Shown piece by piece: positions 1-64,000 of a DNA stretch of 64,000 nucleotides. The translations under genes and the position numbers were made by a program. The notes beneath the pieces were generated by a model. The model searched no databases. It was not told the origin of the DNA and saw nothing but the letters and a program-made list of their open reading frames with translations. The DNA comes from Petropleomorpha daqingensis (lineage in GTDB: Bacteria; Actinomycetota; Actinomycetes; Mycobacteriales; Geodermatophilaceae), in the NCBI RefSeq assembly GCF_013408985.1, contig NZ_JACBZT010000001.1, positions 2,914,001 through 2,978,000 on the forward strand, read 5' to 3'. Position 1 is the first letter of the stretch. Each line of letters opens with the position of its first letter.

Positions 1-100
1 TGCTCACGGTCGGGGGCTGAGCTGGACCGGAGCAGGAGAGGGGCTGTGCGTTCACTGTGGAACGAGTCGTCACGGAATGCGATCGGGTAGAGAGGACGGC

Positions 101-1036
101 ATGCGCGCAGCCGGGGTGACCGAGTTCGGCGGGCCGGAGGCCCTGCACATCGTCGAGGTGCCGGAGGAGCACGCCGGGCCGGGGCAGGTGCGGCTGCGGG
201 TGAGCGCGGCGACGGTCAACCCGACCGACACCTACCTCGTCCTGGGCGTCTACGCCGACCGCGACCCGGTGAAGAACCCGCCGTGGGTGCCCGGGATGGA
301 CGTCGCCGGCGTCGTCGACGAGGTGGGGGAGGGCGTCGAGCACGTCGTCGTCGGTGACGCGGTGATGGGCGTCGTCGTCCCGTCCGGCGCCCACGGCGGG
401 TACCGGGAGAGCCTCGTGCTTCCTGGCGACTCCGTCGTCCACGCGCCGAAGAACGCCACCGACGTCGAGGCGGCCACCCTGCCGATGAACGCGCTGACCG
501 CCCGGTTCTCCCTCGACCTCATGGGTTTGCGGCCCGGGCAGGTGCTCGCGGTCACCGGCGCGGCCGGCGCGTACGGCGGGTACGTCGTCCAGCTGGCCAA
601 GGCCGACGGGCTCACCGTCGTCGCCGACGCGTCGCAGGCCGACGAGCAGCTGGTCCGCGACCTGGGTGCCGACGTCGTCGTCCGGCGCGGCGACGACGTC
701 GCCGCGCGGATCCGCGAGCGGTTCCCGGACGGCGTCGACGGGCTGGCCGACGGCGCGGTGCAGGACGCCCTGGTGCTGCCCGCCGTCCGCGACGGGGGAG
801 CGGTGGCGACCGTCCGCGGCTACCGCGGGGACGGGCAGCGGGACCTGCGGGTGTTCCCGACGCTGGTCCGCAAGGTGGCGCAGGACCGCGCCGCGCTGGA
901 CCGGCTGCGCCAGCAGGCGGAGGACGGCGTCGTCACCCTGCGCGTCAACCGGGCGCTGCCGGCGGAGGAGGCGGCCGAGGCGCACCGGCTGCTCGCAGGC
1001 GGCGGGATCCGCGGCCGGCTGGTGCTCACCTTCTGA
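101..1036 (+). CDS. zinc-independent quinone oxidoreductase-like protein (MDR family)
   Basis: A medium-chain dehydrogenase/reductase of about 311 residues, the usual length for NADPH:quinone reductases. The N-terminal GroES-like half contains the NPTD segment and GMDVAGVVDEVG; the Rossmann half has the nucleotide loop TGAAGAYGGYVVQLAK. No structural or catalytic zinc cysteines are visible. The ATG at 101 is preferred over an upstream ATG at 77 because AGAGGA lies just before it and the MRAAGVTEFGGPE start matches the family. Expected activity is NAD(P)H-dependent reduction of a quinone or enone; the substrate cannot be told. It heads a same-strand cluster with the EthD and ThDP genes, 19 bases apart. 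Confidence 0.85.
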   Translation: MRAAGVTEFGGPEALHIVEVPEEHAGPGQVRLRVSAATVNPTDTYLVLGVYADRDPVKNPPWVPGMDVAGVVDEVGEGVEHVVVGDAVMGVVVPSGAHGGYRESLVLPGDSVVHAPKNATDVEAATLPMNALTARFSLDLMGLRPGQVLAVTGAAGAYGGYVVQLAKADGLTVVADASQADEQLVRDLGADVVVRRGDDVAARIRERFPDGVDGLADGAVQDALVLPAVRDGGAVATVRGYRGDGQRDLRVFPTLVRKVAQDRAALDRLRQQAEDGVVTLRVNRALPAEEAAEAHRLLAGGGIRGRLVLTF

Positions 1037-1055
1037 GGCTGATTGGCTGGCCGGC

Positions 1056-1388
1056 ATGGTGCATCGACTTCTCGTCAGCTACGGCAAGCCCGAGGACCCC
1101 GGGGCGTTCGACGACTACTACCGCGACACCCACGCGCCGCTGGTGACGGAGCTGCCCGGCCTGATCGGGTTCCGGATCGGCCACGCGCAGCCGATGGATC
1201 CCTCGCAGCCGGGGCCGTACCTGGTCGCGGAGCTGGATTTCGAGTCGGAGCAGGCGATGGGCGCCTCCTTCGCCTCCAACGAGGGCAAGGCCGCGGCCGC
1301 CGACATCGGGAACTTCGCCAGCGGCGGCGCCACCATGTCGCACTTCGACGTCCACGACATCCTGGTCGGCCTGCCCGAGATGCCGTGA
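1056..1388 (+). CDS. EthD-domain protein
   Basis: A 110-residue protein of the EthD ferredoxin-like fold (dimeric alpha-beta barrel). Visible family marks are the opening HRLLVSYGKPEDPGAFDDYY, the THAPLV segment with its conserved His, and the IGFRIG strand. EthD-like proteins accompany catabolic oxygenases and reductases; their chemistry is often unknown. Its stop overlaps the GTG start of the next gene by four bases (GTGA), so the two are probably translationally coupled. Function beyond the domain is not assigned. Confidence 0.8.
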   Translation: MVHRLLVSYGKPEDPGAFDDYYRDTHAPLVTELPGLIGFRIGHAQPMDPSQPGPYLVAELDFESEQAMGASFASNEGKAAAADIGNFASGGATMSHFDVHDILVGLPEMP

Positions 1389-2926
1389 ACGGCGCGCAGG
1401 CACTGCTCCGCACACTGGTCGGCGCGGGGGTGGACGTCTGCTTCGCCAACCCCGGCACCTCGGAGATGCACTTCGTCGCCGCTCTGGACGACGTCCCCGA
1501 GATGCGCGCCGTGCTGACCCTGTTCGAGGGGGTCGCCACCGGCGCGGCCGACGGCTACGCCCGCATGGCCGGGCGGCCCGCGGCCAGCCTGCTGCACCTC
1601 GGGCCGGGCATGGGCAACGGGCTGGCCAACCTGCACAACGCCCGCCGGGGACGCACGCCGCTGGTCAACGTCGTCGGCGACCACGCCCGCTCGCACAAGC
1701 GGCTGGACGCGCCGCTGGAATCCGACATCGACGCGGTCGCCGGCACCTTCTCCACGTGGGTGCGCCGGTCGCTCCGCCCGGCCGACGTCGGAGCGGACGC
1801 CGCCGACGCGGTGGCCGCGGCCGGTGCCGGGGGCATCGCCACGCTGATCCTGCCGGCCGACGTCTCGTGGTCCGACGGCGCCGAGCCGGCCGATCCGGTG
1901 CCGGGGCGCCCCGCACCGCGGCCGGGCCCGGAGGCGGTGGAGGCGGCCGCGACCGCGCTGAGCTCGGGGGAGCCGTCGGTGCTGTTCCTCGGCGGGGACG
2001 CCGTCCGGGAGGCCGGGCAGCTGCTGGCCGCGCGGATCACCGCCGCGACCGGTGCCCGGTTGCTGTGCGAGACGTTCCCGGCGCGGCTGCCGCGCGGTGC
2101 CGGCCTGCCCGACCTGCCGAAGCTGCCGTACCCGCCGGAGATGGCGATCGCGGCGCTGGCCGGCACGAAGCACCTGGTGGTCGCCGGGACGACGGCGCCG
2201 GTGCACTTCTTCGGCTACCCGGGTGTGCCCGGCACCCCCGTGCCCGACGACTGCACCGTGCACGTGCTCGCCGCACCGGGGGAGGACGGCGTCGCCGCGC
2301 TGGAGGCGCTGGCCGACCGGGTCGCCGACGGCGCCGAACCGCAGCTGCTCGAGGCGTCACGGCCGGAGCTGCCCACCGGAGCGCTGACCCCGCGCACCCT
2401 GTCGGCGGTGGTCGGCGCGCTGCTGCCCGAGGACGCGATCGTCGTCGACGAGGCGCTGACCTCCGGTGTCGGCCTGGCCGAGCTCACCTCCGGCGCGCCG
2501 CGGCACGACTGGCTGTCGCTGACCGGCGGCGCGATCGGCGACGGCCTGCCGATGGCGGCCGGCGCGGCGATCGCCTGCCCGGGCCGGAAGGTGCTCGGCC
2601 TGCAGGCCGACGGCAGCGCCATGTACACCATCTCGGCGCTCTGGACCCACGCCCGCGAGCAGCTCGACGTCACCACCGTCGTCTGCAACAACGGCTCGTA
2701 CGCGATCCTCGAGCACGAGCTGGCCCGCGTCGGCGCGACCGGCAACGGCAAGCGCGCCGGCCAGCTGCTCGACCTCGGCGGCCCCGACCTCGACTTCGTC
2801 GCGCTGGCCGGCGGCATGGGTGTGCCGGCCACGCGTGCCGAGACCGCGGAGCAGCTCGCCGACCAGCTGCGGCGAGCTCTGGCCGAACCCGGCCCGCACC
2901 TCATCGACGCCGTCCTGGACCGGTAG
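1385..2926 (+). CDS. thiamine-diphosphate enzyme, acetolactate synthase/benzoylformate decarboxylase-like
   Basis: About 513 residues with the three-part ThDP-enzyme layout. The PYR domain has CFANPGTSEMHF and the cofactor-activating Glu in LFEGVATGAADGY; a central domain follows; the PP domain has IGDGLPMAAGAA and the diphosphate/Mg segment LQADGSAMYT ending in VVCNN. It belongs to the large-subunit acetolactate synthase-like group but has no small regulatory subunit next to it and is shorter than IlvB, so a decarboxylase or carboligase role in catabolism is more likely than branched-chain amino acid synthesis. The GTG start overlaps the EthD gene. The substrate is unknown. Confidence 0.85.
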   Translation: MNGAQALLRTLVGAGVDVCFANPGTSEMHFVAALDDVPEMRAVLTLFEGVATGAADGYARMAGRPAASLLHLGPGMGNGLANLHNARRGRTPLVNVVGDHARSHKRLDAPLESDIDAVAGTFSTWVRRSLRPADVGADAADAVAAAGAGGIATLILPADVSWSDGAEPADPVPGRPAPRPGPEAVEAAATALSSGEPSVLFLGGDAVREAGQLLAARITAATGARLLCETFPARLPRGAGLPDLPKLPYPPEMAIAALAGTKHLVVAGTTAPVHFFGYPGVPGTPVPDDCTVHVLAAPGEDGVAALEALADRVADGAEPQLLEASRPELPTGALTPRTLSAVVGALLPEDAIVVDEALTSGVGLAELTSGAPRHDWLSLTGGAIGDGLPMAAGAAIACPGRKVLGLQADGSAMYTISALWTHAREQLDVTTVVCNNGSYAILEHELARVGATGNGKRAGQLLDLGGPDLDFVALAGGMGVPATRAETAEQLADQLRRALAEPGPHLIDAVLDR

Positions 2927-2950
2927 TTCGCCCGCGCAACCATGGTTGAG

Positions 2951-2974
2951 CTCTACCTAGGGGGCTAGGTAGAG
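2951..2974. promoter_or_regulatory. perfect inverted repeat upstream of padR-like gene (operator)
   Basis: Two perfect 10-base arms, CTCTACCTAG and CTAGGTAGAG, are separated by GGGG and end seven bases before the first possible start of the PadR-type regulator. PadR proteins typically autorepress through palindromes at their own promoter, so this is the likely operator. The gene-proximal position suggests that binding would block transcription initiation or give a nearly leaderless transcript. Confidence 0.7.
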
Positions 2975-2981
2975 TTCGAGC

Positions 2982-3305
2982 ATGGGTGGCGGACCCCGGA
3001 TGACGATCCCGACCCGGCTGGTGCTGGAAGCGCTCGTGGGCGCCTCCGACCGCGAGCTCTACGGGGTCGAGATCGGTGAGCTCGCCACCCTGCGCAGCGG
3101 CACCGTGCACCCGATCCTCGCCCGGCTCGAGGGCGTGGGCTGGCTGACCTCGCGCTGGGAGGAGATCGACCCCCAGGTCGAGGGGCGTCCGCCGCGCCGC
3201 TACTACCGGCTCACCGCCGAGGGGGCCGTGGCCGCCCGTGCGGCGCTGGCCCGGGCGCACCGGCCGGCCGTCGCCTGGCTGCGCCCGCAGGTGGGGGAGA
3301 CGTGA
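2982..3305 (+). CDS. PadR-family transcriptional regulator
   Basis: About 107 residues with the PadR winged-helix signature: LVLEALVGASDRELYGVEI (helices 1-2), SGTVHPILARLEGVGWL (recognition helix) and the wing motif RPPRRYYRLTAEG. The ATG at 2982 gives the longest form; an ATG at 3000 with GGCGGA six bases upstream is equally plausible. It lacks the long C-terminal dimerisation helices of full-size PadR, as in the PadR-s1 subgroup. It is followed, with a GTGA overlap, by a small Cys-rich protein and then a helical protein with a related C-terminus, suggesting a three-gene operon under the palindrome at 2951. Confidence 0.88.
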   Translation: MGGGPRMTIPTRLVLEALVGASDRELYGVEIGELATLRSGTVHPILARLEGVGWLTSRWEEIDPQVEGRPPRRYYRLTAEGAVAARAALARAHRPAVAWLRPQVGET

Positions 3306-3475
3306 CCGCGCTGCGCTGCCGGCTCGGGCTGCACCGCTGGCAGAACCACCGGGTGGCCGACGGGCTGGTCGTGACCACCTGCCCGCTCTGCGGCCGCCAG
3401 GAGGGGCCGGTTCCCGCGGCCGAAGACCCCGGTCCGCGGATCGACCCCCGCGACATCCCGCCCGGCGGCAGCTGA
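3302..3475 (+). CDS. small HRW/zinc-ribbon-like protein
   Basis: A 57-residue reading frame starting at a GTG that overlaps the PadR stop codon (GTGA). It reads VTALRCRLGLHRWQN, then TTCPLCGRQEG. The arrangement Cys-x6-HRW followed by CPLC recurs in the C-terminal part of the next gene (CRVLRMHRW, then CLRCG), so the two are related small metal-binding-like modules. Translational coupling to the regulator and this internal homology support its being real. No function is known. Confidence 0.6.
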   Translation: MTALRCRLGLHRWQNHRVADGLVVTTCPLCGRQEGPVPAAEDPGPRIDPRDIPPGGS

Positions 3476-3496
3476 GCGTCTGACCGAGGAGTCGCC

Positions 3497-3895
3497 ATGG
3501 GGACGTCCTCGCCACCCGTCGCGGTGGCCCGGTGGGTCGTCGGTCAGGCGACGCGGGTGCTGCCTCCCGCGGACCGGGAGCGCTACCGGCGCGAGTTCGT
3601 CGCCGAGCTGCACGGGCTCTCGCCCGCCGAGCAGGCCCGGTACGTCGCCGGCCTGCTGTCCCAGGTCCTCGCCCTGCGCGCCGCGCTGGGCTCGTCGTCC
3701 GGAAGCCGGGAGATCCCCATGGGGACCACCACGCGAGCGCCGTTCCGCTGCCGCGTCCTGCGGATGCACCGCTGGACCGCGCGCGGCGCCCCGCACCACA
3801 CGCACGTCCGCACGTGCCTGCGCTGCGGCTACGAGCAGGGCCCCTTCAACACGCCCGACGAGAGCCCGACCAGGAACTACCTGACGGGCATCTAG
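3497..3895 (+). CDS. hypothetical protein with PadR-linked N-terminal helix region and HRW/CxxC module
   Basis: A 132-residue protein with GAGGAG about six bases before its ATG. The N-terminal 65 residues (ADRERYRREFVAELHGLSP and following) are helical and resemble short segments found next to PadR regulators in actinobacteria. The C-terminal part (CRVLRMHRW, CLRCGYEQGPF) repeats the module of the preceding 57-residue protein. Same-strand position behind padR makes it part of that operon. The function is unknown. Confidence 0.65.
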   Translation: MGTSSPPVAVARWVVGQATRVLPPADRERYRREFVAELHGLSPAEQARYVAGLLSQVLALRAALGSSSGSREIPMGTTTRAPFRCRVLRMHRWTARGAPHHTHVRTCLRCGYEQGPFNTPDESPTRNYLTGI

Positions 3896-3918
3896 CGCGG
3901 CGTTCGGATCGGGTGAGG

Positions 3919-4065
3919 TCAGCTGCGCGAGGCCTTGCGGGGGTGCAGCAGCCGCTCCACCGCGTCGGCGGTCTGCTGCTTCTCCTTGCGCTCGATCCGC
4001 TTCGTCTTGATCGACTTGCCCGACTTCTTCGCTGAGTGGGCGTCGTGCGGGGACTTGTCGGCCAT
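3919..4065 (-). CDS. small basic conserved actinobacterial protein
   Basis: A 48-residue Lys-rich protein, MADKSPHDAHSAKKSGKSIK at its start, then a helical RIERKEKQQTADAVERLL segment. GAGGGAG precedes the ATG at good spacing. Short proteins with the KKSGKSIKxKR pattern are widespread in actinobacteria and uncharacterised. It is convergent with the gene ending at 3895. Confidence 0.65.
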   Translation of the reverse strand: MADKSPHDAHSAKKSGKSIKTKRIERKEKQQTADAVERLLHPRKASRS

Positions 4066-4151
4066 GGCGGTGCTCCCTCGTCGAGGGCTGAGGTGGCGCG
4101 GACGCTACGCCGGGGAGTGGCCGAGCGGGAGGGCCTTCCGCCGTCCCTAGG

Positions 4152-4550
4152 GTGACCTGCGTGTTCCGCGATCCCCAGGTGAACGTCTACGTGGCCGACG
4201 TCGAGGGCATGGCGCGCTTCTACCGCGACGTGCTCGGCTTCACCGAGACCTTCCGGACGCCGGCCGAGGGGGCGCCGGTGCACGTCGAACTGCGCATCGG
4301 CGCGCTCGTGGTCGGCATGGCCGGGATCGAGGCGGCCCGCGCGATGCACGGCATCGACGTCGGCGGGGACCGGCCGCGGGCAGAGGTGGTGCTCTGGACC
4401 GACGACGTCGACGCCGCGTTCGAGGCGGTCGTGGCCGGCGGCGCCCGGCCGCTCGCGGCGCCGCACGACTTCCTCGGCTCGGTGCGCGCCGCCTGGGTGG
4501 CCGATCCGGAGGGCAACCCGGTCGAGCTCGTCATGCGCCGGAACGGCTGA
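4152..4550 (+). CDS. VOC/glyoxalase-fold protein
   Basis: A 132-residue vicinal-oxygen-chelate protein with paired beta-alpha-beta-beta-beta units: VNVYVADVEGMARFYRDVLG opens the first and DDVDAAFEAVVAGGA the second, closing with DPEGNPVELV, whose Glu is the usual metal-ligand position. Start choice is uncertain; an internal GTG at 4161 is possible. The substrate (glyoxalase, dioxygenase or resistance protein) cannot be told from sequence. Confidence 0.8.
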   Translation: MTCVFRDPQVNVYVADVEGMARFYRDVLGFTETFRTPAEGAPVHVELRIGALVVGMAGIEAARAMHGIDVGGDRPRAEVVLWTDDVDAAFEAVVAGGARPLAAPHDFLGSVRAAWVADPEGNPVELVMRRNG

Positions 4551-4622
4551 ACCGGTTCGAGCCGTCTCGACAGCCGCGCCCCTCCCGGTCAGTATCTGCG
4601 CAGGTCGGCGGAGGGTGGGCGC

Positions 4623-5093
4623 GTGCTCGGGTGGATCGGTGGACAGCTGCCGTGGTGGATCACCGGTCCGGGTGTCGGGCTGTGCGTGGTCGCGCTCTAC
4701 GGCTTGATCAACGCCCGGCTCGGCGTCTCCGGCGCCTGGCTGGCGACCTTGGCACCGGCGGAGGGCTGGCGGCCCGAGCCGTGGCGGCGCACCTTCCTCC
4801 TCGCGCTCGTCGGCGGCGCCGCGCTGGCCGCCGTGCTCGGGCCGCCGGTGAGCCTGCACGGGTACGGGCGGCTGTCGGAGGTGCTGCCGCCGGTCGCGCT
4901 GGTGCCGGTGCTGCTGCTGGTCGGGGTCGCGCTCGGGTACGGCGCGCGGTGGGCCGGGGGGTGCACGTCGGGTCACGGGATGTCCGGGTGCGCCGCCGGG
5001 TCGCCCGACAGCGTCGTGACGACGGCGACGTTCTTCACCGTGGCGGTGGCCGTCACCCTGATCCTGCACGCGCTGACCGGAGGACGGCTGTGA
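4623..5093 (+). CDS. YeeE/YedE-type sulfur transporter, N-terminal half protein
   Basis: A membrane protein of 156 residues with four or so hydrophobic segments and the family signature GGCTSGHGMSGCAAGS around residues 117-132. YeeE/YedE (DUF395) proteins include the thiosulfate importer TsuA, where such Cys-containing loops face the pathway. Here the transporter is encoded as two half-size proteins: this gene and the next, which overlap by four bases (GTGA). Most likely they form one heteromeric thiosulfate/sulfur-compound permease. Confidence 0.8.
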   Translation: MLGWIGGQLPWWITGPGVGLCVVALYGLINARLGVSGAWLATLAPAEGWRPEPWRRTFLLALVGGAALAAVLGPPVSLHGYGRLSEVLPPVALVPVLLLVGVALGYGARWAGGCTSGHGMSGCAAGSPDSVVTTATFFTVAVAVTLILHALTGGRL

Positions 5094-5545
5094 GCCGCGG
5101 ATTCCGCTGGTCGGCGCTGGCCGTCGGCGCCGTCTTCGGATTTCTGCTGACCGTCAGCGGGCTGGGCGACTACGACACCATCCACGACGGGCTGCTGCTG
5201 CAGAACCCGTACATCTTCCTGATGATGGCCAGCGCGATGGCGGTCGCATTCGTCGGGCTGGCGCTGCTGCGCCGGCTGGGGCGGACCCGGTTCGCCGGCC
5301 GGCTCGCCCTGCCGCATTCGAAAGCCGGCCGTCGGCACGTGTACGGCGGCGCGCTGTTCGGGCTGGGATTCGGGGTGGGCGCCACCTGCCCCGGGATGAC
5401 AGTGGCCATGACGACGACCGGTGGCCTCTACGGCCTCGTCGTCCTGGTCGGGCTGCTCGGCGGGCTGTGGCTGCGCGGCGCGACCGAACGCCGGCAGTCG
5501 CGGCCGGTGAGCACCGAATCGGAGATCCGCGAACCGGTCGGCTGA
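5090..5545 (+). CDS. YeeE/YedE-type sulfur transporter, C-terminal half protein
   Basis: A 151-residue membrane protein with about four hydrophobic segments and the second YeeE signature GFGVGATCPGM around residues 95-105. It starts at a GTG overlapping the stop of the preceding half-transporter, so the two are translationally coupled and probably form one channel. The charged tail after residue 135 is cytoplasmic. No rhodanese or TusA-like gene is adjacent. Confidence 0.8.
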   Translation: MSRGFRWSALAVGAVFGFLLTVSGLGDYDTIHDGLLLQNPYIFLMMASAMAVAFVGLALLRRLGRTRFAGRLALPHSKAGRRHVYGGALFGLGFGVGATCPGMTVAMTTTGGLYGLVVLVGLLGGLWLRGATERRQSRPVSTESEIREPVG

Positions 5546-5560
5546 CCATTTCGTAGCCCC

Positions 5561-5610
5561 ATCGCCATTGCGCGGTCCCCATGTCGACATGGGGACCGCG
5601 CAATGGCGAT
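5561..5610. repeat. 50-bp perfect palindrome, no spacer
   Basis: Bases 5561-5585 are the exact reverse complement of 5586-5610, centred on GTCGAC. It lies 15 bases after the YeeE stop and about 100 bases before the NlpC/P60 start. It could act as an intrinsic terminator for the YeeE operon, although the lack of a loop and of a following T-run is atypical. It could also be a repeated palindromic element of this genome; a shorter zero-loop palindrome occurs at 43377. Confidence 0.9.
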
Positions 5611-5636
5611 CAACGTCGTCCGAAAAAACTTCTCAA

Positions 5637-5688
5637 GCATTCACCCGAACGAGTCGATTCATTCCTCGAAGGCATTCAGCCGAATGCC
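5637..5688 (+). promoter_or_regulatory. direct and inverted repeats in NlpC/P60 leader
   Basis: GCATTCACCCGAA (5637-5649) and GCATTCAGCCGAA (5672-5684) match at 12 of 13 positions, 35 bases apart. The second copy is the left part of a hairpin GGCATTC-AGCC-GAATGCC ending at 5688. These lie directly before the start of a secreted wall hydrolase and may be protein or RNA regulatory sites. I see no match to the ydaO c-di-AMP riboswitch that often precedes such genes. Confidence 0.4.
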
Positions 5689-5714
5689 GAAGAGAAATGA
5701 AGGAGTCGATTTCG

Positions 5715-7013
5715 GTGCGGCAGCGGATCGAGACGAATGCGGGACGACGGGGCGCCCTTAGTTGGGCCGGCCGCGTCACCGGGGTCGCCGTGGTGGCCCT
5801 CGTCGGCGTCGGCATCGCCCCGGGTGTGGCCTCCGCCCGCCCGCACAACCCGAGTGACACCCAGATCCAGCAGGCGCAGGCCGCCGCGGACCAGGCCGCC
5901 GCGCAGGTGGGCCAGCTCTCCGCGCAGCTCGCCGCCGCCCAGGCGCAGGTCGACGCCGCCTCGGCGCAGGCCAACATCGCCCTCGACGCGTTCCAGGCCA
6001 AGCAGGCCGAGTACGAGCAGGCCCAGGCCGCCTCCCAGGCCGCCGACGCCGCCGCCCAGCAGGCGCAGGCCGACCTCGACGTCGCCCGCGCCGACGTCGC
6101 CTCGTTCGCCCGCACCAGCTACATGTCCGGCAGCACGTCGTCCCGGATCACCGCGGTGCTGACCTCCGGCAGCCCCGCCCAGATGATCGAGCGCAACGCG
6201 CTGCTCGACGCGGTCGGCGGCGACCGCTCCGACGTGCTCGACCGCGTGACCGTCGTCGAGCACCAGGCCGAGCAGGCGCAGGGCGCCGCGCAGGCCGCGC
6301 TCACCACGGCCGACCAGCTCAAGACCCAGGCCGCCGACGCGCTGGCCTCGGCGAACGCCCTCGAGACCAGCGCCCGCCAGCAGGCGGCGACGTTCGAGAC
6401 GCAGACCGCCGCGATGCAGGCCCAGCTGGCCACCGCCCAGCAGACCCTGGCCGGCCTGCAGGGCCAGCGCGCCGCGTCGAACACCTACGACCAGCAGCAG
6501 GCCGCCGCCGCTGCGGCTGCCGCGGCCGCTGCGGCCGCCGCGCAGCAGAACGAGCCGGCCGACGACACCCCGGACAACGCCAGCGACGCCGGCTCCGGCT
6601 CGTCGTCGGAGGCCGAGGACGCGATCGCCGCTGCCTCGCGCTGGATCGGCACCCGCTACGCCTGGGGCGGCGGGTCGCTGTCCGGCCCGAGTGCCGGCAT
6701 CGGCATCGACGCCGGCGTCGTCGGCTTCGACTGCTCGGGGCTGACCCGGTACGCCTACTACCAGGCCGGCATCTCCATCCCGCGCAACAGCATCGCCCAG
6801 TACAAGGCGCTGCCGAAGGTGTCGCGGAACAACCTGCAGCGCGGTGACCTGGTCTTCTGGGCCACCAACACCGGCAACGCCAACACGATCCACCACGTCG
6901 CCATCTGGCTCGGGGACGGCACCATCCTCGAGGCGCCGGAGAGCGGCAAGAACGTCCGCATCACCTCGATGCGGTGGTCCGGCTTCATCGGCGGGGCTCG
7001 CCCGAGCGCCTGA
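5715..7013 (+). CDS. secreted NlpC/P60 peptidoglycan endopeptidase (RipA-like)
   Basis: A 432-residue exported protein. The signal peptide (about residues 1-42, hydrophobic GVAVVALVGVGIAPG ending in ASA) is followed by a long Ala/Gln-rich coiled coil to about residue 265, a poly-Ala stretch and acidic linker, and an NlpC/P60 domain. The catalytic Cys is in FDCSGL and the His in HHVAIWLGDG. It should cleave peptide stems of peptidoglycan, as RipA-type enzymes do at the septum, with the coiled coil controlling activity or partner binding. The GTG at 5715 is chosen because AAGGAG lies nine bases upstream; an in-frame ATG at 5697 is the alternative. Confidence 0.9.
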   Translation: MRQRIETNAGRRGALSWAGRVTGVAVVALVGVGIAPGVASARPHNPSDTQIQQAQAAADQAAAQVGQLSAQLAAAQAQVDAASAQANIALDAFQAKQAEYEQAQAASQAADAAAQQAQADLDVARADVASFARTSYMSGSTSSRITAVLTSGSPAQMIERNALLDAVGGDRSDVLDRVTVVEHQAEQAQGAAQAALTTADQLKTQAADALASANALETSARQQAATFETQTAAMQAQLATAQQTLAGLQGQRAASNTYDQQQAAAAAAAAAAAAAAQQNEPADDTPDNASDAGSGSSSEAEDAIAAASRWIGTRYAWGGGSLSGPSAGIGIDAGVVGFDCSGLTRYAYYQAGISIPRNSIAQYKALPKVSRNNLQRGDLVFWATNTGNANTIHHVAIWLGDGTILEAPESGKNVRITSMRWSGFIGGARPSA

Positions 7014-7027
7014 GCCGCGCGGCGACC

Positions 7028-7062
7028 GGGTCCTCAGCTCCCCGTGCGGGAGCTGAGGACCC
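7028..7062. terminator. 15-bp perfect hairpin between convergent genes
   Basis: GGGTCCTCAGCTCCC pairs perfectly with GGGAGCTGAGGACCC around a five-base loop. It sits just after the NlpC/P60 stop codon and covers the stop codon of the convergent gene ending at 7034, so it probably terminates from both sides. Confidence 0.75.
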
Positions 7063-7276
7063 CTCGCACGGAGCGGTCGGACAGGACCGACCAGCGGGAC
7101 AGCCACGACAGCACCGAGCCGACCGACAGCGACGACCCGACGGAGAACGCCGAGCAGAACGAGCCGATGCTGCCGATCGAGGCGAACGAGCCCACGCTGC
7201 CGATCGACAGCACCGAGCCGCGCGACCCGATCGACAGGAACGAGTCCTCCGACCAGAGGGACAGCCGCGAGCTCAT
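7034..7276 (-). CDS. Ser/Gly short-repeat protein (SIGS-type solenoid)
   Basis: An 80-residue protein built almost wholly of a 5-6 residue repeat, for example FLSIGSRGSVLSIGSVGS, with Ser and Gly at fixed places and a hydrophobic residue between. Its ATG overlaps the stop of the upstream membrane protein gene (ATGA), so the two are translationally coupled. Short proteins of this SxxSxGS pattern occur in actinobacteria, including Geodermatophilaceae, but I know of no function. The periodicity suggests a narrow beta-solenoid. The stop codon lies inside the terminator hairpin. Confidence 0.65.
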   Translation of the reverse strand: MSSRLSLWSEDSFLSIGSRGSVLSIGSVGSFASIGSIGSFCSAFSVGSSLSVGSVLSWLSRWSVLSDRSVRGVLSSRTGS

Positions 7277-7941
7277 GGCAACCGCCCCAGCCGGCCGTCC
7301 GGTGACCAGTAGTCGGTCTCGGCCCGGGTGGCGGCGGCGCTGATCTCGCGGTGCCGCCGCTCGTAGATCCCGCCCGGCCCCTGAACCGTCCGGACCCGGT
7401 CGGCGATCTGCCGGGCCGCCCGTCCGGCCCGGGAGGCGGCGAGCAGGTCCCACTCGTGCCGCCACTCCTCCTCGGTCTTGGGGGCGCCGAACGCGGTCGA
7501 CCAGGTGCCCAGCCGGCGCACCGTGCCGATCTGCAGGAAGCGCCGGGAGCCGTCGTCCAGCCAGATCAGCAGCCGCCACTCGGCGGTCGAGCTCTGCGGC
7601 GAGAGGTAGTAGCGCAGCCCGACCCCGCAGACGTCGGCCAGCTCAATGGTCTGCCAGCCGCGCAGGAAGTTGGGCAGCAGCAGCCGGGTCGTGGTCAGCA
7701 CCGGTCCGGTGGTCCCGAGGCGGACGAAGCCCACGGCGAGCGGGACCAGCAGCAGCACGATCGGGGCGACGACGGCGACCGGGAGCTGCGAGTGCACGTA
7801 GAGGCCGCCGGCCACCGCGCCGAGGATGGCCAGGACGACGGTGCCGAGGGTCACGTAGCCGCCGATGGCGAGCTGCCGCTTCGCGGGGAACGTCTCGACG
7901 ACGGCGTCACCGGGCGGGAGCGGTGGAGAGGCGGTGGCCAC
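7273..7941 (-). CDS. two-TM membrane protein, partner of Ser/Gly repeat protein
   Basis: A 222-residue protein with two close hydrophobic segments (about residues 25-48 and 53-74) followed by a soluble domain with WQTIELADVCGVGLRYY and WRLLIWLDDGSRRF, a strand-rich layout resembling bacterial PH-like membrane proteins. It starts at an ATG at 7941, divergent from the glycosidase-like gene. Coupling to the downstream repeat protein suggests a joint function at the membrane, which is unknown. Confidence 0.65.
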   Translation of the reverse strand: MATASPPLPPGDAVVETFPAKRQLAIGGYVTLGTVVLAILGAVAGGLYVHSQLPVAVVAPIVLLLVPLAVGFVRLGTTGPVLTTTRLLLPNFLRGWQTIELADVCGVGLRYYLSPQSSTAEWRLLIWLDDGSRRFLQIGTVRRLGTWSTAFGAPKTEEEWRHEWDLLAASRAGRAARQIADRVRTVQGPGGIYERRHREISAAATRAETDYWSPDGRLGRLP

Positions 7942-7994
7942 GGCGGCGGATTGTGCTCGTGCGCCGGCCGTCGCGGAACGGCCTCCTGCGCGTC

Positions 7995-8960
7995 ATGCTG
8001 CCGGCCATGCACCGGCGACCGCGACGGCGGGTGGGCGTCCTGGTGCTGGCCGTCGTCGTCGTGGCGCTGGGGATCGTCGGACTGACGGCGGAGTCGCTGG
8101 GGGAGCCGCACCCCGCCGAGACCGCCGACGTCGAGGCGGCGCCCACGGCCGGGCCGCCGTCGCCGTACGCGGGGGTGGGCACCTGGCTGTCGCGGTACCG
8201 CTTCACCCGCGAGTTCGGCGGCCCGACGCCGCCGGTGACGCCGGCCGACGTCGACACCATGGCCGCCGCCGGGGTGCAGGCCCTCTACCTGCAGCCGGCC
8301 GCGGACGACCCGAAGTACCCCGACCTCCTGAGCCCCGACCTGCTCGAGCAGTTCCTGACCCGCGCGCACCACCACGGGATGCAGGTGGTCGCCTGGTACC
8401 TGCCGCACTTCACCGACACCGCCGCCGATCTCCGGCGGCTGGAGCAGATGGTCGCGTTCGGGTTCGACGCGGTGGCGGTGGACATCGAGTTCACCGACGG
8501 CGCCGACCTGCCGGCCCGCAACGCCGCGCTGGTGGACCTCTCCCGCCGGCTGCGCGCAGCCGTGCCGGACGTCGTCCTCGGGGCGGTCGTGCTGCCGCCG
8601 GTGGTGACCGACGTGCTCAACCTCGGGTACTGGCCGCAGTTCCCGTGGGCGGAGATCCGCGACTCCTACGACGTGTGGCTGCCGATGGCGTACTGGTCGA
8701 ACCGGCGCGAGCCCGAGTGGGCCGACGCCGCCCGCTACGTCGGCGAGAACGTGCGACTGCTGCGCGAGCACCTGGGCGAGGAGTGCGCCGTCGTGTCGGT
8801 GGTCGGCGGGTACGACGTCGGGCAGACGGCGGAGGACTACGCGGGGATGGCGCGGGCGGCGAGCGAGGCCGGCGCGATCGGGGTGTCGATCTACGACTGG
8901 CCGACGACGCCGTCCTCCGCCTGGGCGCCGCTGCAGGACTACGCCGCCTCGGGGTGCTAG
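7995..8960 (+). CDS. exported TIM-barrel glycosidase-like protein
   Basis: About 321 residues with a basic N-terminus and one signal-anchor segment (GVLVLAVVVVALGIVGLT). The domain starts at YAGVGTWLSRYRFTREFGG and shows the pattern of a (beta/alpha)8 barrel: MAAAGVQALYLQP, MQVVAWYLPHF, FDAVAVDIEF with the conserved acid pair, VVLGAVVLPP, VWLPMAYW, GAIGVSIYDW. A clear paralogue forms the C-terminal domain of the LGFP-repeat protein at 14591. The acidic residues at strand ends suggest a carbohydrate-active enzyme, but the substrate is unknown. Starts at 7995 and 8007 are both possible. Confidence 0.7.
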   Translation: MLPAMHRRPRRRVGVLVLAVVVVALGIVGLTAESLGEPHPAETADVEAAPTAGPPSPYAGVGTWLSRYRFTREFGGPTPPVTPADVDTMAAAGVQALYLQPAADDPKYPDLLSPDLLEQFLTRAHHHGMQVVAWYLPHFTDTAADLRRLEQMVAFGFDAVAVDIEFTDGADLPARNAALVDLSRRLRAAVPDVVLGAVVLPPVVTDVLNLGYWPQFPWAEIRDSYDVWLPMAYWSNRREPEWADAARYVGENVRLLREHLGEECAVVSVVGGYDVGQTAEDYAGMARAASEAGAIGVSIYDWPTTPSSAWAPLQDYAASGC

Positions 8961-9110
8961 GCCGGGGTTTCGATCGCGCTGCGTGACGATCGCCCGGAGG
9001 CTCGGTCGCCGCCACTCCGCGTGTCGTCGGTCGTGGCCTGTCGGAGTTGAGCCGGGCGGGACCGGCCACGCAGGCTGCCTCCGATGACGTCGTCCGCCCG
9101 AGGGGTTCCC

Positions 9111-9236
9111 GTGTCCACGCCGCAGCGTCCTGCCCTCAGGCATCCGCACGTCCGGTGGAGCCGGGCGACCCTCTTCTTCGCCGGGGTCGCGCTCTTCGAC
9201 GTCCTCATCTGGACCGCGGCCGCGCTCGTCCGCTGA
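9111..9236 (+). CDS. small single-TM protein
   Basis: A 41-residue frame starting at a GTG with GAGGGG five to six bases before it. The second half, ATLFFAGVALFDVLIWTAAA, is one hydrophobic helix; the first half is basic. An in-frame ATG at 9084 would add nine residues. Nothing homologous is recognised. The region 8961-9110 before it holds no other convincing gene. Confidence 0.4.
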   Translation: MSTPQRPALRHPHVRWSRATLFFAGVALFDVLIWTAAALVR

Positions 9237-9342
9237 CGTCCCTGGCGGCGTGTTGATCAACGGGGCGGTCATTAGCCCGATACGGTGATTCCCCGATAAC
9301 CCACGGTGACCTTCCGGACTTTTCGGGACCGTATGGTTCCCC

Positions 9343-9366
9343 GGACCGGTGAGTTCACTTAGAGTC
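9343..9366 (+). promoter_or_regulatory. promoter motif shared with tadA, upstream of SpeD-like operon
   Basis: The motif is GGACCG, three variable bases, AGTTC, one variable base, then CTTAGAGTC. It contains a good -10 hexamer (TAGAGT) and lies about 57 bases before the SpeD-like start. The same motif, identical at 20 of 24 positions, precedes tadA at 16570. Two CCCGATA repeats occur further upstream, around 9272-9300. The rest of 9237-9422 holds no gene. Confidence 0.55.
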
Positions 9367-9422
9367 TCGTCGCTCTGCGTGACAAACACGCCGGGCCGAG
9401 CCGACTCACGGGGGACCAGCAC

Positions 9423-9761
9423 GTGCGCGACCTTGCTCCACACATCCATCGGCAGCGCCTCGTCATCGAGGGCACGCCTGCCGACGTCATCACCGCCGAG
9501 GAGATCTCGGAGTACCTGAGCCGGTTGTCGGTCGAGCTGGACATGATCGAGATCCTGGCGCCGGTGCTGCACCAGTCCGACCTCTACGGCTGGGCCGGCT
9601 GGATCCACTGGGAGACGTCGGGCGCGCACTTCTACGCCTGGGACGACCCGAAGTTCTTCAGCGTCGACATCTACACGTGCAAGCCGTTCGCGGCGGAGGA
9701 CGCCGTGACGTTCACGGAGAAGTTCTTCGCCGCCACGGAGATCGTGTTCAAGGAGTTCTGA
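9423..9761 (+). CDS. SpeD-like (S-adenosylmethionine decarboxylase fold) protein, divergent active site
   Basis: A 112-residue protein aligning over its whole length with class 1B AdoMet decarboxylase (SpeD). In SpeD, ESHxSIHTW supplies the Ser that self-cleaves to the pyruvoyl cofactor, and a DxxTC Cys follows. Here the segment is ETSGAHFYAW and VDIYTC: Ser66, Trp73 and Cys86 align, but the Glu before the Ser is Thr, the processing His of HTW is Tyr71, and a His sits at position 69 instead. SpeD relatives with arginine or ornithine decarboxylase activity are known, so this may be a repurposed pyruvoyl enzyme or a non-processed relative. It is followed by an acyltransferase gene six bases downstream. 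Confidence 0.6.
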   Translation: MRDLAPHIHRQRLVIEGTPADVITAEEISEYLSRLSVELDMIEILAPVLHQSDLYGWAGWIHWETSGAHFYAWDDPKFFSVDIYTCKPFAAEDAVTFTEKFFAATEIVFKEF

Positions 9762-9766
9762 GCGCG

Positions 9767-10525
9767 GTGGCCCTCGAACCGTTCGCGCTCACGCGGGTCG
9801 AGTCGTCGCGGCTGGCCCGCTCGCTGACCTCCGGTTCCGCCGGGCGCCTGTCGGCGCACCTGGCCGGTCCGGACGACGACGCGGCGCTGCTGAGCCTGCA
9901 GGTGACGGCGACCGTCTTCCACGACTCCTTCGGCAACACCCCGGAGCTGCTGCGCCGCGAGTACGCCGACCTGCTGCCGTCGATGACCCACGTGGTGGTG
10001 CTCGACAGGGTGGCGCAGGCGCCGGTGGGCGCGCTGATCCTGCAGGAGGGCCCGGCCGCGTCGCTGAAGACGGTGGTCGACGTGGCCGCACCGCCCTGGT
10101 CCCTCCCGGCCCTGCCGGCGCTGGGTCTGTCGCCGGACGACCGCAACGCCGCCGACCTGCTGGTGATGGCGGTCGACGCCGCCTTCCGCAACCGCGGCAT
10201 CGCGCAGTTGCTCATGTACTCCGGCTGGGTCGCCTCGGTCGCGCGAGGTCTCGACCGGTGGACGGCGATCCTCGACGACGGCCTGCTCCGCGGCCTCGAC
10301 CAGCTGACCGCCGGCGCCGTCGTCCCGATCGCCTCGTCCGCGCCCTATCTCGGATCGCCCGGCAGCACGCCGATCACGGTGCGGATGGACCCGGCCGTCG
10401 ACGGTGACCTGCTGTCGCGGATGCAGCGCGTCGGCCGGCTGGCCGAGCGGACGACGGCCTTCTGCCCGCGCCTCGAGCCCGACCGCGTCGCCTTCCAGTC
10501 GCTGGCCCTGCCGGTCGCGGCCTGA
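9767..10525 (+). CDS. GNAT-like acyltransferase
   Basis: A 252-residue protein whose middle section (LLVMAVDAAFRNRGIAQLLM, about residues 126-145) resembles GNAT motif A with its RxxGIA turn, followed by a helix and strand as in N-acyl amino acid or homoserine-type synthases. The GTG start lies six bases after the SpeD-like stop, so the two form an operon. If the SpeD-like protein makes an amine, this enzyme could acylate it; that is an inference. It converges with the gene at 10529, three bases apart. Confidence 0.6.
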   Translation: MALEPFALTRVESSRLARSLTSGSAGRLSAHLAGPDDDAALLSLQVTATVFHDSFGNTPELLRREYADLLPSMTHVVVLDRVAQAPVGALILQEGPAASLKTVVDVAAPPWSLPALPALGLSPDDRNAADLLVMAVDAAFRNRGIAQLLMYSGWVASVARGLDRWTAILDDGLLRGLDQLTAGAVVPIASSAPYLGSPGSTPITVRMDPAVDGDLLSRMQRVGRLAERTTAFCPRLEPDRVAFQSLALPVAA

Positions 10526-10528
10526 CCC

Positions 10529-11101
10529 TCAGCGTCCCCGGAGGGCGTCGACCGCGGCCTTCGTGCGGTCGTGCACCTCGTCGGTGGTCAGCCCGTCGAC
10601 CGAGGCGATGAACTCGACGAACACGTCGCGGTCGGGGGCGGCGAAGTCGAAGATGCTGCGGTTGTCGGGGAAGACCTCGCGGACGAGCTGCATCGTGGCC
10701 TCGGTGAGCGCCTGGTCGTCGTCCTCGCCGTCGATCGCGGACAGGAACCCGAACCACGCACGCAGCCGCCAGCTGAGCGCCTTGGCGAAGACGACGTTGA
10801 ACGGCACGCCGATGATCGGGATCGAGCCGACGATCTTGTCCCACACCAGGTCCTGGACGAGGAAGCCGACGTTCGGCTTCAGGTAGGCCTTGGCGGCTCC
10901 CTGGGTGATCTCGCCCTTGCCGTAGATCCCGCGGACCTCGCTCCACAGCTGCGCGTAGAACGGGATCGCCGCGACGTCGACGAAGAGATTCGCCGCGAAG
11001 CCGAAGAGCCCGCTCGCGCCCTGGGCGATGAGGTTGCCGGTGGCGAGCGACTGCGTCCATCGGCGTGAACTCCCTTGTGCCGCATCCGCGAGCGGGATCA
11101 A
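10529..11101 (-). CDS. hypothetical protein
   Basis: The codon pattern is clearly protein-coding from LATGNLIAQGASGLFGFAAN onward to the C-terminal DEVHDRTKAAVDALRGR. The middle has hydrophobic stretches (SIPIIGVPFNVVFAK) that may touch the membrane. The start is uncertain: no ATG or GTG lies in frame close by, and a TTG at 11101 gives 190 residues. An AAGGGAG lies upstream, but the nearby ATG is in another frame. The family is not recognised. Confidence 0.5.
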   Translation of the reverse strand: MIPLADAAQGSSRRWTQSLATGNLIAQGASGLFGFAANLFVDVAAIPFYAQLWSEVRGIYGKGEITQGAAKAYLKPNVGFLVQDLVWDKIVGSIPIIGVPFNVVFAKALSWRLRAWFGFLSAIDGEDDDQALTEATMQLVREVFPDNRSIFDFAAPDRDVFVEFIASVDGLTTDEVHDRTKAAVDALRGR

Positions 11102-11137
11102 TCTGGGTCCGCACGGGGCCCTGCGGAGGGAGCCGGC

Positions 11138-11974
11138 ATGTCCGATCCCGTGACGACGAAGCCCGCGCAGGATCCCGCGCCCGCGGGGGACGGCCCGGGA
11201 TGGGCCGGGCAGCTCGGATCCGTCGTCGGCACCGTGCAGAAGAGCCCGTACGCGGCCGTGCTCGCCGTCGGTCTGCTCATCGTGGTCGCCGCGTTCGTGC
11301 GCAAGGTCGGGAGCTTCGAACTGGTCGCCCAGGGATCGCAGGTGCTGACCGTCGTCGTGGGACTGGTGCTGTGCCTCGTCGGCCTGGGCGGTCCGCTGGT
11401 GGAGGCCCGGCGCTCGCACCGCAAGCTCATGGGACTGCAGAGCGGGCTGGGCTACCACGGGCCGGGGCAGGACCTGCCCGCCGAGGCGATGGACGCGGAG
11501 TTCCTGTTCAAGGCCTTCTACCTGGGCATGCCACCGGCGTTCGTCAAGCGGGTGCACCCCGGCGCGGACGGCGGCCGGGAGGCCTCCGACATCATCTTCA
11601 GCCGGCAGCTGGACCGCTTCCAGGACTCCGACGAGACGGCGCCGGTCGGCTCCGATCGGCGGGCGCTGATCAAGGCCGACCACCGCAGCGGGGACGACGC
11701 CGCCCTCGAGCACGGCCGCTCGCGGCAGGTGGAGCTGCCCGACTCCTACGTCGACGGCGACCTGTTCCCGATCCTCACGTGCAAGACCCGCTTCGAGCAC
11801 GCCGGTGCGGTCTACATCGCCGGCTGGTACGTGCCGATCGAGCTGCCGAAGGTGCCCGAGGACGGCGAACTGGTCGTCAAGGAAGAGGTCCGGCAGATGC
11901 TCTTCCGCCCCGTGCCGGCGGCCCGCGGCGCGCACGTGCCGGTCGGCGCCGCCCTCAGCGAGCTCGGGAAGTAG
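11138..11974 (+). CDS. two-TM hypothetical protein
   Basis: A 278-residue protein with GGAGGGAG before its ATG. Two hydrophobic segments (about residues 40-58 and 68-88) are followed by a long soluble part with LFKAFYLGMPPAFVKRVHPG and CKTRFEHAGAVYIAGWYVPIELPKV. It is divergent from the gene at 10529 and convergent with the chemotaxis transducer. I do not recognise a family. Confidence 0.6.
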   Translation: MSDPVTTKPAQDPAPAGDGPGWAGQLGSVVGTVQKSPYAAVLAVGLLIVVAAFVRKVGSFELVAQGSQVLTVVVGLVLCLVGLGGPLVEARRSHRKLMGLQSGLGYHGPGQDLPAEAMDAEFLFKAFYLGMPPAFVKRVHPGADGGREASDIIFSRQLDRFQDSDETAPVGSDRRALIKADHRSGDDAALEHGRSRQVELPDSYVDGDLFPILTCKTRFEHAGAVYIAGWYVPIELPKVPEDGELVVKEEVRQMLFRPVPAARGAHVPVGAALSELGK

Positions 11975-11980
11975 CCGCGG

Positions 11981-13534
11981 TCAGCGCAGCTCGACGATGC
12001 TGCGGGTGACCGCGGACTGCTCGGTCAGCACGCCGCCGATCATCGTCTGCGTCTCGTTGATCCGTTCGACGATGTCCCGGATCGAGGCGAGCGCGGTGAC
12101 GACCGCCTCGACGTCCTTCTGGATGACCGCGACCTTGGCGCCGACCTCCTCGGTGGCCTGAGCGGTCTCGCGGGCGAGCTCCTTGACCTCACCGGCGACG
12201 ACGGCGAAGCCCTTGCCGGCCTCGCCGGCGCGGGCGGCCTCGATCGTGGCGTTCAGCGCGAGCAGGTTGGTCTGCTCGGCGATGCCGGTGATCGTCTTGA
12301 CCACCTTGCCGATGGCGTCGCTGGACTCGCCGAGCCGGGTGACGACCTCGTTGGCCTCGGCGGCGAGCGCCTGGCCGGAGGCGGCCACCTTGGTCGCCTC
12401 GGAGACGTTGCGCTCCACCTCGTCGATGGAGGTGACCATCTCCCGGCCGGCGTCGGCGACCCGTGCCGAAGCGGCGAGCCGGTCCAGGGTCTGGGAGACG
12501 AGGAACGCGGTGTTGCGCAGCGCGTCCTTGCGGCTGTCGCTCATCACGAGGGTGCGGGTCGCGAAGAAGTCCATGGTGCCGATGACCCGGCCGTCGCTGG
12601 TGATCGGCAGGCAGACGCCGGACTTCACACCGGCGCGGCGCGCGGCCGGCGCCCGCACGCAGTCGGTGACCTCGCCCAGGTCCTCCACGAAGAGCAGGTC
12701 CCGCGCCTTCCAGGCGCGCCCGGCCAGCCCGACCCCCTCGGCGAAGGTCGCCTCGAGGGTGACCTTGCGGAACTCCGGCCCGGCGTCCCCGGACTCGAGC
12801 CCGAAGACGAGCACGCGGCGCTCGTCGTCCAGCCGCCAGAACGAGCCGTAGGCCCAGTCGAACTCGCGGCGGATCGTCTCCAGCGCGGTGGTGACGGCGC
12901 CGTCGGGGGTGGTCGCGGTGGTGAGCTCGCGGAGCAGGCTGTTCATCGCGGCGACGTCACCGGCGGCCCGCCGCTGGTCCTCGGTCTCTCGCACCCGCCC
13001 GAAGGCCTGGGACACCAGCAGGCCGACGCCCCGCAGCGCGGCCAGCCGCTCGGCCGACGGCGAGAGGGTCTCGGTGGTGAAGAAGTCCATGGTGCCGACG
13101 ACCGCGCCGCCGCGGGTGATCGGAAAGCAGACGCCGCTGCGGACGCCGGCGCGCTGGGCGGCGGGCGCCCGGACGCAGTCGGTGACCTCGCCGATGTCGG
13201 GGACGAACACGAGGTCGCGGCTCTTCCAGGCACGCCCCGACAGGCCCACGCCCTCGGCGAACGAGGCGCGCAGCGTGACGTCGCGGAACTCCTGGCCGGC
13301 GTTGCCGGACTCGGCGACGAAGTGCAGGCAGTGGTCGGCGGGGTCGAGCTGCCAGTACGAGCCGTAGGCCCAGCCGAAGGACTCGCGGACGGTGTCCAGC
13401 GCTGCGCGCACCACCTCGTCGACGGTCGTGGCGGCCTGGAGCGCCGCCAGCACCCGGGTCACCGCGGTCACGTCGGACCGGGCCTCCTCGAGTGCGGCGG
13501 CGGCGAGAACGTCGGAGCGCGGTGAGCGACGCAT
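11981..13534 (-). CDS. soluble double-GAF methyl-accepting chemotaxis protein
   Basis: A 517-residue protein with no membrane segment. Two GAF domains in tandem (about residues 30-180 and 200-350) are near copies of one another: both contain FAEGVGLxGRAWKxRDLxFV and [17 protein letters not shown]. The C-terminal signalling region has the hairpin tip [18 protein letters not shown] typical of MCPs. The GAF domains carry a Cys in DCVRAP and another in SGVCxPI, which suggests ligand or redox sensing. It should report to CheA/CheW, which are not in the window. A sigma28-type promoter lies at 13585-13611. The ATG at 13534 is chosen because GAGAGGG precedes it. Confidence 0.9.
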
Positions 13535-13584
13535 GGGGGGAGCCCTCTCGGCTGACGCCCCTCGGCACGGAGCGAATGAGAAGG

Positions 13585-13611
13585 TCATCGGCCCAGACTT
13601 AACGGACTCAA
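13585..13611 (-). promoter_or_regulatory. sigma28-type promoter and TYRAGT box of the MCP gene
   Basis: On the minus strand TTGAGTCC is followed after 11 bases by GCCGATGA, the 8-N11-8 geometry of FliA/WhiG promoters. The intervening bases also contain TTAAGTCT, so two TYRAGT hexamers lie nine bases apart, as at 28855 and 37129. The -10 match is good; the -35 match is moderate. Confidence 0.5.
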
Positions 13612-13653
13612 GTTGACGTTCTGAGATTTTGTAACAGAACTGGATCGGCCGCC

Positions 13654-14274
13654 TCAGGTGCCGCCCGGACGGGTCCGCCCGGCCTCCAGCAGAGCGGTCT
13701 GCACCTGGTTGGCGGTCTGCAGCGCCACGGGACGGCCGGCCGCGAGGTCGCCGAACAGGAACGCCTCGGCCAGCTTGACCAGGGCGTAGGCGAGGTCCTC
13801 CCGGGCGATGACCGGGCGCAGCCGTCCGGCCCGCTCGTCGGACTCGATGAGCCGGAGTGTCCGCGCGATCGTGCGGGGCTGGATCGGGCCGTCCGGATCG
13901 GTGATGAGGCGCAGGGACAATTCGGGTTCGGTGTCCAAGAGGGTGCGGACGGCGCGGCTTTCCACGAGGCGCCCGTTGAATGCGCGGATCACGCGCGCAC
14001 TGCGCAATTCCCCGTCGTCAGGGCGACGGTCGCCGTCCACTTCCTCCTCGCTCCTCGCCCAGGCCTGCGCGGAGAGCTGCCACAGGGCTTCGCCGATCAG
14101 CCGATCGCGGCCACCGGTGTGCCGGTGCAGCGTCATGCGCGTGACGCCGAGCTCGGTCGCCAGGCCCTGCATGTCCACCCGGCGCCCCTCGCGGATCCAC
14201 TGCGCGGCGACGTCGAACGCCTGGGCGGGGTCCAGCCGGACCCTCGTCCGGTGAGGAGAGGCCTCGTCCGGCAC
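13654..14274 (-). CDS. TetR-family transcriptional regulator
   Basis: About 206 residues, normal for TetR. The N-terminal helix-turn-helix reads [20 protein letters not shown], then [13 protein letters not shown], with the usual helix-3 Arg/His contacts; the long C-terminal ligand/dimer domain follows. The GTG start at 14274 matches the family length. It is divergent from the LGFP-repeat protein gene, with palindromes between them, and may control it or itself. The ligand is unknown. Confidence 0.85.
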
Positions 14275-14307
14275 GGCTCGATAGTGGCACGAGACGGACC
14301 ATTTTCG

Positions 14308-14322
14308 CCGGTTCTGGACCGG
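14308..14322. promoter_or_regulatory. inverted repeat in tetR/LGFP divergent region
   Basis: CCGGT-TCTGG-ACCGG is a 5-5-5 inverted repeat, nested in a wider TTTCGCC...GGCGAAA pair (14304-14341). It lies about 34 bases before the TetR-type gene start and is the best operator candidate. The remaining 14323-14590 region before the LGFP gene holds no other convincing gene. Confidence 0.45.
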
Positions 14323-14590
14323 CCGTGAATGCGCGGCGAAACGGGTGTGGGGCGATGTCCTGGACCGACAGCTAAATGCGCCCTGCTCGGTGGCGCCCGA
14401 CCATTCTCCGACCGCCCGGGCGGGGACCGGGACCAGCGCACCGACGGCCGGGGCGAACTGCGGCCCATCGGCCTCGTTCCCGCGGTCCATGTCCCCTGTG
14501 CCGGGGACGGTCGGGCAGGCACCGTCGCCGGTGACGGTGAGGAAGTGGGTCCCGGCGCGGGCTCGTCGCCGTCGCAGGAGGCGGTGTGCG

Positions 14591-16486
14591 GTGTCCGTCC
14601 GGGCCAGGGTTCGCGTGATCGGCGCCGTCGCGGTCGTCGTCCTCACCGGGTTGGTGGCGGCGGGGACGCTGGTCGTCCCCGCTGCCGCCCTGGCCGCGGC
14701 CTGCACGCAGACCGACCCGATCGACCTGCGCTACTGCGAACTCGGCGGCGCCGCCTTCCTCGGCGCCCCGGTGGGCGCGCGGCGCACGATCGGCGCCGGG
14801 CAGGTGCAGGACTACGTGCTGGGCTCGATCTACTGGACCCAGGCGACGGGCGCGCACGAGGTCTACGGCGCGATCAAGGCCCGCTACGACGTGGTGGGCG
14901 GGCCCGGCAGCTACCTCGGCTTCCCGACCACGGGGGAGACCGGGACGGCGGATGGCGTCGGCCGGTTCAACGACTTCGAGCGCGGGTCCATCTACTACAC
15001 CCTGGGGACAGGCGCGCACGTCGTGTGGGGCGCGATCTGGGGCAAGTGGCGTGCGCTGGGCGCCGAGCGCTTCCTCGGCTACCCCGTGACCGACGAGCTG
15101 GGCACCGGCGACGGCGTGGGGAAGCGCAGCGAGTTCCAGTTGGGGTCGGTGTACTGGACGCAGGCGACCGGGGCGAACGCGGTGTACGGGTCGATCCGCG
15201 CGAAGTGGCTGGCGCTGGGCGCCGAGCGCTTCCTCGGCTATCCGGTGACCGACGAGCAGGGCGCCGGCGACGGCGTCGGGCGGCGCAGCGAGTTCCAGCT
15301 GGGGTCGGTGTACTGGACGCAGGCGACCGGGGCCAATGCGGTCTACGGATCGATCCGGACCCAGTGGCTGGCGCTGGGCGGCGTGGCCTTCCTGGGCTAT
15401 CCGGTGACCGACGAGCTGAGCACCGGCGACGGCGTCGGGCGGCACAGCGAGTTCCAGCGGGGATCGATCTACTGGACCCCGGCGACCGGCGCGCACGAGG
15501 TCTACGGGTCGATCCGGAACGCCTGGGTGGCTCAGGGCTCCTCCGGCGGCCTGCTGGGCTACCCGATCACCGGGGAGTACTCGGTCAACGCCGGCCGCGA
15601 GAGCGACTTCCAGGGCGGCTTCATCCGCTGGACCGCGGCGACCGGCGGCACCCGGACCGCCGTCCTCTCGCCCTACGAGCACGCCGGCACGTGGGTGACC
15701 CGGTTCCGGTTCAGCCGCGAGTACGCCGGCACCAACCCGCCGATCACACCTGCCGACGTGACGGCGATGGCCGACGCGGGGGTGCACACGATCTATCTGC
15801 AGGCGGCCTCGGACGACCCGCTCTACCCCGGGCTCCTCAGCCCGGACCTGCTGGGGGACTTCCTCGTGCGGGCGCACGCGCGGGGCATGCAGGTGGTGGC
15901 CTGGTACCTGCCCCACCTCACCGACGTGAACGCCGACCTGGCGCGGTTGCGGGCGATGGTCGACTTCCGCGCCTCCGGGCAGGCGTTCGACGCGGTCGGG
16001 GTCGACATCGAGGACCTCTCCGTCGCCGACGTCGACACCCGCAACGCCCGGCTGGTCGACCTCTCGTCCCGTCTGGCCGCGGCGGCGCCGTCGACGACCC
16101 TGGGCGCGATCGTGCTGCCCCCGGTGGTCACCGACGTGCTCAACACGAACTACTGGCCGCGGTTCCCGTGGCACCAGCTCGCGCCCTACTACCAGGTGTG
16201 GCTGCCGATGGCGTACTGGAGCAACCGCACCGTGGAGTCGGGCTGGCGGGACGCCTACCGGTACACGGCGGAGAACATCTCGCGGGTGCGGGGCGACCTC
16301 GGGGAGCCGTGCGCGGCGGTATCGGTGATCGGCGGCTACGGGACCGCGATCACCGCCGCCGAGTACCAGCAGATGGCGCGGGCCGCGACCGACCAGGGAG
16401 CGGTGGGGGTGTCGATCTTCGACTGGACGACCACCCCGGCGGCGTCGTGGCCGGCGGTCCGCGGGTACGACGTCCGCGGCTGCTGA
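14591..16486 (+). CDS. secreted LGFP-repeat protein with glycosidase-like domain
   Basis: A 631-residue exported protein. The signal peptide (hydrophobic IGAVAVVVLTGLVAAGTL) is followed by six LGFP-type repeats of about 54 residues, each with a FLGxP turn and an F-x2-GSxYW strand (about residues 45-360), and then a TIM-barrel-like domain closely similar to the protein at 7995. LGFP repeats bind cell-wall glycans in mycolate and other actinobacteria, so the enzyme domain is probably tethered to the envelope. The repeats at about 15130-15240 and 15290-15400 are nearly identical in DNA, a sign of recent duplication. The GTG has AGGAGG nine bases upstream. Confidence 0.8.
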   Translation: MSVRARVRVIGAVAVVVLTGLVAAGTLVVPAAALAAACTQTDPIDLRYCELGGAAFLGAPVGARRTIGAGQVQDYVLGSIYWTQATGAHEVYGAIKARYDVVGGPGSYLGFPTTGETGTADGVGRFNDFERGSIYYTLGTGAHVVWGAIWGKWRALGAERFLGYPVTDELGTGDGVGKRSEFQLGSVYWTQATGANAVYGSIRAKWLALGAERFLGYPVTDEQGAGDGVGRRSEFQLGSVYWTQATGANAVYGSIRTQWLALGGVAFLGYPVTDELSTGDGVGRHSEFQRGSIYWTPATGAHEVYGSIRNAWVAQGSSGGLLGYPITGEYSVNAGRESDFQGGFIRWTAATGGTRTAVLSPYEHAGTWVTRFRFSREYAGTNPPITPADVTAMADAGVHTIYLQAASDDPLYPGLLSPDLLGDFLVRAHARGMQVVAWYLPHLTDVNADLARLRAMVDFRASGQAFDAVGVDIEDLSVADVDTRNARLVDLSSRLAAAAPSTTLGAIVLPPVVTDVLNTNYWPRFPWHQLAPYYQVWLPMAYWSNRTVESGWRDAYRYTAENISRVRGDLGEPCAAVSVIGGYGTAITAAEYQQMARAATDQGAVGVSIFDWTTTPAASWPAVRGYDVRGC

Positions 16487-16569
16487 GGCCGCCCCCGGTC
16501 GCCTGATCAGGTGGTTGTGCCGGTCACCGAGCGTCGCGTTGTCCACAGATCGGCTGGTGAGCGCCCCGC

Positions 16570-16593
16570 GGACCGTCCAGTTCTCTTAGAGTC
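16570..16593 (+). promoter_or_regulatory. promoter motif upstream of tadA, shared with SpeD-like operon
   Basis: GGACCG, three bases, AGTTC, one base, CTTAGAGTC, with -10-like TAGAGT, 43 bases before the tadA start. It matches the motif at 9343 at 20 of 24 positions. The rest of 16487-16636 shows nothing else. Confidence 0.55.
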
Positions 16594-16636
16594 CCGGGGT
16601 CCTGGCGAAGGAAGACCGAGGCCGTACGGGGGTGCT

Positions 16637-17268
16637 GTGCCGACTGCTCTGGACGTCGTGGACGGCGAGGTCCGTGAGCTGATCCGCCGGCGCGGCCTGG
16701 ATCCGTTCACCGACCCCGCGCCGGTGCGCGTGCTCGTGCGCGATGTGGTCGCCGACTACTCCGAGCGCTCGCTGACCTCGGCGCTGCCGCCGATCGGCGA
16801 CGCGGAGTCCGTCGTCCGCGACGTGCTCGACCGCGTCGCCGGCTTCGGGCCGCTGCAGCGCTACCTCGACGACCCCGAGGTCGAGGAGGTCTGGGTCAAC
16901 GAGCCGGGCCGGGTGTTCGTCGCCCGCCGCGGCCGCAGCGAGCTGACGACGACGATCCTCGAGGCCGGCGAGCTGGCCGACCTCGTCGAGCGCATGCTGC
17001 GCACGAGCGGTCGACGCATCGACATGTCGACCCCGTTCGTCGACGCGGTGCTGCCCGACGGCTCCCGGCTGCACGTCGTCATCCCGGACATCACCCGCCG
17101 GCACATGGCGGTCAACATCCGCAAGTTCGTGCTGCAGGCGCACAGCCTCGACGAGCTCGTCGCGCTCGGCACGCTGACGGCGCAGGCCGCGCGGTTCCTC
17201 GAGGCCGCCGTCGCGTCCGGTCTCAACGTTCTCGTCTCCGGTGGCACGCAGGCCGGGAAGACCACCCT
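16637..17268 (+). pseudogene. tadA: Tad pilus assembly ATPase TadA/CpaF, N-terminal part (interrupted by element)
   Basis: The N-terminal half of a VirB11/CpaF-type secretion ATPase that powers Flp pilus assembly. Family features are YLDDPEVEEVWVNEPGRVFV and the start of the Walker A loop, SGGTQAGKTT, at about residues 201-210. The gene is cut two bases into codon 211 by the integrated element; read-through adds about 30 foreign codons and stops at 17362. The other half lies at 24985-25575, and joining them gives a 406-residue protein in one frame. The cut product has no complete P-loop, arginine fingers or Walker B and must be inactive. The GTG start is inferred from the GGGGG just upstream and from typical length. 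Confidence 0.85.
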
Positions 17269-17290
17269 CCACACCTGGGCGGACCAACAT
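17245..17290. other. attL junction of integrated element
   Basis: Chromosomal tadA sequence (to 17266), the two-base core CT (17267-17268) and the element's right attP arm (17269-17290). CCACACCTG at 17269-17277 is the near-perfect inverse of CAGGTCTGG at the other end (24976-24984). Confidence 0.8.
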
Positions 17291-17372
17291 GGGTTACTGC
17301 CCGCGATGACCGTCGGCGCCGGTCAACAGGCCGGATTCAACGGTCGGCGTCCTAGTCCGTGAGGATGCAGGG

Positions 17373-18278
17373 GTGAAGGCGAGTAGCGACTACTGGGCTG
17401 CCATGACTCAAGTCTTGCCGGTCGTCGCACTAGCAATTGTCTTGGAAATCCGCTTGGTAGTGAGCAGGTGGAATGAAGGTTTTCCGCGCTGGCTCCGCGC
17501 CCTGCAATCCACGCTCTGGGCGGGGATTCTTGCAGTCCTAGCTTTCGGTGAGACCAATGCATTGCGTGCACTGCGGGGCGACAAAGTGGCGTCCTGGTGG
17601 CCCGCGGCATGCGAGATCGCGGTGGGTTGCGGAATGGGCATCCTCATCATCTCGCCTGCTCTGGAGATTCTCGTGCGGGCCAACGCGGAAATCGTTGCGC
17701 GGCTCGTAGCCGCGCATCCCCTGGTGCGCTTGAAATCCTGGAGATTGCATCTGCAGGCGAATCGATACATGCGCCTCACGGAACGGGAATTGCGTCATCA
17801 TGAATTCAAGCTCTATTACAACATGTGGCGCTTGACCCAGATGGAGAAGTGGCAGGAAGAGGCTGCCAGTCTGGCTGTCCAGGGCCTCGACCAGGTTGCG
17901 GAGTCCGAGAGGGGCCGCGTACGGAGGATCATCAACGAGCTACCAGGACTGCGCGCCGAGTTGGCCAGCATCCGGGACGACGTGCAGGGGAGCATTCTTG
18001 ACTTGAGGGAACGGTTCAAGGCGTTCCATGCCCGTAAGGCCGAGACGCTGAGCAAGCGTCAGCGTTGGCGCGAAGACTGGCGCAGCTTCAATGCAAAGGA
18101 ACGTGAGGAGCTCAATAAGTTGCTCCGAGCGTTTGATGTTTCGGAGATGACCTCGGGTGAAGCGATCACGAGGCGGCTAGAAAGGGCGGGGAGCGATATG
18201 AACGAGACACCCGTTTTAGGCAACGAGCAAAGTCCATCAGACCCTCACCAAACGGCATCCCACGAGGCGCGACGGTAG
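17373..18278 (+). CDS. three-TM membrane protein with cytoplasmic coiled coil (element cargo)
   Basis: A 301-residue protein with a GTG start and GAGGA seven bases upstream. Three hydrophobic segments lie at about residues 12-30, 45-62 and 75-98; the rest is a charged helical region with coiled-coil character (about 120-270) and a hydrophilic tail. Base composition is clearly lower in GC than all neighbours (mid-50s percent by eye), and a rare TTA Leu codon occurs near 18214. It is the only plus-strand gene of the element and sits beside attL, the usual place for cargo such as defence genes. Its end overlaps the convergent gene by 34 bases. The family is not recognised. Confidence 0.7.
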   Translation: MKASSDYWAAMTQVLPVVALAIVLEIRLVVSRWNEGFPRWLRALQSTLWAGILAVLAFGETNALRALRGDKVASWWPAACEIAVGCGMGILIISPALEILVRANAEIVARLVAAHPLVRLKSWRLHLQANRYMRLTERELRHHEFKLYYNMWRLTQMEKWQEEAASLAVQGLDQVAESERGRVRRIINELPGLRAELASIRDDVQGSILDLRERFKAFHARKAETLSKRQRWREDWRSFNAKEREELNKLLRAFDVSEMTSGEAITRRLERAGSDMNETPVLGNEQSPSDPHQTASHEARR

Positions 18279-18925
18279 CGTGTCGACCATGGACGGCAAT
18301 TCGGCACCACGGCGCATTGGACGTCGTCGAGCCAAACGGTAATTGGCTCGGGGAACTCGGCTCGCCAGTGCTCGGGCTCGATCTCGGTGACCTCGCCGAG
18401 CTGCGCCGGATCGACGACGATCTCGGCCTCGCCGTTGGTGTCGATGCGTGCCAGCAGCGCGGCCCTCGGCGCCTGCGTGGTGAAGATCCGCGGCAAGGTG
18501 TGCGCGCCCTCGCTCGACCCGGTGCGGCCCTCAGCGTGGCAGCGCGCGACCGCGGGCTCGACCGTCCAGCTCATGCCCGCTCGGGCGCCCTGCTCGTCGG
18601 CGCAGCCCCGGAAAAGCGTCAGCGACTCGGGCGGCGTCCACTCCTCCTCGTCGATGCATGGACCGGTGATCGAGAACAGTGCGCGCCACAGCTCGACCGG
18701 CACAGCCTGCGTCGGGCGCGGTGCGAGCAGCGCCCACGCGCCGACGACGATCGCTCGCGCTGCTCCGCGCCTCAGCTCGCCAGCCTCAGCCAGCGCGAAC
18801 AGCCCACGCAGCGCCGCGAGCGCATCGGGCAGCGGCGTCGAGCGCTGCTGCTGCCAGTGACGGTGAACCTCGCGCGCACCGAGCAGCGCGAGCCAGCGCG
18901 CCTGCTCGACGTCTCGCTCGCTCAT
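18245..18925 (-). CDS. ADP-ribosyltransferase-like protein
   Basis: A 226-residue protein. The N-terminal half is helical; the C-terminal half carries spaced motifs like the R-S-E ADP-ribosyltransferase fold: LTLFRG (Arg106), MSWT (Ser119-Thr121), then GEAEIVVDP (Glu166/Glu168) after an APRAALLARI strand. Similar R...SWT...ExE proteins are common in actinobacterial phages and elements. If active it would use NAD to modify a host or phage protein. The ATG overlaps the stop of the upstream gene (ATGA). Assignment rests on motif spacing only. Confidence 0.5.
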   Translation of the reverse strand: MSERDVEQARWLALLGAREVHRHWQQQRSTPLPDALAALRGLFALAEAGELRRGAARAIVVGAWALLAPRPTQAVPVELWRALFSITGPCIDEEEWTPPESLTLFRGCADEQGARAGMSWTVEPAVARCHAEGRTGSSEGAHTLPRIFTTQAPRAALLARIDTNGEAEIVVDPAQLGEVTEIEPEHWRAEFPEPITVWLDDVQCAVVPNCRPWSTRYRRASWDAVW

Positions 18926-19326
18926 CGGGCAGCGCCCTTCGGTGGAACGAGCCGGGGGGAGGGGGGTCGCGGCGCGGAGCCGCTCGACCGGGAGCCATGG
19001 CAGCACCGCAGCTCGGGTACCGGAATAGCTCCTAAGGGCTCCCGCTCGCGCTGCTGCAGCGGGCTGGTCACATCGGTGACCGCCAGCCACTCGGGCTGGC
19101 CGATGCCGGTCGGGATGTGGTGCACGAGCAGACCGGCGCCGAGGAGGTCGGTGGCGTGCTCGACGAGCAGGTCGACGAGGGTCCTGCCCGTGGCTGGCCA
19201 GCCGAGCCGCAGCCACTCGGCGCACTCGGCGCGGCCATCGGCGACGAGCTGGCTTGGGTGGCCGACCACCGAGCCGCCGTAGCGCTCGACGACGGCGCAG
19301 AGCACGTCGAGCCAGTGGTCAGCCAC
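18922..19326 (-). CDS. hypothetical element protein
   Basis: A 134-residue frame beginning MADHWLDVLCAVVERYGGSV, with a folded-looking N-terminal half (WLRLGWPATGRTLVDLLVEH) and a Pro/Arg-rich C-terminal tail. It overlaps its neighbours by eight and four bases, so the whole minus-strand set reads as one operon. The family is not recognised. Confidence 0.55.
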   Translation of the reverse strand: MADHWLDVLCAVVERYGGSVVGHPSQLVADGRAECAEWLRLGWPATGRTLVDLLVEHATDLLGAGLLVHHIPTGIGQPEWLAVTDVTSPLQQREREPLGAIPVPELRCCHGSRSSGSAPRPPSPRLVPPKGAAR

Positions 19327-19729
19327 GGCGTACCTCGGCGAGGAAAGCGCGGACGTCGCGCCAGACGCACTGAGTGGCGCCCTGGAAAGCCAGCGAGACG
19401 CAGCCGACGTCGGCGGGCGACGGCTGCTCGGGTCCCTGGGCGGCGCTGGCGGGCAGCTCGTCGCGCGTCCGCACCACGCGCGGCCCGTCGACCGGCTCGA
19501 TGGGCGGCTGTGCGGCCTCCCACTCGCGGAGAGCGGCCTCGACCCGTTCCTCGGCTAGCACGCGCCACGGCACGGCCTCTGCGGGCTCGTCGGGGACCGG
19601 CTCGCGGTGCTGGCGCGGCCCGTCCTCGGGCATGGCGGGCACCGGCTCGTCGGAGGCGACCCAATCCTCGACGTAGGCGGGCGCGGTCGGCCGCGGAACG
19701 GCGCTCGCGGGCGGCCTGCGGAGCCTCAA
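19319..19729 (-). CDS. hypothetical element protein, Pro/Glu-rich
   Basis: A 136-residue frame with an acidic, Pro-rich N-terminal part and a short hydrophobic C-terminal segment (CVSLAFQGATQCVWRDVRAF). Its ATG overlaps the terminase small subunit stop (ATGA), which supports its being translated. No homologue is recognised. Confidence 0.5.
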   Translation of the reverse strand: MRLRRPPASAVPRPTAPAYVEDWVASDEPVPAMPEDGPRQHREPVPDEPAEAVPWRVLAEERVEAALREWEAAQPPIEPVDGPRVVRTRDELPASAAQGPEQPSPADVGCVSLAFQGATQCVWRDVRAFLAEVRRG

Positions 19730-20091
19730 CGGGCGGCCCTCTGGCCGTAGGTGCCGCGGGCACCGCCTCGGCGCTGCGGGCGGCCATCGGCCTCGGCGTC
19801 GCCGGTCGGGATGCGCAGGCTTGCCAGCAGCCGGGCGAGGGTCATGCTCTGTTGCCGCTGTTCGTTCAGGAGAGGGTGAGCGACCGGGTCGCCGCGGAAG
19901 TTGTCGACGGTGAGCGGCTGGCCGACGAGCGCGGCGGCGATGTCGTCGAGCCGGTCAGCGGTCCGGCAGGCCTGCATGAGCAGCGCCAGCTCGTGCTCCT
20001 CCAGCTCGTATTTCGTGAGCACCGAGCGCCACAGCGCCCGACCGCGCGCAGCCAGCTCCTTAGGCGGCCTGGGCGGCGTGTTGGTGGTCAT
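19726..20091 (-). CDS. phage terminase small subunit, P27-like
   Basis: A 121-residue protein matching the P27-type small terminase: PPKELAARGRALWRSVLTKY, then ELALLMQACRTADRLDDI and HPLLNEQRQQSMTLARLLASL, ending in a basic tail. Such subunits recognise pac/cos DNA and recruit the large terminase for packaging. No large subunit or structural gene is present in the element, which is the arrangement of phage satellites that redirect a helper phage. The ATG at 20091 has GAAGGGAA upstream; the longer open frame to 20148 is not needed. Confidence 0.75.
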   Translation of the reverse strand: MTTNTPPRPPKELAARGRALWRSVLTKYELEEHELALLMQACRTADRLDDIAAALVGQPLTVDNFRGDPVAHPLLNEQRQQSMTLARLLASLRIPTGDAEADGRPQRRGGARGTYGQRAAR

Positions 20092-20168
20092 GGTGTCTGT
20101 TCCCTTCGCTTGTGCGGTGGTGGCCGGTCGGCCGAGCCGGTGCCACACGACCCGGCCGACCGGCAGTC

Positions 20169-20990
20169 TCAGGCGAGCGCCTCGGCGATCGCGCCGAGCG
20201 CATCGCGACCCGCGGTGATGCGGCTCCGCTCGTGGCGGATCTCGGTGCGGGCGGCCTCGGCTCGGTCCTCGGCCTCGGCACGAGCCGCGAACAGCTCGAC
20301 CTCTGTCTCGTGCGCGGGCTTCCGGAAGTAGTCGGCGGGCGACGGCTCGGCGGGCGGGTCCATCGCCAGCAGTGCGGACGCTGCCTCCAGGTACGCCCTG
20401 ATCGGCTCGTCGGCCGAGCTGTACGCGGCTCGCGCGGTCCCCAGCCGCTGCGCGGCCTCGTCGGCGAGCGCAGCCCTCCAGGCGGGCAGCTCGGCCTCGA
20501 CGACGGCGTCGTACTCCTCGCGGGCGGCCCGGAGGGCGCGCTGGCGGGCGGCGTCGATGGCTTCGCGGCGGACCCGCTCGGCCGACCAGTCGGTGATGGT
20601 CAGCGCGGGCGGCTCCTCACCGGCCTCGATCGCGTTGTCGACGGCCAGCTCGGCGAGCTGGCGCTCCGCTCGCCGATCGCTCTCGATCGACCGGACGGCC
20701 GTGCAGCTAGCGCGCTCGGCGGTCGCTGCGTCCTCGACGGCCTCCCATGCCGAGGCGACCGGCTGCGGCGTCCCGTGCTCGTGCCACGCGGGCCGACTGG
20801 AGTAGGCCGCAGCCTCGTTGCTGCTCCAGCTCCGGTGCCTCATGGGGCCGCGCAGCGGGACGACGGAATTCGCCCCGTCCCGGCGCTCGGCGTAGCTCTT
20901 GGCGAAAGCCTCCACGGCCTGGGCAGTGACGCCACTGTCGTCCAGACGGTTGGGCTGCCCGCCAGCGCTGATGATCCTGGGCGCGGTCAT
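20169..20990 (-). CDS. coiled-coil hypothetical protein
   Basis: A 273-residue, Ala/Glu/Arg-rich protein that is predominantly helical from about residue 85 on (REAIDAARQRALRAAREEYD; later FAARAEAEDRAEAARTEI). It lies between the iteron region and the terminase small subunit gene. In phages a long helical protein next to terminase or portal genes can be a scaffold, but no such claim can be made from sequence. It starts at an ATG with AGGAGA about six bases before it. Confidence 0.6.
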   Translation of the reverse strand: MTAPRIISAGGQPNRLDDSGVTAQAVEAFAKSYAERRDGANSVVPLRGPMRHRSWSSNEAAAYSSRPAWHEHGTPQPVASAWEAVEDAATAERASCTAVRSIESDRRAERQLAELAVDNAIEAGEEPPALTITDWSAERVRREAIDAARQRALRAAREEYDAVVEAELPAWRAALADEAAQRLGTARAAYSSADEPIRAYLEAASALLAMDPPAEPSPADYFRKPAHETEVELFAARAEAEDRAEAARTEIRHERSRITAGRDALGAIAEALA

Positions 20991-21086
20991 GGTCGGTTCT
21001 CCTAGCTCGTGATGGCCGACCAGCGGTCGCGGGTCGGGGCTTGTTGGTGGAGGCCTGCAGGCCTGCCAGCGGGGCGGACACCAGGG

Positions 21087-21269
21087 ACCTCACACACACC
21101 CCCTCTAGAGGGGGGTGTGTGCGTGAGGTGTCCGCGCGGGGCCGGCTCGTGAGGTGCGTGAGATGGAACGTGAGGTCTCTGAGCTGCGGATTCGTCGATC
21201 TGCGTGAGGTCACGTGAGGTCACCGTGACCCCTCTTCGTCGAAGGGGTCGCGTGAGGTCACCGTGAGGT
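21087..21269. repeat. GTGAGGT iterons and large hairpin: candidate replication origin
   Basis: Seven exact GTGAGGT copies begin at 21123, 21149, 21170, 21204, 21214, 21252 and 21263, with a variant (GTGAGAT) at 21158 and an inverted copy (ACCTCAC) at 21087. Bases 21087-21129 form an imperfect palindrome centred on CCCCCTCTAGAGGGGG with CACACA/TGTGTG shoulders. The array begins within the last codons of the replication-type ATPase and fills the gap behind it. Iterons next to a rep gene are the standard form of plasmid and satellite origins. Confidence 0.6.
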
Positions 21270-22878
21270 CGGCCGACGCCGTGAGTGCGGTCCAGACGGT
21301 GGCTTGACGCGTGCCCGCTGGGGCCTCGTGCCGGTAGGCCAGGCCGCTCGAGACCAGCTTGTCGAGCTGGCGTCGGGCCTTCTCCACCTGCCCGCTGGAG
21401 GGCTTCTCGGCGTCGTACAGGGCCACCGCGGCGGCCTTGGCGCTGAGCCCCTCCCGCCGTGCCCGCAGCATGGCGAGCAGGTCGGTCCCCTCGATGAGCG
21501 AGGCCGTGCCGGTCGTGTGGTCGATGGCGACGCGCAGTGGGCCGACCTCGCCCGCGGGTGACTTCAGGTGGCGCAGCTCGACGACCGGGTCGCCAGGCTC
21601 GCCCCACAGCAGCACGACCGAGCCAGCGCCCGCGGTGATCCAGGCAGAGCCGTAGACGTCGGCGAGGCTGGTCGGCTTGGCACCATTGGCGCCGCGCTTG
21701 ACGAGGTGGTGCAGCTCCAGCACCTCGACACCGGCCGCGAGCACGAGCTGGCGGGCGCGGTTGTACGAGGCGCCGACCGCGTCGTCGACCAGGCCAACCG
21801 CGACGTCCTTCAGCGAGTCGATGACGACGGCGACGCGACGGCTCGCGAGGTCGCCACCAGCGGCCCGCTGCACGAGCTCCAGCAGCGCCTCGGGGCGAGC
21901 CGCGACGTCCTCGGGCGGCGGTCCCGACCAGACGACGAGGCGCTCGTCGAGCAGCTCCGGATCGGCGTCGGCCAGCGTCCGGCGCAGCGATCGGGCGATC
22001 TGCCGCGGGCGGTCCATGGCGAGGTAGACGACGAGGTCGAAGCACGCCACCTGCTCGCCGAGGACGGTGTCGGGCTCCTCGTCGATGGCTTGGCCGATCA
22101 CCTGCTGCGCGAGCGTCGTCTTCCCGATGCCGGGCGGCCCGACGAGCGTCAGCGCCTCGCCGGACTGCCAAAGACCGCCCCAGAGCTGCCCGCCGTCCTC
22201 GTCCTCGACCAGGAACGCGGACCCGCTCGTGAGCCGGTCGGGCTGCTCGGGCTGGGGGGCCACGACGTCGAAGCCGAGCCTGAAGCGGATCCGGTACCGG
22301 ATCCGGTCGGCGGCGGTGCGCTGAAGCTCGGCGTCCGGTCCGCGCTCCAGCCCGTCGACTCGGGCGAGACAGTCGGCGCACCACCACACATTGGTCGTCT
22401 GGTGCCCGCCGTCGGCGTGCTCGCGGGCGACCGCGTCCTCGCGGAGTGCGACGTTCTCCTCCAGCTCGACCGCCCGCGGCCCGTCCTTGGGGAACCGTCG
22501 GCCGCCCGGATACACGTAGCGCTCGCGCACGCCGTCGGACGTCTCGTAGGGCTCGACCTCGATCGCGGCGTCGGTGGCTCCCACGTTCGCGGGGAGGTAC
22601 ATCCCTCGCGCGGCCTGCTCCTGCCAGAGCTGCATGTTCCGTTCCTTGTCGTGGAGCCAGTCGGCGCGGCCGTCGACCCGGTGCTCGTACTCGGAAGAGC
22701 CGGGGCGCTTCCATTCGGGCCACTCGCTTAGGTCGGGCCCGTACTGGTCGACAAGCTCGGCGGTGATCTGCTGCTCGGCGAGCGGGCGCAGCCGGGCGAG
22801 GCGCTCGGCCCGCTGCTCGCGGGCGGCGTCCTCGATGGCGTCCAGCTCGGCGGTGAGGGCCTCGTCCCAGTCGCTCAT
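21220..22878 (-). CDS. RepA/DnaB-like replication ATPase (AAA/RecA fold)
   Basis: A 552-residue protein. An N-terminal region of about 215 residues with one CADC pair is followed by a RecA-fold ATPase: Walker A GPPGIGKTT at 247-255, Walker B RVAVVIDSLKDV near 335-345, and a sensor region with ELHHLVKRG. The C-terminal 90 residues look like a winged-helix DNA-binding domain (DLLAMLRARREGLSAKAAAV). This is the layout of hexameric replicative helicases such as RSF1010 RepA and of phage-element AAA proteins. The iterons at its 3' end support a replication role. Its ATG overlaps... the upstream gene's stop by four bases. Confidence 0.75.
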   Translation of the reverse strand: MSDWDEALTAELDAIEDAAREQRAERLARLRPLAEQQITAELVDQYGPDLSEWPEWKRPGSSEYEHRVDGRADWLHDKERNMQLWQEQAARGMYLPANVGATDAAIEVEPYETSDGVRERYVYPGGRRFPKDGPRAVELEENVALREDAVAREHADGGHQTTNVWWCADCLARVDGLERGPDAELQRTAADRIRYRIRFRLGFDVVAPQPEQPDRLTSGSAFLVEDEDGGQLWGGLWQSGEALTLVGPPGIGKTTLAQQVIGQAIDEEPDTVLGEQVACFDLVVYLAMDRPRQIARSLRRTLADADPELLDERLVVWSGPPPEDVAARPEALLELVQRAAGGDLASRRVAVVIDSLKDVAVGLVDDAVGASYNRARQLVLAAGVEVLELHHLVKRGANGAKPTSLADVYGSAWITAGAGSVVLLWGEPGDPVVELRHLKSPAGEVGPLRVAIDHTTGTASLIEGTDLLAMLRARREGLSAKAAAVALYDAEKPSSGQVEKARRQLDKLVSSGLAYRHEAPAGTRQATVWTALTASADLTVTSRDPFDEEGSR

Positions 22879-23087
22879 CGGGCCACCGCCAGAGCGCTCA
22901 GGACGGCGGTCGCGGCGACGGCGACGGCGCTCGGGGCGAAGAGCACGAGTGCGGCGACCGCTGCGGACAGCAGCGCAGCAGCGAGCGGCCGACGTAGCCT
23001 CGGAAGCGAGGTGAGCGCCTGGGCGGTGCGGAGTCTCGGGGCGGTCTCGGCGCTGGCAGGCGCCGGGGCCGCCGTATTCGTCGTCAT
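22875..23087 (-). CDS. small membrane protein of element
   Basis: A 70-residue protein with a polar Ala/Pro-rich N-terminus and one or two hydrophobic helices (PLAAALLSAAVAALVLFAP, then AVAVAATAVLSALA). Both ends overlap the neighbouring genes by ATGA-type junctions, which favours translation. Function unknown. Confidence 0.5.
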   Translation of the reverse strand: MTTNTAAPAPASAETAPRLRTAQALTSLPRLRRPLAAALLSAAVAALVLFAPSAVAVAATAVLSALAVAR

Positions 23088-23293
23088 GACGTCCGCAGCA
23101 GCCGGGTCAGTCGAGACACCTGCTCGTCGCTCAGCGGAGGCGCTGCGGCGACGGTGCGCTCGATGTAGTCGGCGATCTTCTCGGCGGCGAGATTGCGTCG
23201 GCGCTCGGTGAGGCCGTCGGTGTCGTTAGGCCGCCAGCGCGCGTGATTGCCGAGGTCTGATCTGGCGCGGGTTACGGCCGAAGATGGAGCCAT
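23084..23293 (-). CDS. small conserved protein of actinobacterial elements
   Basis: A 69-residue protein with the segment AAEKIADYIERTVAAAPPLS followed by DEQVSRLTRLLR, a pattern often seen in short proteins encoded by actinobacterial phages and integrative elements. It is the first gene of the leftward operon, behind the 23294-23531 intergenic region. Its size and place suggest a regulator, but there is no recognisable helix-turn-helix. Confidence 0.6.
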   Translation of the reverse strand: MAPSSAVTRARSDLGNHARWRPNDTDGLTERRRNLAAEKIADYIERTVAAAPPLSDEQVSRLTRLLRTS

Positions 23294-23337
23294 TTCGGGG
23301 CCTCAGGAGAGGTTGGGCGGCTCCGGCCCTTGTGCGC

Positions 23338-23370
23338 GGAGCCTCAGGTGTCGACCACCTGCGGGGCTCC
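23338..23370 (-). terminator. hairpin downstream of integrase
   Basis: GGAGCC/GGCTCC and CAGGTG/CACCTG form a two-part stem around TCGAC, about 160 bases beyond the integrase stop and 45 bases before the leftward operon. It is a likely terminator of the integrase transcript, with a small internal bulge. Confidence 0.5.
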
Positions 23371-23511
23371 TGCGCCTTCCGCGGCCGTTGGTCGGGATTC
23401 CACAGGTCCCGACCGGCGCCACCTAGTGCGCCCGGCCCGTCGTTACTTCCTTTGTACGCCCCGGATCTCGGAAATTCGGGGGTGAATAGGGGTCGGTCGA
23501 AATTGTTATGT

Positions 23512-23530
23512 CCTACTCGATACCTACTCG
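23512..23530 (-). promoter_or_regulatory. tandem CCTACTCG repeats (operator candidate)
   Basis: CCTACTCG occurs at 23512-23519 and again at 23523-23530, 11 bases apart, at the start of the most AT-rich part of the element's intergenic region (23440-23531). One helical turn of spacing on the same face fits a regulator binding site for the leftward operon. Confidence 0.4.
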
Positions 23531-23531
23531 G

Positions 23532-24953
23532 TTATCGGCGCCATTCGATCTGCACGCACTCGGGATCGAAGACGCGCGCACCCTGCCTCGTCTTGTTCAG
23601 CGTGAGGGTCAGCAGCGTGCCCACCACCGCGCGACGGCGGCTGAGCGACAGCGCCTCCCAGGCGGCCCGGACGTCGGCCGCACCGAGGAGGCCGTCGAGC
23701 AGGGGAGCGGAGTCGACCACGCGGGCGCGGGCCTCGGCCTCGGCGAGCTGCGGGCGAAGCCGCGCCGTGATCCGCTCCAGCATTCGGCCGTCGATCCGAC
23801 CGTCGGCGTACTGGTCGGCTGCCTCGTCGAGCCGTGCCCGGAGCTGGTCGGCCTCGGCGAGCGCGGCGATGCGCGACGGGTCATCGGTCGGGGCGAAGAC
23901 GGCGGATGCGTCCGGCCGTGACAGGCGGCCGATGACCAGCTCGCTCACCAGCTCGTCAAGATCCGTCTTGCGTCGGATGACGCAGCCGTTCGCAGAGCAC
24001 CGGTAGGACGGCACACCGCGGTTCTGCGCGACGCGCAGCGAGGCGCCGCAGACACCGCACCGGCCGATGCCCGACAGCAGGTGAGCGGCGGCCGTGCCGG
24101 TGCTCGTCCTCCGGCTCGGGTCGGTCATCACCGCTCGGAGCTGCTCCCACTGCTCGCGCGGCAGGATCGGCTCCCAAGCGCCCTCGCCGACCACCTCGCC
24201 ACGGTGCACGCGCAGACCGGCGTTGCGCTCCCTGAGCACGAGGTGTCGGACCATGCCCTTCTCCCAAGGCTTGCCGGTTGGCGAAGGCACGCCGTCCTCG
24301 TTGAGCGAGGCCGTGGTGGCGCGCAGCGACTCGCCCGCCAGCAGCGCGTCGGCGATGCGCCGGACGACGGCCGCCTCGGCGGGCTCGATGACCTCGCGGA
24401 CGCTGCCGTCCGGTGCGTGCTCGCGGGTCCAGCCGTAGGCGCGTCGGCCGTGACTCTTGCCGTTCTCGGCGCGCTGCTGCATGGCTCTCCTGACTCGCTC
24501 GCTCTTGTGCTCGCTCTCGTGGCGGGCGATGTTGCCCAGCATGCGGGCGATGAGCCGCCCGTTCGCGGTGGCGAGATCAACCGTCCCGGCCTGCACGGTG
24601 ACGACGTCGGTACCGGCCTTCTCGACGACGCCGATGAAGTCCTCCAGCTCGACCGGCGAGCGGTGCAGCCGGTCGGGATCCCAGGACACCACGACGTCGA
24701 CCTCGCCGGAGCGCACAGCTTCCATGAGGGCGGCGTACTGCGGCCGTGGCTTGCCCGAGTAGGCCGACACGTCGTTGTCGACGTAGGTGCCCACCACGCG
24801 CCAGCCATGCCGGGCAGCCAGCTCCACGCAGTCCTCGCGCTGGCGCTCAACGCCGAGCCCGAGGCCCCGCGGGTCGCTGGAGATCCGGCAGTAGATCGCC
24901 GCGCGGGGCTGGTCGGCAGCGTCGCGGCGGGGCTTCGGCAGGGAGCGGGTCAC
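23532..24953 (-). CDS. large serine recombinase (integrase)
   Basis: A 473-residue serine integrase. The resolvase domain has YCRISSDP with catalytic Ser25 and SWDPDRLHRSPVELEDF. A recombinase domain follows with the motif REVIEPAEAAVVRRIADALL. The zinc-ribbon domain has CGVCG and YRCSANGC, and a coiled-coil segment lies near residues 370-410. Such enzymes integrate phages and elements at short attB sites without host factors. The gene ends ten bases from the attP arm, the standard place for an integrase, and is read away from it. The start is a GTG at 24953. Confidence 0.92.
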   Translation of the reverse strand: MTRSLPKPRRDAADQPRAAIYCRISSDPRGLGLGVERQREDCVELAARHGWRVVGTYVDNDVSAYSGKPRPQYAALMEAVRSGEVDVVVSWDPDRLHRSPVELEDFIGVVEKAGTDVVTVQAGTVDLATANGRLIARMLGNIARHESEHKSERVRRAMQQRAENGKSHGRRAYGWTREHAPDGSVREVIEPAEAAVVRRIADALLAGESLRATTASLNEDGVPSPTGKPWEKGMVRHLVLRERNAGLRVHRGEVVGEGAWEPILPREQWEQLRAVMTDPSRRTSTGTAAAHLLSGIGRCGVCGASLRVAQNRGVPSYRCSANGCVIRRKTDLDELVSELVIGRLSRPDASAVFAPTDDPSRIAALAEADQLRARLDEAADQYADGRIDGRMLERITARLRPQLAEAEARARVVDSAPLLDGLLGAADVRAAWEALSLSRRRAVVGTLLTLTLNKTRQGARVFDPECVQIEWRR

Positions 24954-24962
24954 GGCTCAAGT

Positions 24963-25008
24963 ATGCCACTCCGTACAGGTCTGGCTGCTCAACTGCCTCT
25001 GCGCCGCG
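24963..25008. other. attR junction of integrated element
   Basis: Element left attP arm (24963-24984), core CT (24985-24986) and tadA sequence beginning GCTCAACTGCC. CAGGTCTGG at 24976-24984 mirrors the arm at attL, and outer TCCG (24970-24973) and ATG (24963-24965) also have mirror matches there. Confidence 0.8.
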
Positions 25009-25575
25009 ATCCCGGCGCGCGAGCGGGTCATCACCGCCGAAGAAGTGTTCGAGCTGCGCGTCCCGCTGCCGGACGTGGTGAGCATGCAGACCCGTCAGCC
25101 GAACCTCGAGGGCGCCGGGGAGATCCCGCTGCGGCGGCTGGTCAAAGAGGCGCTGCGGATGCGCCCCTCGCGGATCGTCGTCGGCGAGGTCCGCCAGGAG
25201 GAGTGCCTCGACCTGCTGATCGCGCTGAACAGCGGGTTGCCCGGCATGTGCACGCTGCACGCCAACAGCGCTCGCGAGGCGATCGTGAAGATGTGCACCC
25301 TGCCGCTGCTGGCGGGGGAGAACATCGGGACGGCGTTCGTCGTCCCCACCGTGGCCGCGAGCGTCGACCTGGTCGTGCACGTCGGCACCGACGCCGACGG
25401 ACGGCGCCGCGTGCGCGAGATCGTCGCGCTGCCCGGCCGCGCCGAGGGCGGCGTCATCGAGACCGCCGACGTGTTCGCCACCCGGGACGGCCGGCTGGTG
25501 CGCGCCGACGGCTACCCGCCGCACCCCGAGCGCTTCGCGGCCGCCGGTCTCGACCTGGCCGGGTTGCTCGGATGA
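24985..25575 (+). pseudogene. tadA: Tad pilus assembly ATPase TadA/CpaF, C-terminal part (separated by element)
   Basis: The remaining 196 codons of tadA, starting with the LLNCLCAAIP that follows the Walker A threonines. It includes the Asp box-like VITAEEVFELR, Walker B region SRIVVGEVRQEE and the His box MCTLHANSAREA. In the current arrangement there is no native start, so no functional ATPase can be made. It overlaps tadB by four bases (ATGA). Excision of the element between the two CT cores would rejoin the two halves exactly. Confidence 0.85.
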
Positions 25576-26429
25576 CGGGTGCCCTGCTCGGGCTGCTGCT
25601 GGGCGTCGGGCTGCTCCTCGTTTGGCGCAGCGGGTCGCGGGCACCGAAGCGCCGCACCGACCCGCGCCGTCCCGGCCGCCGTCAGCAGCTGCTCGGCGCC
25701 GCGGGGCTGACCGGTATCAACGCCGCCCAGCTGCTCGCGCTGCAGATCGGCCTCGGCGTGGTCGCGGTGGTCGTCGTCCTGCTGACCACCGGCACGGTGA
25801 CCGTCAGCCTCGCGTTCGGGCTGTTCGGGTACCTGCTGCCGTACGCGCAGGTGCGGCGGCTGGCCGGCAGGCGGCGGGCCGACCTGCGCGAGGTGTGGCC
25901 CGAGGTGGTCGACAACCTGGCCTCCGCCGTCCGGGCCGGCATGTCGCTGCCCGAGGCGCTGTCGGCGCTGGCGATCCGCGGCCCGGACGTGCTGCGGCCA
26001 CCCTTCGCCCGGTTCGCCGCCGAGTACCGGTCGAGCGGCCGGTTCGGCCCGTGCCTCGACCGGCTCAAGGACGACCTCGCCGACCCGGTCGGCGACCGGA
26101 TCGTCGAGACGCTGCGCGTGGCCCGCGAGGTCGGCGGCACCGACCTCGGCCGGGTGCTGCGCACGCTCGCGACCTTCCTGCGGGAGGACGCCCGCGCTCG
26201 GGCCGAGCTGGAGACCCGGCAGGGCTGGACCGTCTCCGCCGCCCGGCTGGCCGTCGCCGCGCCGTGGGTCGTGCTGCTCCTGCTCGCCACCCAGTCGACG
26301 ACGCTCGCCGCCTACGACTCCCCGATCGGCATGGCGCTGCTCGTCGGCGGTGGGGTCGTCTGCCTGGTCGCCTACCGGCTGATGCTGCGGCTCGGGCGGC
26401 TGCCCGAGGACGTGCGGGTGCTGCAGTGA
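25572..26429 (+). CDS. tadB: Tad pilus inner-membrane platform protein TadB
   Basis: A 285-residue member of the GspF/TadB family. Two N-terminal hydrophobic segments precede the T2SSF domain (about residues 110-235: RRADLREVWPEVVDNLASAV, GMSLPEALSALA, REVGGTDLGRVLRTLATFLR), and two more hydrophobic segments end the protein. It should form the pilus assembly platform with TadC, driven by TadA. It starts inside the tadA stop codon. With tadA cut, its native promoter is now 7.7 kb away. Confidence 0.9.
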   Translation: MTGALLGLLLGVGLLLVWRSGSRAPKRRTDPRRPGRRQQLLGAAGLTGINAAQLLALQIGLGVVAVVVVLLTTGTVTVSLAFGLFGYLLPYAQVRRLAGRRRADLREVWPEVVDNLASAVRAGMSLPEALSALAIRGPDVLRPPFARFAAEYRSSGRFGPCLDRLKDDLADPVGDRIVETLRVAREVGGTDLGRVLRTLATFLREDARARAELETRQGWTVSAARLAVAAPWVVLLLLATQSTTLAAYDSPIGMALLVGGGVVCLVAYRLMLRLGRLPEDVRVLQ

Positions 26430-27367
26430 GCGCGGGTGTGGTGGGGATGCTGATCGGCCTGATGGCCGCGGTCGGTTTCGTGCTGGTGCTGACCTTCGCG
26501 CCGCCGTTCCGCTCGGTGCGGCTGGTCGACCGGCTCGCGCCGTACGTGCACGACACGCCCCCGCCGTCCCGGCTGCTCGGGACGGCGACCGAGGCCGGGC
26601 TGCTGACCGCCGTCCGGCGGATCTTCGGGCCGGTCGTCGGCGACGGCGCCCGGCTGGTCGACCGCGTGCTCGGCGGCCGCGCCGCGGTGCGCCGGCGGCT
26701 CGACGCGCTGGGCGGCGAGGCAGGAGTCGAGGACTTCCGCATCGAGCAGGTGATCTGGGGTGGCCTCGGTCTGCTCGGCGCCGCCGTCCTGGCGACGGTC
26801 GGGTCGCTGGTGTCCGGTGGGCTGAACGTGCTCTCCGCCGGGCTGCTCTGCGTCGCAGGGCTGGTCGGCGGCGTCCTCGGCCGCGACTGGTGGCTGACCC
26901 AGCAGGTGGCCAAGCGCGAGGAGCTGCTGCTCGCCGAGTTCCCGGTCGTGGCCGAGCTGCTGGCGCTGGCGGTGACGGCGGGGGAGAGCCCCGCCGCGGC
27001 GATCGCCCGCGTGACCCGGCTGTCCGGCGGCGAGCTCGCCCGCGAGCTGGGGTCGGCGCTGGGCCGGGCGCGGGCGGGAGTGCCGCTGACCGAGGCGCTG
27101 CAGCAGGTGGCCGACCGTACGTCGCTGGATCCGCTGGCGCGGTTCATCGACGGGCTGCTCGTCGCCATCGAGCGCGGGACGCCCTTGGCCGAGGTGCTGC
27201 GGGCGCAGGCGGCCGACGTCCGCGAGGCCGGCAAGCGCCGGCTGCTCGAGGCCGGTGGGCGGAAGGAGATCGCGATGATGATCCCGGTCGTCTTCCTCAT
27301 CCTGCCGGTCACCGTTCTCTTCGCCCTGTTCCCGGGGTTGATCAGCATCGTCTCGCTGGCGCAGTGA
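26426..27367 (+). CDS. tadC: Tad pilus inner-membrane platform protein TadC
   Basis: A 313-residue GspF-family paralogue of TadB, with an N-terminal membrane segment, a central pair (near 125-165) and a T2SSF domain containing FPVVAELLALAVTAGESPAAAI and GTPLAEVLRAQAADVREAGK, then the closing helix IPVVFLILPVTVLFALFPG. The GTG start overlaps the tadB stop. With TadB it forms the platform of the Flp pilus machine. Confidence 0.9.
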   Translation: MSAGVVGMLIGLMAAVGFVLVLTFAPPFRSVRLVDRLAPYVHDTPPPSRLLGTATEAGLLTAVRRIFGPVVGDGARLVDRVLGGRAAVRRRLDALGGEAGVEDFRIEQVIWGGLGLLGAAVLATVGSLVSGGLNVLSAGLLCVAGLVGGVLGRDWWLTQQVAKREELLLAEFPVVAELLALAVTAGESPAAAIARVTRLSGGELARELGSALGRARAGVPLTEALQQVADRTSLDPLARFIDGLLVAIERGTPLAEVLRAQAADVREAGKRRLLEAGGRKEIAMMIPVVFLILPVTVLFALFPGLISIVSLAQ

Positions 27368-27398
27368 GCCTGCGGACGCGACAGGAAGGACGACAGAC

Positions 27399-27599
27399 AT
27401 GACACGGGGGCTGTGGGCGGCGCTGGTGGCGCTGGCAGATCGGGTGCGCGGCGACGATCCCGAGCGGGGCGACGTCCCGGGTTGGGTGATGATCACCGTG
27501 ATGACGGCGGCGCTCGTGCTGGCCATCCTCATCCCGTTCCGCGAGGCGATCGTCACCGCGGTGCAGAACGCGCTGGACTCCGTCACGAGCGGTGGGTAG
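27399..27599 (+). CDS. Flp/Tad-associated small pilin-like protein
   Basis: A 66-residue protein with a short acidic lead (DDPERGDVPG) then a hydrophobic helix WVMITVMTAALVLAILIPF and a polar tail. The DxGDVPGWV-TM pattern directly behind tadC is typical of actinobacterial Tad loci and probably marks the pilin or a pilin-like subunit. The clear prepilin-peptidase Gly-Glu pair of classical Flp is not obvious. GAAGGACGAC precedes the ATG. Confidence 0.65.
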   Translation: MTRGLWAALVALADRVRGDDPERGDVPGWVMITVMTAALVLAILIPFREAIVTAVQNALDSVTSGG

Positions 27600-28008
27600 C
27601 CGGCAGCACGTCAGCGGGGACGACGGCGAGCGCGGCAGCGCCGTCGTCGACTTCGTGCTGGTCTCGCTGCTGATCGTGGCGCTGCTGCTCGCGGTGCTGC
27701 AGGTGGCGGTCTACGTGCACGTGCGCAACGTGGTCACGGCGAGCGCGCAGGAGGGTGCCCGGTACGCGGCGAACGCCGACGTCGACTCGTCCTACGGGGC
27801 AGCGCGGACGGTGGAGATCGTCGGGCGGGCGACGTCGGAGCAGACGGCGGCCGGTCTGTCCTGCACGTCGGCCGAGGAGCCGGACGCGACAGGCCTGACG
27901 CTGGTCGTCGTCCGATGCTCCGGCGCGGTGCCGACGGTGTTCGCCGCGCTGGGCAACCTGCTGCCCCTCGAGGTGACGGGCCGGGCGGTCAAGGAGAACG
28001 CCCAGTGA
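27592..28008 (+). CDS. TadE-like pseudopilin
   Basis: A 138-residue protein with the TadE pattern: short polar start, ERGSAVVDFVLVSLLIVALL with the conserved acidic residue at the start of the hydrophobic helix, then NVVTASAQEGARYAA and a mixed C-terminal domain with two Cys. TadE proteins are processed pseudopilins of the Flp pilus. It overlaps the preceding gene by eight bases and the next by four. Confidence 0.8.
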   Translation: MGSRQHVSGDDGERGSAVVDFVLVSLLIVALLLAVLQVAVYVHVRNVVTASAQEGARYAANADVDSSYGAARTVEIVGRATSEQTAAGLSCTSAEEPDATGLTLVVVRCSGAVPTVFAALGNLLPLEVTGRAVKENAQ

Positions 28009-28451
28009 GCCGGTTGCGGGAGGAGGCCGGTTCCGCGCTGGTCGAGTTCGTGTTCGTCGCGCTGGTCGTGTTCCTGCCGCTGGTCTACGTGGTGGCCGGG
28101 TTCTCGGCCGTGCAGCGCGGGGTGTTCGCGTCGACCGAGGCGGCGCGCGAGGCCGGCCGGGCGATCGGCACGGCGCCCGACGTCGCGAGCGGCCTGGCTC
28201 GAGCAGAACGCGCGGCACAGCTGGCGGTGGAGGACCAGTCGGTCGACGCCACCGACGTGCGGGTGCAGTACGCGCCGGACGGTGCGACCTGCGACGCGGC
28301 CGGCACCTACACGCCGACGCTGACGCCGGGGGAGCGGTTCAGCGTGTGCGTCACCGTGACGGTGCGGATCCCGCTCCTACCGGCCTTCATCGACGCGAAC
28401 ACGGCGACCGGCCAGTTCGTCGTCGAGCGCGACCGCTATGTCGACGGATGA
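28005..28451 (+). CDS. TadE-like pseudopilin, second copy
   Basis: A 148-residue relative of the preceding protein: EAGSALVEFVFVALVVFLPL, then STEAAREAGRAIGTAP and a C-terminal domain with two Cys (GATCDAAG, FSVCVTV). The GTG start lies in the previous stop. With it the Tad locus ends; no TadZ/CpaE, RcpC/CpaB, secretin or prepilin peptidase gene is in the window, as usual for reduced actinobacterial Tad loci. Confidence 0.78.
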   Translation: MSRLREEAGSALVEFVFVALVVFLPLVYVVAGFSAVQRGVFASTEAAREAGRAIGTAPDVASGLARAERAAQLAVEDQSVDATDVRVQYAPDGATCDAAGTYTPTLTPGERFSVCVTVTVRIPLLPAFIDANTATGQFVVERDRYVDG

Positions 28452-28513
28452 GCCGACGAGCGGTGCGCCAGGTGGTTGAGGGCGGCGAAGACGAGCGCTG
28501 CGAATCGGATCAT
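28436..28513 (-). CDS. possible 25-residue hydrophobic peptide
   Basis: A short frame MIRFAALVFAALNHLAHRSS, five more residues, stop, with GGAGG at ideal spacing. It lies in the gap behind the Tad locus and overlaps the end of the second TadE gene on the other strand. It may be a leader peptide or chance; only the ribosome binding site supports it. Confidence 0.3.
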   Translation of the reverse strand: MIRFAALVFAALNHLAHRSSAHPST

Positions 28514-28565
28514 GGTGGCCTCCCGGTCTCAGCCTGATGAACGACCCATACCCGGGATCGGTTCA

Positions 28566-28814
28566 CTAGAAGCGGCGGGAGTGGAAAGCCTTCAGGATGT
28601 CCGGGTCGTGCACGCTGGTATGCCCGTTCGGGCACTCGAAGCTCACGGCCTTGCCGACGCTGAACCGGAAGCCGGGGAGCAGTTCCCACCGGACGGTGCC
28701 CGTCCGGGGCTTCTCGTCGTCCAGCGACAGCACGATGGCGCAGAGGGGGCACGTCGCCTCGGTGGTGACGTGGGCGACCGAGTCCGTCGACACGCGGGTG
28801 ACACCGGAGGTCAT
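28566..28814 (-). CDS. small zinc-ribbon-like protein
   Basis: An 82-residue protein with CPLC near residue 22 and FECPNGH near residue 61, a plausible metal-binding quartet. The ATG at 28814 lies close behind a GCCGATAG sequence (28823-28830), and a shared TYRAGT box lies further upstream. Function unknown. Confidence 0.6.
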   Translation of the reverse strand: MTSGVTRVSTDSVAHVTTEATCPLCAIVLSLDDEKPRTGTVRWELLPGFRFSVGKAVSFECPNGHTSVHDPDILKAFHSRRF

Positions 28815-28854
28815 GTCCCGATCTATCGGCGGCGGACTCGTCACAGTGCACTGA

Positions 28855-28871
28855 AGACTTGAGGGACTTAA
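28855..28871 (-). promoter_or_regulatory. tandem TYRAGT box upstream of zinc-ribbon gene
   Basis: On the minus strand TTAAGT-CCC-TCAAGTCT, two hexamers nine bases apart, matching the boxes at 13595 and 37129. The distance to the GCCGATAG at 28823 (24 bases) is too long for a sigma28 promoter, so a regulator site is more likely. The box also forms GGGACTTAAGTCCC, a perfect 14-bp palindrome. Confidence 0.45.
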
Positions 28872-28890
28872 GTCCCCGAGTTCACACGCG

Positions 28891-29838
28891 TCACTCGCAG
28901 CCCACCCCGTCGTGGTCGCGGTCGAACTTCTCCTGCCATCCCGGGTCGCCGGGGTGGATCGGCGCTGCGCCATGCGCCCGGACGTCGTCGCAGTTCTGGT
29001 AGGTGACGCCGGCGTCCGGGGCCGGCCCGGGCGCCGGTGCAGGGGCGGGTGCCGGCACGGGGGCCGGCGCCGGTGCGGGAGCAGGAGCCGGCGACGGCGC
29101 GGCAGCCGCCACGACTCCGGACGGGAGCGTCTCGTCCGGGCAGGTGGAGAGGATCGTCGCGATGGCGTCCTTCTCCGCCTGCGTCACCCACAGCCCGTAG
29201 GTCACCTTCACCGCGACCTGGCGGGCGACGTAGTCGCAGCGGTAGGCCCGGTTCGGCGGCAGCCAGGTGGCCGCGTCGCCGTCGCTCTTCTGCGTGTTGA
29301 GCGAGCCCTGGACGGCGAGCAGGTTGAGCGGGTCGTTCGCGAAGGCCGTCCGCCGAGTGACGTCCCAGGCCTGCGCACCCTTCTGCCAGGCGTCCGACAG
29401 CGCGACGACGTGGTCGATCTGCACGTCATCGCTGGTCGACGAGCCGCGGAGGAACTGCATGGTCGTGCCTGAGTACGGGTCGGCCAGCGTCCCGGTGAGG
29501 ACGACGCAGTCGTGCGTCCCGGGCTTGAACGTCTCGCCGGACAGGTCGCGGGCGAGGATGTCGTTGCGGGTGTCGCACCCGTTGTGGTCGACGTCGGCCC
29601 AGGCCGGACCGAACTGGTCCCGGCTGTAGCCGGTCTTCGGCGCTCGACCCTTGACCTCCAGCGTCGAGACCGCGGCCAGCGCCGATGTCGGCGCGGCCGA
29701 CGGAACAGTGCCGTCCGCCGCGGCCAGGGAGGCCGACGTGGTCGGGGCGGCCGAGGTGTCGCTCGGCGGTGCAGTCGTGCAGCCGACCAGCAGGAACGCC
29801 ACGACCGCGAGGACGGCGCGCCACCTCGTGCTGTTCAC
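28891..29838 (-). CDS. secreted lipoprotein nuclease: DUF1524/HNH plus Excalibur domain
   Basis: A 315-residue protein with a lipobox (LVGC near residue 20). A DUF1524 HNH-type nuclease domain has DDVQIDHVVALSDAW (catalytic His), the NDPLNLLAVQGSLNTQKSD asparagine region and CDYVARQVAVK. A Pro-Ala repeat linker of about 30 residues precedes a C-terminal Excalibur calcium-binding domain (YQNCDDVRAHG, DRDHDGVGCE). It is an extracellular, surface-attached nuclease. The GTG at 29838 is chosen to fit the signal peptide. Confidence 0.85.
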   Translation of the reverse strand: MNSTRWRAVLAVVAFLLVGCTTAPPSDTSAAPTTSASLAAADGTVPSAAPTSALAAVSTLEVKGRAPKTGYSRDQFGPAWADVDHNGCDTRNDILARDLSGETFKPGTHDCVVLTGTLADPYSGTTMQFLRGSSTSDDVQIDHVVALSDAWQKGAQAWDVTRRTAFANDPLNLLAVQGSLNTQKSDGDAATWLPPNRAYRCDYVARQVAVKVTYGLWVTQAEKDAIATILSTCPDETLPSGVVAAAAPSPAPAPAPAPAPVPAPAPAPAPGPAPDAGVTYQNCDDVRAHGAAPIHPGDPGWQEKFDRDHDGVGCE

Positions 29839-30006
29839 CGTCTGCCCCCGTCGTTCGTGACCGGCGGTCATCGTGCGGCAGGCAGAGGGCAGGCGAGGTC
29901 GCGACGCGCGGACGACGAGTCCTCCGATCGGGTGACCGGTGGGGTGGCCGCGTGCGCGCCGGGTAGTGGCGCGCGGCAACCATCCACCGCTCAACGGGGA
30001 GACGTC

Positions 30007-30285
30007 ATGGCTCAGGACACGCGCACCACCACTCAGCAGGGCAACGGTCTGGCGATCGCCGGCCTCGTCTGCGGCATCGTCGGGCTGCTCTTCTTCAACG
30101 TGATCCTCGGCCCGCTGGCGATCATCTTCGGCGGCATCGGCTGGTCGAAGGCCAACAAGGGCGCCCGGCACCGCGGCATGGCCATCGCCGCCGTCGTCCT
30201 CGGCATCCTCGACCTCGTCATCTGGGGCGTGCTGCTCGCGGTGGCCGCGCACAACGGCGGCTTCATGCACTTCCAGATCGGCTGA
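30007..30285 (+). CDS. DUF4190-type membrane protein
   Basis: A 92-residue protein with two hydrophobic helices (GLAIAGLVCGIVGLLFFNVI and AIAAVVLGILDLVIWGVLLA) and the central GGIGWSKANKGARHRGMAIA loop that marks the DUF4190 family. GGGGAGA precedes the ATG. It sits two bases before the CPBP protease gene, so they share a transcript. Function unknown. Confidence 0.8.
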   Translation: MAQDTRTTTQQGNGLAIAGLVCGIVGLLFFNVILGPLAIIFGGIGWSKANKGARHRGMAIAAVVLGILDLVIWGVLLAVAAHNGGFMHFQIG

Positions 30286-30287
30286 CC

Positions 30288-31091
30288 GTGACGGCGCTGT
30301 CGGAAGCGCAGCAGGAGAAGCTGCTCGTCGAGCGCACCGTCCTCGACGAGCAGGTCCGGACGGCGTGCGAGCGCGACCCCGAGCCGTGGAGCCCGCTCAC
30401 CTGGCTCGGGCCCTTGCTCGCGCTGCTGGCGATCGTCGTCCTCGGCAACGTCCTCGCACCCCTGCTCGCGCCCGATCACGGCACCGCCCGCGCCGTCTAC
30501 GGCATCGCGATCACCGTCGGCGGCGAGCTGCTGCTGATCGCGGCGCTGTACGCGTTCGGCCGCGGCGTCGCCGCCCGCGAGGGCGGCTGGCGCACCGCGT
30601 TCGGGCTGGACGGCGTGCGCCGCCGCGACTGGCTGCCGTGGATCACCGGCTTCGCGATCCTCTACGCCTGCCGCACCGCGGTCACCCTGGTCGCCGCCGC
30701 GCTCACCGACGGCCGGGCGGTCCGGGAGGCCAGCAACCTGCCGCTCGGCCACCCGACCGTGCTGTCGGTCGTCGTCCTCGGGCTGACCGCGGTCGTGCTC
30801 GCGCCGATCGCCGAGGAGCTGATGTTCCGCGGCCTGCTGCTGCGCAGCTTCATGCGGAAGATGGGCTTCTGGCCGGCGGCGCTGCTGTCGAGCCTGCTGT
30901 TCGCGCTCTTCCACGTCTACGAGGTCAGCACGCTGCTCGGCGCGGTCACGCTGGCCCTGTCGGTCGGCGTCCTGGGCCTGGGCAACTGCTACGTCGTCCG
31001 GGTCACCGGGCGGCTGGCCCCGGCGATCCTGATCCACGCGACCTACAACGCCCTGGCCCTGACCCTGGCGGTGTTCGCCGCCCTCAGCTGA
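30288..31091 (+). CDS. CPBP-family intramembrane metalloprotease
   Basis: A 267-residue polytopic membrane protein with the three CPBP/Abi motifs: EELMFRG (metal-activated Glu pair and Arg), FALFHVYE (first His) and HATYNALAL (second His/Asn). Relatives process prenylated or membrane proteins and some give bacteriocin immunity. GTG start just behind the DUF4190 gene. Its end overlaps the convergent GGDEF gene by eight bases. Confidence 0.88.
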   Translation: MTALSEAQQEKLLVERTVLDEQVRTACERDPEPWSPLTWLGPLLALLAIVVLGNVLAPLLAPDHGTARAVYGIAITVGGELLLIAALYAFGRGVAAREGGWRTAFGLDGVRRRDWLPWITGFAILYACRTAVTLVAAALTDGRAVREASNLPLGHPTVLSVVVLGLTAVVLAPIAEELMFRGLLLRSFMRKMGFWPAALLSSLLFALFHVYEVSTLLGAVTLALSVGVLGLGNCYVVRVTGRLAPAILIHATYNALALTLAVFAALS

Positions 31092-32106
31092 GGGCCCCAC
31101 GCTTGCGGCTGCGCTTCACCCGGTACATCGCGGTATCGGCCAGTGACAGCGCAGCCGCGGGCGTGAGCCCCGGCGAGGCGACGACGGCCAGGCCCACGCT
31201 GATCCGCACCGGCAGCGGCTCGGCGTCGAGCACCACCGGCTCGGCGCAGATGTGCTCGACCCGCGCCTGCATGTCCTCGGCCAGCGCCGCCGTCGGCAGG
31301 TGCGCGACCAGCACGAACTCGTCGCCGCCCAGCCGCGCGACGGTGTCCTGGTCCCGCACGGCCTCGCGCAGCCGGCTGGTCAGCAGGATGAGCACCATGT
31401 CACCGGCCTCGTGGCCGTGCGCGTCGTTGATGCCCTTGAAGTCGTCGACGTCGACGAACAGGACGGCGACGACGCCACCCGTGCGGTCGCGCTCGTGCAG
31501 CGCCCGCTCGATGTCCTGGTCGAGCTGCACCCGGTTGCGGACGCCGGTGAGCGGGTCGTGCAGCGCCAGCCGCGACAGCTCCGCGTGCCGGCGCCGGTGC
31601 TCGGCGATGTCCTCGACCACGACGACGGCGGCACCCTCGACCCCGTCCTGGGTCGGCCGGATGAGCGAGGCGGTGACCCGTGCCCAGACCGGGTGCCCCT
31701 CGGCATGCCGGAACCGCTTCTCCACGGCCGGCCCGCGGCCGTCGGCGCGCAGCCCGGCCATCGCCGCCTCGTCGAGGGGCAGGTCCTCGGGATCGGTGAT
31801 GTCGGCGTAGGAGAGGCCGACCAGCTGCTCGCGCCCGTAGCCCAGCAGGTCGCAGAACGACCGGTTGACCCGCAGCAGCCGTCCGCCGGCGCCGGCCACG
31901 ACCATCGCCACGGGCGCCGCCTCGAAGGCGAGACCGGTCAGGGGCAGGTCGGGCAGCTCGGGTTCGGGACCACGCGGCGATGGGGTCAGGCCTGGAACGG
32001 ACGAGCACTCTCCGACGACGACGTGCACCAGCCCCCGCGGCAGGGTGCGCGGCCCCCAGCGTATGTCGTGGATCCCGGCGTTCCGGCACGACGCGTACCG
32101 CTCCAC
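31084..32106 (-). CDS. PAS-GGDEF diguanylate cyclase
   Basis: A protein of up to 340 residues. A PAS domain (about 57-170: LAFEAAPVAMVVAGAGG, NRSFCDLLGYGREQLVG) leads into a GGDEF domain with DPLTGVRNR, FVDVDDFKGINDAHGHEAGD and an intact active site LGGDEFVLV. An I-site RxxD is not evident five residues before it. It should make c-di-GMP. A GTG at 32028 is an alternative start that keeps both domains. Confidence 0.88.
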   Translation of the reverse strand: MERYASCRNAGIHDIRWGPRTLPRGLVHVVVGECSSVPGLTPSPRGPEPELPDLPLTGLAFEAAPVAMVVAGAGGRLLRVNRSFCDLLGYGREQLVGLSYADITDPEDLPLDEAAMAGLRADGRGPAVEKRFRHAEGHPVWARVTASLIRPTQDGVEGAAVVVVEDIAEHRRRHAELSRLALHDPLTGVRNRVQLDQDIERALHERDRTGGVVAVLFVDVDDFKGINDAHGHEAGDMVLILLTSRLREAVRDQDTVARLGGDEFVLVAHLPTAALAEDMQARVEHICAEPVVLDAEPLPVRISVGLAVVASPGLTPAAALSLADTAMYRVKRSRKRGALS

Positions 32107-32158
32107 GCGGAACCGGGCGGTGCCACTATCGGGCCCCTCCTAGCCGAGGGGGATCACC

Positions 32159-33763
32159 ATGGCCACGAGGACGCGACGGGCGATCTGGCGCAGCGGGCCC
32201 GACAACGGCTGGCACGAGGAGCTCGTCTGGTACGCCGCCGGCATCCACCAGATGCGGCAGCGGACGCCCGGCTACGACGACTTCCTGCAGATCCTGTTCG
32301 ACGCGCTCACCGGCGCGCCGGGCGGCAGCCCGAACCCGCTGCAGGACCTCGTGGCGATCGCGTCGCAGTGGGAGGACCCCCGCGGCCTGGGCTACCAGTC
32401 GCAGGTGCACGGCACCTGGGTGCCGACGTCGAGCTGGCCGCAGATCATGGGCGGGCAGGCGCTGTGGCAGGAGTGCGCGCACAGCCAGTGGTTCTTCCTG
32501 CCGTGGCACCGCGCCTACCTGGTCGAGTTCGAGGACGTCGTCCGCGAGCACATCCGCGACCTCGGCGGCCCCGCCGACACCTGGGCCCTCCCCTACTGGA
32601 ACTACTCCGACGACCCCGACGCCGCCCTCCAGCGGGGCCTCCCGCTGCCGCTGCAGGGGGACACGCTCCCCGACGGCGTCCAGGTGCCGGGCGTGGACGC
32701 CCGACCCGACGGGAGCTTCCCCAACCCGCTGTTCATCGGGGCCCGCTTCGGCCCCGACCCGGCCAACCCGAACAACCCGCAGTGGGCCGACGCGACCGAT
32801 GCGCTGCTGCGGCCGCACTACGCCAACCAGCAGGACCGCGCCGCGGTCTCCTTCGCCGGCGGGGTGATCGAGAAGCCGAACGACCAGGAGCTGTTCCACG
32901 GCCGGGCCAACGAGACCGGCCAGGTCGACGCCCAGCCGCACGGCAGCGTGCACGTCGAGGTCAACGGCGCCATGGGCCAGTTCCAGTCGGCCGGCCTGGA
33001 TCCGGTGTTCTGGCTGCACCACTGCAACGTCGACCGGCTCTGGGAGACCTACGCCCACGACCTGGGGCACGGCTACCCGTTCGACAACGGCGTCGCGGTC
33101 GGCACCGCGGCCCACACCTCGTGGCTGAACCGGCCCTTTACGTTCCTCAGGACCGACGGGAGCCTGCGCACCTGGACGGCGCCGGAGGTCCTCGATGTCG
33201 CCGCCCTCGGCTACACGTACGAGACGACGGCGCCCCCGCCGCTGCCGGCGAACCCACCGCCACCGCCGTTCGGTGCGCAGACCGACCCGATCGGCTTCAC
33301 CGTCCCGGTGGCCCAGCCGATCGCCGAGGCCGGCCCGTTCTCGCTCGCCGGCGAGCAGGACGTCGCCGTCTCGGGCGGGACGCCGGCCGACCAGGCCAAC
33401 GGGGTCGAGGCGTTCGACGCGACCACCTGGCTGCTGCGGTTCGAGGGCATCCGGTCGGGGGCGCCGGCGGCGACGTCCTACCTGGTCTTCCTCGGCCTCG
33501 AGCCGGGCACGCCCGCCGACCCGCGCGACGCCGACCACTACGCCGGGCTGCTCTCCCTGTTCGGCGTCTACGAGTCCAGCGTGGACGGCGCCTCACCGGG
33601 CAGCGGCCAGCGCCGGCTGCTCGACGTCACCGCGCAGGTCGCGGCGCAGTCGACGACGTTCCGGCCGATGGCGACCTCGGTGCGCCTGGTCCCGTTGAAC
33701 TCGGAGCGGAACCTCGACAGGATGCAGCTCTCGATCGACCGGGTGACGGTGGAGGTCGCGTGA
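32159..33763 (+). CDS. tyrosinase-family type-3 copper protein
   Basis: A 534-residue protein with the tyrosinase common domain. CuA ligands are in the N-terminal part (ECAHSQWFFLPWHRAYLVEF, near 107-125); CuB ligands are in PHGSVHVEV and FWLHHCNVDRLWE (near 260-290). The C-terminal 220 residues form a beta-rich domain of the kind that covers the active site in catechol oxidases. No signal peptide is visible. Likely a monophenol/diphenol oxidase, possibly linked to the pigmentation of these bacteria. It is followed by an overlapping DUF2182-like gene. Confidence 0.85.
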   Translation: MATRTRRAIWRSGPDNGWHEELVWYAAGIHQMRQRTPGYDDFLQILFDALTGAPGGSPNPLQDLVAIASQWEDPRGLGYQSQVHGTWVPTSSWPQIMGGQALWQECAHSQWFFLPWHRAYLVEFEDVVREHIRDLGGPADTWALPYWNYSDDPDAALQRGLPLPLQGDTLPDGVQVPGVDARPDGSFPNPLFIGARFGPDPANPNNPQWADATDALLRPHYANQQDRAAVSFAGGVIEKPNDQELFHGRANETGQVDAQPHGSVHVEVNGAMGQFQSAGLDPVFWLHHCNVDRLWETYAHDLGHGYPFDNGVAVGTAAHTSWLNRPFTFLRTDGSLRTWTAPEVLDVAALGYTYETTAPPPLPANPPPPPFGAQTDPIGFTVPVAQPIAEAGPFSLAGEQDVAVSGGTPADQANGVEAFDATTWLLRFEGIRSGAPAATSYLVFLGLEPGTPADPRDADHYAGLLSLFGVYESSVDGASPGSGQRRLLDVTAQVAAQSTTFRPMATSVRLVPLNSERNLDRMQLSIDRVTVEVA

Positions 33764-34476
33764 CCGGAGCGGCGGTGGCCGGCCGGGTGCCGGTCGCCGT
33801 CCCGCGTCCCGAACGCTGGCTGTACGCGGTGGCCGGTGCGGGCTGGCTGGGCCTGCTCGCGCTGGGCACCGTCGAGGTGCTGCAGGGGCACGCCGACCAC
33901 GGCGCGGTCGGCGTGCACGCGCTGGGCGGTCTGGCGATGGTCGCGGTCATGGCCCCGCTGGTCGCGCCCAACGTCCGGTACGCGGCGATCCGGAGCCCCG
34001 CTCAGGTGCGCGGCCGGGTGAGCGTCGAGGTCGCGTCCGGCTGGGCGCTGGTCTGGCTCGTGGTCGCCGCCGTCCTCGTCGCGGGCGCGTGGCTGGCGAC
34101 GGTCACCCTCGGCGTGCTCGGGGCGGTCGCGCTGGCCGCCGCGGTCGCGGTCGGCTGGCAGCACTCCGCCCTCAAGCGGCGCAGCCTCACCCGCTGCCAC
34201 CGCGTGGTCGCCCCGCCGCTGGACCGCGACCGGTCGCGGCGCACCTCCCGGCGGTTCGGCGTCCGGCTCGGGCTGGACTGCGCGCTGAGCTGCTGGCCGC
34301 TCATGGCGCTGATGGCCGTGGCCGGGCACAACCCGCTGATCGCCGCCTCGGCCGTGGGCGTCGCCTGGTACGAGCGTCGGCGGCGTCCCCACCACGACCC
34401 GGGGACGGCGGAGACCTCGCTCGCGATCGTCGCCATCGGCGCGACCGCCTGCGTGCTGGCCGTGCTCGGCGCCTGA
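33760..34476 (+). CDS. DUF2182-like metal-binding membrane protein
   Basis: A 238-residue membrane protein with six or so hydrophobic segments. Its pattern (HALGGLAMVAVMAPLVAPN near 50-70, and LDCALSCWPLMALMAVAGHN near 170) matches the DUF2182 family of predicted metal-binding integral membrane proteins. Its GTG overlaps the tyrosinase stop codon, so it may help supply copper to that enzyme; this is inferred from coupling only. Confidence 0.7.
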   Translation: MTGAAVAGRVPVAVPRPERWLYAVAGAGWLGLLALGTVEVLQGHADHGAVGVHALGGLAMVAVMAPLVAPNVRYAAIRSPAQVRGRVSVEVASGWALVWLVVAAVLVAGAWLATVTLGVLGAVALAAAVAVGWQHSALKRRSLTRCHRVVAPPLDRDRSRRTSRRFGVRLGLDCALSCWPLMALMAVAGHNPLIAASAVGVAWYERRRRPHHDPGTAETSLAIVAIGATACVLAVLGA

Positions 34477-34486
34477 GCGGACGGCG

Positions 34487-36313
34487 TCAGCCGACCTCGT
34501 GCAGCCGGGCGAAGCGCTCCGCCTCGCCCGGGCCGTCGGTCGCCCCGAGCACTCCCTGCACGCCCCGGATGCCGCTGCGGGCCAGGTACGCCAGCCGGTC
34601 GGTCTGCCGCTCGATGTCGAGCAGCGGCTGGCGCTGGTGCAGGCGGTAGCGGCCGAACTGGTCGAACACCAGGACGCCGCCGCCCCAGAGCTCCACCTGC
34701 TCGTCGGCCGCCGCCCCGGCCGGCGCGGCGATGCCGGGCGGCAGGGCACCGGCCGTCGTCCGGAGGACCTGGGTGTAGTCGGCCAGGATCTCCGTGACGA
34801 CCAGCCCGTCCGGGCCGACCCGGGTGCTGCTGAGCACCCGCTCGACGCGCGTCGGGTACCGGACGTCGATCGAGAGCAGGGCGGCGTTGTTCCAGACGAA
34901 CGAGAAGACCTCGTCCGGTGAGGTGCGCAGCGCCGCCAGGTTGAGGTGCTCGTAGCGCAGCCGCGTCTCCGTGCCCGCGTCGGGATCCGGCGCGACGGCC
35001 GCCTCCGTGCCGGCCGGGCGCGCGTCGGCCGCCGCCTCCTCGGTCGGCGCGGCCACGCCGTCGGAGTCGACGATCCGGTGCGGGGGAGGGGTGATCCCGA
35101 AGCGCGCGAACGTCTGCTCCAGCGCCGTCCGGTAGCCGTGCGCGTCGTCCGGCGCCAGCCGCCTGTCGGCGGTGAGCACGGCGTCGAGCACGTCGGGGAA
35201 GGTGAGGTCGACGGGCGGCAGGTAGTCCAGCGCGCGCAGCAGCATCCCGAGCAGGTGCTCGGCGGACTTGACGCCCTCCTCGCCCACGCGGTCGGCGTCG
35301 ACGCCGTCCGGGTCGATCCGCAGCGGCTCGAGCCGGCCGGCCCACATGGTCACGAGCGTCTGCAGAAAGGCCGCCACGAGCACCTCGGCGCGGCGGTGCG
35401 GCTCGTCGAACTGCGGATCGGTCCGCCACGCGGGGCCGATGTCCAGGACGCCGGACCAGCGCAGCGCCGGGACGTCGTCCGGCCCGCCACCCCCGCCGGC
35501 CGCGCCGACCTGCTCGCCGAGCCGGGCCAGCGGTGACGCCATCAGCGTGCGGGCCCGACCCTCGGCGTCGGGGGGAAGGAGGATGCGGCCGTTCTTCGGC
35601 GCCAGCAGCCGCAGCGCCACGCCGGGCACGGTGAACACCGACAGCAGGGCGACCAGGTCGGCCAGCGCCTCGTGGAAGGCGAGCTGGTCGGGCAGGCTCG
35701 GCTGGGTGAAGCGCGGCCGCAGCCCGTCGAGGATGGCGTGGCTGACCTCGTGCGCGATGACGTCGTAGGACAGCGCCGTGTACAGCGACGGGCGGCTGGG
35801 CAGCACCGGCAGCCAGCCGAACAGCACGCAGTTGCGCTCGCGCGAGTAGAACGCGTTCGCCTTGCCGGCCGCGGCCTGCGGGACCAGGTCGAGCTGCGGC
35901 AGGCCGGAGTGCCAGGGCACCGGGCGGCCCAGCTGCTGCTCGAACAGCGCGAGGGTGTGCGCGGCGACGGCGTAGACGTTCTGCGCCCGGAAGTCCGGGT
36001 CGTCGGGCAGGGCCGTCGCGTCGGGCTGCGCGGACGGCGACCAGCGGTCGACGTAGCGCCAGGGGTCGCCGGCGTGCAGCACTACCGGCAGCGGAGCGCC
36101 GGCGGGGGAGACCACCCGGAAGCGCTCGCCGCACGGGCCGCGCTCCAGCCGTCCGGCGGGGACGGGGATCGGTGCCCGGATCGGGCCGCCGTCGTCGACG
36201 ATCGTGGGGTCCTGCGCCAGCACCGTCATCGCCACGGTCTCCTGCGTCAGCAGGTTGCGGTCGCCCGCGGCCGGGACGACGTCGACGACCAGTTCCTCGT
36301 GTTGGACGGCCAT
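34487..36313 (-). CDS. predicted HExxH zinc metalloprotease
   Basis: A 608-residue protein without a clear signal peptide. The zinc motif HEVSH lies near residue 185 in SYDVIAHEVSHAILDGLRP, with FHEALADLVALLSVF about 30 residues later providing the third ligand Glu, a gluzincin (thermolysin-like) layout. The C-terminal third (YEHLNLAALRTSPDEVFSFV and later) is unassigned and resembles large uncharacterised actinobacterial proteins. Substrate unknown. Confidence 0.6.
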   Translation of the reverse strand: MAVQHEELVVDVVPAAGDRNLLTQETVAMTVLAQDPTIVDDGGPIRAPIPVPAGRLERGPCGERFRVVSPAGAPLPVVLHAGDPWRYVDRWSPSAQPDATALPDDPDFRAQNVYAVAAHTLALFEQQLGRPVPWHSGLPQLDLVPQAAAGKANAFYSRERNCVLFGWLPVLPSRPSLYTALSYDVIAHEVSHAILDGLRPRFTQPSLPDQLAFHEALADLVALLSVFTVPGVALRLLAPKNGRILLPPDAEGRARTLMASPLARLGEQVGAAGGGGGPDDVPALRWSGVLDIGPAWRTDPQFDEPHRRAEVLVAAFLQTLVTMWAGRLEPLRIDPDGVDADRVGEEGVKSAEHLLGMLLRALDYLPPVDLTFPDVLDAVLTADRRLAPDDAHGYRTALEQTFARFGITPPPHRIVDSDGVAAPTEEAAADARPAGTEAAVAPDPDAGTETRLRYEHLNLAALRTSPDEVFSFVWNNAALLSIDVRYPTRVERVLSSTRVGPDGLVVTEILADYTQVLRTTAGALPPGIAAPAGAAADEQVELWGGGVLVFDQFGRYRLHQRQPLLDIERQTDRLAYLARSGIRGVQGVLGATDGPGEAERFARLHEVG

Positions 36314-36377
36314 GCGCACCCCCGGCTCCTCCGGCGAGGGCGACACGCTACTGCGGAACGGCGCGCTCTCGGAGCGT

Positions 36378-37016
36378 TCAGCCCCTGGCGAGGGCCCGTT
36401 CCGCGCGCAGGGCCTCGAACACCCGCTGCCGCAGCCGGTCGGCGTCCAGTTCGCGGACGTCGTCGAAGCGCATGGCGAGCAGCCACTGCGGTCCGCGGTC
36501 GGGCACCACCCAGATCAGCTCGCCGTGCAGGTCGACGAAGCCCTTCTCCAGGTCGATGGTCACCTGCATGCGGGTGCCCTTCTCGGGCGGCACGCCCCAG
36601 CCGTCGACCTGGGCGCGCATGCCGGCCTCGCTGAGGTCGACCGTCGTCCCGATCAGCTGGGAGTCGGCCCAGGGCATGATCACGGGCAGCGACAGCCGGG
36701 CCCGCACGGCCTTGCGCCGCTGGCTGCGCTCGGCCGGCCCGGTGGCCGCGAGGTGCCAGCGCGGCTCCTCGCCGTCCTCGACCTCGACGATCTTGGCCGG
36801 GAGCGTGCGCTCCTCGTTGCCGGCCACCCAGAACACCTCGACCTTGTCGCCCGGCGACAGTGCCGTCTTCCACGCCGAGCCCTCGCCCTGGGGGCTGACC
36901 ACCAGCGCGTAGTCGGTGGACACGTCCACGCAGGCGGTCACGGTGATGCCGCGGGTCACCAGCGTGACGTCGGCCTGCGTGCACTCCGGGGGCCGGTTCA
37001 CGTCGATGTCGTCCAT
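36378..37016 (-). CDS. PilZ-domain c-di-GMP receptor
   Basis: A 212-residue protein with an N-terminal YcgR-like beta domain (about 15-95) and a C-terminal PilZ domain. The c-di-GMP motifs are present: RSQRRKAVRARL (RxxxR type) and DLSEAGMRA (D/NxSxxG). YcgR-type proteins act on motility or secretion when c-di-GMP rises. The sigma28-type promoter upstream (37110-37136) supports a motility role. Confidence 0.88.
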   Translation of the reverse strand: MDDIDVNRPPECTQADVTLVTRGITVTACVDVSTDYALVVSPQGEGSAWKTALSPGDKVEVFWVAGNEERTLPAKIVEVEDGEEPRWHLAATGPAERSQRRKAVRARLSLPVIMPWADSQLIGTTVDLSEAGMRAQVDGWGVPPEKGTRMQVTIDLEKGFVDLHGELIWVVPDRGPQWLLAMRFDDVRELDADRLRQRVFEALRAERALARG

Positions 37017-37109
37017 GGTCCTTCTCCTGGCTGGTCAAGTGGGGGTGCCGGGCTCCCCGAGCGCGTCGAGGCCGTGCGGTGCTCCGCGTCGAGCACGTCG
37101 TCCCCCTTG

Positions 37110-37136
37110 TGATCGGCACTCCGGCGGCAGACTTGA
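37110..37136 (-). promoter_or_regulatory. sigma28-type promoter of PilZ gene
   Basis: On the minus strand TCAAGTCT, 11 bases, GCCGATCA, which matches the FliA/WhiG layout closely. A second hexamer TTGAGT lies nine bases upstream of the first, forming the tandem box shared with 13595 and 28855. The start codon is 94 bases downstream. The whole 37017-37365 gap between PilZ and the LLM gene holds this promoter and no convincing gene. Confidence 0.6.
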
Positions 37137-37365
37137 GTCACTCAACCCATGGAGTTGGGCCAGTCGCCACCGCGGTGCCGCTGCTCGGACTTCGTTGTCC
37201 GCAATACGCTTGTGTCATCGGCGGTCGCGGCGAGGTCCTTGCGGGTCGCTCACCCTCCGGGGTGGCCGCCGGGCCCCGATTGCGGTGGAGGTCACGCCGA
37301 GCGCGTGCCGCCGGTCACAGATCGGGCCCGGGAAGAGCCGCTGCCGGCGCAGAGTTGCCGCTGCC

Positions 37366-38256
37366 ATGCCCGACTACGGACACGAGCTGCAGTTCGGCTC
37401 GTTCCTCACCCCGTCGAACCGCGATCCCCAGGCGGTCGTCGCGCTCGCGCAGGCCGCCGAGCGCGCCGGACTGGACCTGGTCACCTTTCAGGACCACCCC
37501 TACCAGCCCCGGTTCCTGGACACCTGGACGCTGCTGTCCTACGTCGCCGCCCGGACCGAGCGGGTGCACCTCGCCCCGAACGTGCTCAACGTGCCGCTGC
37601 GGCCGCCGGCGGTCGTGGCGCGCGCCGCGGCCAGCCTCGACCTGCTCACCGACGGCCGCCTCGAACTGGGCCTCGGCGCCGGCGGCTTCTGGGACGCGAT
37701 CGAGGCCATGGGCGGCATCCGGCTGTCCTCCGGCCAGGCGGTCGCCGCCCTCGCCGACGCCATCGAGATCATCCGCGGCATCTGGGACGGCGACGAGCGG
37801 AGCCTGCTCCGGGTGCCGGGCGGCCACCACCGGGTCGAGGGCGCCAAGCGCGGTCCCCGCCCGGCCCACGACATCGCGATCTGGCTCGGCGCGCTCAAGC
37901 CGCGGATGCTCCGGCTGGTCGGCCGGGCCGCCGACGGCTGGCTGCCCTCGCTGTCCTACCTCGGCCTCGACGCGATCGCCGGGTCGAACGCGCTGATCGA
38001 CGAGGCGGCGGCCGACGCCGGCCGCGACCCGGCGCGGATCCGCCGGCTGCTCAACGTCGGCGGCAGCCTCGGCGGCGGGGGCCTGACCGGCCCGCCGGCC
38101 ACCTGGGGCGAGCGGCTGGCCGAGTTCAGCCTCGAGCACGGCTTCTCGGCGTTCATCCTCGCCGCGGACGACGCCGACGATCTCGCCGTCTTCGGTCAGG
38201 AGGTCGCACCGGCAGTCCGCGAGATGGTGGAGGCGGAACGGCGCCGCGCGGCCTAG
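37366..38256 (+). CDS. LLM-class flavin-dependent oxidoreductase
   Basis: A 296-residue luciferase-like TIM-barrel enzyme: LVTFQDHPYQPRFLDTW near 35, the ASLDLLTDGRLELGLGAG cofactor region, and DIAIWLGALKPRMLRLVGRAADGW. It would use FMNH2 or F420H2; the family call does not decide. The ATG at 37366 is the first in frame with the domain. It stands alone, ten bases before a hydrolase gene. Confidence 0.85.
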   Translation: MPDYGHELQFGSFLTPSNRDPQAVVALAQAAERAGLDLVTFQDHPYQPRFLDTWTLLSYVAARTERVHLAPNVLNVPLRPPAVVARAAASLDLLTDGRLELGLGAGGFWDAIEAMGGIRLSSGQAVAALADAIEIIRGIWDGDERSLLRVPGGHHRVEGAKRGPRPAHDIAIWLGALKPRMLRLVGRAADGWLPSLSYLGLDAIAGSNALIDEAAADAGRDPARIRRLLNVGGSLGGGGLTGPPATWGERLAEFSLEHGFSAFILAADDADDLAVFGQEVAPAVREMVEAERRRAA

Positions 38257-38266
38257 GTTTCGCGGC

Positions 38267-39541
38267 ATGGCATCGAGCGAGGGCGTCCTGGTCGCGGGGG
38301 CGCCGGAGGACCCGCCGCGGCCCCGGCGCACCCGCCGCCGGCTGCCGCGACGGCGGCTGCTGCTCGTGCTCGCCGTCCTCGTCCTGCTCGTGCTCGTGCT
38401 GTTCGCGGGCGGCAGCTGGTACTACTCCGGCCAGATCGGCAGCGAGGCGCTGGCCGCCGACCACCGGGTGGACCCGGCGCGCTACGACCTGGTCGTCGAC
38501 GCCGTCGACGGGGAGTCCGTCGTCCTGCGCCGGACCGGCGAGGTGCCCGCCGACGACCCGCTCGACAGCGGGGACACCTACGGCCTGGTCTGGCCCGGCG
38601 GCGCGGGCGTGCTCTCCGGCCAGCCGGTGCGCGAGATCGGCGGCGCCGTCCACCGGGACCTCCGGACGACGACCGGCAGCCGGCCCGGCCACGGGACCCC
38701 CGCGCGGCTCGAGGTGAACGTCTGGACCGACCCGAAGGCCGCCTACGGCGTCGACTACCAGGACGTGACCTTCCCGTGCGCGGGCGGGCAGTGCCCCGCC
38801 TGGTACGTGCCCGGACGCCCGTCGACCTGGTGGATCGCCGTCCACGGCAAGGGCGCGACGCGGGCCGAGCCGCTGCGCGCCATGCAGGTCGCGGTCGACG
38901 ACCGCATCTCCGTGCTCGACATCGGCTACCGCAACGACCCCGACGCGCCGGCGGACCCCAGCGGCCGGTACGGCTACGGCGCGACCGAGTGGCGTGACCT
39001 CGACGCGGCCGTCACCTTCGCCGTCGACCACGGCGCCCAGGAGGTCGTCCTGTTCGGCTCGTCGATGGGCGGGGCGATCGTCGCCTCCTTCCTCGAGCAC
39101 TCCGCGCAGGCGCGGCTGGTCACCGGCGTCGTCCTCGACTCTCCGGCGCTCGACCTGAAGGCGACCGTCGAGTACGGCGCGAGCCGGCGCCGGCTGCCGG
39201 TGATCGGCACCGGCCTGCCCGACGTGCTGACCCACACCGCGGAGTGGCTGGCCACCGAGCGGTACGACCTGGACTGGGACGCCGTCGACTACCTGCCCGG
39301 CGACTGGGTGCGCATGCCCGTGCTGCTGTTCCACGGCACGGACGACGACACGGTGCCGATCGCCACCAGCGACGAGCTGTACGAGGCGCACCCGAACCTG
39401 GTCCGGGAGGTCCGGGTGCGCGATGCGGGGCACGTCCAGTCGTGGAACGTGGACCCCGCCGGCTACCACGAGGCGCTCAACGACTTCCTCAGCTGCATCG
39501 TCTCCTCGAACCCGTCGCTGTCCTGCCTGGAGTCGCCGTGA
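38267..39541 (+). CDS. membrane-anchored alpha/beta hydrolase
   Basis: A 424-residue protein with an Arg-rich N-terminus and one strongly hydrophobic signal-anchor (residues 31-50). The hydrolase core has an oxyanion region WWIAVHGKG, nucleophile elbow GSSMGG, acid in HGTDDDTVP and His in DAGHVQSW. Two Cys pairs in the exported part (FPCAGGQCP and near the C-terminus) fit extracellular folding. Probably an esterase or peptidase-like hydrolase. Confidence 0.82.
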   Translation: MASSEGVLVAGAPEDPPRPRRTRRRLPRRRLLLVLAVLVLLVLVLFAGGSWYYSGQIGSEALAADHRVDPARYDLVVDAVDGESVVLRRTGEVPADDPLDSGDTYGLVWPGGAGVLSGQPVREIGGAVHRDLRTTTGSRPGHGTPARLEVNVWTDPKAAYGVDYQDVTFPCAGGQCPAWYVPGRPSTWWIAVHGKGATRAEPLRAMQVAVDDRISVLDIGYRNDPDAPADPSGRYGYGATEWRDLDAAVTFAVDHGAQEVVLFGSSMGGAIVASFLEHSAQARLVTGVVLDSPALDLKATVEYGASRRRLPVIGTGLPDVLTHTAEWLATERYDLDWDAVDYLPGDWVRMPVLLFHGTDDDTVPIATSDELYEAHPNLVREVRVRDAGHVQSWNVDPAGYHEALNDFLSCIVSSNPSLSCLESP

Positions 39542-39927
39542 CCGCCGGGTACAGCGGCACCCCGCTGCCGGCCAAGCTCGGCATCACGGCCGGCACGCGG
39601 GTGCTGCTCGACGGCGCCCCCGACGACGTCCCGCTCGACGGGCACCGCCGTCCCGGCCGCGACCCGTACGACGTCGTCCTGCTCTTCGCCCCCGACGCGG
39701 CGCGGCTGCACACCCGCTGGCCGGCGCTCGTGCCGCGGGTGACCACGCCCGGGCGGCTGTGGGTGTGCTGGCCGAAGAAGAGCAGCGGCGTGCCGACCGA
39801 CCTCACCGAGAACGTCGTCCGCGACTTCGGGCTGGCCGGAGGCCTGGTCGACGTGAAGGTCTGCGCGATCGACGCGACCTGGTCCGGGCTGGCGTTCGTC
39901 CGCCGGCTGGCGGATCGGGGGGTGTGA
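39538..39927 (+). CDS. DUF3052-family protein
   Basis: A 129-residue protein of the DUF3052 type: GYSGTPLPAKLGI, then the strand PYDVVLLFAPD and LWVCWPKKSSGVPTDLTENVVRD. These small cytoplasmic proteins are widespread in actinobacteria and of unknown role. GTG start overlaps the hydrolase stop. Confidence 0.8.
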   Translation: MTAGYSGTPLPAKLGITAGTRVLLDGAPDDVPLDGHRRPGRDPYDVVLLFAPDAARLHTRWPALVPRVTTPGRLWVCWPKKSSGVPTDLTENVVRDFGLAGGLVDVKVCAIDATWSGLAFVRRLADRGV

Positions 39928-39999
39928 CCCGCGGGTTCCGCAACGGCAGCAGGAGTGGGATCCTGCCCAGGCCGCTGCCCCGACCACCGGAGGGATGCC

Positions 40000-40896
40000 A
40001 TGCGCCGTCGGCTGCTCCGCTCGACCCTCGTCCTCGCCGCCACCGGCGCCGTCCTCGTCGGGGGCGGTCCGGCCGCGCTGGCCGGTGGCGACCACGGCCA
40101 CGGGCGGGACGTGCAGACGGTCCACGTCGTGGGCAACGGCACCGCGGCCTCGGTCGACGACGACCACGTGCACGCCGGCACGGTCCGCTTCGAGGTGTCC
40201 AGCGTGGCGCCGGCGTTCAGCGCGGTCACGATGTTCCAGCTGAAGAACGGCGCGACGCTGGACCAGTTCTTCGACGACGTCCGCAAGGAGTTCCACCCCA
40301 CCGACCTGTCGGTCCGCGCGGAGGGGACACGGGACGCGCGGCGGCACGCCACGTTCTACGGCCTCGCCGACGTCGTCCCGGGGGTGCCGCTCGCGGTCAC
40401 CGAGAACCTGCGGCCCGGCACCTACTGGCTCATGGACCTGACCACCCCGCCGGACCCGGTGAACGATCCCCCCGTGACCCGCTTCCGGGTCACGGGTGGT
40501 GGGAGCGGCGGCGACGGCAGCCGGCACGCCGACGTGCGGGTGCGGCTGACCGACGACCGCTTCCTCGCCCCGCGCGTGTGGCCGCGGGCCGGCACGTGGT
40601 GGCTGACCAACGCCGACGACACCCTGCACTTCATGCTGCTGCAGCCGGTGCAGCCGGGCACCACCGAGCGCCAGGTGCAGCAGGCGCTGGAGGCCAGCGG
40701 CGGTGGCTCGGTGGGCGACCTCGCCGACCCGACCCGTCCGCCGGTCGGCAGCGAGGTGATCTCACCGGGCGTCCGGCACGCCGTCGACTACGACCTGCCG
40801 CCCGGCCGGTACGTCCTGCTGTGCTTCGTCGCCGACGAGGGCGACGGCATGTCGCACGCCGTCATGGGGATGCACCGGGTGATCGACCTGCGGTAA
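40000..40896 (+). CDS. secreted protein of unknown function
   Basis: A 298-residue protein with a signal peptide ending near AALAGG (about residue 28). The body is beta-rich, with a repeated feature NLRPGTYWLMDL and YDLPPGRYVLLCFVAD followed by MSHAVMGMHRV, reminiscent of cupredoxin-like folds but without a clear full copper ligand set. GGAGGG precedes the ATG. Confidence 0.65.
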   Translation: MRRRLLRSTLVLAATGAVLVGGGPAALAGGDHGHGRDVQTVHVVGNGTAASVDDDHVHAGTVRFEVSSVAPAFSAVTMFQLKNGATLDQFFDDVRKEFHPTDLSVRAEGTRDARRHATFYGLADVVPGVPLAVTENLRPGTYWLMDLTTPPDPVNDPPVTRFRVTGGGSGGDGSRHADVRVRLTDDRFLAPRVWPRAGTWWLTNADDTLHFMLLQPVQPGTTERQVQQALEASGGGSVGDLADPTRPPVGSEVISPGVRHAVDYDLPPGRYVLLCFVADEGDGMSHAVMGMHRVIDLR

Positions 40897-40902
40897 CCAG
40901 GG

Positions 40903-41139
40903 TCAGCCGCCGCGCTCGACCTCGGCCTGGATGACGCCGCGCAGCGCGGTGAGCAGCGACTGGTCCTCGGCGTCCCCGCGGTCGATCGCCGCGCGGGCCT
41001 CGGCGGGGAACACGCTGGTGTCGATGTCGTCCAGCCACGTCACGTCCCCGCCGACCCGCCGGCCGACCTGCAGCCCGCCGTCCTCGGGGCGCAGCACGTA
41101 CTCCTCGCCGTCCACGCGGATGTTCACGAAGTCGCTCAT
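40903..41139 (-). CDS. small hypothetical protein
   Basis: A 78-residue acidic protein, opening MSDFVNIRVDGEEYVLRPED with a beta-hairpin look and ending in a helix (AEDQSLLTALRGVIQAEVER). Codon usage is typical of the genome. Divergent from cutA, 34 bases apart. Family not recognised. Confidence 0.6.
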   Translation of the reverse strand: MSDFVNIRVDGEEYVLRPEDGGLQVGRRVGGDVTWLDDIDTSVFPAEARAAIDRGDAEDQSLLTALRGVIQAEVERGG

Positions 41140-41173
41140 GCGCCCGCCCTACCCACCTGGGCAGGATCGGCAC

Positions 41174-41503
41174 GTGGAGGACACCGAGTTCTGCGAGGTC
41201 GTGGTCACCGCCGACGACGCGGACTGGCTGACCGGGTTCACCCGCACCCTGGTCGAGGAGCGGCTGGCCGCCTGCGGGCAGGCGGTGCGCGAGGTCCGCT
41301 CGATCTACCGCTGGCAGGGCGCCGTCCACGACGAGGCGGAGGCCCGGGTGGCGCTGCACACCCGCCGCTCGCTCGTGCCGGCGATCGTCGCGCGCGCCGG
41401 CGAGCTGCACCCCTACGACGTCCCCTGCGTGCTCGCGCTGCCGGTGGTCGCCGGCAACCCCGCCTACCTCGAGTGGCTGGCCGCCGAGACCCGGGACGCC
41501 TGA
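41174..41503 (+). CDS. cutA: divalent-cation tolerance protein CutA1
   Basis: A 109-residue protein with the CutA1 pattern: VVVTADDADWLTGFTRTLVE, RLAACGQAVREVRSIYRWQG and the HPYDVPCVLALPV strand with NPAYLEWL at the end. CutA1 is a trimeric ferredoxin-like fold protein implicated in metal tolerance or signalling. GTG start. Confidence 0.88.
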   Translation: MEDTEFCEVVVTADDADWLTGFTRTLVEERLAACGQAVREVRSIYRWQGAVHDEAEARVALHTRRSLVPAIVARAGELHPYDVPCVLALPVVAGNPAYLEWLAAETRDA

Positions 41504-41646
41504 CCAGCGCGTTTCGCCGGACACGCCGTCGAGGAGTCACCCATTCGGGTCCGACCGCGTGGCGGAACTCAACAACGGCCGCCCCGCGTCCGATGGTGGG
41601 GGAGGAGTGGCGCCAGGGCGGGCGCCGCGCGGGCTCGGGAGGTCGC

Positions 41647-43377
41647 GTGCCGGTGCGAGCGGCGAACCACGCCGTCCGGGTGGAGGCGGTGATCGACGCG
41701 CTGCCCTCGCCCACCGTGCTGCTGGGCGCCGACGGCACCGTGCTGCTCGCCAACTCCGCCTGGTCCGCCCGCAACGCCGCCGTCGCGGACACGCCCGTCG
41801 CGCTCGGCGTCGGCGGCAACTACTTCGCCGCCGCGCGCCGCTTCGGCGACGAGGCCGCCGGAGAGGCGCTGGTCAGCGCCCTCGCCGAGCTCTCCCGCGG
41901 CGAGCGCGACTCGGTCGCGGTCGACTGCGTCGCGCCCGAGGGCGACGGCACCCGCTGGTTCCACCTGCAGGCCTCCCGGGTCGACGAGGCCGGCCAGATC
42001 GTCGTCACCCACACCGACATCACCGCCCGCGTGCTGGCCGAGAAGACCTCGGCGTGGCAGGCGCGGCACGACCACCTGACCGAGCTGCCCAACCGTGTCC
42101 ACCTGCACGAGCTGATCGACGAGGAGTTGCGGCGCCCCGGCCGCGGCGCGGTCACCGTGCTGTTCCTCGACTGCGACGGCTTCAAGGAGGTCAACGACTC
42201 GCTCGGGCACGAGGTCGGTGACGAGCTGCTGCGTCAGGTCGCCGCGCGGCTGTCCACGCGCACCCGCTCCGGCGACACGGTCGGCCGGCTCGGCGGCGAC
42301 GAGTTCGTCGTCCTCTGCCGGGACTGCGACACCGCCGGCGCCGAGGCGCTGGCCGGCCGCTTCCAGAGCGCCTTCGACGAGCCGTTCGCGCTGGGGCCGC
42401 GCACCGCGCGGCTGACCGCCAGCATCGGCATCGCGACCTGCGGCGCGGAGGACACCGGACTGCGCTCGACCGACCTGGTGCGCGACGCCGACCTGGCCAT
42501 GTACGCGGCCAAGGCCGCCGGGCGCAACCGGGTGCGGACGTTCACCACCGACCTGCGCTACGCCGCCGAGCGCAAGGCGCTGCTGGCCGGCGAGCTGCGC
42601 ACCGCCATCGACGCCGGGCAGCTGGTGCTGCACTACCAGCCGGTCATGTACCTGCCCACCGGCGAGTGCAGCGGCGTCGAGGCGCTGGTGCGCTGGCAGC
42701 ACCCCGAGCGCGGGCTGCTCCCGCCGGGGGAGTTCCTCCCCGCCGCCGAGCGGCAGGACCTCGTCGCCCCGCTGGCCCGCTGGGTGCTCGGGGAGGCCAC
42801 CCGGCAGACCGCCGAGTGGTCGCGGCGCGGGCTGCACGTGGTGACCGGGGTGAACATCAGCGCCAGCCACTTCGCCACCGGCACGCTCGTGGACGACGTC
42901 GCCGAGGCGCTCGCCGCCGCCGGGCTGCCGGCCGAGCAGCTGATCCTGGAGCTCACCGAGACCTCCGTCGCCGACGAACCGGAGCGCGCCGCCGCCCAGT
43001 TCGCCGCGCTGCGCCGGTCGGGCGTCGAGGTCTCCATCGACGACTTCGGCAGCGGCTGGTCCTCGATCAGCCAGCTGATCAACATCCCGACCGGGGTCAT
43101 CAAGATCGACCGCAGCCTCGTCGCCGGGATCGAGGGCCGCGAGGGCTCGGCGGAGGCGGCCATCGCCGCCGTCGTCGGCCTGGCGGCGGCCTGCGGCGCG
43201 CGCACCCTGGCCGAGGGCGTGGAGACCGCCGAGCAGCTGGCCCGCGCCGCCGCGCTGGGCTGCACGTTCGCGCAGGGCTACCACATCGCCCGGCCGATGC
43301 CCGCCGACGACCTGGAGCGCTGGATGTCCGTCTGGCGCCGCGCTCCGCACCTGTCGCCGTCCGTCCCGGCCCCCTAG
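41647..43377 (+). CDS. PAS-GGDEF-EAL bifunctional c-di-GMP enzyme
   Basis: A 576-residue protein. An N-terminal PAS domain ([20 protein letters not shown]) is followed by GGDEF ([45 protein letters not shown], all intact) and EAL ([47 protein letters not shown], with catalytic residues retained). Both synthesis and breakdown of c-di-GMP are possible. The GTG at 41647 with GGGAGG upstream is preferred over an ATG at 41593. No membrane segment. Confidence 0.9.
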
Positions 43378-43398
43378 GCAGAAGTCGCGACTTCTGCC
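43377..43398. terminator. 22-bp perfect palindrome after the EAL gene
   Basis: GGCAGAAGTCG and CGACTTCTGCC abut without a loop, starting at the last base of the EAL stop codon. Probably a terminator between this gene and prfB, similar in type to the 50-bp palindrome at 5561. Confidence 0.55.
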
Positions 43399-43439
43399 GC
43401 ACGGGGCCGAGCTCCGGGGCGCGACTACATTGGATCGAC

Positions 43440-44552
43440 GTGGCCGCTGACTTCTCCGCCGTCCTCGACGAGCTCGACACGACCCTGACGTCGATCGAGG
43501 CGGTCCTCGACGTCGACCGGCTGCGGCGTGACATCGCCGACCTCGAGCAGCAGGCCGCCGCGCCCGACCTCTGGGACGACGTCGAGTCCGCGCAGGCGCT
43601 GACCTCGAAGCTGTCCTACCTGCAGGGCGACCTGCGCCGGGTCGAGGACCTGCGCCGCCGCCTGGACGACGCCGCCGTCCTGCACGAGCTGGCCGAGGAG
43701 GAGGGCGACGCCGGCAGCCTGGCCGAGGCCGACCGCGAGCTCGAGGGGCTGCGCAAGGAGATCGACGAGCTCGAGGTCCGCACGCTGCTCAACGGCGAGT
43801 ACGACTCCCGCGAGGCGCTGGTGACCATCCGCTCGGAGGCGGGGGGCGTCGACGCCGCCGACTTCGCCGAGATGCTCATGCGGATGTACATGCGCTGGGC
43901 CGAGCGGCACAAGTACGCCGTCGAGCTGCTCGACGTCAGCTACGCGGAGGAGGCCGGCATCAAGTCGGCCACGTTCTCGGTCAAGGTGCCCTACGCCTAC
44001 GGCACGCTCTCGGTCGAGCAGGGCACCCACCGGCTGGTGCGCATCTCGCCGTTCGACAACCAGGGACGGCGGCAGACCTCCTTCGCCGGCGTCGAGGTGC
44101 TGCCGGTCGTCGAGCAGACCGACCACGTCGACATCCCCGAGAACGACATCCGGATCGACGTCTTCCGCTCCAGCGGTCCGGGCGGGCAGAGCGTCAACAC
44201 GACCGACTCCGCCGTCCGGATCACCCACCTGCCCACGGGCATCGTCGTCTCCTGCCAGAACGAGAAGAGCCAGATCCAGAACCGGGCCGCCGCCATGCGC
44301 GTGCTCCAGGCCCGGCTGCTGGCCCGCCGGCAGGAGGAGCAGCGGGCCGAGATGGACGCGCTCAAGGGGGAGGGGAGCAGCTGGGGCAACCAGATGCGCT
44401 CCTACGTCCTGCACCCCTACCAGATGGTCAAGGACCTGCGGACCGAGCAGGAGACCGGCAACACCACCGCGGTCCTGGACGGCGACATCGACGGCTTCAT
44501 CGAGGCCGGCATCCGGTGGCGCCGCCAGCAGGAATCGGTGGCCGCGAACTGA
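43440..44552 (+). CDS. prfB: peptide chain release factor 2
   Basis: A 370-residue class I release factor. The RF2 stop-codon motif SPF is in [11 protein letters not shown] and the peptidyl-transferase motif in [10 protein letters not shown]. It recognises UGA and UAA but not UAG, which matters in a genome that appears to use UAG for selenocysteine. There is no programmed frameshift at the start; the GTG at 43440 opens a continuous frame. It precedes ftsEX, the usual actinobacterial order. Confidence 0.95.
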
Positions 44553-44649
44553 CCGCGGACGTCCCGTCCGTCACACCTGAGAAGACAGGCCTGGGCGTTT
44601 CACCTCGACGGCGGCCCTCGGCGGCCCGGGGCCGGTACCGTGGACCCTC

Positions 44650-45339
44650 GTGATCGAATTGCAACACGTCACCAAGCTCTACCCGGCCAGCTCCCGGCCG
44701 GCCCTCGATGACGTGTCGACAGAGATCGACAAGGGCGAATTCGTCTTCCTCATCGGTTCGTCCGGATCGGGCAAGTCGACCTTCCTCCGGCTGCTGCTGA
44801 AGGAGGACGACCCCACCAAGGGCACGATCTCGATCAACGGGCAGACGCTCAACACCTTGAGCAAGTGGAAGGTGCCGAAGCTGCGCCGCACGATGGGCTG
44901 CGTCTTCCAGGACTTCCGCCTGCTGCGCAACCGGACGGTCGCCGAGAACGTGGCCTTCGCGCTGGAGGTCATCAACAAGCCCCAGCGCACGATCAAGCGC
45001 GTCGTCCCCGAGGTGCTGGAGATGGTCGGCCTCGAGGGCAAGGCCAACCGGCTGCCGCACGAGCTCTCCGGTGGTGAGCAGCAGCGGGTGGCGATCGCCC
45101 GCGCGTTCGTCAACCGGCCGCTGGTGCTGCTGGCCGACGAGCCGACCGGCAACCTCGACCCCGAGACCAGCGAGGGGATCATGCTGCTGCTGGAGCGGAT
45201 CAACCGCACCGGCACCACGGTGATCATGGCGACGCACGACTACCACATCGTCGACTCCATGCGCCGGCGCGTGATCGAGCTCAACGGCGGCCAGATCACC
45301 CGCGACCAGTCGCGCGGTGTCTACGGCGTCGGCCGGTAA
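44650..45339 (+). CDS. ftsE: cell-division ATP-binding protein FtsE
   Basis: A 229-residue ABC ATPase with Walker [10 protein letters not shown]-loop region FQDFRLL, signature LSGGEQQR and Walker [12 protein letters not shown]. With FtsX it forms a type VII ABC system that activates peptidoglycan hydrolases at division. GTG start. In the Rip/NlpC group of actinobacteria the partner hydrolase could be the protein at 5715, but that is only a possibility. Confidence 0.96.
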
Positions 45340-45378
45340 CCCGCTCCTCGACAAGCAGAACTCCACGACAGGGAATCC

Positions 45379-46263
45379 ATGCGCGTCAACTTCGTGCTCT
45401 CCGAGGTGGCCACCGGGCTGCGTCGCAACCTGACCATGACGGTCGCGATGATCCTGACGACGGCCATCTCCCTCGGCCTCATGGGCACCGGCATCCTGAT
45501 CGCCACGATGATCTCCGACATGAAGGAGATCTACTACGACAAGGTGCAGGTCTCCATCTTCCTGACCGACGACGTCACCGACGACCAGCGCAGCGCCATC
45601 GAGCAGAAGCTGAAGGCGTCCGACGAGGTCAAGAGCTACATCTACGAGTCCAAGGACGAGGCGTACAAGCGCTTCAAGGAGCAGTTCGCGCAGCAGCCCG
45701 ACCTGGTCAACAACGTCGGCCCCGACGCGCTGCCGGAGAGCTTCCGCGTCGAGCTGGTCAACCCCGAGCGCTACTCGGTGATCGCCAGCGAGTTCCCCAA
45801 CGGGCAGAACGGCGTCGACCAGGTCAGGGATGAAGGCGACTTCCTCGACCGGTTGTTCAGCCTGCTCAACGGGGCGAGAAACGCGACGATCGCGGTGGCC
45901 GTCGTGCAAGCCCTGGCCGCGGTGCTGCTGATCTCCAACACGATCCAGCTCGCGGCCTTCAACCGGCGCAACGAGACCAACATCATGCGGTTGGTCGGCG
46001 CCTCGCGCTGGTACACCCAGCTGCCGTTCATCCTCGAGGCCGGGCTGGCCGGGCTGGTCGGTGGGCTGCTCGCCGTCGGCGGCCTGGTGCTGACCAAGCT
46101 GCTGTTCGTCGACAAGACGCTGGCCGGCCCGATCAAGGCCGGCATCATCACCGAGATCCACTGGAGCTCGGTCGCCACCACGGGCGCGTACATCACGATC
46201 GGTGGGGTGGTCGCGGCCGGCATCGCCGCCTACATCACCCTGCGGCTGTACGTGCGCCTCTGA
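45379..46263 (+). CDS. ftsX: cell-division permease FtsX
   Basis: A 294-residue protein with the FtsX layout: one N-terminal helix (near 20-45), an extracellular domain (about 50-165, with KVQVSIFLTDD), then three helices near 175, 225 and 270. It lies 39 bases behind ftsE. Its 3' end overlaps the convergent BTAD gene by 29 bases. Confidence 0.95.
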   Translation: MRVNFVLSEVATGLRRNLTMTVAMILTTAISLGLMGTGILIATMISDMKEIYYDKVQVSIFLTDDVTDDQRSAIEQKLKASDEVKSYIYESKDEAYKRFKEQFAQQPDLVNNVGPDALPESFRVELVNPERYSVIASEFPNGQNGVDQVRDEGDFLDRLFSLLNGARNATIAVAVVQALAAVLLISNTIQLAAFNRRNETNIMRLVGASRWYTQLPFILEAGLAGLVGGLLAVGGLVLTKLLFVDKTLAGPIKAGIITEIHWSSVATTGAYITIGGVVAAGIAAYITLRLYVRL

Positions 46264-48064
46264 GGCCCTTCTCCGCCGCGGCCAGCCGCGCGGCGAGGAC
46301 GGGGTTGTCGACGGCGGCCACGGCGCTGCGCGCGGCGTCCAGCGCGCCGGGCCGGCCGGCCGCCAGGCGCAGCAGCGCCGCCTCCGCCTGCAGCTCGCGC
46401 ATGCCGTGGGCGGAGGCGATCCGGTCGAGCTCCTCGATCAGCTCCAGCGCCCGCGGCAGGCCGTGCTCGAGGGCGTGCCCGGCCTGGGCGACCAGCCCGT
46501 AGGCCTCCAGCCAGAGGTAGGCGTCGGTCCAGCGGTGGCAGGCGGCGGGTGCGTCGTGCAGCAGGCGGGCGGCGGTGTCGTCGTCCCCGCGGACGGCGGC
46601 GACCAGGCCGAGCCCGCGCGCGGCCAGGCTCTCCCAGCACGGGTCGCCGACCTCCAGCGCGAGGGTGTGCGCGGAGACGAGCAGCTCGTCGGCCTCCGTG
46701 ACCCGGCCGCGGCGCAGCGCCACCTCCGCCAGCCACGAGCGCGGATAGGGGCAGAAGGACAGCCAGCCCGACGTCTCGGTCAGCCGGTCCGCCCGCTCCA
46801 GGCACTCGACCGCCGCGTCGTCCTCGTGCCGCAGCACGTGCAGCCGGCCCAGGTGGGTCAGCGCGAACGTCGCGGCCCGCCCGTCGCCGGCCATCTCCGC
46901 GTGCCGGACGGCGTCGCGCAGCAGCACCAGGGCCTCGTCGTGCCGACCCGCGTCGCTGCGCACCGAGCCGCGCAGCGCCAGGATCCACGCCCGCTCGGAC
47001 TCGTCGGCGCCGACGGTGACCGCCGCACGGTCCAGCCAGCGCTCGGCCGCCTCGAACCGGCAGCGCAGGAACTCCACGTAGCCCAGCTCGCGGCAGGCGG
47101 TCGTGGCCAGCTCCGGCCGGCCGCTGCGCTCGGCGACGGCGACGGCCTCGCGCAGCGCCGACGCCCCGGACTCGTCGGAGCCCCGCACCGCGTGCACCTC
47201 GGCGCTGCCCAGCTCGGTGAGCGCCCGCACCAGCAGCTCCGGCTCGCGCAGCTCGCGCGCCCCGGCCACCGCGCGGCGCAGCGACTCGATGCCCGCCTCG
47301 GGCGCGCCGGCGGCCATCGCGGAGGCGCCGGCCTGCAGCTGCGCCGTCGTCCGGGTCCGGCTGGCGCCGCTCGGGCGGGCGAGCACCGGCTCGGCCGCGG
47401 CGGCCAGCGACCGGGCGGGCGGTGCGCCCAGTTCCTCGAGGAACAGCTCGGTGACCAGGGCGACGTGCCGGCGGGCGGCGGCCACGTCACCGCCGGCCGC
47501 CAGCGCCCGGACGAGCAGCTCGTGGGCGTTCTCGTCCCAGGGCTGCAGGTCGACCAGGCGCCGCGCGTGGGGTGCGGCGTCGTCCGGGCGGCCGGCGGTG
47601 AGCAGCGCCCGGGCCGCCTCGCGCAGCGCCGAGGAGGCCAGCTCGACCACGTGCCGCCGCTCGCCCTCCAGCCACAGCTCGAAGCCCGGGCACGCGGGGA
47701 AGGTGACGCCCTCCAGCAGCGGCGCCCCGACGTCGACCCGGTCGACCACCTCGTACCAGGGTGCGGTGGCCAGCAGGTGCACGTCGACCCGCACGTCGGG
47801 GCCGAGGGCGACGGCCACCGGATCGCCGCGGAAGGACTGCGGGGAGCGCACCGCCCGGCGCAGCTGGGTGAGGTTCCAGCGCAGCGCCGCCAGCCCGTCG
47901 TCGGCGTCCGGGAACAGCAGCCCGACCAGCCGGTCCCGGGGGACCGGCACGCCGACGCCGACCAGGTAGGCCAGCAGCGCCCAGGTCTTGTTGCCCCGTG
48001 GTCCGTCGACCGGGACGCCGTCGACGCGCACCGACGGCTGCCCGAGGAGCTGCACGTCCAGCAC
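46235..48064 (-). CDS. SARP-like/BTAD transcriptional regulator with TPR region
   Basis: A 609-residue protein. An N-terminal winged helix of the OmpR/SARP type (VQLLGQPSVRVDGVPVDGPR, LLAYLVGVGVPVPRDRLVGL, LRWNLTQLRRAV) is followed by a BTAD helical domain (near 95-250) and a long array of TPR-like helical repeats. No NB-ARC ATPase is present. It has AGGAGG six bases before the GTG at 48064. The target genes are unknown; the small upstream gene at 48100 is probably co-transcribed. Confidence 0.85.
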   Translation of the reverse strand: MLDVQLLGQPSVRVDGVPVDGPRGNKTWALLAYLVGVGVPVPRDRLVGLLFPDADDGLAALRWNLTQLRRAVRSPQSFRGDPVAVALGPDVRVDVHLLATAPWYEVVDRVDVGAPLLEGVTFPACPGFELWLEGERRHVVELASSALREAARALLTAGRPDDAAPHARRLVDLQPWDENAHELLVRALAAGGDVAAARRHVALVTELFLEELGAPPARSLAAAAEPVLARPSGASRTRTTAQLQAGASAMAAGAPEAGIESLRRAVAGARELREPELLVRALTELGSAEVHAVRGSDESGASALREAVAVAERSGRPELATTACRELGYVEFLRCRFEAAERWLDRAAVTVGADESERAWILALRGSVRSDAGRHDEALVLLRDAVRHAEMAGDGRAATFALTHLGRLHVLRHEDDAAVECLERADRLTETSGWLSFCPYPRSWLAEVALRRGRVTEADELLVSAHTLALEVGDPCWESLAARGLGLVAAVRGDDDTAARLLHDAPAACHRWTDAYLWLEAYGLVAQAGHALEHGLPRALELIEELDRIASAHGMRELQAEAALLRLAAGRPGALDAARSAVAAVDNPVLAARLAAAEKGLRGARTAAG

Positions 48065-48099
48065 GGCGGTCCTCCTCTGCCGCGCGTCAGCGTGCCCGA

Positions 48100-48474
48100 T
48101 CACGGGTTCGCCGTCAGCCCCTTGTGCAGCCGGACGAGCAGTTCCTCGGCGACGTCGGTGGACGGGCTCGCGCTCGAGCCGACCGCGCGGACGAGCAGGC
48201 CGGTCGCCGAGGACAGGTCACGGACGACGACGACGCCGGGCCCGGCGGTGAGCGGGACGCCGGGGTCGACGCCGAGCGCGGCGGCCGTCCGGCGGGCCAG
48301 CGCGGCCAGCGAGAGGACCGCCTGGCCGGCGTGCGTGCAGCTGCCCAGCTCCGCGTCGTCGCACTCGGCGCACAGCACGAGCGCGTCGCCGAGCACGGTG
48401 AGCAGGTCGCGGGCCGGCGCGGGGGCGGGCTCCGGAACCGGGGCCGGTGCGGGTGCGGTCAGGAGTGCGGTCAT
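48100..48474 (-). CDS. hypothetical protein
   Basis: A 124-residue protein with a Pro/Ala linker near the N-terminus and a folded part with ALVLCAECDDAELGSCTHAG containing three Cys. It ends 35 bases before the BTAD gene and is divergent from smpB. Family not recognised. Confidence 0.55.
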   Translation of the reverse strand: MTALLTAPAPAPVPEPAPAPARDLLTVLGDALVLCAECDDAELGSCTHAGQAVLSLAALARRTAAALGVDPGVPLTAGPGVVVVRDLSSATGLLVRAVGSSASPSTDVAEELLVRLHKGLTANP

Positions 48475-48538
48475 GGCGCACAGGCTGCGGTCGGAGCATG
48501 TGACGGCCCGTGTGACGGCGTCTCGGTAACCTGGTGTC

Positions 48539-49015
48539 ATGCCGCGTGAACAGGGGCGGAAGCTCATCGCCCAGAACAAGAAGGCGCGGCACGACTACTC
48601 GATCCTCGACACCTACGAGGTGGGCCTGGTGCTCACCGGCACCGAGGTGAAGAGCCTGCGTGCCGGCCGTGCCTCGCTCGTCGACGGGTTCGCCACCGTC
48701 GACGACGGCGAGGTGTGGCTGCAGCACGTGCACATCCCCGAGTACACCGAGGGCACGTGGACCAACCACGCCCCGCGGCGCAAGCGCAAGGTGCTCATGC
48801 ACCGGGCCGAGATCGACAAGCTCATCGGCAAGACCAAGGAGGGCGGGCTCACGCTCGTCCCGCTCGACCTGTACTTCAAGGACGGCAAGGTCAAGGCCAC
48901 CCTCGCGCTCGCGCGCGGCAAGAAGGCCTACGACAAGCGGCAGGACCTCGCCGAGCGCGACTCGCGCCGGGAGATCCAGAAGGCGTTCGGCCGGTACGTG
49001 AAGGGCCGCCGGTGA
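48539..49015 (+). CDS. smpB: SsrA-binding protein SmpB
   Basis: A 158-residue SmpB with [20 protein letters not shown], the [14 protein letters not shown] tmRNA-binding region and a basic tail ending GRYVKGRR. It delivers tmRNA to stalled ribosomes. The ATG opens directly at the family start. The tmRNA gene lies at 56416, separated by about ten genes. Confidence 0.96.
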
Positions 49016-49932
49016 GGGGTGCCGCGTACGACGGTTTCGGCGACGTCGACGTCCTGACCGTGCGCGACGACCTGCCCGAGCCGCCGGTCGGACCCGACAC
49101 CGTGCTGGTGCGCACGCGGGCCGCCGGGGTCAACCCGGTGGACCTGGGCATCCGCGCCGGGCGGCTGGCCGGCGCGTTCCCGCACCACTTCCCGATCATC
49201 CCGGGCTGGGAGCTGTCCGGGGTCGTGGAGGCCGCCGGCCCGGCGGTCACCGACCTCGCGCCGGGTGACGAGGTGTACGCCTACGTCCGCCGGGACGACG
49301 TCCAGTGGGGCGCGATGGCCGAGCTCGTGCCCGCCCCGGTGCGCTGCGTGGCCCGCAAGCCGCAGTCGCTGTCGTTCGCCGAGGCCGCGGCCGTGCCGCT
49401 GGCCGGGCTGACCGCCTACCAGGCGCTGACCGAGGCGCTCGACGTCGGCGAGGGCGACCGGGTGCTCGTGCACCGCGGCGCGGGCGGCGTCGGGTTCTTC
49501 GCCGTCCAGATCGCCGTGGCGCTGGGCGCGCAGGTGATCGCGACCGCGAGCCCGCGCAACCACGGCTTCCTGCGCGACGCCGGCGCCGCGGAGGTGCTCG
49601 ACTACTCCGCCGGGCCGATCAGCGGGCAGCTCGCCGAGCCGGTCGACGCCGTCCTCGACCTGGTCGGGGGCGACACGCTGGCCGACGCGCCGAAGCAGGT
49701 GCGCGACCCCGCCCGGATCGTGTCGATCGTCGACCCCGCGGTCCGCGACCTGGGCGGCCGGTACGTGTTCGTGCGGCCCGACGCGCACGACCTGGAGGAG
49801 CTGGCCCTGATGGCCGACGCCGGCCAGCTGCGGGTCTCGATCGCGAAGGCGTTCCCGCTGGAGCAGGTGCGCCAGGCGCAGGAGCTGCTGGCCGGCGGGC
49901 ACGTGCGCGGCAAGGTCGTCGTCACGTTGTGA
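49012..49932 (+). CDS. quinone oxidoreductase-like MDR protein
   Basis: A 306-residue zinc-free MDR enzyme: [17 protein letters not shown] start, [12 protein letters not shown], the nucleotide loop [15 protein letters not shown] and the closing [18 protein letters not shown] start overlaps the smpB stop (GTGA). Expected NADPH:quinone reductase; substrate unknown. It is related to, but distinct from, the enzyme at 101. Confidence 0.85.
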
Positions 49933-49947
49933 GAACGACGCCCGAGT

Positions 49948-50002
49948 GAGCATCGCAGGGAGCGCCAGCGACCGAGGAGCGGAGCGAGGGCGGAGTCGAA
50001 CC
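49948..50002 (+). repeat. imperfect GAGCGxAGCGA-type repeat in leader
   Basis: The leader of the amidohydrolase gene consists of imperfect repeats of GAGCG and AGCGA units (for example CGAGGAGCGGAGCGAGG). Similar purine-rich leaders recur in high-GC actinobacterial genomes; whether this is a dispersed repeat cannot be judged from one copy. Confidence 0.35.
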
Positions 50003-50905
50003 ATGGATGCTGTGATCAGGCCGCCGGAGGACGACGCCGACGTTCCGCGCTACTGGCGCGAGCTCGGTCTGCCCGGGCTGGTCGACACGCACGTGCACTT
50101 CCTGCCGCCCCGGGTGCAGGCGAAGGTCTGGAAGTTCTTCGAGGACGGCGCCGCGCACTACGGCACCGACTGGCCGATCGCCTACGCGATGCCCGACGAG
50201 GACGAGCGGCTGGCGGTCCTCGAGCGGCTGGGCGTGCGGGCCTTCCCGACGCTGCCCTACCCGCACAAGGCGGGCATGGCCGCGTGGCTCAACGACTGGT
50301 CGGCGGAGTTCGCCGGCCGCGATCCGCGGATCCTGCAGTCGGCGACCTTCTACCCGGAGCCGGAGGCGCCGTTTTACGTCGCCGAGGCGCTCGACCGGGG
50401 CGCCCGGGTGTTCAAGGTGCACGTGCAGGTCGGTGAGTTCGACCCGCGCTCGCCGGTGCTGGACGCGGTGTGGGGCCGACTCGAGGCCGAGGGCACACCG
50501 GTGGTGATCCACTGCGGGTCGGGGCCGCGGGCCGGCACGCACACCGGGCCGGGGCCGGTGAGCGAGGTGCTCGCGCGGCACCCGCGGCTGCAGCTGGTCA
50601 TCGCGCACATGGGCATGCCGGAGTACGCCGCCTTCTTCGACCTGGCCGAGCGGTACGAGCGGGTGCACCTGGACACCACGATGTTCGGCACCGACTTCAC
50701 CGAGCAGCTCATGCCGTTCGACCCGGCCGACCGGTCGCGGTTGTCGGCACTCCGCGAGAAGGTGCTGCTGGGCAGCGACTTCCCGAGCATCCCCTATCCG
50801 TACGCGCACCAGCTCGCGGCGCTGCACCGGCTCGACCTGGGGGAGGAGTGGCTGCGCGCCGTCCTGTGGGAGAACGGCGCCCGACTGTTCGGACTGGAGA
50901 CCTGA
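50003..50905 (+). CDS. amidohydrolase family protein
   Basis: About 300 residues of the amidohydrolase-2 TIM barrel. The first metal motif is DTHVHFLPP, later residues are VVIHCGSGPRAGTHTG, LQLVIAHMGMPEY and LLGSDFPSIPY with the final Asp. Relatives include decarboxylases of the ACMSD type and hydrolases. The ATG at 50003 is the start that fits the family. Its stop overlaps the following VOC gene. Confidence 0.82.
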   Translation: MDAVIRPPEDDADVPRYWRELGLPGLVDTHVHFLPPRVQAKVWKFFEDGAAHYGTDWPIAYAMPDEDERLAVLERLGVRAFPTLPYPHKAGMAAWLNDWSAEFAGRDPRILQSATFYPEPEAPFYVAEALDRGARVFKVHVQVGEFDPRSPVLDAVWGRLEAEGTPVVIHCGSGPRAGTHTGPGPVSEVLARHPRLQLVIAHMGMPEYAAFFDLAERYERVHLDTTMFGTDFTEQLMPFDPADRSRLSALREKVLLGSDFPSIPYPYAHQLAALHRLDLGEEWLRAVLWENGARLFGLET

Positions 50906-51276
50906 TGCCCAGCTTCTCGTTGACCGCCGCCGTGCTCGGGACGCCGGACCCCCAGGGGCTGGCCCGCTTCTACCAGCGCCTGCTCGGCTGGCCGATCGGC
51001 AGCGACGACCCCACCTGGACGACGCTGCGCCCGGAGGGCGGCGGGGCCGGGCTGTCCTTCCAGCTGGAGGACGACCACACCCCGCCGACCTGGCCGGCCG
51101 GCGACGGCGACCAGCAGATGCAGGTCCACCTGGACATCGAGGTCGACGACCTCGAGGCCGCCGTCGCGATCGCCACCGAGGCCGGTGCGAAGGTCGCCGA
51201 CTTCCAGCCCCAGGACGACGTCCGGGTCTGCCTCGACCCGGCCGGTCACCCGTTCTGCCTCTGGGTGCGGGAGTAG
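50905..51276 (+). CDS. VOC-family protein
   Basis: A 123-residue glyoxalase-fold protein: LTAAVLGTPDPQGLARFYQR at the start, DIEVDDLEAAVAIATEAGA in the second half, LDPAGHPFCLWV at the end. It overlaps the amidohydrolase stop by one base (TGATG). Substrate unknown. Confidence 0.82.
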   Translation: MPSFSLTAAVLGTPDPQGLARFYQRLLGWPIGSDDPTWTTLRPEGGGAGLSFQLEDDHTPPTWPAGDGDQQMQVHLDIEVDDLEAAVAIATEAGAKVADFQPQDDVRVCLDPAGHPFCLWVRE

Positions 51277-51286
51277 AGCGCTCGGG

Positions 51287-51610
51287 TCAGCTCTGCCCCG
51301 GAGGCGAGTAGTCGGGGCGGATCTGGGCAGCGCGGTCGACCTGCTCCGGGGTGAGCAGCGCGACCGTCCGCACGCTGACCGTGCCGCTCGCGTTGACCGT
51401 CAAGGCCACCGCGGCGGCCGTCTCGGCGTCGGGCACGTCGACGATCACGAACGCGTCGTCACCGCCGAACGCGAAGTCGAACGACTCGAGCCGGCCACCG
51501 AGACCGGAGAGGGTCTTCTCGATCCCGGTCACGCGGGCCGATCCACCGGCCTGCATCAGAGCGCGCGAGCCCTGCGGCCCGTAGTTGGCGATGAACAGGT
51601 AGCGGGCCAT
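51287..51610 (-). CDS. GYD-domain protein
   Basis: A 107-residue protein with the GYD pattern: YLFIANYGPQGSRALMQAGG, GGRLESFDFAFGGDDAFVIV, then a C-terminal strand. GYD proteins are dimeric alpha-beta barrels of unknown chemistry. AGAGGAGG precedes the ATG at 51610. Divergent from the GNAT pair; the 51611-51773 gap holds their promoters only. Confidence 0.82.
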   Translation of the reverse strand: MARYLFIANYGPQGSRALMQAGGSARVTGIEKTLSGLGGRLESFDFAFGGDDAFVIVDVPDAETAAAVALTVNASGTVSVRTVALLTPEQVDRAAQIRPDYSPPGQS

Positions 51611-51773
51611 GGGGGCCCTCCTCTCGGGTACCCCCGTGCGCTGTCGGAGCCTGGCCCGCCGCCCGGGGAGCGGCCAGAGCCCTGCGGCCCTGCGGTGTGG
51701 AGGCCCCCCGCCTTCGGTCGGTCCGCGGCATAACCGTTCGCGAGCGACCGCCGGTCTCCCTACCCTCCCTGGC

Positions 51774-52757
51774 GTGCCCGCCCCGCTGCCCCTGCCCGCC
51801 GGCCTGACCACGCGGCCGCTGACCCCCGACGACGTCGACGCCGTCGCCGGCCTGCTGCAGGCCGCCGAGAAGGTGGACGACACCGGGGAGAACTTCGAGG
51901 CCGACGACCTCACCGAGTGGTGGGTCAACGAGCTGGTCGACCTCGATCGCGACGGGCTGGCGGTCTGCGGCGAGGACGGCGGCATCGTCGCGTACGGGAC
52001 CACGCTGGCGCCCCCGACGTTCCGGGACGCGTTCGCCGTGTACCTCGAGGGCCGGGTGCACCCGGAGCACCGCCGGCGGGGCATCGGGCGGGCGGTGCTG
52101 GACTGGCAGCTGGCGCGGGGTGCGCAGATCCACGCCGAGCGGCACCCGGAGGCGCCGGCGCGCCTCTCCGTCGGGGTGTTCGAGACGATGCCCGGGCTGG
52201 CCGCGCTGGTCGAGGGGGCCGGGCTGACCGCCGAGCGGTGGTACCGGTTGATGGAGCGCCCGCTCTCCGACCTGCCGGCCGTCCCCTCCGCCGAGCTCGT
52301 GCCGTTCACCTGGGAGAGGGACGACGAGGTCCGCCGGGCGCACAACGCGGCGTTCACCCGCCACCACGGCTCCAGCGAGCGCGATCCGGCGTCCTGGCAG
52401 GTGATGTTCACCGGGCAGCGCGCGTTCCGGCCGGAGCTGTCCACGCTGGCGCTGGTGGACGGCGCGGTCGCCGCCTACGCGCTGGTCTACGTCTACGACT
52501 CCGACACCCGGGCGACCGGGGTGGCCGACGCCCACTTCGGCCAGATCGGCACCCTGCCCGAGCACCGCGGCCGCGGCCTGGCCACCACCGCGATCGCCGC
52601 CTCGCTGCGCGCCGCCGCCCACGCCGGCTGCGGGCGGGCCAGCCTGCAGGTCGACAGCGAGAACGTGACCGGCGCGCTGCGCCTCTACGAGGGGCTCGGC
52701 TTCACGGTCCGGCGCACCTCGGTGTCGTGGGCCCGCGCGCTGCCACCTCGCTCGTGA
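51774..52757 (+). CDS. tandem GNAT acetyltransferase (mycothiol-synthase-like)
   Basis: A 327-residue protein with two GNAT domains, motif A visible in each: VHPEHRRRGIGRAVLDW near 105 and GTLPEHRGRGLATTAIAASL near 265, the second followed by DSENVTGALRLYEGLGF. This double-GNAT layout is that of mycothiol synthase MshD and relatives; substrate not assigned. GTG start. Its stop overlaps the next GNAT gene by four bases. Confidence 0.82.
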   Translation: MPAPLPLPAGLTTRPLTPDDVDAVAGLLQAAEKVDDTGENFEADDLTEWWVNELVDLDRDGLAVCGEDGGIVAYGTTLAPPTFRDAFAVYLEGRVHPEHRRRGIGRAVLDWQLARGAQIHAERHPEAPARLSVGVFETMPGLAALVEGAGLTAERWYRLMERPLSDLPAVPSAELVPFTWERDDEVRRAHNAAFTRHHGSSERDPASWQVMFTGQRAFRPELSTLALVDGAVAAYALVYVYDSDTRATGVADAHFGQIGTLPEHRGRGLATTAIAASLRAAAHAGCGRASLQVDSENVTGALRLYEGLGFTVRRTSVSWARALPPRS

Positions 52758-53200
52758 CGCCGTCGTTCCGGGCGGCGACGCCGGATGACCTGCCGATGGT
52801 CTACCGCGCGGAGCTGGCCTACATCCGCGACGTCGAGCCGGATGCCGAACCCGCCTGGATCCGGGCCACCGACCGCAACCTCGAGCTGTGGGTGGCGAAC
52901 CTGCTGCGAACCACGGTCGCCGAGGTCGCCGGCGAGCCGGCCGGCTTCGTCATGTGGATGCCGACCGGCCAGACCGCCACCGTCGTCACCGTGCAGGTGC
53001 TGCCGGAGTTCCGGCGGTGCGGCCTCGGCCGGCGGTTGCTCGACCGCGTGGTCGCCGATGCCGACGGGCGGTCGGTCGAACTGGGCGTGCACCGCGCCAA
53101 CCCCGCCCGCGCGCTGTACGAGCGCGCCGGCTTCACGCGCGTCAGCGAGCGCGGCGACTACCTGATGTACCGGCGCGACCGAACTACGCTTCCGGCATGA
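52754..53200 (+). CDS. GNAT N-acetyltransferase
   Basis: A 148-residue single GNAT domain: VTVQVLPEFRRCGLGRRLLD is motif A and VHRANPARALYERAGF is motif B. Coupled by GTGA to the preceding gene and by ATGA to the following small membrane protein. Substrate unknown. Confidence 0.85.
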   Translation: MTPSFRAATPDDLPMVYRAELAYIRDVEPDAEPAWIRATDRNLELWVANLLRTTVAEVAGEPAGFVMWMPTGQTATVVTVQVLPEFRRCGLGRRLLDRVVADADGRSVELGVHRANPARALYERAGFTRVSERGDYLMYRRDRTTLPA

Positions 53201-53406
53201 CCGGGCTGGCGATCGCGGCGGGCTCGATCGTGCTCGTCGCTGCCGTCCTGGTGCTCAGCGCGCGCCTGACCGGCCTGGTGGCCGAGCGCTTCGGGGAGGA
53301 CCCGAAGCCATGGCAGCTGCGGATGCTGCCGTTCGGTCCGTTCGGCCCGGTGCTCACGTGGGTGCTGCTCAGCCGACCCGGCGGCGGGGGCGGTTCCTGG
53401 GCCTGA
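53197..53406 (+). CDS. small membrane protein
   Basis: A 69-residue protein with one N-terminal hydrophobic helix (AIAAGSIVLVAAVLVLSARL) and a short amphipathic C-terminus with FGPFGPVLTWVLL. Its ATG overlaps the GNAT stop, so it is probably translated. Function unknown. Confidence 0.55.
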   Translation: MTGLAIAAGSIVLVAAVLVLSARLTGLVAERFGEDPKPWQLRMLPFGPFGPVLTWVLLSRPGGGGGSWA

Positions 53407-53419
53407 TCGAATCGCGGCC

Positions 53420-54295
53420 ATGGTCAGCGTCGACTCGCCCGCTTTCGACCCCCGCGTGGTCGCCCGCGCCCACCGCGCGGTGGAGCCCCTGCACAACAAC
53501 GTCTACTTCGCCCCCGAGCACGACGAGCGGCTCACCGCCGTCGGGCTGCGGCCGGGGCGCATGTGCTACTTCGCCGGGCGGGCGGCGCCGATGGGCCCGG
53601 TCGGGCCGGGGGTCGTCGCCGCGACGTTCTACAACTTCTCGCCGTCCCTGGTCGCCCGGCACATCCCCCGCGCCTGGACCCTCGCCTCGCCGGAGGAGGT
53701 CGTCGCCGCCCGATTCGGGGCCGCGCGGGCGTCGCTGACCCGGTTGCTCGGCGACGCCGCCGGGTCGCCGGAGGTCGCGGAGCTGGCTGGGCTGCTGCGC
53801 GAGGCCTGCTCGGTGCTCACCCCCGAGGCGCGGCCGCTGTACGCGGGGCACGCCGACCTGCTCTGGCCCGACGAGCCGGTGCTCGAGCTGTGGCACGGGG
53901 CGACGCTGCTGCGCGAGCACCGCGGCGACGGGCACCTGGCCGCGCTGCTTCGCGCCGGCCTGACCGGCCTCGAGGCGCTGATCACCCACGTCGTCACCGG
54001 CCGCGGCTTCAGCGAGCACGGCGCCCGCGTCACTCGTGGCTGGAGCGAGGAGGACTGGACGGCGACCGTCGCGTCGCTGACCGAGCGCGGTCTGCTCGCC
54101 GACGGGCAGCTCACCGCGGAGGGCGCCGACCTGCGGGCGCGGATCGAGGCGGAGACCGACGAGCTGTCGGCCGCGCCGTGGGCGCACCTCGGGCCGGAGC
54201 GGACGGCGCGGGTCGTCGAGCTCGGCCGGGGCCTCTCGGCTCGGCTGGTCGCCGCCGGCGCGTACCCCGCCGAGCTGTTCCCCGCGCGCGGCTGA
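53420..54295 (+). CDS. SCO6745-family protein
   Basis: A 291-residue protein of the SCO6745 group: an N-terminal helical part with VARAHRAVEPLHNNVYFAPE, RPGRMCYFAGRAAPMGPV and a C-terminal winged-helix-like region (RGWSEEDWTATVASLTERGL, GQLTAEGADLRARIE). Members are widespread in actinobacteria with unknown role; the C-terminus resembles MarR-type DNA-binding folds. Confidence 0.78.
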   Translation: MVSVDSPAFDPRVVARAHRAVEPLHNNVYFAPEHDERLTAVGLRPGRMCYFAGRAAPMGPVGPGVVAATFYNFSPSLVARHIPRAWTLASPEEVVAARFGAARASLTRLLGDAAGSPEVAELAGLLREACSVLTPEARPLYAGHADLLWPDEPVLELWHGATLLREHRGDGHLAALLRAGLTGLEALITHVVTGRGFSEHGARVTRGWSEEDWTATVASLTERGLLADGQLTAEGADLRARIEAETDELSAAPWAHLGPERTARVVELGRGLSARLVAAGAYPAELFPARG

Positions 54296-54657
54296 GCTCG
54301 CGCCGGTCATCACCCTCGCGGCGTGGCCGCGACCCGCGGGTCGTGCCGCGAGGGCGACGACCACGCGGCGCAGGTCATCGTGCTGACCAGCTGCTTCCCC
54401 GCTGGTCATGGCGTGTTCACCCGACCGGGGGACGCGGATTGGACACGACGTGTCACGATGGACGACGGCCTTGCGCGAGAAGACATCGTGACGGACGGGG
54501 CCGGCGAGGGAGGGAGGCTCGGGCGATGCGCAGCGAACCTCCCAGTCCCAGTCCCGAGGTTCTCCCCGCCTGACGCACGGCCGGATCGGCCGGTGCGCGG
54601 TCGCGTGGGGAGGACCTCCTCGGCGTCCTCGTCCCCGCGTCGAATCGGGAGTCCGTC
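54296..54657 (+). other. 362-bp untranslated region before corA
   Basis: No convincing gene. Near 54510-54545 GGGAGG and CCTCCC could pair across about 21 bases, and near 54580-54600 GGCCGGATCGGCC is a short palindrome, so a structured leader is possible. I looked for an M-box magnesium riboswitch because the next gene is a Mg transporter and found no convincing match to its conserved segments. Confidence 0.4.
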
Positions 54658-55800
54658 ATGGCCGACCGCCGCACCCCCCTGACCGCCCTGTCCATCCTGG
54701 GCCGCCGTCCCGGCGTCGACGTCCGCCCCGCGCGTCCCGCGCCGGCCACGCCGGCGGCGGCGACCGAGACGCGCCGGACCTCGCGGCTGGTCGACAACGC
54801 CGTCTACTCGGCGGGCCGCCGGATCGCCACGCCCGAGTCACCGGCCGACAGCCGCGCCGAGCTGGACCTGGGGGAGGAGCGCCTCGCCTGGCTGGGGCTC
54901 TACCGGCCCGAGCCGCGGGACCTGGGCGAGCTCGCCGAGCTGTTCGACCTGCCGGAGCTGGCCGTCGAGGACGCCATCCAGGCGCACCAGCGGCCGAAGT
55001 TCGAGCGGTACGGCAACACGCTGTTCGTCGTCCTCAAGGCCGCCCGCTACGTCGACGAGCTGGAAGAGGTCGAGTTCGGCGAGCTGCACCTGTTCCTCGG
55101 CGAGGAGTTCGCCATCACCGTCCGGCACAGCGAGTCGCCGGACCTCTCCCGGGTGCGCCGCCGGCTGGAGAGCGAGCCGGACCTGCTCGCCAAGGGCAGC
55201 GAGGCGGTGCTCTACGCGATCCTCGACGCCGTCGTCGACGGCTACGTGCCGGTGCTCGCCGGCCTCGAGAACGACATCGACGAGATCGAGACCGAGGTCT
55301 TCCGCGGGGACCCGGGCGTCTCCCGGCGCATCTACGAGCTCTCGCAGGAGGTCCTCGACTTCCAGCGCGCCGCCCAGCCGCTGACCGGGATCCTCGCCGC
55401 GATCACCGCCGGCTTCGACAAGTACGGCGTCGACGAGGAGCTGCGCAGCTACCTGCGCGACGTCGCCGACCACGTCGTCCAGGTCAACGAGCGCGTGGAC
55501 GGTTTCCGGCTGCAGCTGCGCGACATCCTCACCGTGAACGCGACCCTGGTTGCGCAGCGGCAGAACGACGAGATCCGCGAGCTGACCGAGACGTCGATCG
55601 CGCAGGGCGAGGAGGTCAAGAAGATCTCCGCCTGGGCGGCCATCCTGTTCGCCCCGACCCTGGTCGGGACCGTCTACGGGATGAACTTCGACGACATGCC
55701 CGAGACGCACTGGCACCTGGGCTATCCGTTCGCGATCGTGCTGATGCTGCTGGTCAGCGTGATCCTGTACGGCGTCTTCAAGCGTCGCGACTGGATTTAG
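54658..55800 (+). CDS. corA: magnesium/cobalt transporter CorA
   Basis: A 380-residue CorA. A long cytoplasmic domain (about 60-315) is followed by two membrane helices at the C-terminus; the selectivity motif YGMNFDDMPE lies between them and a basic KRRDWI ends the protein. CorA pentamers import Mg2+. The first 60 residues are an unusual Pro/Arg-rich extension. Confidence 0.93.
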   Translation: MADRRTPLTALSILGRRPGVDVRPARPAPATPAAATETRRTSRLVDNAVYSAGRRIATPESPADSRAELDLGEERLAWLGLYRPEPRDLGELAELFDLPELAVEDAIQAHQRPKFERYGNTLFVVLKAARYVDELEEVEFGELHLFLGEEFAITVRHSESPDLSRVRRRLESEPDLLAKGSEAVLYAILDAVVDGYVPVLAGLENDIDEIETEVFRGDPGVSRRIYELSQEVLDFQRAAQPLTGILAAITAGFDKYGVDEELRSYLRDVADHVVQVNERVDGFRLQLRDILTVNATLVAQRQNDEIRELTETSIAQGEEVKKISAWAAILFAPTLVGTVYGMNFDDMPETHWHLGYPFAIVLMLLVSVILYGVFKRRDWI

Positions 55801-56311
55801 AGGTCGCCGCCCCGCTCCACGCCCGAAGACGGGGGACCCAGGCGTGGACGTGGCGCCGGTACTCCCGGTACTCGTCGCCGTACTCGCCCTCGAGCGTGGG
55901 CTCCTCGTAGAGCTTCACGAACGAGGCCACCAGGAACAGCACGAGGGCCCCGTAGAGCAGCGTCCCCCAGCTCCCGAACATCAGGGCCTGCCCGAGGATG
56001 ATCGACAGCACCGCCACGTACATCGGGTTGCGCACGTACCGGTACGGCCCGACGACGACGAGGTGCTTGGTCGGCATCGGGGGCGCCGGCGTCCCGTCGG
56101 CACGGGCGAACCGGACGAACGCGTCGAGCAGGACGACGATGCCGCCGGCGACGAGGACGGCGCCGATGATCACCAGCGGCGAGGCCCACCCACCGGTCCA
56201 CGGGATCTGCCACCTGGTGATCGACCACGGGATCAGCCCGGCCACCACGCCCGGTGTGACCACGAGGAACACGATCGTGCCGACCCAGGCACGGACGCGC
56301 ACGCCCTGCAT
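55778..56311 (-). CDS. isoprenylcysteine carboxyl-methyltransferase-like membrane protein
   Basis: A 177-residue membrane protein with four hydrophobic segments and the C-terminal ICMT/phospholipid-methyltransferase pattern: GPYRYVRNPMYVAVLSIILG, then KLYEEPTLEGEYGDEYREY. SAM-dependent methylation of a lipid or isoprenoid is expected. The ATG at 56311 matches the family start, though no good ribosome binding site precedes it. The 3' end overlaps corA by 23 bases. Confidence 0.78.
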   Translation of the reverse strand: MQGVRVRAWVGTIVFLVVTPGVVAGLIPWSITRWQIPWTGGWASPLVIIGAVLVAGGIVVLLDAFVRFARADGTPAPPMPTKHLVVVGPYRYVRNPMYVAVLSIILGQALMFGSWGTLLYGALVLFLVASFVKLYEEPTLEGEYGDEYREYRRHVHAWVPRLRAWSGAATSKSSRDA

Positions 56312-56415
56312 GCGCGGAGGGTAGCGACGGCGGTCGGCACGCGGCTGGGTGATGCGCGCGTGGCGGCGGAACAACTCGGTGGCCCGGCCGGTTACCCTGA
56401 CTGCACAACTGCACA

Positions 56416-56788
56416 GGGGGTGAATGGTCTCGACTGCGGTCGTTTGGCCAGGGGAAGCGAGCCGAGGAAGGCAACGATGAGCTCGTTAACCACGCGTTGC
56501 AAACAACACAAGCGCCGACTCCAGTCAGCGCGAGTTCGAACTCGCTGCCTAAGTAGCTAGTTCGACTCTGTCAGCCCGGGTTCGTCACCGGCCCGGATCC
56601 TGGCATCAGCTAGGTGACTGACCCTCCGCACCGGTCGCGGGTGCTGGAGGGGACATCAAACAGCGACTGGGCCCGTCACACCGGCTAGTCCGTGCGATCG
56701 GTGGGGCCGAGCAGAGACACAGCGGACTGCGCTCGGAGAAGCCCTGGACTGGCGTCGTAGGACGCGGGTTCGATTCCCGCCACCTCCA
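56416..56788 (+). ncRNA. ssrA: transfer-messenger RNA (tmRNA)
   Basis: The 5' end GGGGGTGAATGGTCTCGACT and the 3' end GGGTTCGATTCCCGCCACC are the conserved tmRNA termini. GGGGGTG (56416-56422) pairs with CACCTCC (56781-56787) as the acceptor stem, and A56788 is the discriminator. The tag reading frame runs from GCA at 56499 to TAA at 56550-56552 and encodes ANNTSADSSQREFELAA. The bases after the discriminator read CCC, so the CCA tail is not fully encoded. With SmpB it rescues stalled ribosomes. A -10-like TACCCT lies just upstream. Confidence 0.95.
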
Positions 56789-56800
56789 CCCCGAACGAAG

Positions 56801-56836
56801 GCCGGGGCCACCGCGGACAGCGGTGGCCCCGGCTTT
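56801..56836 (+). terminator. intrinsic terminator of ssrA
   Basis: A perfect 14-base stem, GCCGGGGCCACCGC with GCGGTGGCCCCGGC, around the loop GGACA, ending in TTT, starting 13 bases after the tmRNA 3' end. Confidence 0.9.
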
Positions 56837-56881
56837 CGTCGTACACGGGCGCGGAACCGACGCGCTCGCCGCCGCTTTGGC

Positions 56882-57316
56882 TCACCGCCAGGGGTCGGTG
56901 ATCTCTCGCAGATCGGTCAGGATGTCCCGGAGCTGCCTCATGCGTTGCTCTCCCAGGTGGGCGGTCCATTCGGCCTCTACCTCGGCGACGACCCGGCGTG
57001 AGGCTTCCACGCTGCGCGCGCCACGCTCGGCAATCCGGACAAGGCGTGCCCGGCCGTCGGCCGGGTCGGGGACGCGCTCCACGTAGCCGGCGCGTTCGAG
57101 CTGGTCGACCAGGAACCCGGCGCTCTGCTTGGTGATCCCGGCTTGCGCGGCGAGCTCGGTCAGCCGGCTGCCCGTCGACGCGATCCGTTGGAACACCCGC
57201 GCCTGCGCGGGCGTGAAGTCGTCGAACCCCGCAGCCGCTAGCCCATCGAACACACGCGTCTCCATCGCCCGGTACGGCAGGAACAGCAGCAGCCCGACGT
57301 TCAGCGCCCCGGTCAT
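56882..57316 (-). CDS. MarR-family transcriptional regulator
   Basis: A 144-residue MarR protein: LTELAAQAGITKQSAGFLVD is the recognition helix region, ERAGYVERVPDPADGRARLV the wing with its DxR motif. It is divergent from the mycothiol-dependent transferase gene at 57394 and probably controls both from the shared 77-bp region. The ATG at 57316 gives the family length. Confidence 0.88.
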   Translation of the reverse strand: MTGALNVGLLLFLPYRAMETRVFDGLAAAGFDDFTPAQARVFQRIASTGSRLTELAAQAGITKQSAGFLVDQLERAGYVERVPDPADGRARLVRIAERGARSVEASRRVVAEVEAEWTAHLGEQRMRQLRDILTDLREITDPWR

Positions 57317-57347
57317 GGTTGACGATGCTAGAGAGAAGTAAGACACT

Positions 57348-57363
57348 CTGACGAGTTGGTCAG
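57348..57363. promoter_or_regulatory. inverted repeat between marR-like and transferase genes
   Basis: CTGAC-GAGTTG-GTCAG lies midway between the divergent starts, a suitable MarR operator. GAGAGA and CTCTCT stretches flank it. Confidence 0.5.
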
Positions 57364-57393
57364 TCTCTCTCACCATCTCAGGGGGAATGCCCC

Positions 57394-58044
57394 GTGGAGC
57401 GCGACGAGAAGTGGGCAGTGATCGCCGGCCAGCGCCGGCAGCTGGCCGACCTGCTGGACGGACTCGACGAGGCGCAGTGCAACCAGCCGTCGCTGTGCAC
57501 CGAGTGGCGGGTGAGGGATGTCGCCGCGCACATCGCGTTGACCCCGCAGTCGCCGGGCCTCCTGCGCATCCTCGGCATGGCATTGCGCGCTCGGGGCGAT
57601 TTCGACGTGGTCAACCGGGACCTGGCGGTCGGGCACGCCGACCGCCCGAGCGCCGAGTTGGTTTCCGAACTGCGGCGGCTGGCCGGCAGCAGGCGCAAGC
57701 CGGCCATCACCACGCTGGACAATCTGCTCTTCGACACCCTGGTGCACGTCCAGGACGTCGCGGTTCCTCTGGACCGGACGGTCGCCATGCCGCTGGACGC
57801 CGCACGTGAGGGCGCCGACCGGGTGTGGCGCATGGGCTGGCCCTTCTGGGCCCGGCGCCGGCTGCGCGGACTGCGGCTGAGCGCGACGGACGTCGAATGG
57901 GCCGCAGGCGACGGCGTCGAGGTCCGAGGGCCGGTCCAGGCGCTGCTGCTCCTCCTCACCGGCCGGACCCGCACAGCTCTGCCCCAGCTGACCGGGCCGG
58001 GCGTTCAGTGGCTGGCCGAGGAGGGGGCGCGGTCGTCACGGTGA
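57394..58044 (+). CDS. maleylpyruvate isomerase/DinB-fold mycothiol-dependent protein
   Basis: A 216-residue protein with the MDMPI_N/DinB pattern: WAVIAGQRRQLADLLDGLD, SLCTEWRVRDVAAHIALTPQ (with the metal-binding His) and FDTLVHVQDVAVPLDR (second His region). Such proteins use mycothiol as cofactor in isomerase or transferase reactions. The specific substrate is unknown. GTG start after CAGGGGGAATG. Confidence 0.82.
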   Translation: MERDEKWAVIAGQRRQLADLLDGLDEAQCNQPSLCTEWRVRDVAAHIALTPQSPGLLRILGMALRARGDFDVVNRDLAVGHADRPSAELVSELRRLAGSRRKPAITTLDNLLFDTLVHVQDVAVPLDRTVAMPLDAAREGADRVWRMGWPFWARRRLRGLRLSATDVEWAAGDGVEVRGPVQALLLLLTGRTRTALPQLTGPGVQWLAEEGARSSR

Positions 58045-58198
58045 CCGGGAGGTCATCTCCGTCACCGGCCTCGCCGGACGGGTCAGCCAGCCCGACACCG
58101 CCGGCGCAGGCCGCAGTGTGCAAACTCGCGGCGATTGGCCGTACCTGGGGTCTTCCTTTTCGCCAAGATCCCCCCGGCCTTCGTCTGCAGGTACGTGG

Positions 58199-58717
58199 TC
58201 AGCCGCCGGTCACCGCGGCCAGCACCGCCGGGTAGGCGGCACGGGCCAGGTGCCGCAGCTCGTCGTCCGTGCGGTCCTGGATCGGGTGCGGCACGAGGAC
58301 GTGCGGAACCGCCATACCCAGCGCAGCCGACTGCGCGACGGCGGCGTCCGCGAACTCCGCGGAGGCCAGGAAGACCCCCACGACGCCTCGGCCCTCGAGG
58401 TCTGCGATGTCGTGCACACTGCACGACGTGCAGGAGCCCTAATCGGCCAGGGCTTCGATGACCACCTCGCAGTGGGTGGCGATCTCGTGCCGCAGGTCCA
58501 CCGGTGCCGGCCGGGCGAAGGTGGGCTTGCGGTACCGGACGGTCCGCACGCCGTCGGCGGCGAGCAGCCGTTCCAGCTCGTCGATCAGCACGTCGCCGCG
58601 GCTCTTGGAGATGTCGAGCAGCCCGACCGTGCGGCCGTCCAGCGAGGGGGGCCGCGGGTTCACCTGCCGCGCCGCCGGCCGGCGCTCCGAGGTCGGGTCG
58701 ATCAGGACGCGGGCCAT
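58199..58717 (-). CDS. UGSC-family selenoprotein with UAG at the selenocysteine codon
   Basis: One frame of 173 codons from the ATG at 58717 to the TGA at 58199-58201, broken only by TAG at 58439-58441 (codon 93). Around it the protein reads EALAD-(TAG)-GSCTSCSVHDI, the conserved UGSC motif of this family with Sec at the first place. The N-terminal half (VLIDPTSERRPAARQ, VGLLDISKSRGDVLIDELE) and the C-terminal half (LEGRGVVGVFLASAEFADAA) are both intact and uniform in codon use, which argues against a decaying gene. UAG-directed selenocysteine is reported for Geodermatophilus and Blastococcus. Function of UGSC proteins is unknown; a redox role is likely. It overlaps the upstream thioredoxin-domain gene by 16 bases. 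Confidence 0.85.
58409..58427 (-). promoter_or_regulatory. bSECIS-like hairpin downstream of the UAG codon
   Basis: On the minus strand GTCGTGCA pairs perfectly with TGCACGAC around GTG, starting 11 bases after the TAG. The 8-bp stem, small GU-containing loop and 11-base distance are what a bacterial SECIS needs to recruit SelB. An overlapping alternative, CTGCAC/GTGCAG, starts five bases after the codon. Confidence 0.65.
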
Positions 58718-60147
58718 GCGGCCTCCTCGATCGGGACGGTGACCGGCGAGCTGCCGGTGGCGCCGCTGGCCCAGCCGCCGACGACGGCCGAGAACATGCC
58801 GGCCGGGCCGCCGGCGTAGGCCACCAGCAGGCCGCCGGTGCGGAATTTCGGCAGCGGACGGTCGTCGAGCCCCGGAGGCATGCCCTCGGCGATGCCCAGC
58901 GACCCGCGGCGCAGCTCGTCGGGCTGCATCACCAGCAGCGGCTCGAGCTCGGCGAGCAGGCGGGCGCGGTCCCAGCCGCCCTCGCGGAACACCCGGCCGT
59001 GCTCGGGGCTGACGATCAGCAGCGCGTCCATGCCCAGCGCCGATTTGGGGTGACCGACCGTGCGCAGCACGAGCGCGTAGGTGCGGGCCAGCGACTCCGG
59101 TGTCCGGCTGGCCTGGTCCGTGACCGGGATCAGCCCCGACCCCGCGAACACGGTGACCGCCGATCCCGGGACCCCGCGGGAGGCGGCGAGCGGCTCGAAC
59201 GGAGACAGCTCGTCCTCGGCCTCGGCGAAGCAGAACGTGAACTTGCCGGGGCTGCCCAGCGTCGCCCGGTCCACCTCGCCGGGCCGGCCGCCGCCGACGT
59301 TGCGCACCACCAGCTGCAGCGCCCGGCCGATCGTGGCGTTGGCCCGGTTGCCCTGGCCGAGGGCGTTGATGCCGGAGTTCATCCGCAGCCGCCGGGTGAC
59401 CGGACCGTTGACGACCAGCACCGGCCCGGCGAAGTACGTCGTCGCGAGCACCCCGTGCAGGGCGAACTCATCGCGGCAGGCGGCCTCGACCGCGGCCAGC
59501 ACCACCGGCAGGTGCTCGGGCAGGCACCCGGCGAGGACGGCGTTGACCGCCACCTTCTCGACGGTGCACTCGACCAGGTCGGGTGGGACGACGGCGACCA
59601 CCTCGTCCGGCGCGCGGGAGGTGCCGGCAAGCATCCGCACCACCCGCTCCTCGGTGGGCGTGACGGTGGGCAACCCGTCGGTCCAGCCGCGGTCGTACAT
59701 CGCCTCGACGTCGTCCTCGAGGTCGGCGAGCTCCACCTGCCGGCTGGCGAGGACGCGGCCGCCGTAGCGGCGGGCGAGCTCCTCCTCGACGCCCCACTCG
59801 ACGCTGCGCGACCCGCACCCTGGCCGGTGCTCGGGCAGCCCGTCACCGAGCCCGCGGACGCCGGTGAACTCCTCCCACTGCGACCGCAGCCAGCCGACGA
59901 CCCGCCCGGTCTCCACGCCGTCCTCGACCCGGAGCAGCGTGGGCACCGTCTCGACGCCCAGCCGCCAGCTGGTCTCCAGCTCGCGGTCGTCGACGACCGG
60001 CAGCCCGTCCGGGAAGGCGGGGTCGTCCTGGCTGTAGACGGTGAGCGGGACGGCGGCGGCGAGCTGCCCCAGCACCGGCTCGACGAGCGTGCAGGTGGGG
60101 CAGTCGCGCTTGACGACCGCCACCAGGCCGTCCGGCACCGTCGCCAC
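58702..60147 (-). CDS. thioredoxin-like domain protein, partner of UGSC selenoprotein
   Basis: About 481 residues. The N-terminal 90 residues are a thioredoxin-like fold with the redox motif KRDCPTC and cis-Pro region VETVPTLLRV. The remaining 380 residues form a large domain (YDRGWTDGLPTVTPTEERVV, then NSGINALGQGNRANATIGRA) that travels with UGSC genes. The operon overlap suggests that the two proteins work together, perhaps with the CPTC pair reducing the selenenyl group. The GTG at 60147 is chosen; a GTG at 60165 is also possible. Confidence 0.78.
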   Translation of the reverse strand: MATVPDGLVAVVKRDCPTCTLVEPVLGQLAAAVPLTVYSQDDPAFPDGLPVVDDRELETSWRLGVETVPTLLRVEDGVETGRVVGWLRSQWEEFTGVRGLGDGLPEHRPGCGSRSVEWGVEEELARRYGGRVLASRQVELADLEDDVEAMYDRGWTDGLPTVTPTEERVVRMLAGTSRAPDEVVAVVPPDLVECTVEKVAVNAVLAGCLPEHLPVVLAAVEAACRDEFALHGVLATTYFAGPVLVVNGPVTRRLRMNSGINALGQGNRANATIGRALQLVVRNVGGGRPGEVDRATLGSPGKFTFCFAEAEDELSPFEPLAASRGVPGSAVTVFAGSGLIPVTDQASRTPESLARTYALVLRTVGHPKSALGMDALLIVSPEHGRVFREGGWDRARLLAELEPLLVMQPDELRRGSLGIAEGMPPGLDDRPLPKFRTGGLLVAYAGGPAGMFSAVVGGWASGATGSSPVTVPIEEAAWPAS

Positions 60148-60231
60148 CCGGTCACCATGACACACGCGTCAACCGGCCCGCCCCCCGCGGACGGTCGCGC
60201 ACGCCCGAGCGGGATGGCGCACGATGCGTCC

Positions 60232-61095
60232 ATGGCTTCGACCCCCGCGCCGACCGGCGGCACGGCGTTCGTCCTCGGTGGCGGGGGCGTGCTGGGGGCG
60301 GCCGAGGTCGGGATGCTGCGGGCGCTGTTCGAGCGCGGGATCCGCCCCGACCTGATCGTGGGCACGTCGGTGGGCGCGATCAACGGCGCGCTGGTGGCCG
60401 CCGACCCCACGCCGAGCGCGGTGGACCGGCTGCGCCAGGTGTGGGAGGACCTCGCCTCCCAGCGGATCTTCGCCGGGTCGGTGTTCGCCCGCGTGGGCAC
60501 CCTCGTGCGCACCCGGACGCACCTGCACCCGCGCGAGCCGCTGCGGGACCTGCTCACCTCCCACCTGCCGGTGCAGACCTTCGACGAGCTGGCCGTTCCG
60601 TTCCAGTGCGTGGCCGCCAGCATCGAGCGCGCCGCCGAGCACTGGTTCACCGACGGCGCGCTGGTCGACGCGGTGCTCGCCTCGTGCGCCGTCCCCGGCC
60701 TGCTCCCGCCGGTCGAGGTGGACGGCGAGCACTACCTGGACGGCGGCCTCGTGCACAGCATCCCGGTCGGCCGGGCGGTCGCCCTGGGCGCCGACACCAT
60801 CTACGTGCTGCACGTCGGGCGGATCGACCGTCCGCTGCACCCGCCGGCCAGCCCCTGGGAGGTGGCGCAGGTGGCCTTCGAGATCGCCCGGCGGCACCGG
60901 TTCGTCGGTGACCTGGCCGCGCTGCCCGCCGGCGTGACGCTGCGCCTGCTGCCGGCCGGCGACGAGACACCCCCCTCGACGGCCAACCTGCGCTACCGCA
61001 ACTTCTCGCAGGTCCCCGAGCGGATCGACCAGGCGTACGTCGCCGCCCGCGACTACCTCGACCAGTTGGTCGCTCCCGAGGACGGGGCGGCCTGA
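60232..61095 (+). CDS. patatin-like phospholipase
   Basis: A 287-residue patatin domain: FVLGGGGVLGAAEVGML (oxyanion), GTSVGAINGA with the Ser nucleophile, and YLDGGLVHSIP with the catalytic Asp. Actinobacterial RssA-like size. Expected acyl hydrolase on membrane lipids. It is followed one base later by an acyltransferase gene, suggesting a lipid-remodelling pair. Confidence 0.88.
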   Translation: MASTPAPTGGTAFVLGGGGVLGAAEVGMLRALFERGIRPDLIVGTSVGAINGALVAADPTPSAVDRLRQVWEDLASQRIFAGSVFARVGTLVRTRTHLHPREPLRDLLTSHLPVQTFDELAVPFQCVAASIERAAEHWFTDGALVDAVLASCAVPGLLPPVEVDGEHYLDGGLVHSIPVGRAVALGADTIYVLHVGRIDRPLHPPASPWEVAQVAFEIARRHRFVGDLAALPAGVTLRLLPAGDETPPSTANLRYRNFSQVPERIDQAYVAARDYLDQLVAPEDGAA

Positions 61096-61096
61096 C

Positions 61097-62119
61097 GTGG
61101 TGCCCCCTCGCCCGGTCCGCCGCGTCTCCGGCCTGCTGCTCGTCGCCGCCCTGGCGGCCGCGGTGATCTCGCTGCCGGTCCTGGTGGTCCTGGCGGTCGT
61201 CGTCTCGGTGTTCCTGCCGGGGCGCTGGTACGCGCTGCGGCTGCTGGCGTTCGGACTGGTCTACCTGGCCCTCGAGGTGGCCGGGCTCACCGTCGCGGGG
61301 GTTCTGTGGGTGGCGAGCGGCTTCGGCCGGCGGATCGACGCCCCGGCGTTCCGGACGGCGCACTACACCGCGCTGCGGCTGATGCTCGACGTGCTCATGC
61401 GGACGGCCGGGCGGCTGTTCGCGCTGCGGGTGGTCACCGACGGGACGTCGTGGTCGCCGATGGACGACGGCGTGCCCGGCTCGGAGAACGCCATGGTGGT
61501 GCTCTGCCGGCACGCCGGTCCGGGCGACTCGTTCCTGCTCGTGCACACGCTCATGAACCGAGACCACCTGCGTCAGCCGCGGGTCGTGCTCAAGGACGTG
61601 CTGCAGCTCGACCCGCTGATCGACGTCTACCTCAACCGGTTGCCGAACTACTTCGTGACACCGGGCGACCACAGCTCGGAGGAGGCGATCGCCGACCTGG
61701 CCCGCGACATGGGGGACGAGGACGCCCTGCTGATCTTCCCCGAGGGCGGGAACTTCACCCCGAAGCGCCGGTTCAAGGCCATCCAGCGGCTGCGGCAGCG
61801 CGGGCTGGTGAAGGCCACCCGCCGGGCCGAGGCGATGCAGAACGTCCTCCCGCCCCGGCCGGGCGGACTCACCGCCGCGGTCCGGGCCGCCCCGCACGCC
61901 GACGTCGTCTTCGTCGCGCACACCGGGCTCGAACACCTCAGCACCGTCCGCGACCTCTGGCGCGGCCTGCCCATGGACAAGACCCTGCGCCTGCGGTGGT
62001 GGTTCGTGCCTGCGGCCGAGGTGCCGCGCGAGGACGCCGAGCTGACCGACTGGCTCTACCGGTGGTGGGCGACCATCGACGGCTGGATCGACACCAGCCG
62101 TCGGCAGGAGCCGCGCTGA
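61097..62119 (+). CDS. lysophospholipid acyltransferase-like protein (PlsC family)
   Basis: A 340-residue protein with two N-terminal membrane helices (about 15-40 and 55-80) and an acyltransferase domain: CRHAGPGDSFLLVH (HxxxxD), the FPEGGNFTPKRR block and AHTGLEHLSTV. Likely acylates a glycerolipid at the membrane. GTG start one base behind the patatin gene. Confidence 0.85.
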   Translation: MVPPRPVRRVSGLLLVAALAAAVISLPVLVVLAVVVSVFLPGRWYALRLLAFGLVYLALEVAGLTVAGVLWVASGFGRRIDAPAFRTAHYTALRLMLDVLMRTAGRLFALRVVTDGTSWSPMDDGVPGSENAMVVLCRHAGPGDSFLLVHTLMNRDHLRQPRVVLKDVLQLDPLIDVYLNRLPNYFVTPGDHSSEEAIADLARDMGDEDALLIFPEGGNFTPKRRFKAIQRLRQRGLVKATRRAEAMQNVLPPRPGGLTAAVRAAPHADVVFVAHTGLEHLSTVRDLWRGLPMDKTLRLRWWFVPAAEVPREDAELTDWLYRWWATIDGWIDTSRRQEPR

Positions 62120-62132
62120 TGCGGTGCGGCGC

Positions 62133-62543
62133 TCATGCGCTCGACCACCCGCTCCAGCGGTCGACCCGCACGACGACGAGCGGCCCGGCCGGCGGGTCCA
62201 CCCGGTACTGCGGATGCCGCTCGACCAGGGCGGCCAGGCCCGGGTCGCCGGCGTCCGGCTCGTCGACGACCGTGCCGGTGCCGTCGGCACGCACCCACCA
62301 CAGCCGGCGCCAGTCCGCCTCGTAGTGGTCCACGAGCAGGGCGCAGCGGGGCTCGCGGCGCAGGTTGGTCAGTCGCTGCAGCTGCGTCGTCCGCTTGGGC
62401 TTGGCGTCGACGGCCAGCCAGACGATGTCCCCGGACGTCGCGAACACGACGGGGACGAGGTGCGGAGCGCCGTCCGGTCGGACGGTCGCCAGCCGGGCGA
62501 CAGCGGAGGAGGCGAAGCGCTCGCGCAGCTCCGCCGTCTGCAC
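62133..62543 (-). CDS. PPOX-class F420-dependent flavin/deazaflavin oxidoreductase
   Basis: A 136-residue split-barrel protein: VARLATVRPDGAPHLVPVVF, KRTTQLQRLTNLRREPRCAL with a Cys, then LLVDHYEADWRRLWWVRADG. This is the F420-linked PPOX (FDOR-B) pattern. GTG start at 62543, seven bases behind the F420-type LLM gene, so they form an operon. Confidence 0.85.
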   Translation of the reverse strand: MQTAELRERFASSAVARLATVRPDGAPHLVPVVFATSGDIVWLAVDAKPKRTTQLQRLTNLRREPRCALLVDHYEADWRRLWWVRADGTGTVVDEPDAGDPGLAALVERHPQYRVDPPAGPLVVVRVDRWSGWSSA

Positions 62544-62550
62544 GGTGCGC

Positions 62551-63561
62551 TCAGCCGCCCACGCCGGCCGCCGAGCGGCTGGCGACGTCGAGGAACCTCT
62601 CGAGCTCGCGCCGGACGTCGGGTCCGCACGGCTGGTAGACGATCTCGGTGACACCGCGTTCGGCCAGGTCGTCGAGCTTGCCGCGGACCTGCTCCGCCGT
62701 CCCGCTGAGCGTGGTCGGTTCCATCAGGGTCGATCCGCCCGACTCCCACGCCGCGCGGTCGGCCTCGTTGAGCTCGACGCAGTGCCCGGTGTGCACGGCG
62801 ATGTGCCTCCGGTCCTGGGGCGTCCGGCTCACCACCTCGTTCCAGGCGTTCCCACCGGGCAGTCCGGCCACCGCCTCCTGGCCCCCGAACTCGTACGCAC
62901 CGTGCCAGGCGAGCGCGGTCCCCGGGCCGCCGGCGAGACGGGCCCGCTCGGCGGTCGGGTCCTCGCCCTCGTCCAGGACGGTGCCCCAGGCCAGGTAGGA
63001 GACCCGCGCGAACTCGCGGGCGAAGTCGGGCAGCTGCAGCGTCGCGTACAGCCCGTCGGCCAGCTCGCGGGTGACCTCGGCGCCCTTCGGCCCCAGCGCG
63101 CTGATCAGGACGGGGACGTCGATCGGCCGGGCCGGCGCGTGGCCGGCCGGATGCATCATCTGCATCTGGGCGCCCTCCCACTCGACCACATCGCCGCGCA
63201 GCAGCCCCCGGTAGGCCCGGATGTACCTGGCCATGAACGACCACGGGATGCCCCTGTAGCCCATCGCCCGGCGTCCCGAGAAACCGGTGCCGAACGCGAC
63301 CTCGACCCGGCCCGGTGCCATCGCCACCAGCATCGCCGTCGCAGCGGCGTTCACCATGGGGTGCCGCAGCGAGGGCACCAGGACGCCGGGTCCGAGGCCG
63401 ATGCGGGAGGTGCGTTCGGCGGCGAGAGCCAGGCACATCCACACGTCGGGGCTGTTCTGCGGGGTGTCGTACAGCCAGGCCCGCGCGTACCCGAGCTCCT
63501 CCGCGAGCGCGATGTTCTCGTGCGAGTCCAGCGCGGTCGGGAAGGCGACCGAGACGTCCAT
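62551..63561 (-). CDS. LLM-class F420-dependent oxidoreductase
   Basis: A 336-residue luciferase-like TIM barrel: AEELGYARAWLYDTPQNSPD, GPGVLVPSLRHPMVNAAATA and GRVEVAFGTGFSGRRAMG (phosphate-binding turn). With the PPOX partner this is a probable F420H2 reductase/monooxygenase pair. Substrate unknown. Confidence 0.85.
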   Translation of the reverse strand: MDVSVAFPTALDSHENIALAEELGYARAWLYDTPQNSPDVWMCLALAAERTSRIGLGPGVLVPSLRHPMVNAAATAMLVAMAPGRVEVAFGTGFSGRRAMGYRGIPWSFMARYIRAYRGLLRGDVVEWEGAQMQMMHPAGHAPARPIDVPVLISALGPKGAEVTRELADGLYATLQLPDFAREFARVSYLAWGTVLDEGEDPTAERARLAGGPGTALAWHGAYEFGGQEAVAGLPGGNAWNEVVSRTPQDRRHIAVHTGHCVELNEADRAAWESGGSTLMEPTTLSGTAEQVRGKLDDLAERGVTEIVYQPCGPDVRRELERFLDVASRSAAGVGG

Positions 63562-63588
63562 GCGATTCCCCCTCTGCGATCGTCGGGA

Positions 63589-64000
63589 CTAGGGGCGACC
63601 ACCGTGCGGCACGTCGACCCGGCAGGAGAGCAGGCGCGCCTCGCGCGCGGCACTGCGAGCGGCGCGGTCGAAGTCCGGCGCACTGCACAGGAACAGCGTC
63701 CGTCCGTCGGATCCGCCGAGCATGCAGGCGAACACGCCGGTGCCGACGGGCAGTTCCTCGAGGACCTCGCCGCCTTCCCGGAGACGGAGGACCCGGCCGG
63801 CGAGCGCGTCGGCGACCCACAGCGCGCCCTCGGCGTCCAGACCGCAGCCGTCGGGGGCGACCTTCAGCTGCCCGAGTGCCGCCTGGAGGTCACGGTCGCC
63901 CGGCAGCTCACCGAACGACGCCCACACCCGACGGTTGGTCAGCGTGCCGTCCGCGTCGACGTCGAACGCGGTGATGCGGTTGCCGAACGTCTCGTCCACC
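63589..64000 (-). CDS. SMP-30/gluconolactonase-like protein, 3' part (5' end outside window)
   Basis: The visible 136 residues show the beta-propeller pattern of the SMP-30/gluconolactonase family: NRITAFDVDADGTLTNRRVW, DGCGLDAEGALWVADALAGR and GGSDGRTLFLCSAPDF. The family Asn/Asp metal ligands in NGxxxDxxG/D regions lie partly upstream. The gene continues beyond base 64000 on the minus strand. Confidence 0.82.
   Translation of the reverse strand, partial: VDETFGNRITAFDVDADGTLTNRRVWASFGELPGDRDLQAALGQLKVAPDGCGLDAEGALWVADALAGRVLRLREGGEVLEELPVGTGVFACMLGGSDGRTLFLCSAPDFDRAARSAAREARLLSCRVDVPHGGRP

Follow-up and report, generated by a model that had tools for sequence, protein, structure and literature searches.

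UAG as the predicted selenocysteine codon of a UGSC-family selenoprotein gene in Petropleomorpha daqingensis

A gene of Petropleomorpha daqingensis that carries an in-frame TAG is almost certainly a genuine gene of the UGSC selenoprotein family, in which selenocysteine (Sec) is encoded by UAG rather than UGA, as judged from comparative sequence evidence. The gene is located in a window of 64,000 nucleotides, by which the whole stretch of DNA analysed is meant, and this window lies within a single 5.38-Mb contig of a genome that is 99.93% complete. Recoding of this type is already known, since UAG-Sec in the UGSC proteins of Geodermatophilaceae has been published. The occurrence of a tRNA-Sec with the anticodon CUA in this family was reported in 2017 (PMC5330540), where UAG-Sec in formate dehydrogenase (FDH) and UGSC-motif proteins is credited to Mukai et al. 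2016 (Angew Chem, doi 10.1002/anie.201511657) and AhpC is added to the UAG selenoproteins of the family. The original prediction had pointed to reports of a UAG-decoding tRNA-Sec in Geodermatophilus and Blastococcus, which agrees with that publication, and the present gene is a further example of the kind published in 2016-2017 from the same bacterial family. In a non-exhaustive literature search, no description was found of the 104-genome breadth, the genera retaining UGA, the covariation of the hairpin or the genome with two anticodons, all of which are presented below.

The features of the window on which the analysis is based are as follows.

58199..58717, minus strand: UGSC-family selenoprotein gene of 172 residues with Sec at residue 93, matching NF041046 and PF24696
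58439..58441, minus strand: in-frame TAG at codon 93, the predicted Sec codon of the UGSC motif TAG-Gly-Ser-Cys, supported by aligned relatives
58409..58427, minus strand: SECIS-like hairpin GUCGUGCA-GUG-UGCACGAC, with near-invariant silent sites and compensatory changes, absent in the Cys paralogues
58702..60165, minus strand: upstream operon partner of 487 aa, with an N-terminal thioredoxin-like domain bearing a CPTC motif, plus a conserved domain of unknown function

The UGSC gene and its in-frame TAG

The reading frame begins with ATG at 58717-58715 and is closed by an ordinary TGA stop at 58201-58199, and the TAG at 58441-58439, which stands in the context ...EALAD-TAG-GSCTSC..., is its sole internal stop. 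With the TAG counted as one residue, the protein scored 143.9 bits against NF041046 (NCBIfam, UGSC family (seleno)protein; curated cut-off 125; residues 27-169) and 144.3 bits against Pfam PF24696 (cut-off 25; residues 5-170), and the family profile match covers both flanks of the TAG. Membership in the NF041046 family follows from the score over the cut-off together with the X-Gly-Ser-Cys motif at residue 93. The U-G-S-C motif, the single Sec and a score above the cut-off are shared with the known UGSC selenoprotein family (PMC2398784; NF041046; PF24696), from which the gene differs in its Sec codon, TAG in place of the TGA of the family.

When related UGSC genes were aligned at codon 93, TAG was found to be kept in dozens of relatives (38 genes), while others have TGA (64) or, in the case of Cys paralogues, TGC (8), a tally in which some genomes present in both collections are counted twice; none of these genes contains a further in-frame stop. 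The recurrence of TAG at this position in 38 related genes whose frames are otherwise open shows that it is neither a chance event nor a sequencing slip. The family scores and the alignment thus bear out the earlier claim of a single TAG at the Sec position of an otherwise open UGSC frame, to which the minus strand, absent from that claim, can be added.

Selenocysteine machinery and a second UAG selenoprotein

A search of the genome with RF01852 revealed one clear tRNA-Sec at G000:C1:3440656-3440747 (66.9 bits), which is of full length and possesses a long variable arm in the end-to-end alignment by Infernal; the weaker matches examined are tRNA-Ser and tRNA-Leu. Its anticodon is CUA, and ARAGORN also reads cta but labels the gene as tRNA-Pyl. 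In the sel locus, selD is placed divergently just upstream of this tRNA gene, with selA and selB downstream, and all three exceed their cut-offs (selA, TIGR00474, 413 bits; selB, TIGR00475, 294.8 bits; selD, TIGR00476, 387.7 bits). Hence the CUA tRNA-Sec, selA, selB and selD that had been expected elsewhere in the genome were all found, on the same chromosome as the UGSC gene, and selB and the CUA tRNA-Sec, whose absence had been named as fatal to the original prediction, are both part of the sel locus.

In-frame UAG had also been anticipated in other selenoproteins, and the FDH alpha gene of the same genome (G000:C1:2140574; TIGR01553 region G000:C1:2141183-2143186 plus an upstream part) does carry TAG at its Sec site, in the context NQARI-TAG-HSSTVPG. 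As a probe for FDH, TIGR01553 worked, whereas TIGR01591 proved poor for the Sec-FDH of the family, most of its matches lying below the cut-off and containing no stop. A search of the source genome for an AhpC selenoprotein with TAG gave a negative result, as none of the eight AhpC-TSA matches contains a stop. As far as the Geodermatophilaceae system is described in PMC5330540 and attributed there to Mukai et al. 2016, it shares with the source genome the CUA tRNA-Sec and the UAG in FDH and UGSC proteins, and nothing essential differs, apart from the TAG-containing AhpC of Blastococcus saxobsidens, which was not found here. Likewise, the canonical bacterial UGA-Sec system (SelA, SelB, SelC, SelD and SECIS) is built from the same genes, with a hairpin shortly after the Sec codon, and the differences are confined to the anticodon CUA and the codon UAG.

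A conserved SECIS-like hairpin

The hairpin comprises eight base pairs and a 3-nt loop, starts 12 nt past the TAG and places the loop G at +20. Across 102 main-clade UGSC genes, in which TAG and TGA genes were pooled, codons +4 to +8 (Thr, Ser, Cys, Ser, Val) are each represented by one codon wherever the residue is kept, unlike codons +2, +3 and +12 to +18, which are variable in the same genes. At +7, Ser is without exception encoded by AGT, which accounts for 0 of the 90 Ser codons sampled from six long genes of the source genome. Moreover, UGSC paralogues with other residues at the stem keep the hairpin through paired changes (UA->GC, GC->CG and CG->GC): both-side changes were counted in 21 cells versus 3.8 expected from shuffles, the covariation amounted to 0.258 versus 0.072 in shuffles, and 93.8% of the cells were paired. 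Sliding the register destroyed the signal, every slid register being worse, and the Cys paralogues form just 3 to 5 of the eight pairs. Under a synonymous-codon null applied to the source-genome gene alone, all eight pairs arose in 1.6% of the draws.

The folding energy just after the Sec codon, compared with synonymous shuffles, gave a mean z of about -1.0 for TAG genes and -1.1 for TGA genes, an excess of stability that is not specific to this position, since equal or larger shifts occur in other segments of the TAG genes; codon conservation and covariation were therefore used to assess the hairpin. Its conservation, along with an architecture typical of bacterial SECIS elements, suggests that the hairpin would act as one. 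TAG genes share their hairpin sequence with the TGA-coded homologues, which indicates that only the codon and the anticodon have changed.

Proposed decoding and alternative readings

The bacterial Sec pathway, consisting of SelA, SelB, SelD and the SECIS, is well established, and we infer that it also operates on the UGSC gene. SelA would make Sec-tRNA on the CUA-anticodon tRNA-Sec with selenophosphate provided by SelD, and SelB would bind this Sec-tRNA as well as the hairpin located 12 nt beyond the UAG. This dual binding would direct Sec to the UAG of the UGSC gene and restrict its delivery to that codon, in competition with release factor 1 (RF1). The codon, the matching tRNA, selA, selB and selD, the second TAG selenoprotein, the conserved hairpin and the lineage-wide agreement of codon and anticodon are seen in the sequences, whereas the insertion of Sec at this codon, the action of the hairpin as SECIS, the competition with RF1 and the enzymatic role are predictions drawn from them.

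Among 46 confidently called ORFs, a rough sample from the window and two other stretches, the stops are TGA in 37, TAG in 6 and TAA in 3, and UAG elsewhere in the genome appears to be still an ordinary stop, so that Sec recoding must be local. It may be speculated that the move of Sec from the dominant to a rare stop might lessen the conflict with release factors. Since UAG is used as a stop, RF1 must compete with the Sec tRNA, and it is conceivable that the UAG of the UGSC gene serves mostly as a stop or is passed by near-cognate readthrough, resulting in a regulated short form with Sec inserted rarely. We regard this as very unlikely, in view of the dedicated CUA tRNA and the SECIS-like hairpin, and of the invariant residues of the UGSC family, which are spread over both halves of the protein on either side of the UAG; the short form, moreover, would be devoid of the catalytic motif, because that motif sits at the UAG.

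Even smaller is the probability that the gene is dead or normally UGA-coded, the TAG being a nonsense mutation or a misread TGA. TAG and TGA are indeed only one or two changes apart, and automatic annotation would judge the gene as broken; against this, the same TAG is present in dozens of genomes of several genera, the frame is otherwise open with the family sequence conserved, and the FDH codon and the tRNA anticodon have changed in step with the UGSC codon. Decoding of UAG as pyrrolysine, for which the tRNA-Pyl label given by ARAGORN would speak, is just as improbable, given that the RNA matches the tRNA-Sec family from end to end (66.9 bits) and has the long variable arm, that its gene adjoins selA and selB with selD divergent, and that codon 93 of related genes is TGA (Sec) or TGC (Cys).

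UAG-encoded Sec, the reading that we favour, offers a clean natural case of a code change made in step by a tRNA anticodon and two kinds of selenoprotein genes around an unchanged SECIS-like hairpin, which suggests that what defines a Sec site is SelB together with the SECIS, not UGA as such. There is also a practical side, in that annotation breaks up or misses UAG-Sec genes, and ARAGORN mislabels the CUA tRNA-Sec as tRNA-Pyl.

Distribution of codon and anticodon

Throughout 115 Geodermatophilaceae genomes, a UGSC match has at most a single in-frame stop, and that stop is always TAG, never TGA or TAA. A sequence-pattern search detected the CUA tRNA-Sec in 104 of these 115 genomes, and TAG occupies the Sec site in 19 of the 20 FDH loci inspected in the family. 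The remaining locus, in genome G081, had been flagged for a TGA as a possible UGA-Sec codon and was rejected, because this TGA lies at the edge of a deletion and frameshift removing the Sec region. The FDH concerned (L183, G081:C12) seems to have lost that region by the deletion and frameshift, and its genome retains a CUA tRNA-Sec.

Among 80 UGSC loci found in the genome_contigs collection by similarity to the window protein, TAG is present in all those named Geodermatophilus or Blastococcus and TGA in all others. The nearest homologues, 85-86% identical, come from records labelled Geodermatophilus amargosae and Geodermatophilus obscurus, and the family assigned to this DNA in the original prediction was right, every named nearest relative with TAG being a Geodermatophilus or a Blastococcus. 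Within Geodermatophilaceae, several UGSC paralogue clades have TAG (L200-L218) and others have Cys (L039-L046).

Three further genera of the family, g6, g7 and g8, which are represented by incomplete, MAG-only genomes, gave UCA in 7 of the 7 tRNA-Sec genes read, and two g8 FDH genes (L185 and L186; MAGs G073 and G075) have TGA at the Sec site. In 399 sampled genomes of the order, the CUA tRNA-Sec is confined to Geodermatophilaceae, save for one small contig of G233, a genome of another family. This exception was rejected, as the 4.8-kb contig is homologous to and collinear with the sel loci of Geodermatophilaceae, and it is probably a binning contaminant. The simplest reading of these sequence comparisons is that the switch from UGA to UAG occurred inside Geodermatophilaceae, and the three genera in which UGA has seemingly been retained provide a handle on its timing.

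Genomes with two tRNA-Sec genes

Geodermatophilus sp. LHW52908 (G060) contains, besides its resident CUA tRNA-Sec, a second, divergent tRNA-Sec with the anticodon UCA (L181:1169-1263, G060:C17; 81.8 bits). The contig of the latter has a GC content of 0.70, versus 0.78 around the resident locus, and harbors transposase/integrase genes; tRNAs that are 82-83% identical to this UCA tRNA-Sec are found on plasmids of Tsukamurella and Arthrobacter. Only one SelB of the genome scores over the cut-off. A tentative and rather doubtful reading is that, with the UCA tRNA-Sec of a mobile-element-like contig, the resident CUA tRNA-Sec and a single SelB, UAG and UGA might both mean Sec in one cell, and more generally that Sec moved once in the family from UGA, the commonest stop, to the rare stop UAG, some genera keeping the earlier state. 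In a genome of genus g11 (G110:C255), two CUA tRNA-Sec genes (L192:7089-7184 and L193:6045-6140) are located about 59 kb apart, both accompanied by a separate selB that scores over the cut-off.

Protein fold and operon partner

An AlphaFold2 model of the UGSC protein, computed with 26 relatives, reached a pLDDT of 90.7 and a pTM of 0.86, and shows five strands alternating with helices; Sec lies where the helix following strand 3 begins. Structural comparison matched the model best to flavodoxin-like and receiver-like folds, with moderate scores (best Z 11.4, 132 aligned, rmsd 3.3), and a sequence search of the PDB with this protein gave no match. The modelled flavodoxin-like fold differs from the thioredoxin-like fold suggested for the UGSC family in PMC2398784. 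Such fold matches reveal little about function; the protein is probably a redox enzyme, with the Sec-Gly-Ser-Cys pair predicted at the beginning of the helix that follows strand 3 of a flavodoxin-like fold.

The partner gene at 60165-58702 shares 16 bases with the start of the UGSC gene, and the two are neighbours in 74 of the 80 relatives taken from genome_contigs. Its intactness and its CPTC thioredoxin domain, both stated in the original prediction, were corroborated, the latter by a thioredoxin-like fold match of the N-terminus, where the CxTC motif is invariant (C22, T24, C25) and reads CPTC in the window gene; the remainder is poorly modelled (pLDDT 71.7). As a guess from the neighbourhood, the thioredoxin-like partner is a plausible reductant of the Sec protein. 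The neighbours of some UGSC paralogues resemble the C-terminal part of the partner. A tmRNA gene with the tag peptide ADSSQREFELAA is situated at 56416-56790, about 1.4 kb from the UGSC gene.
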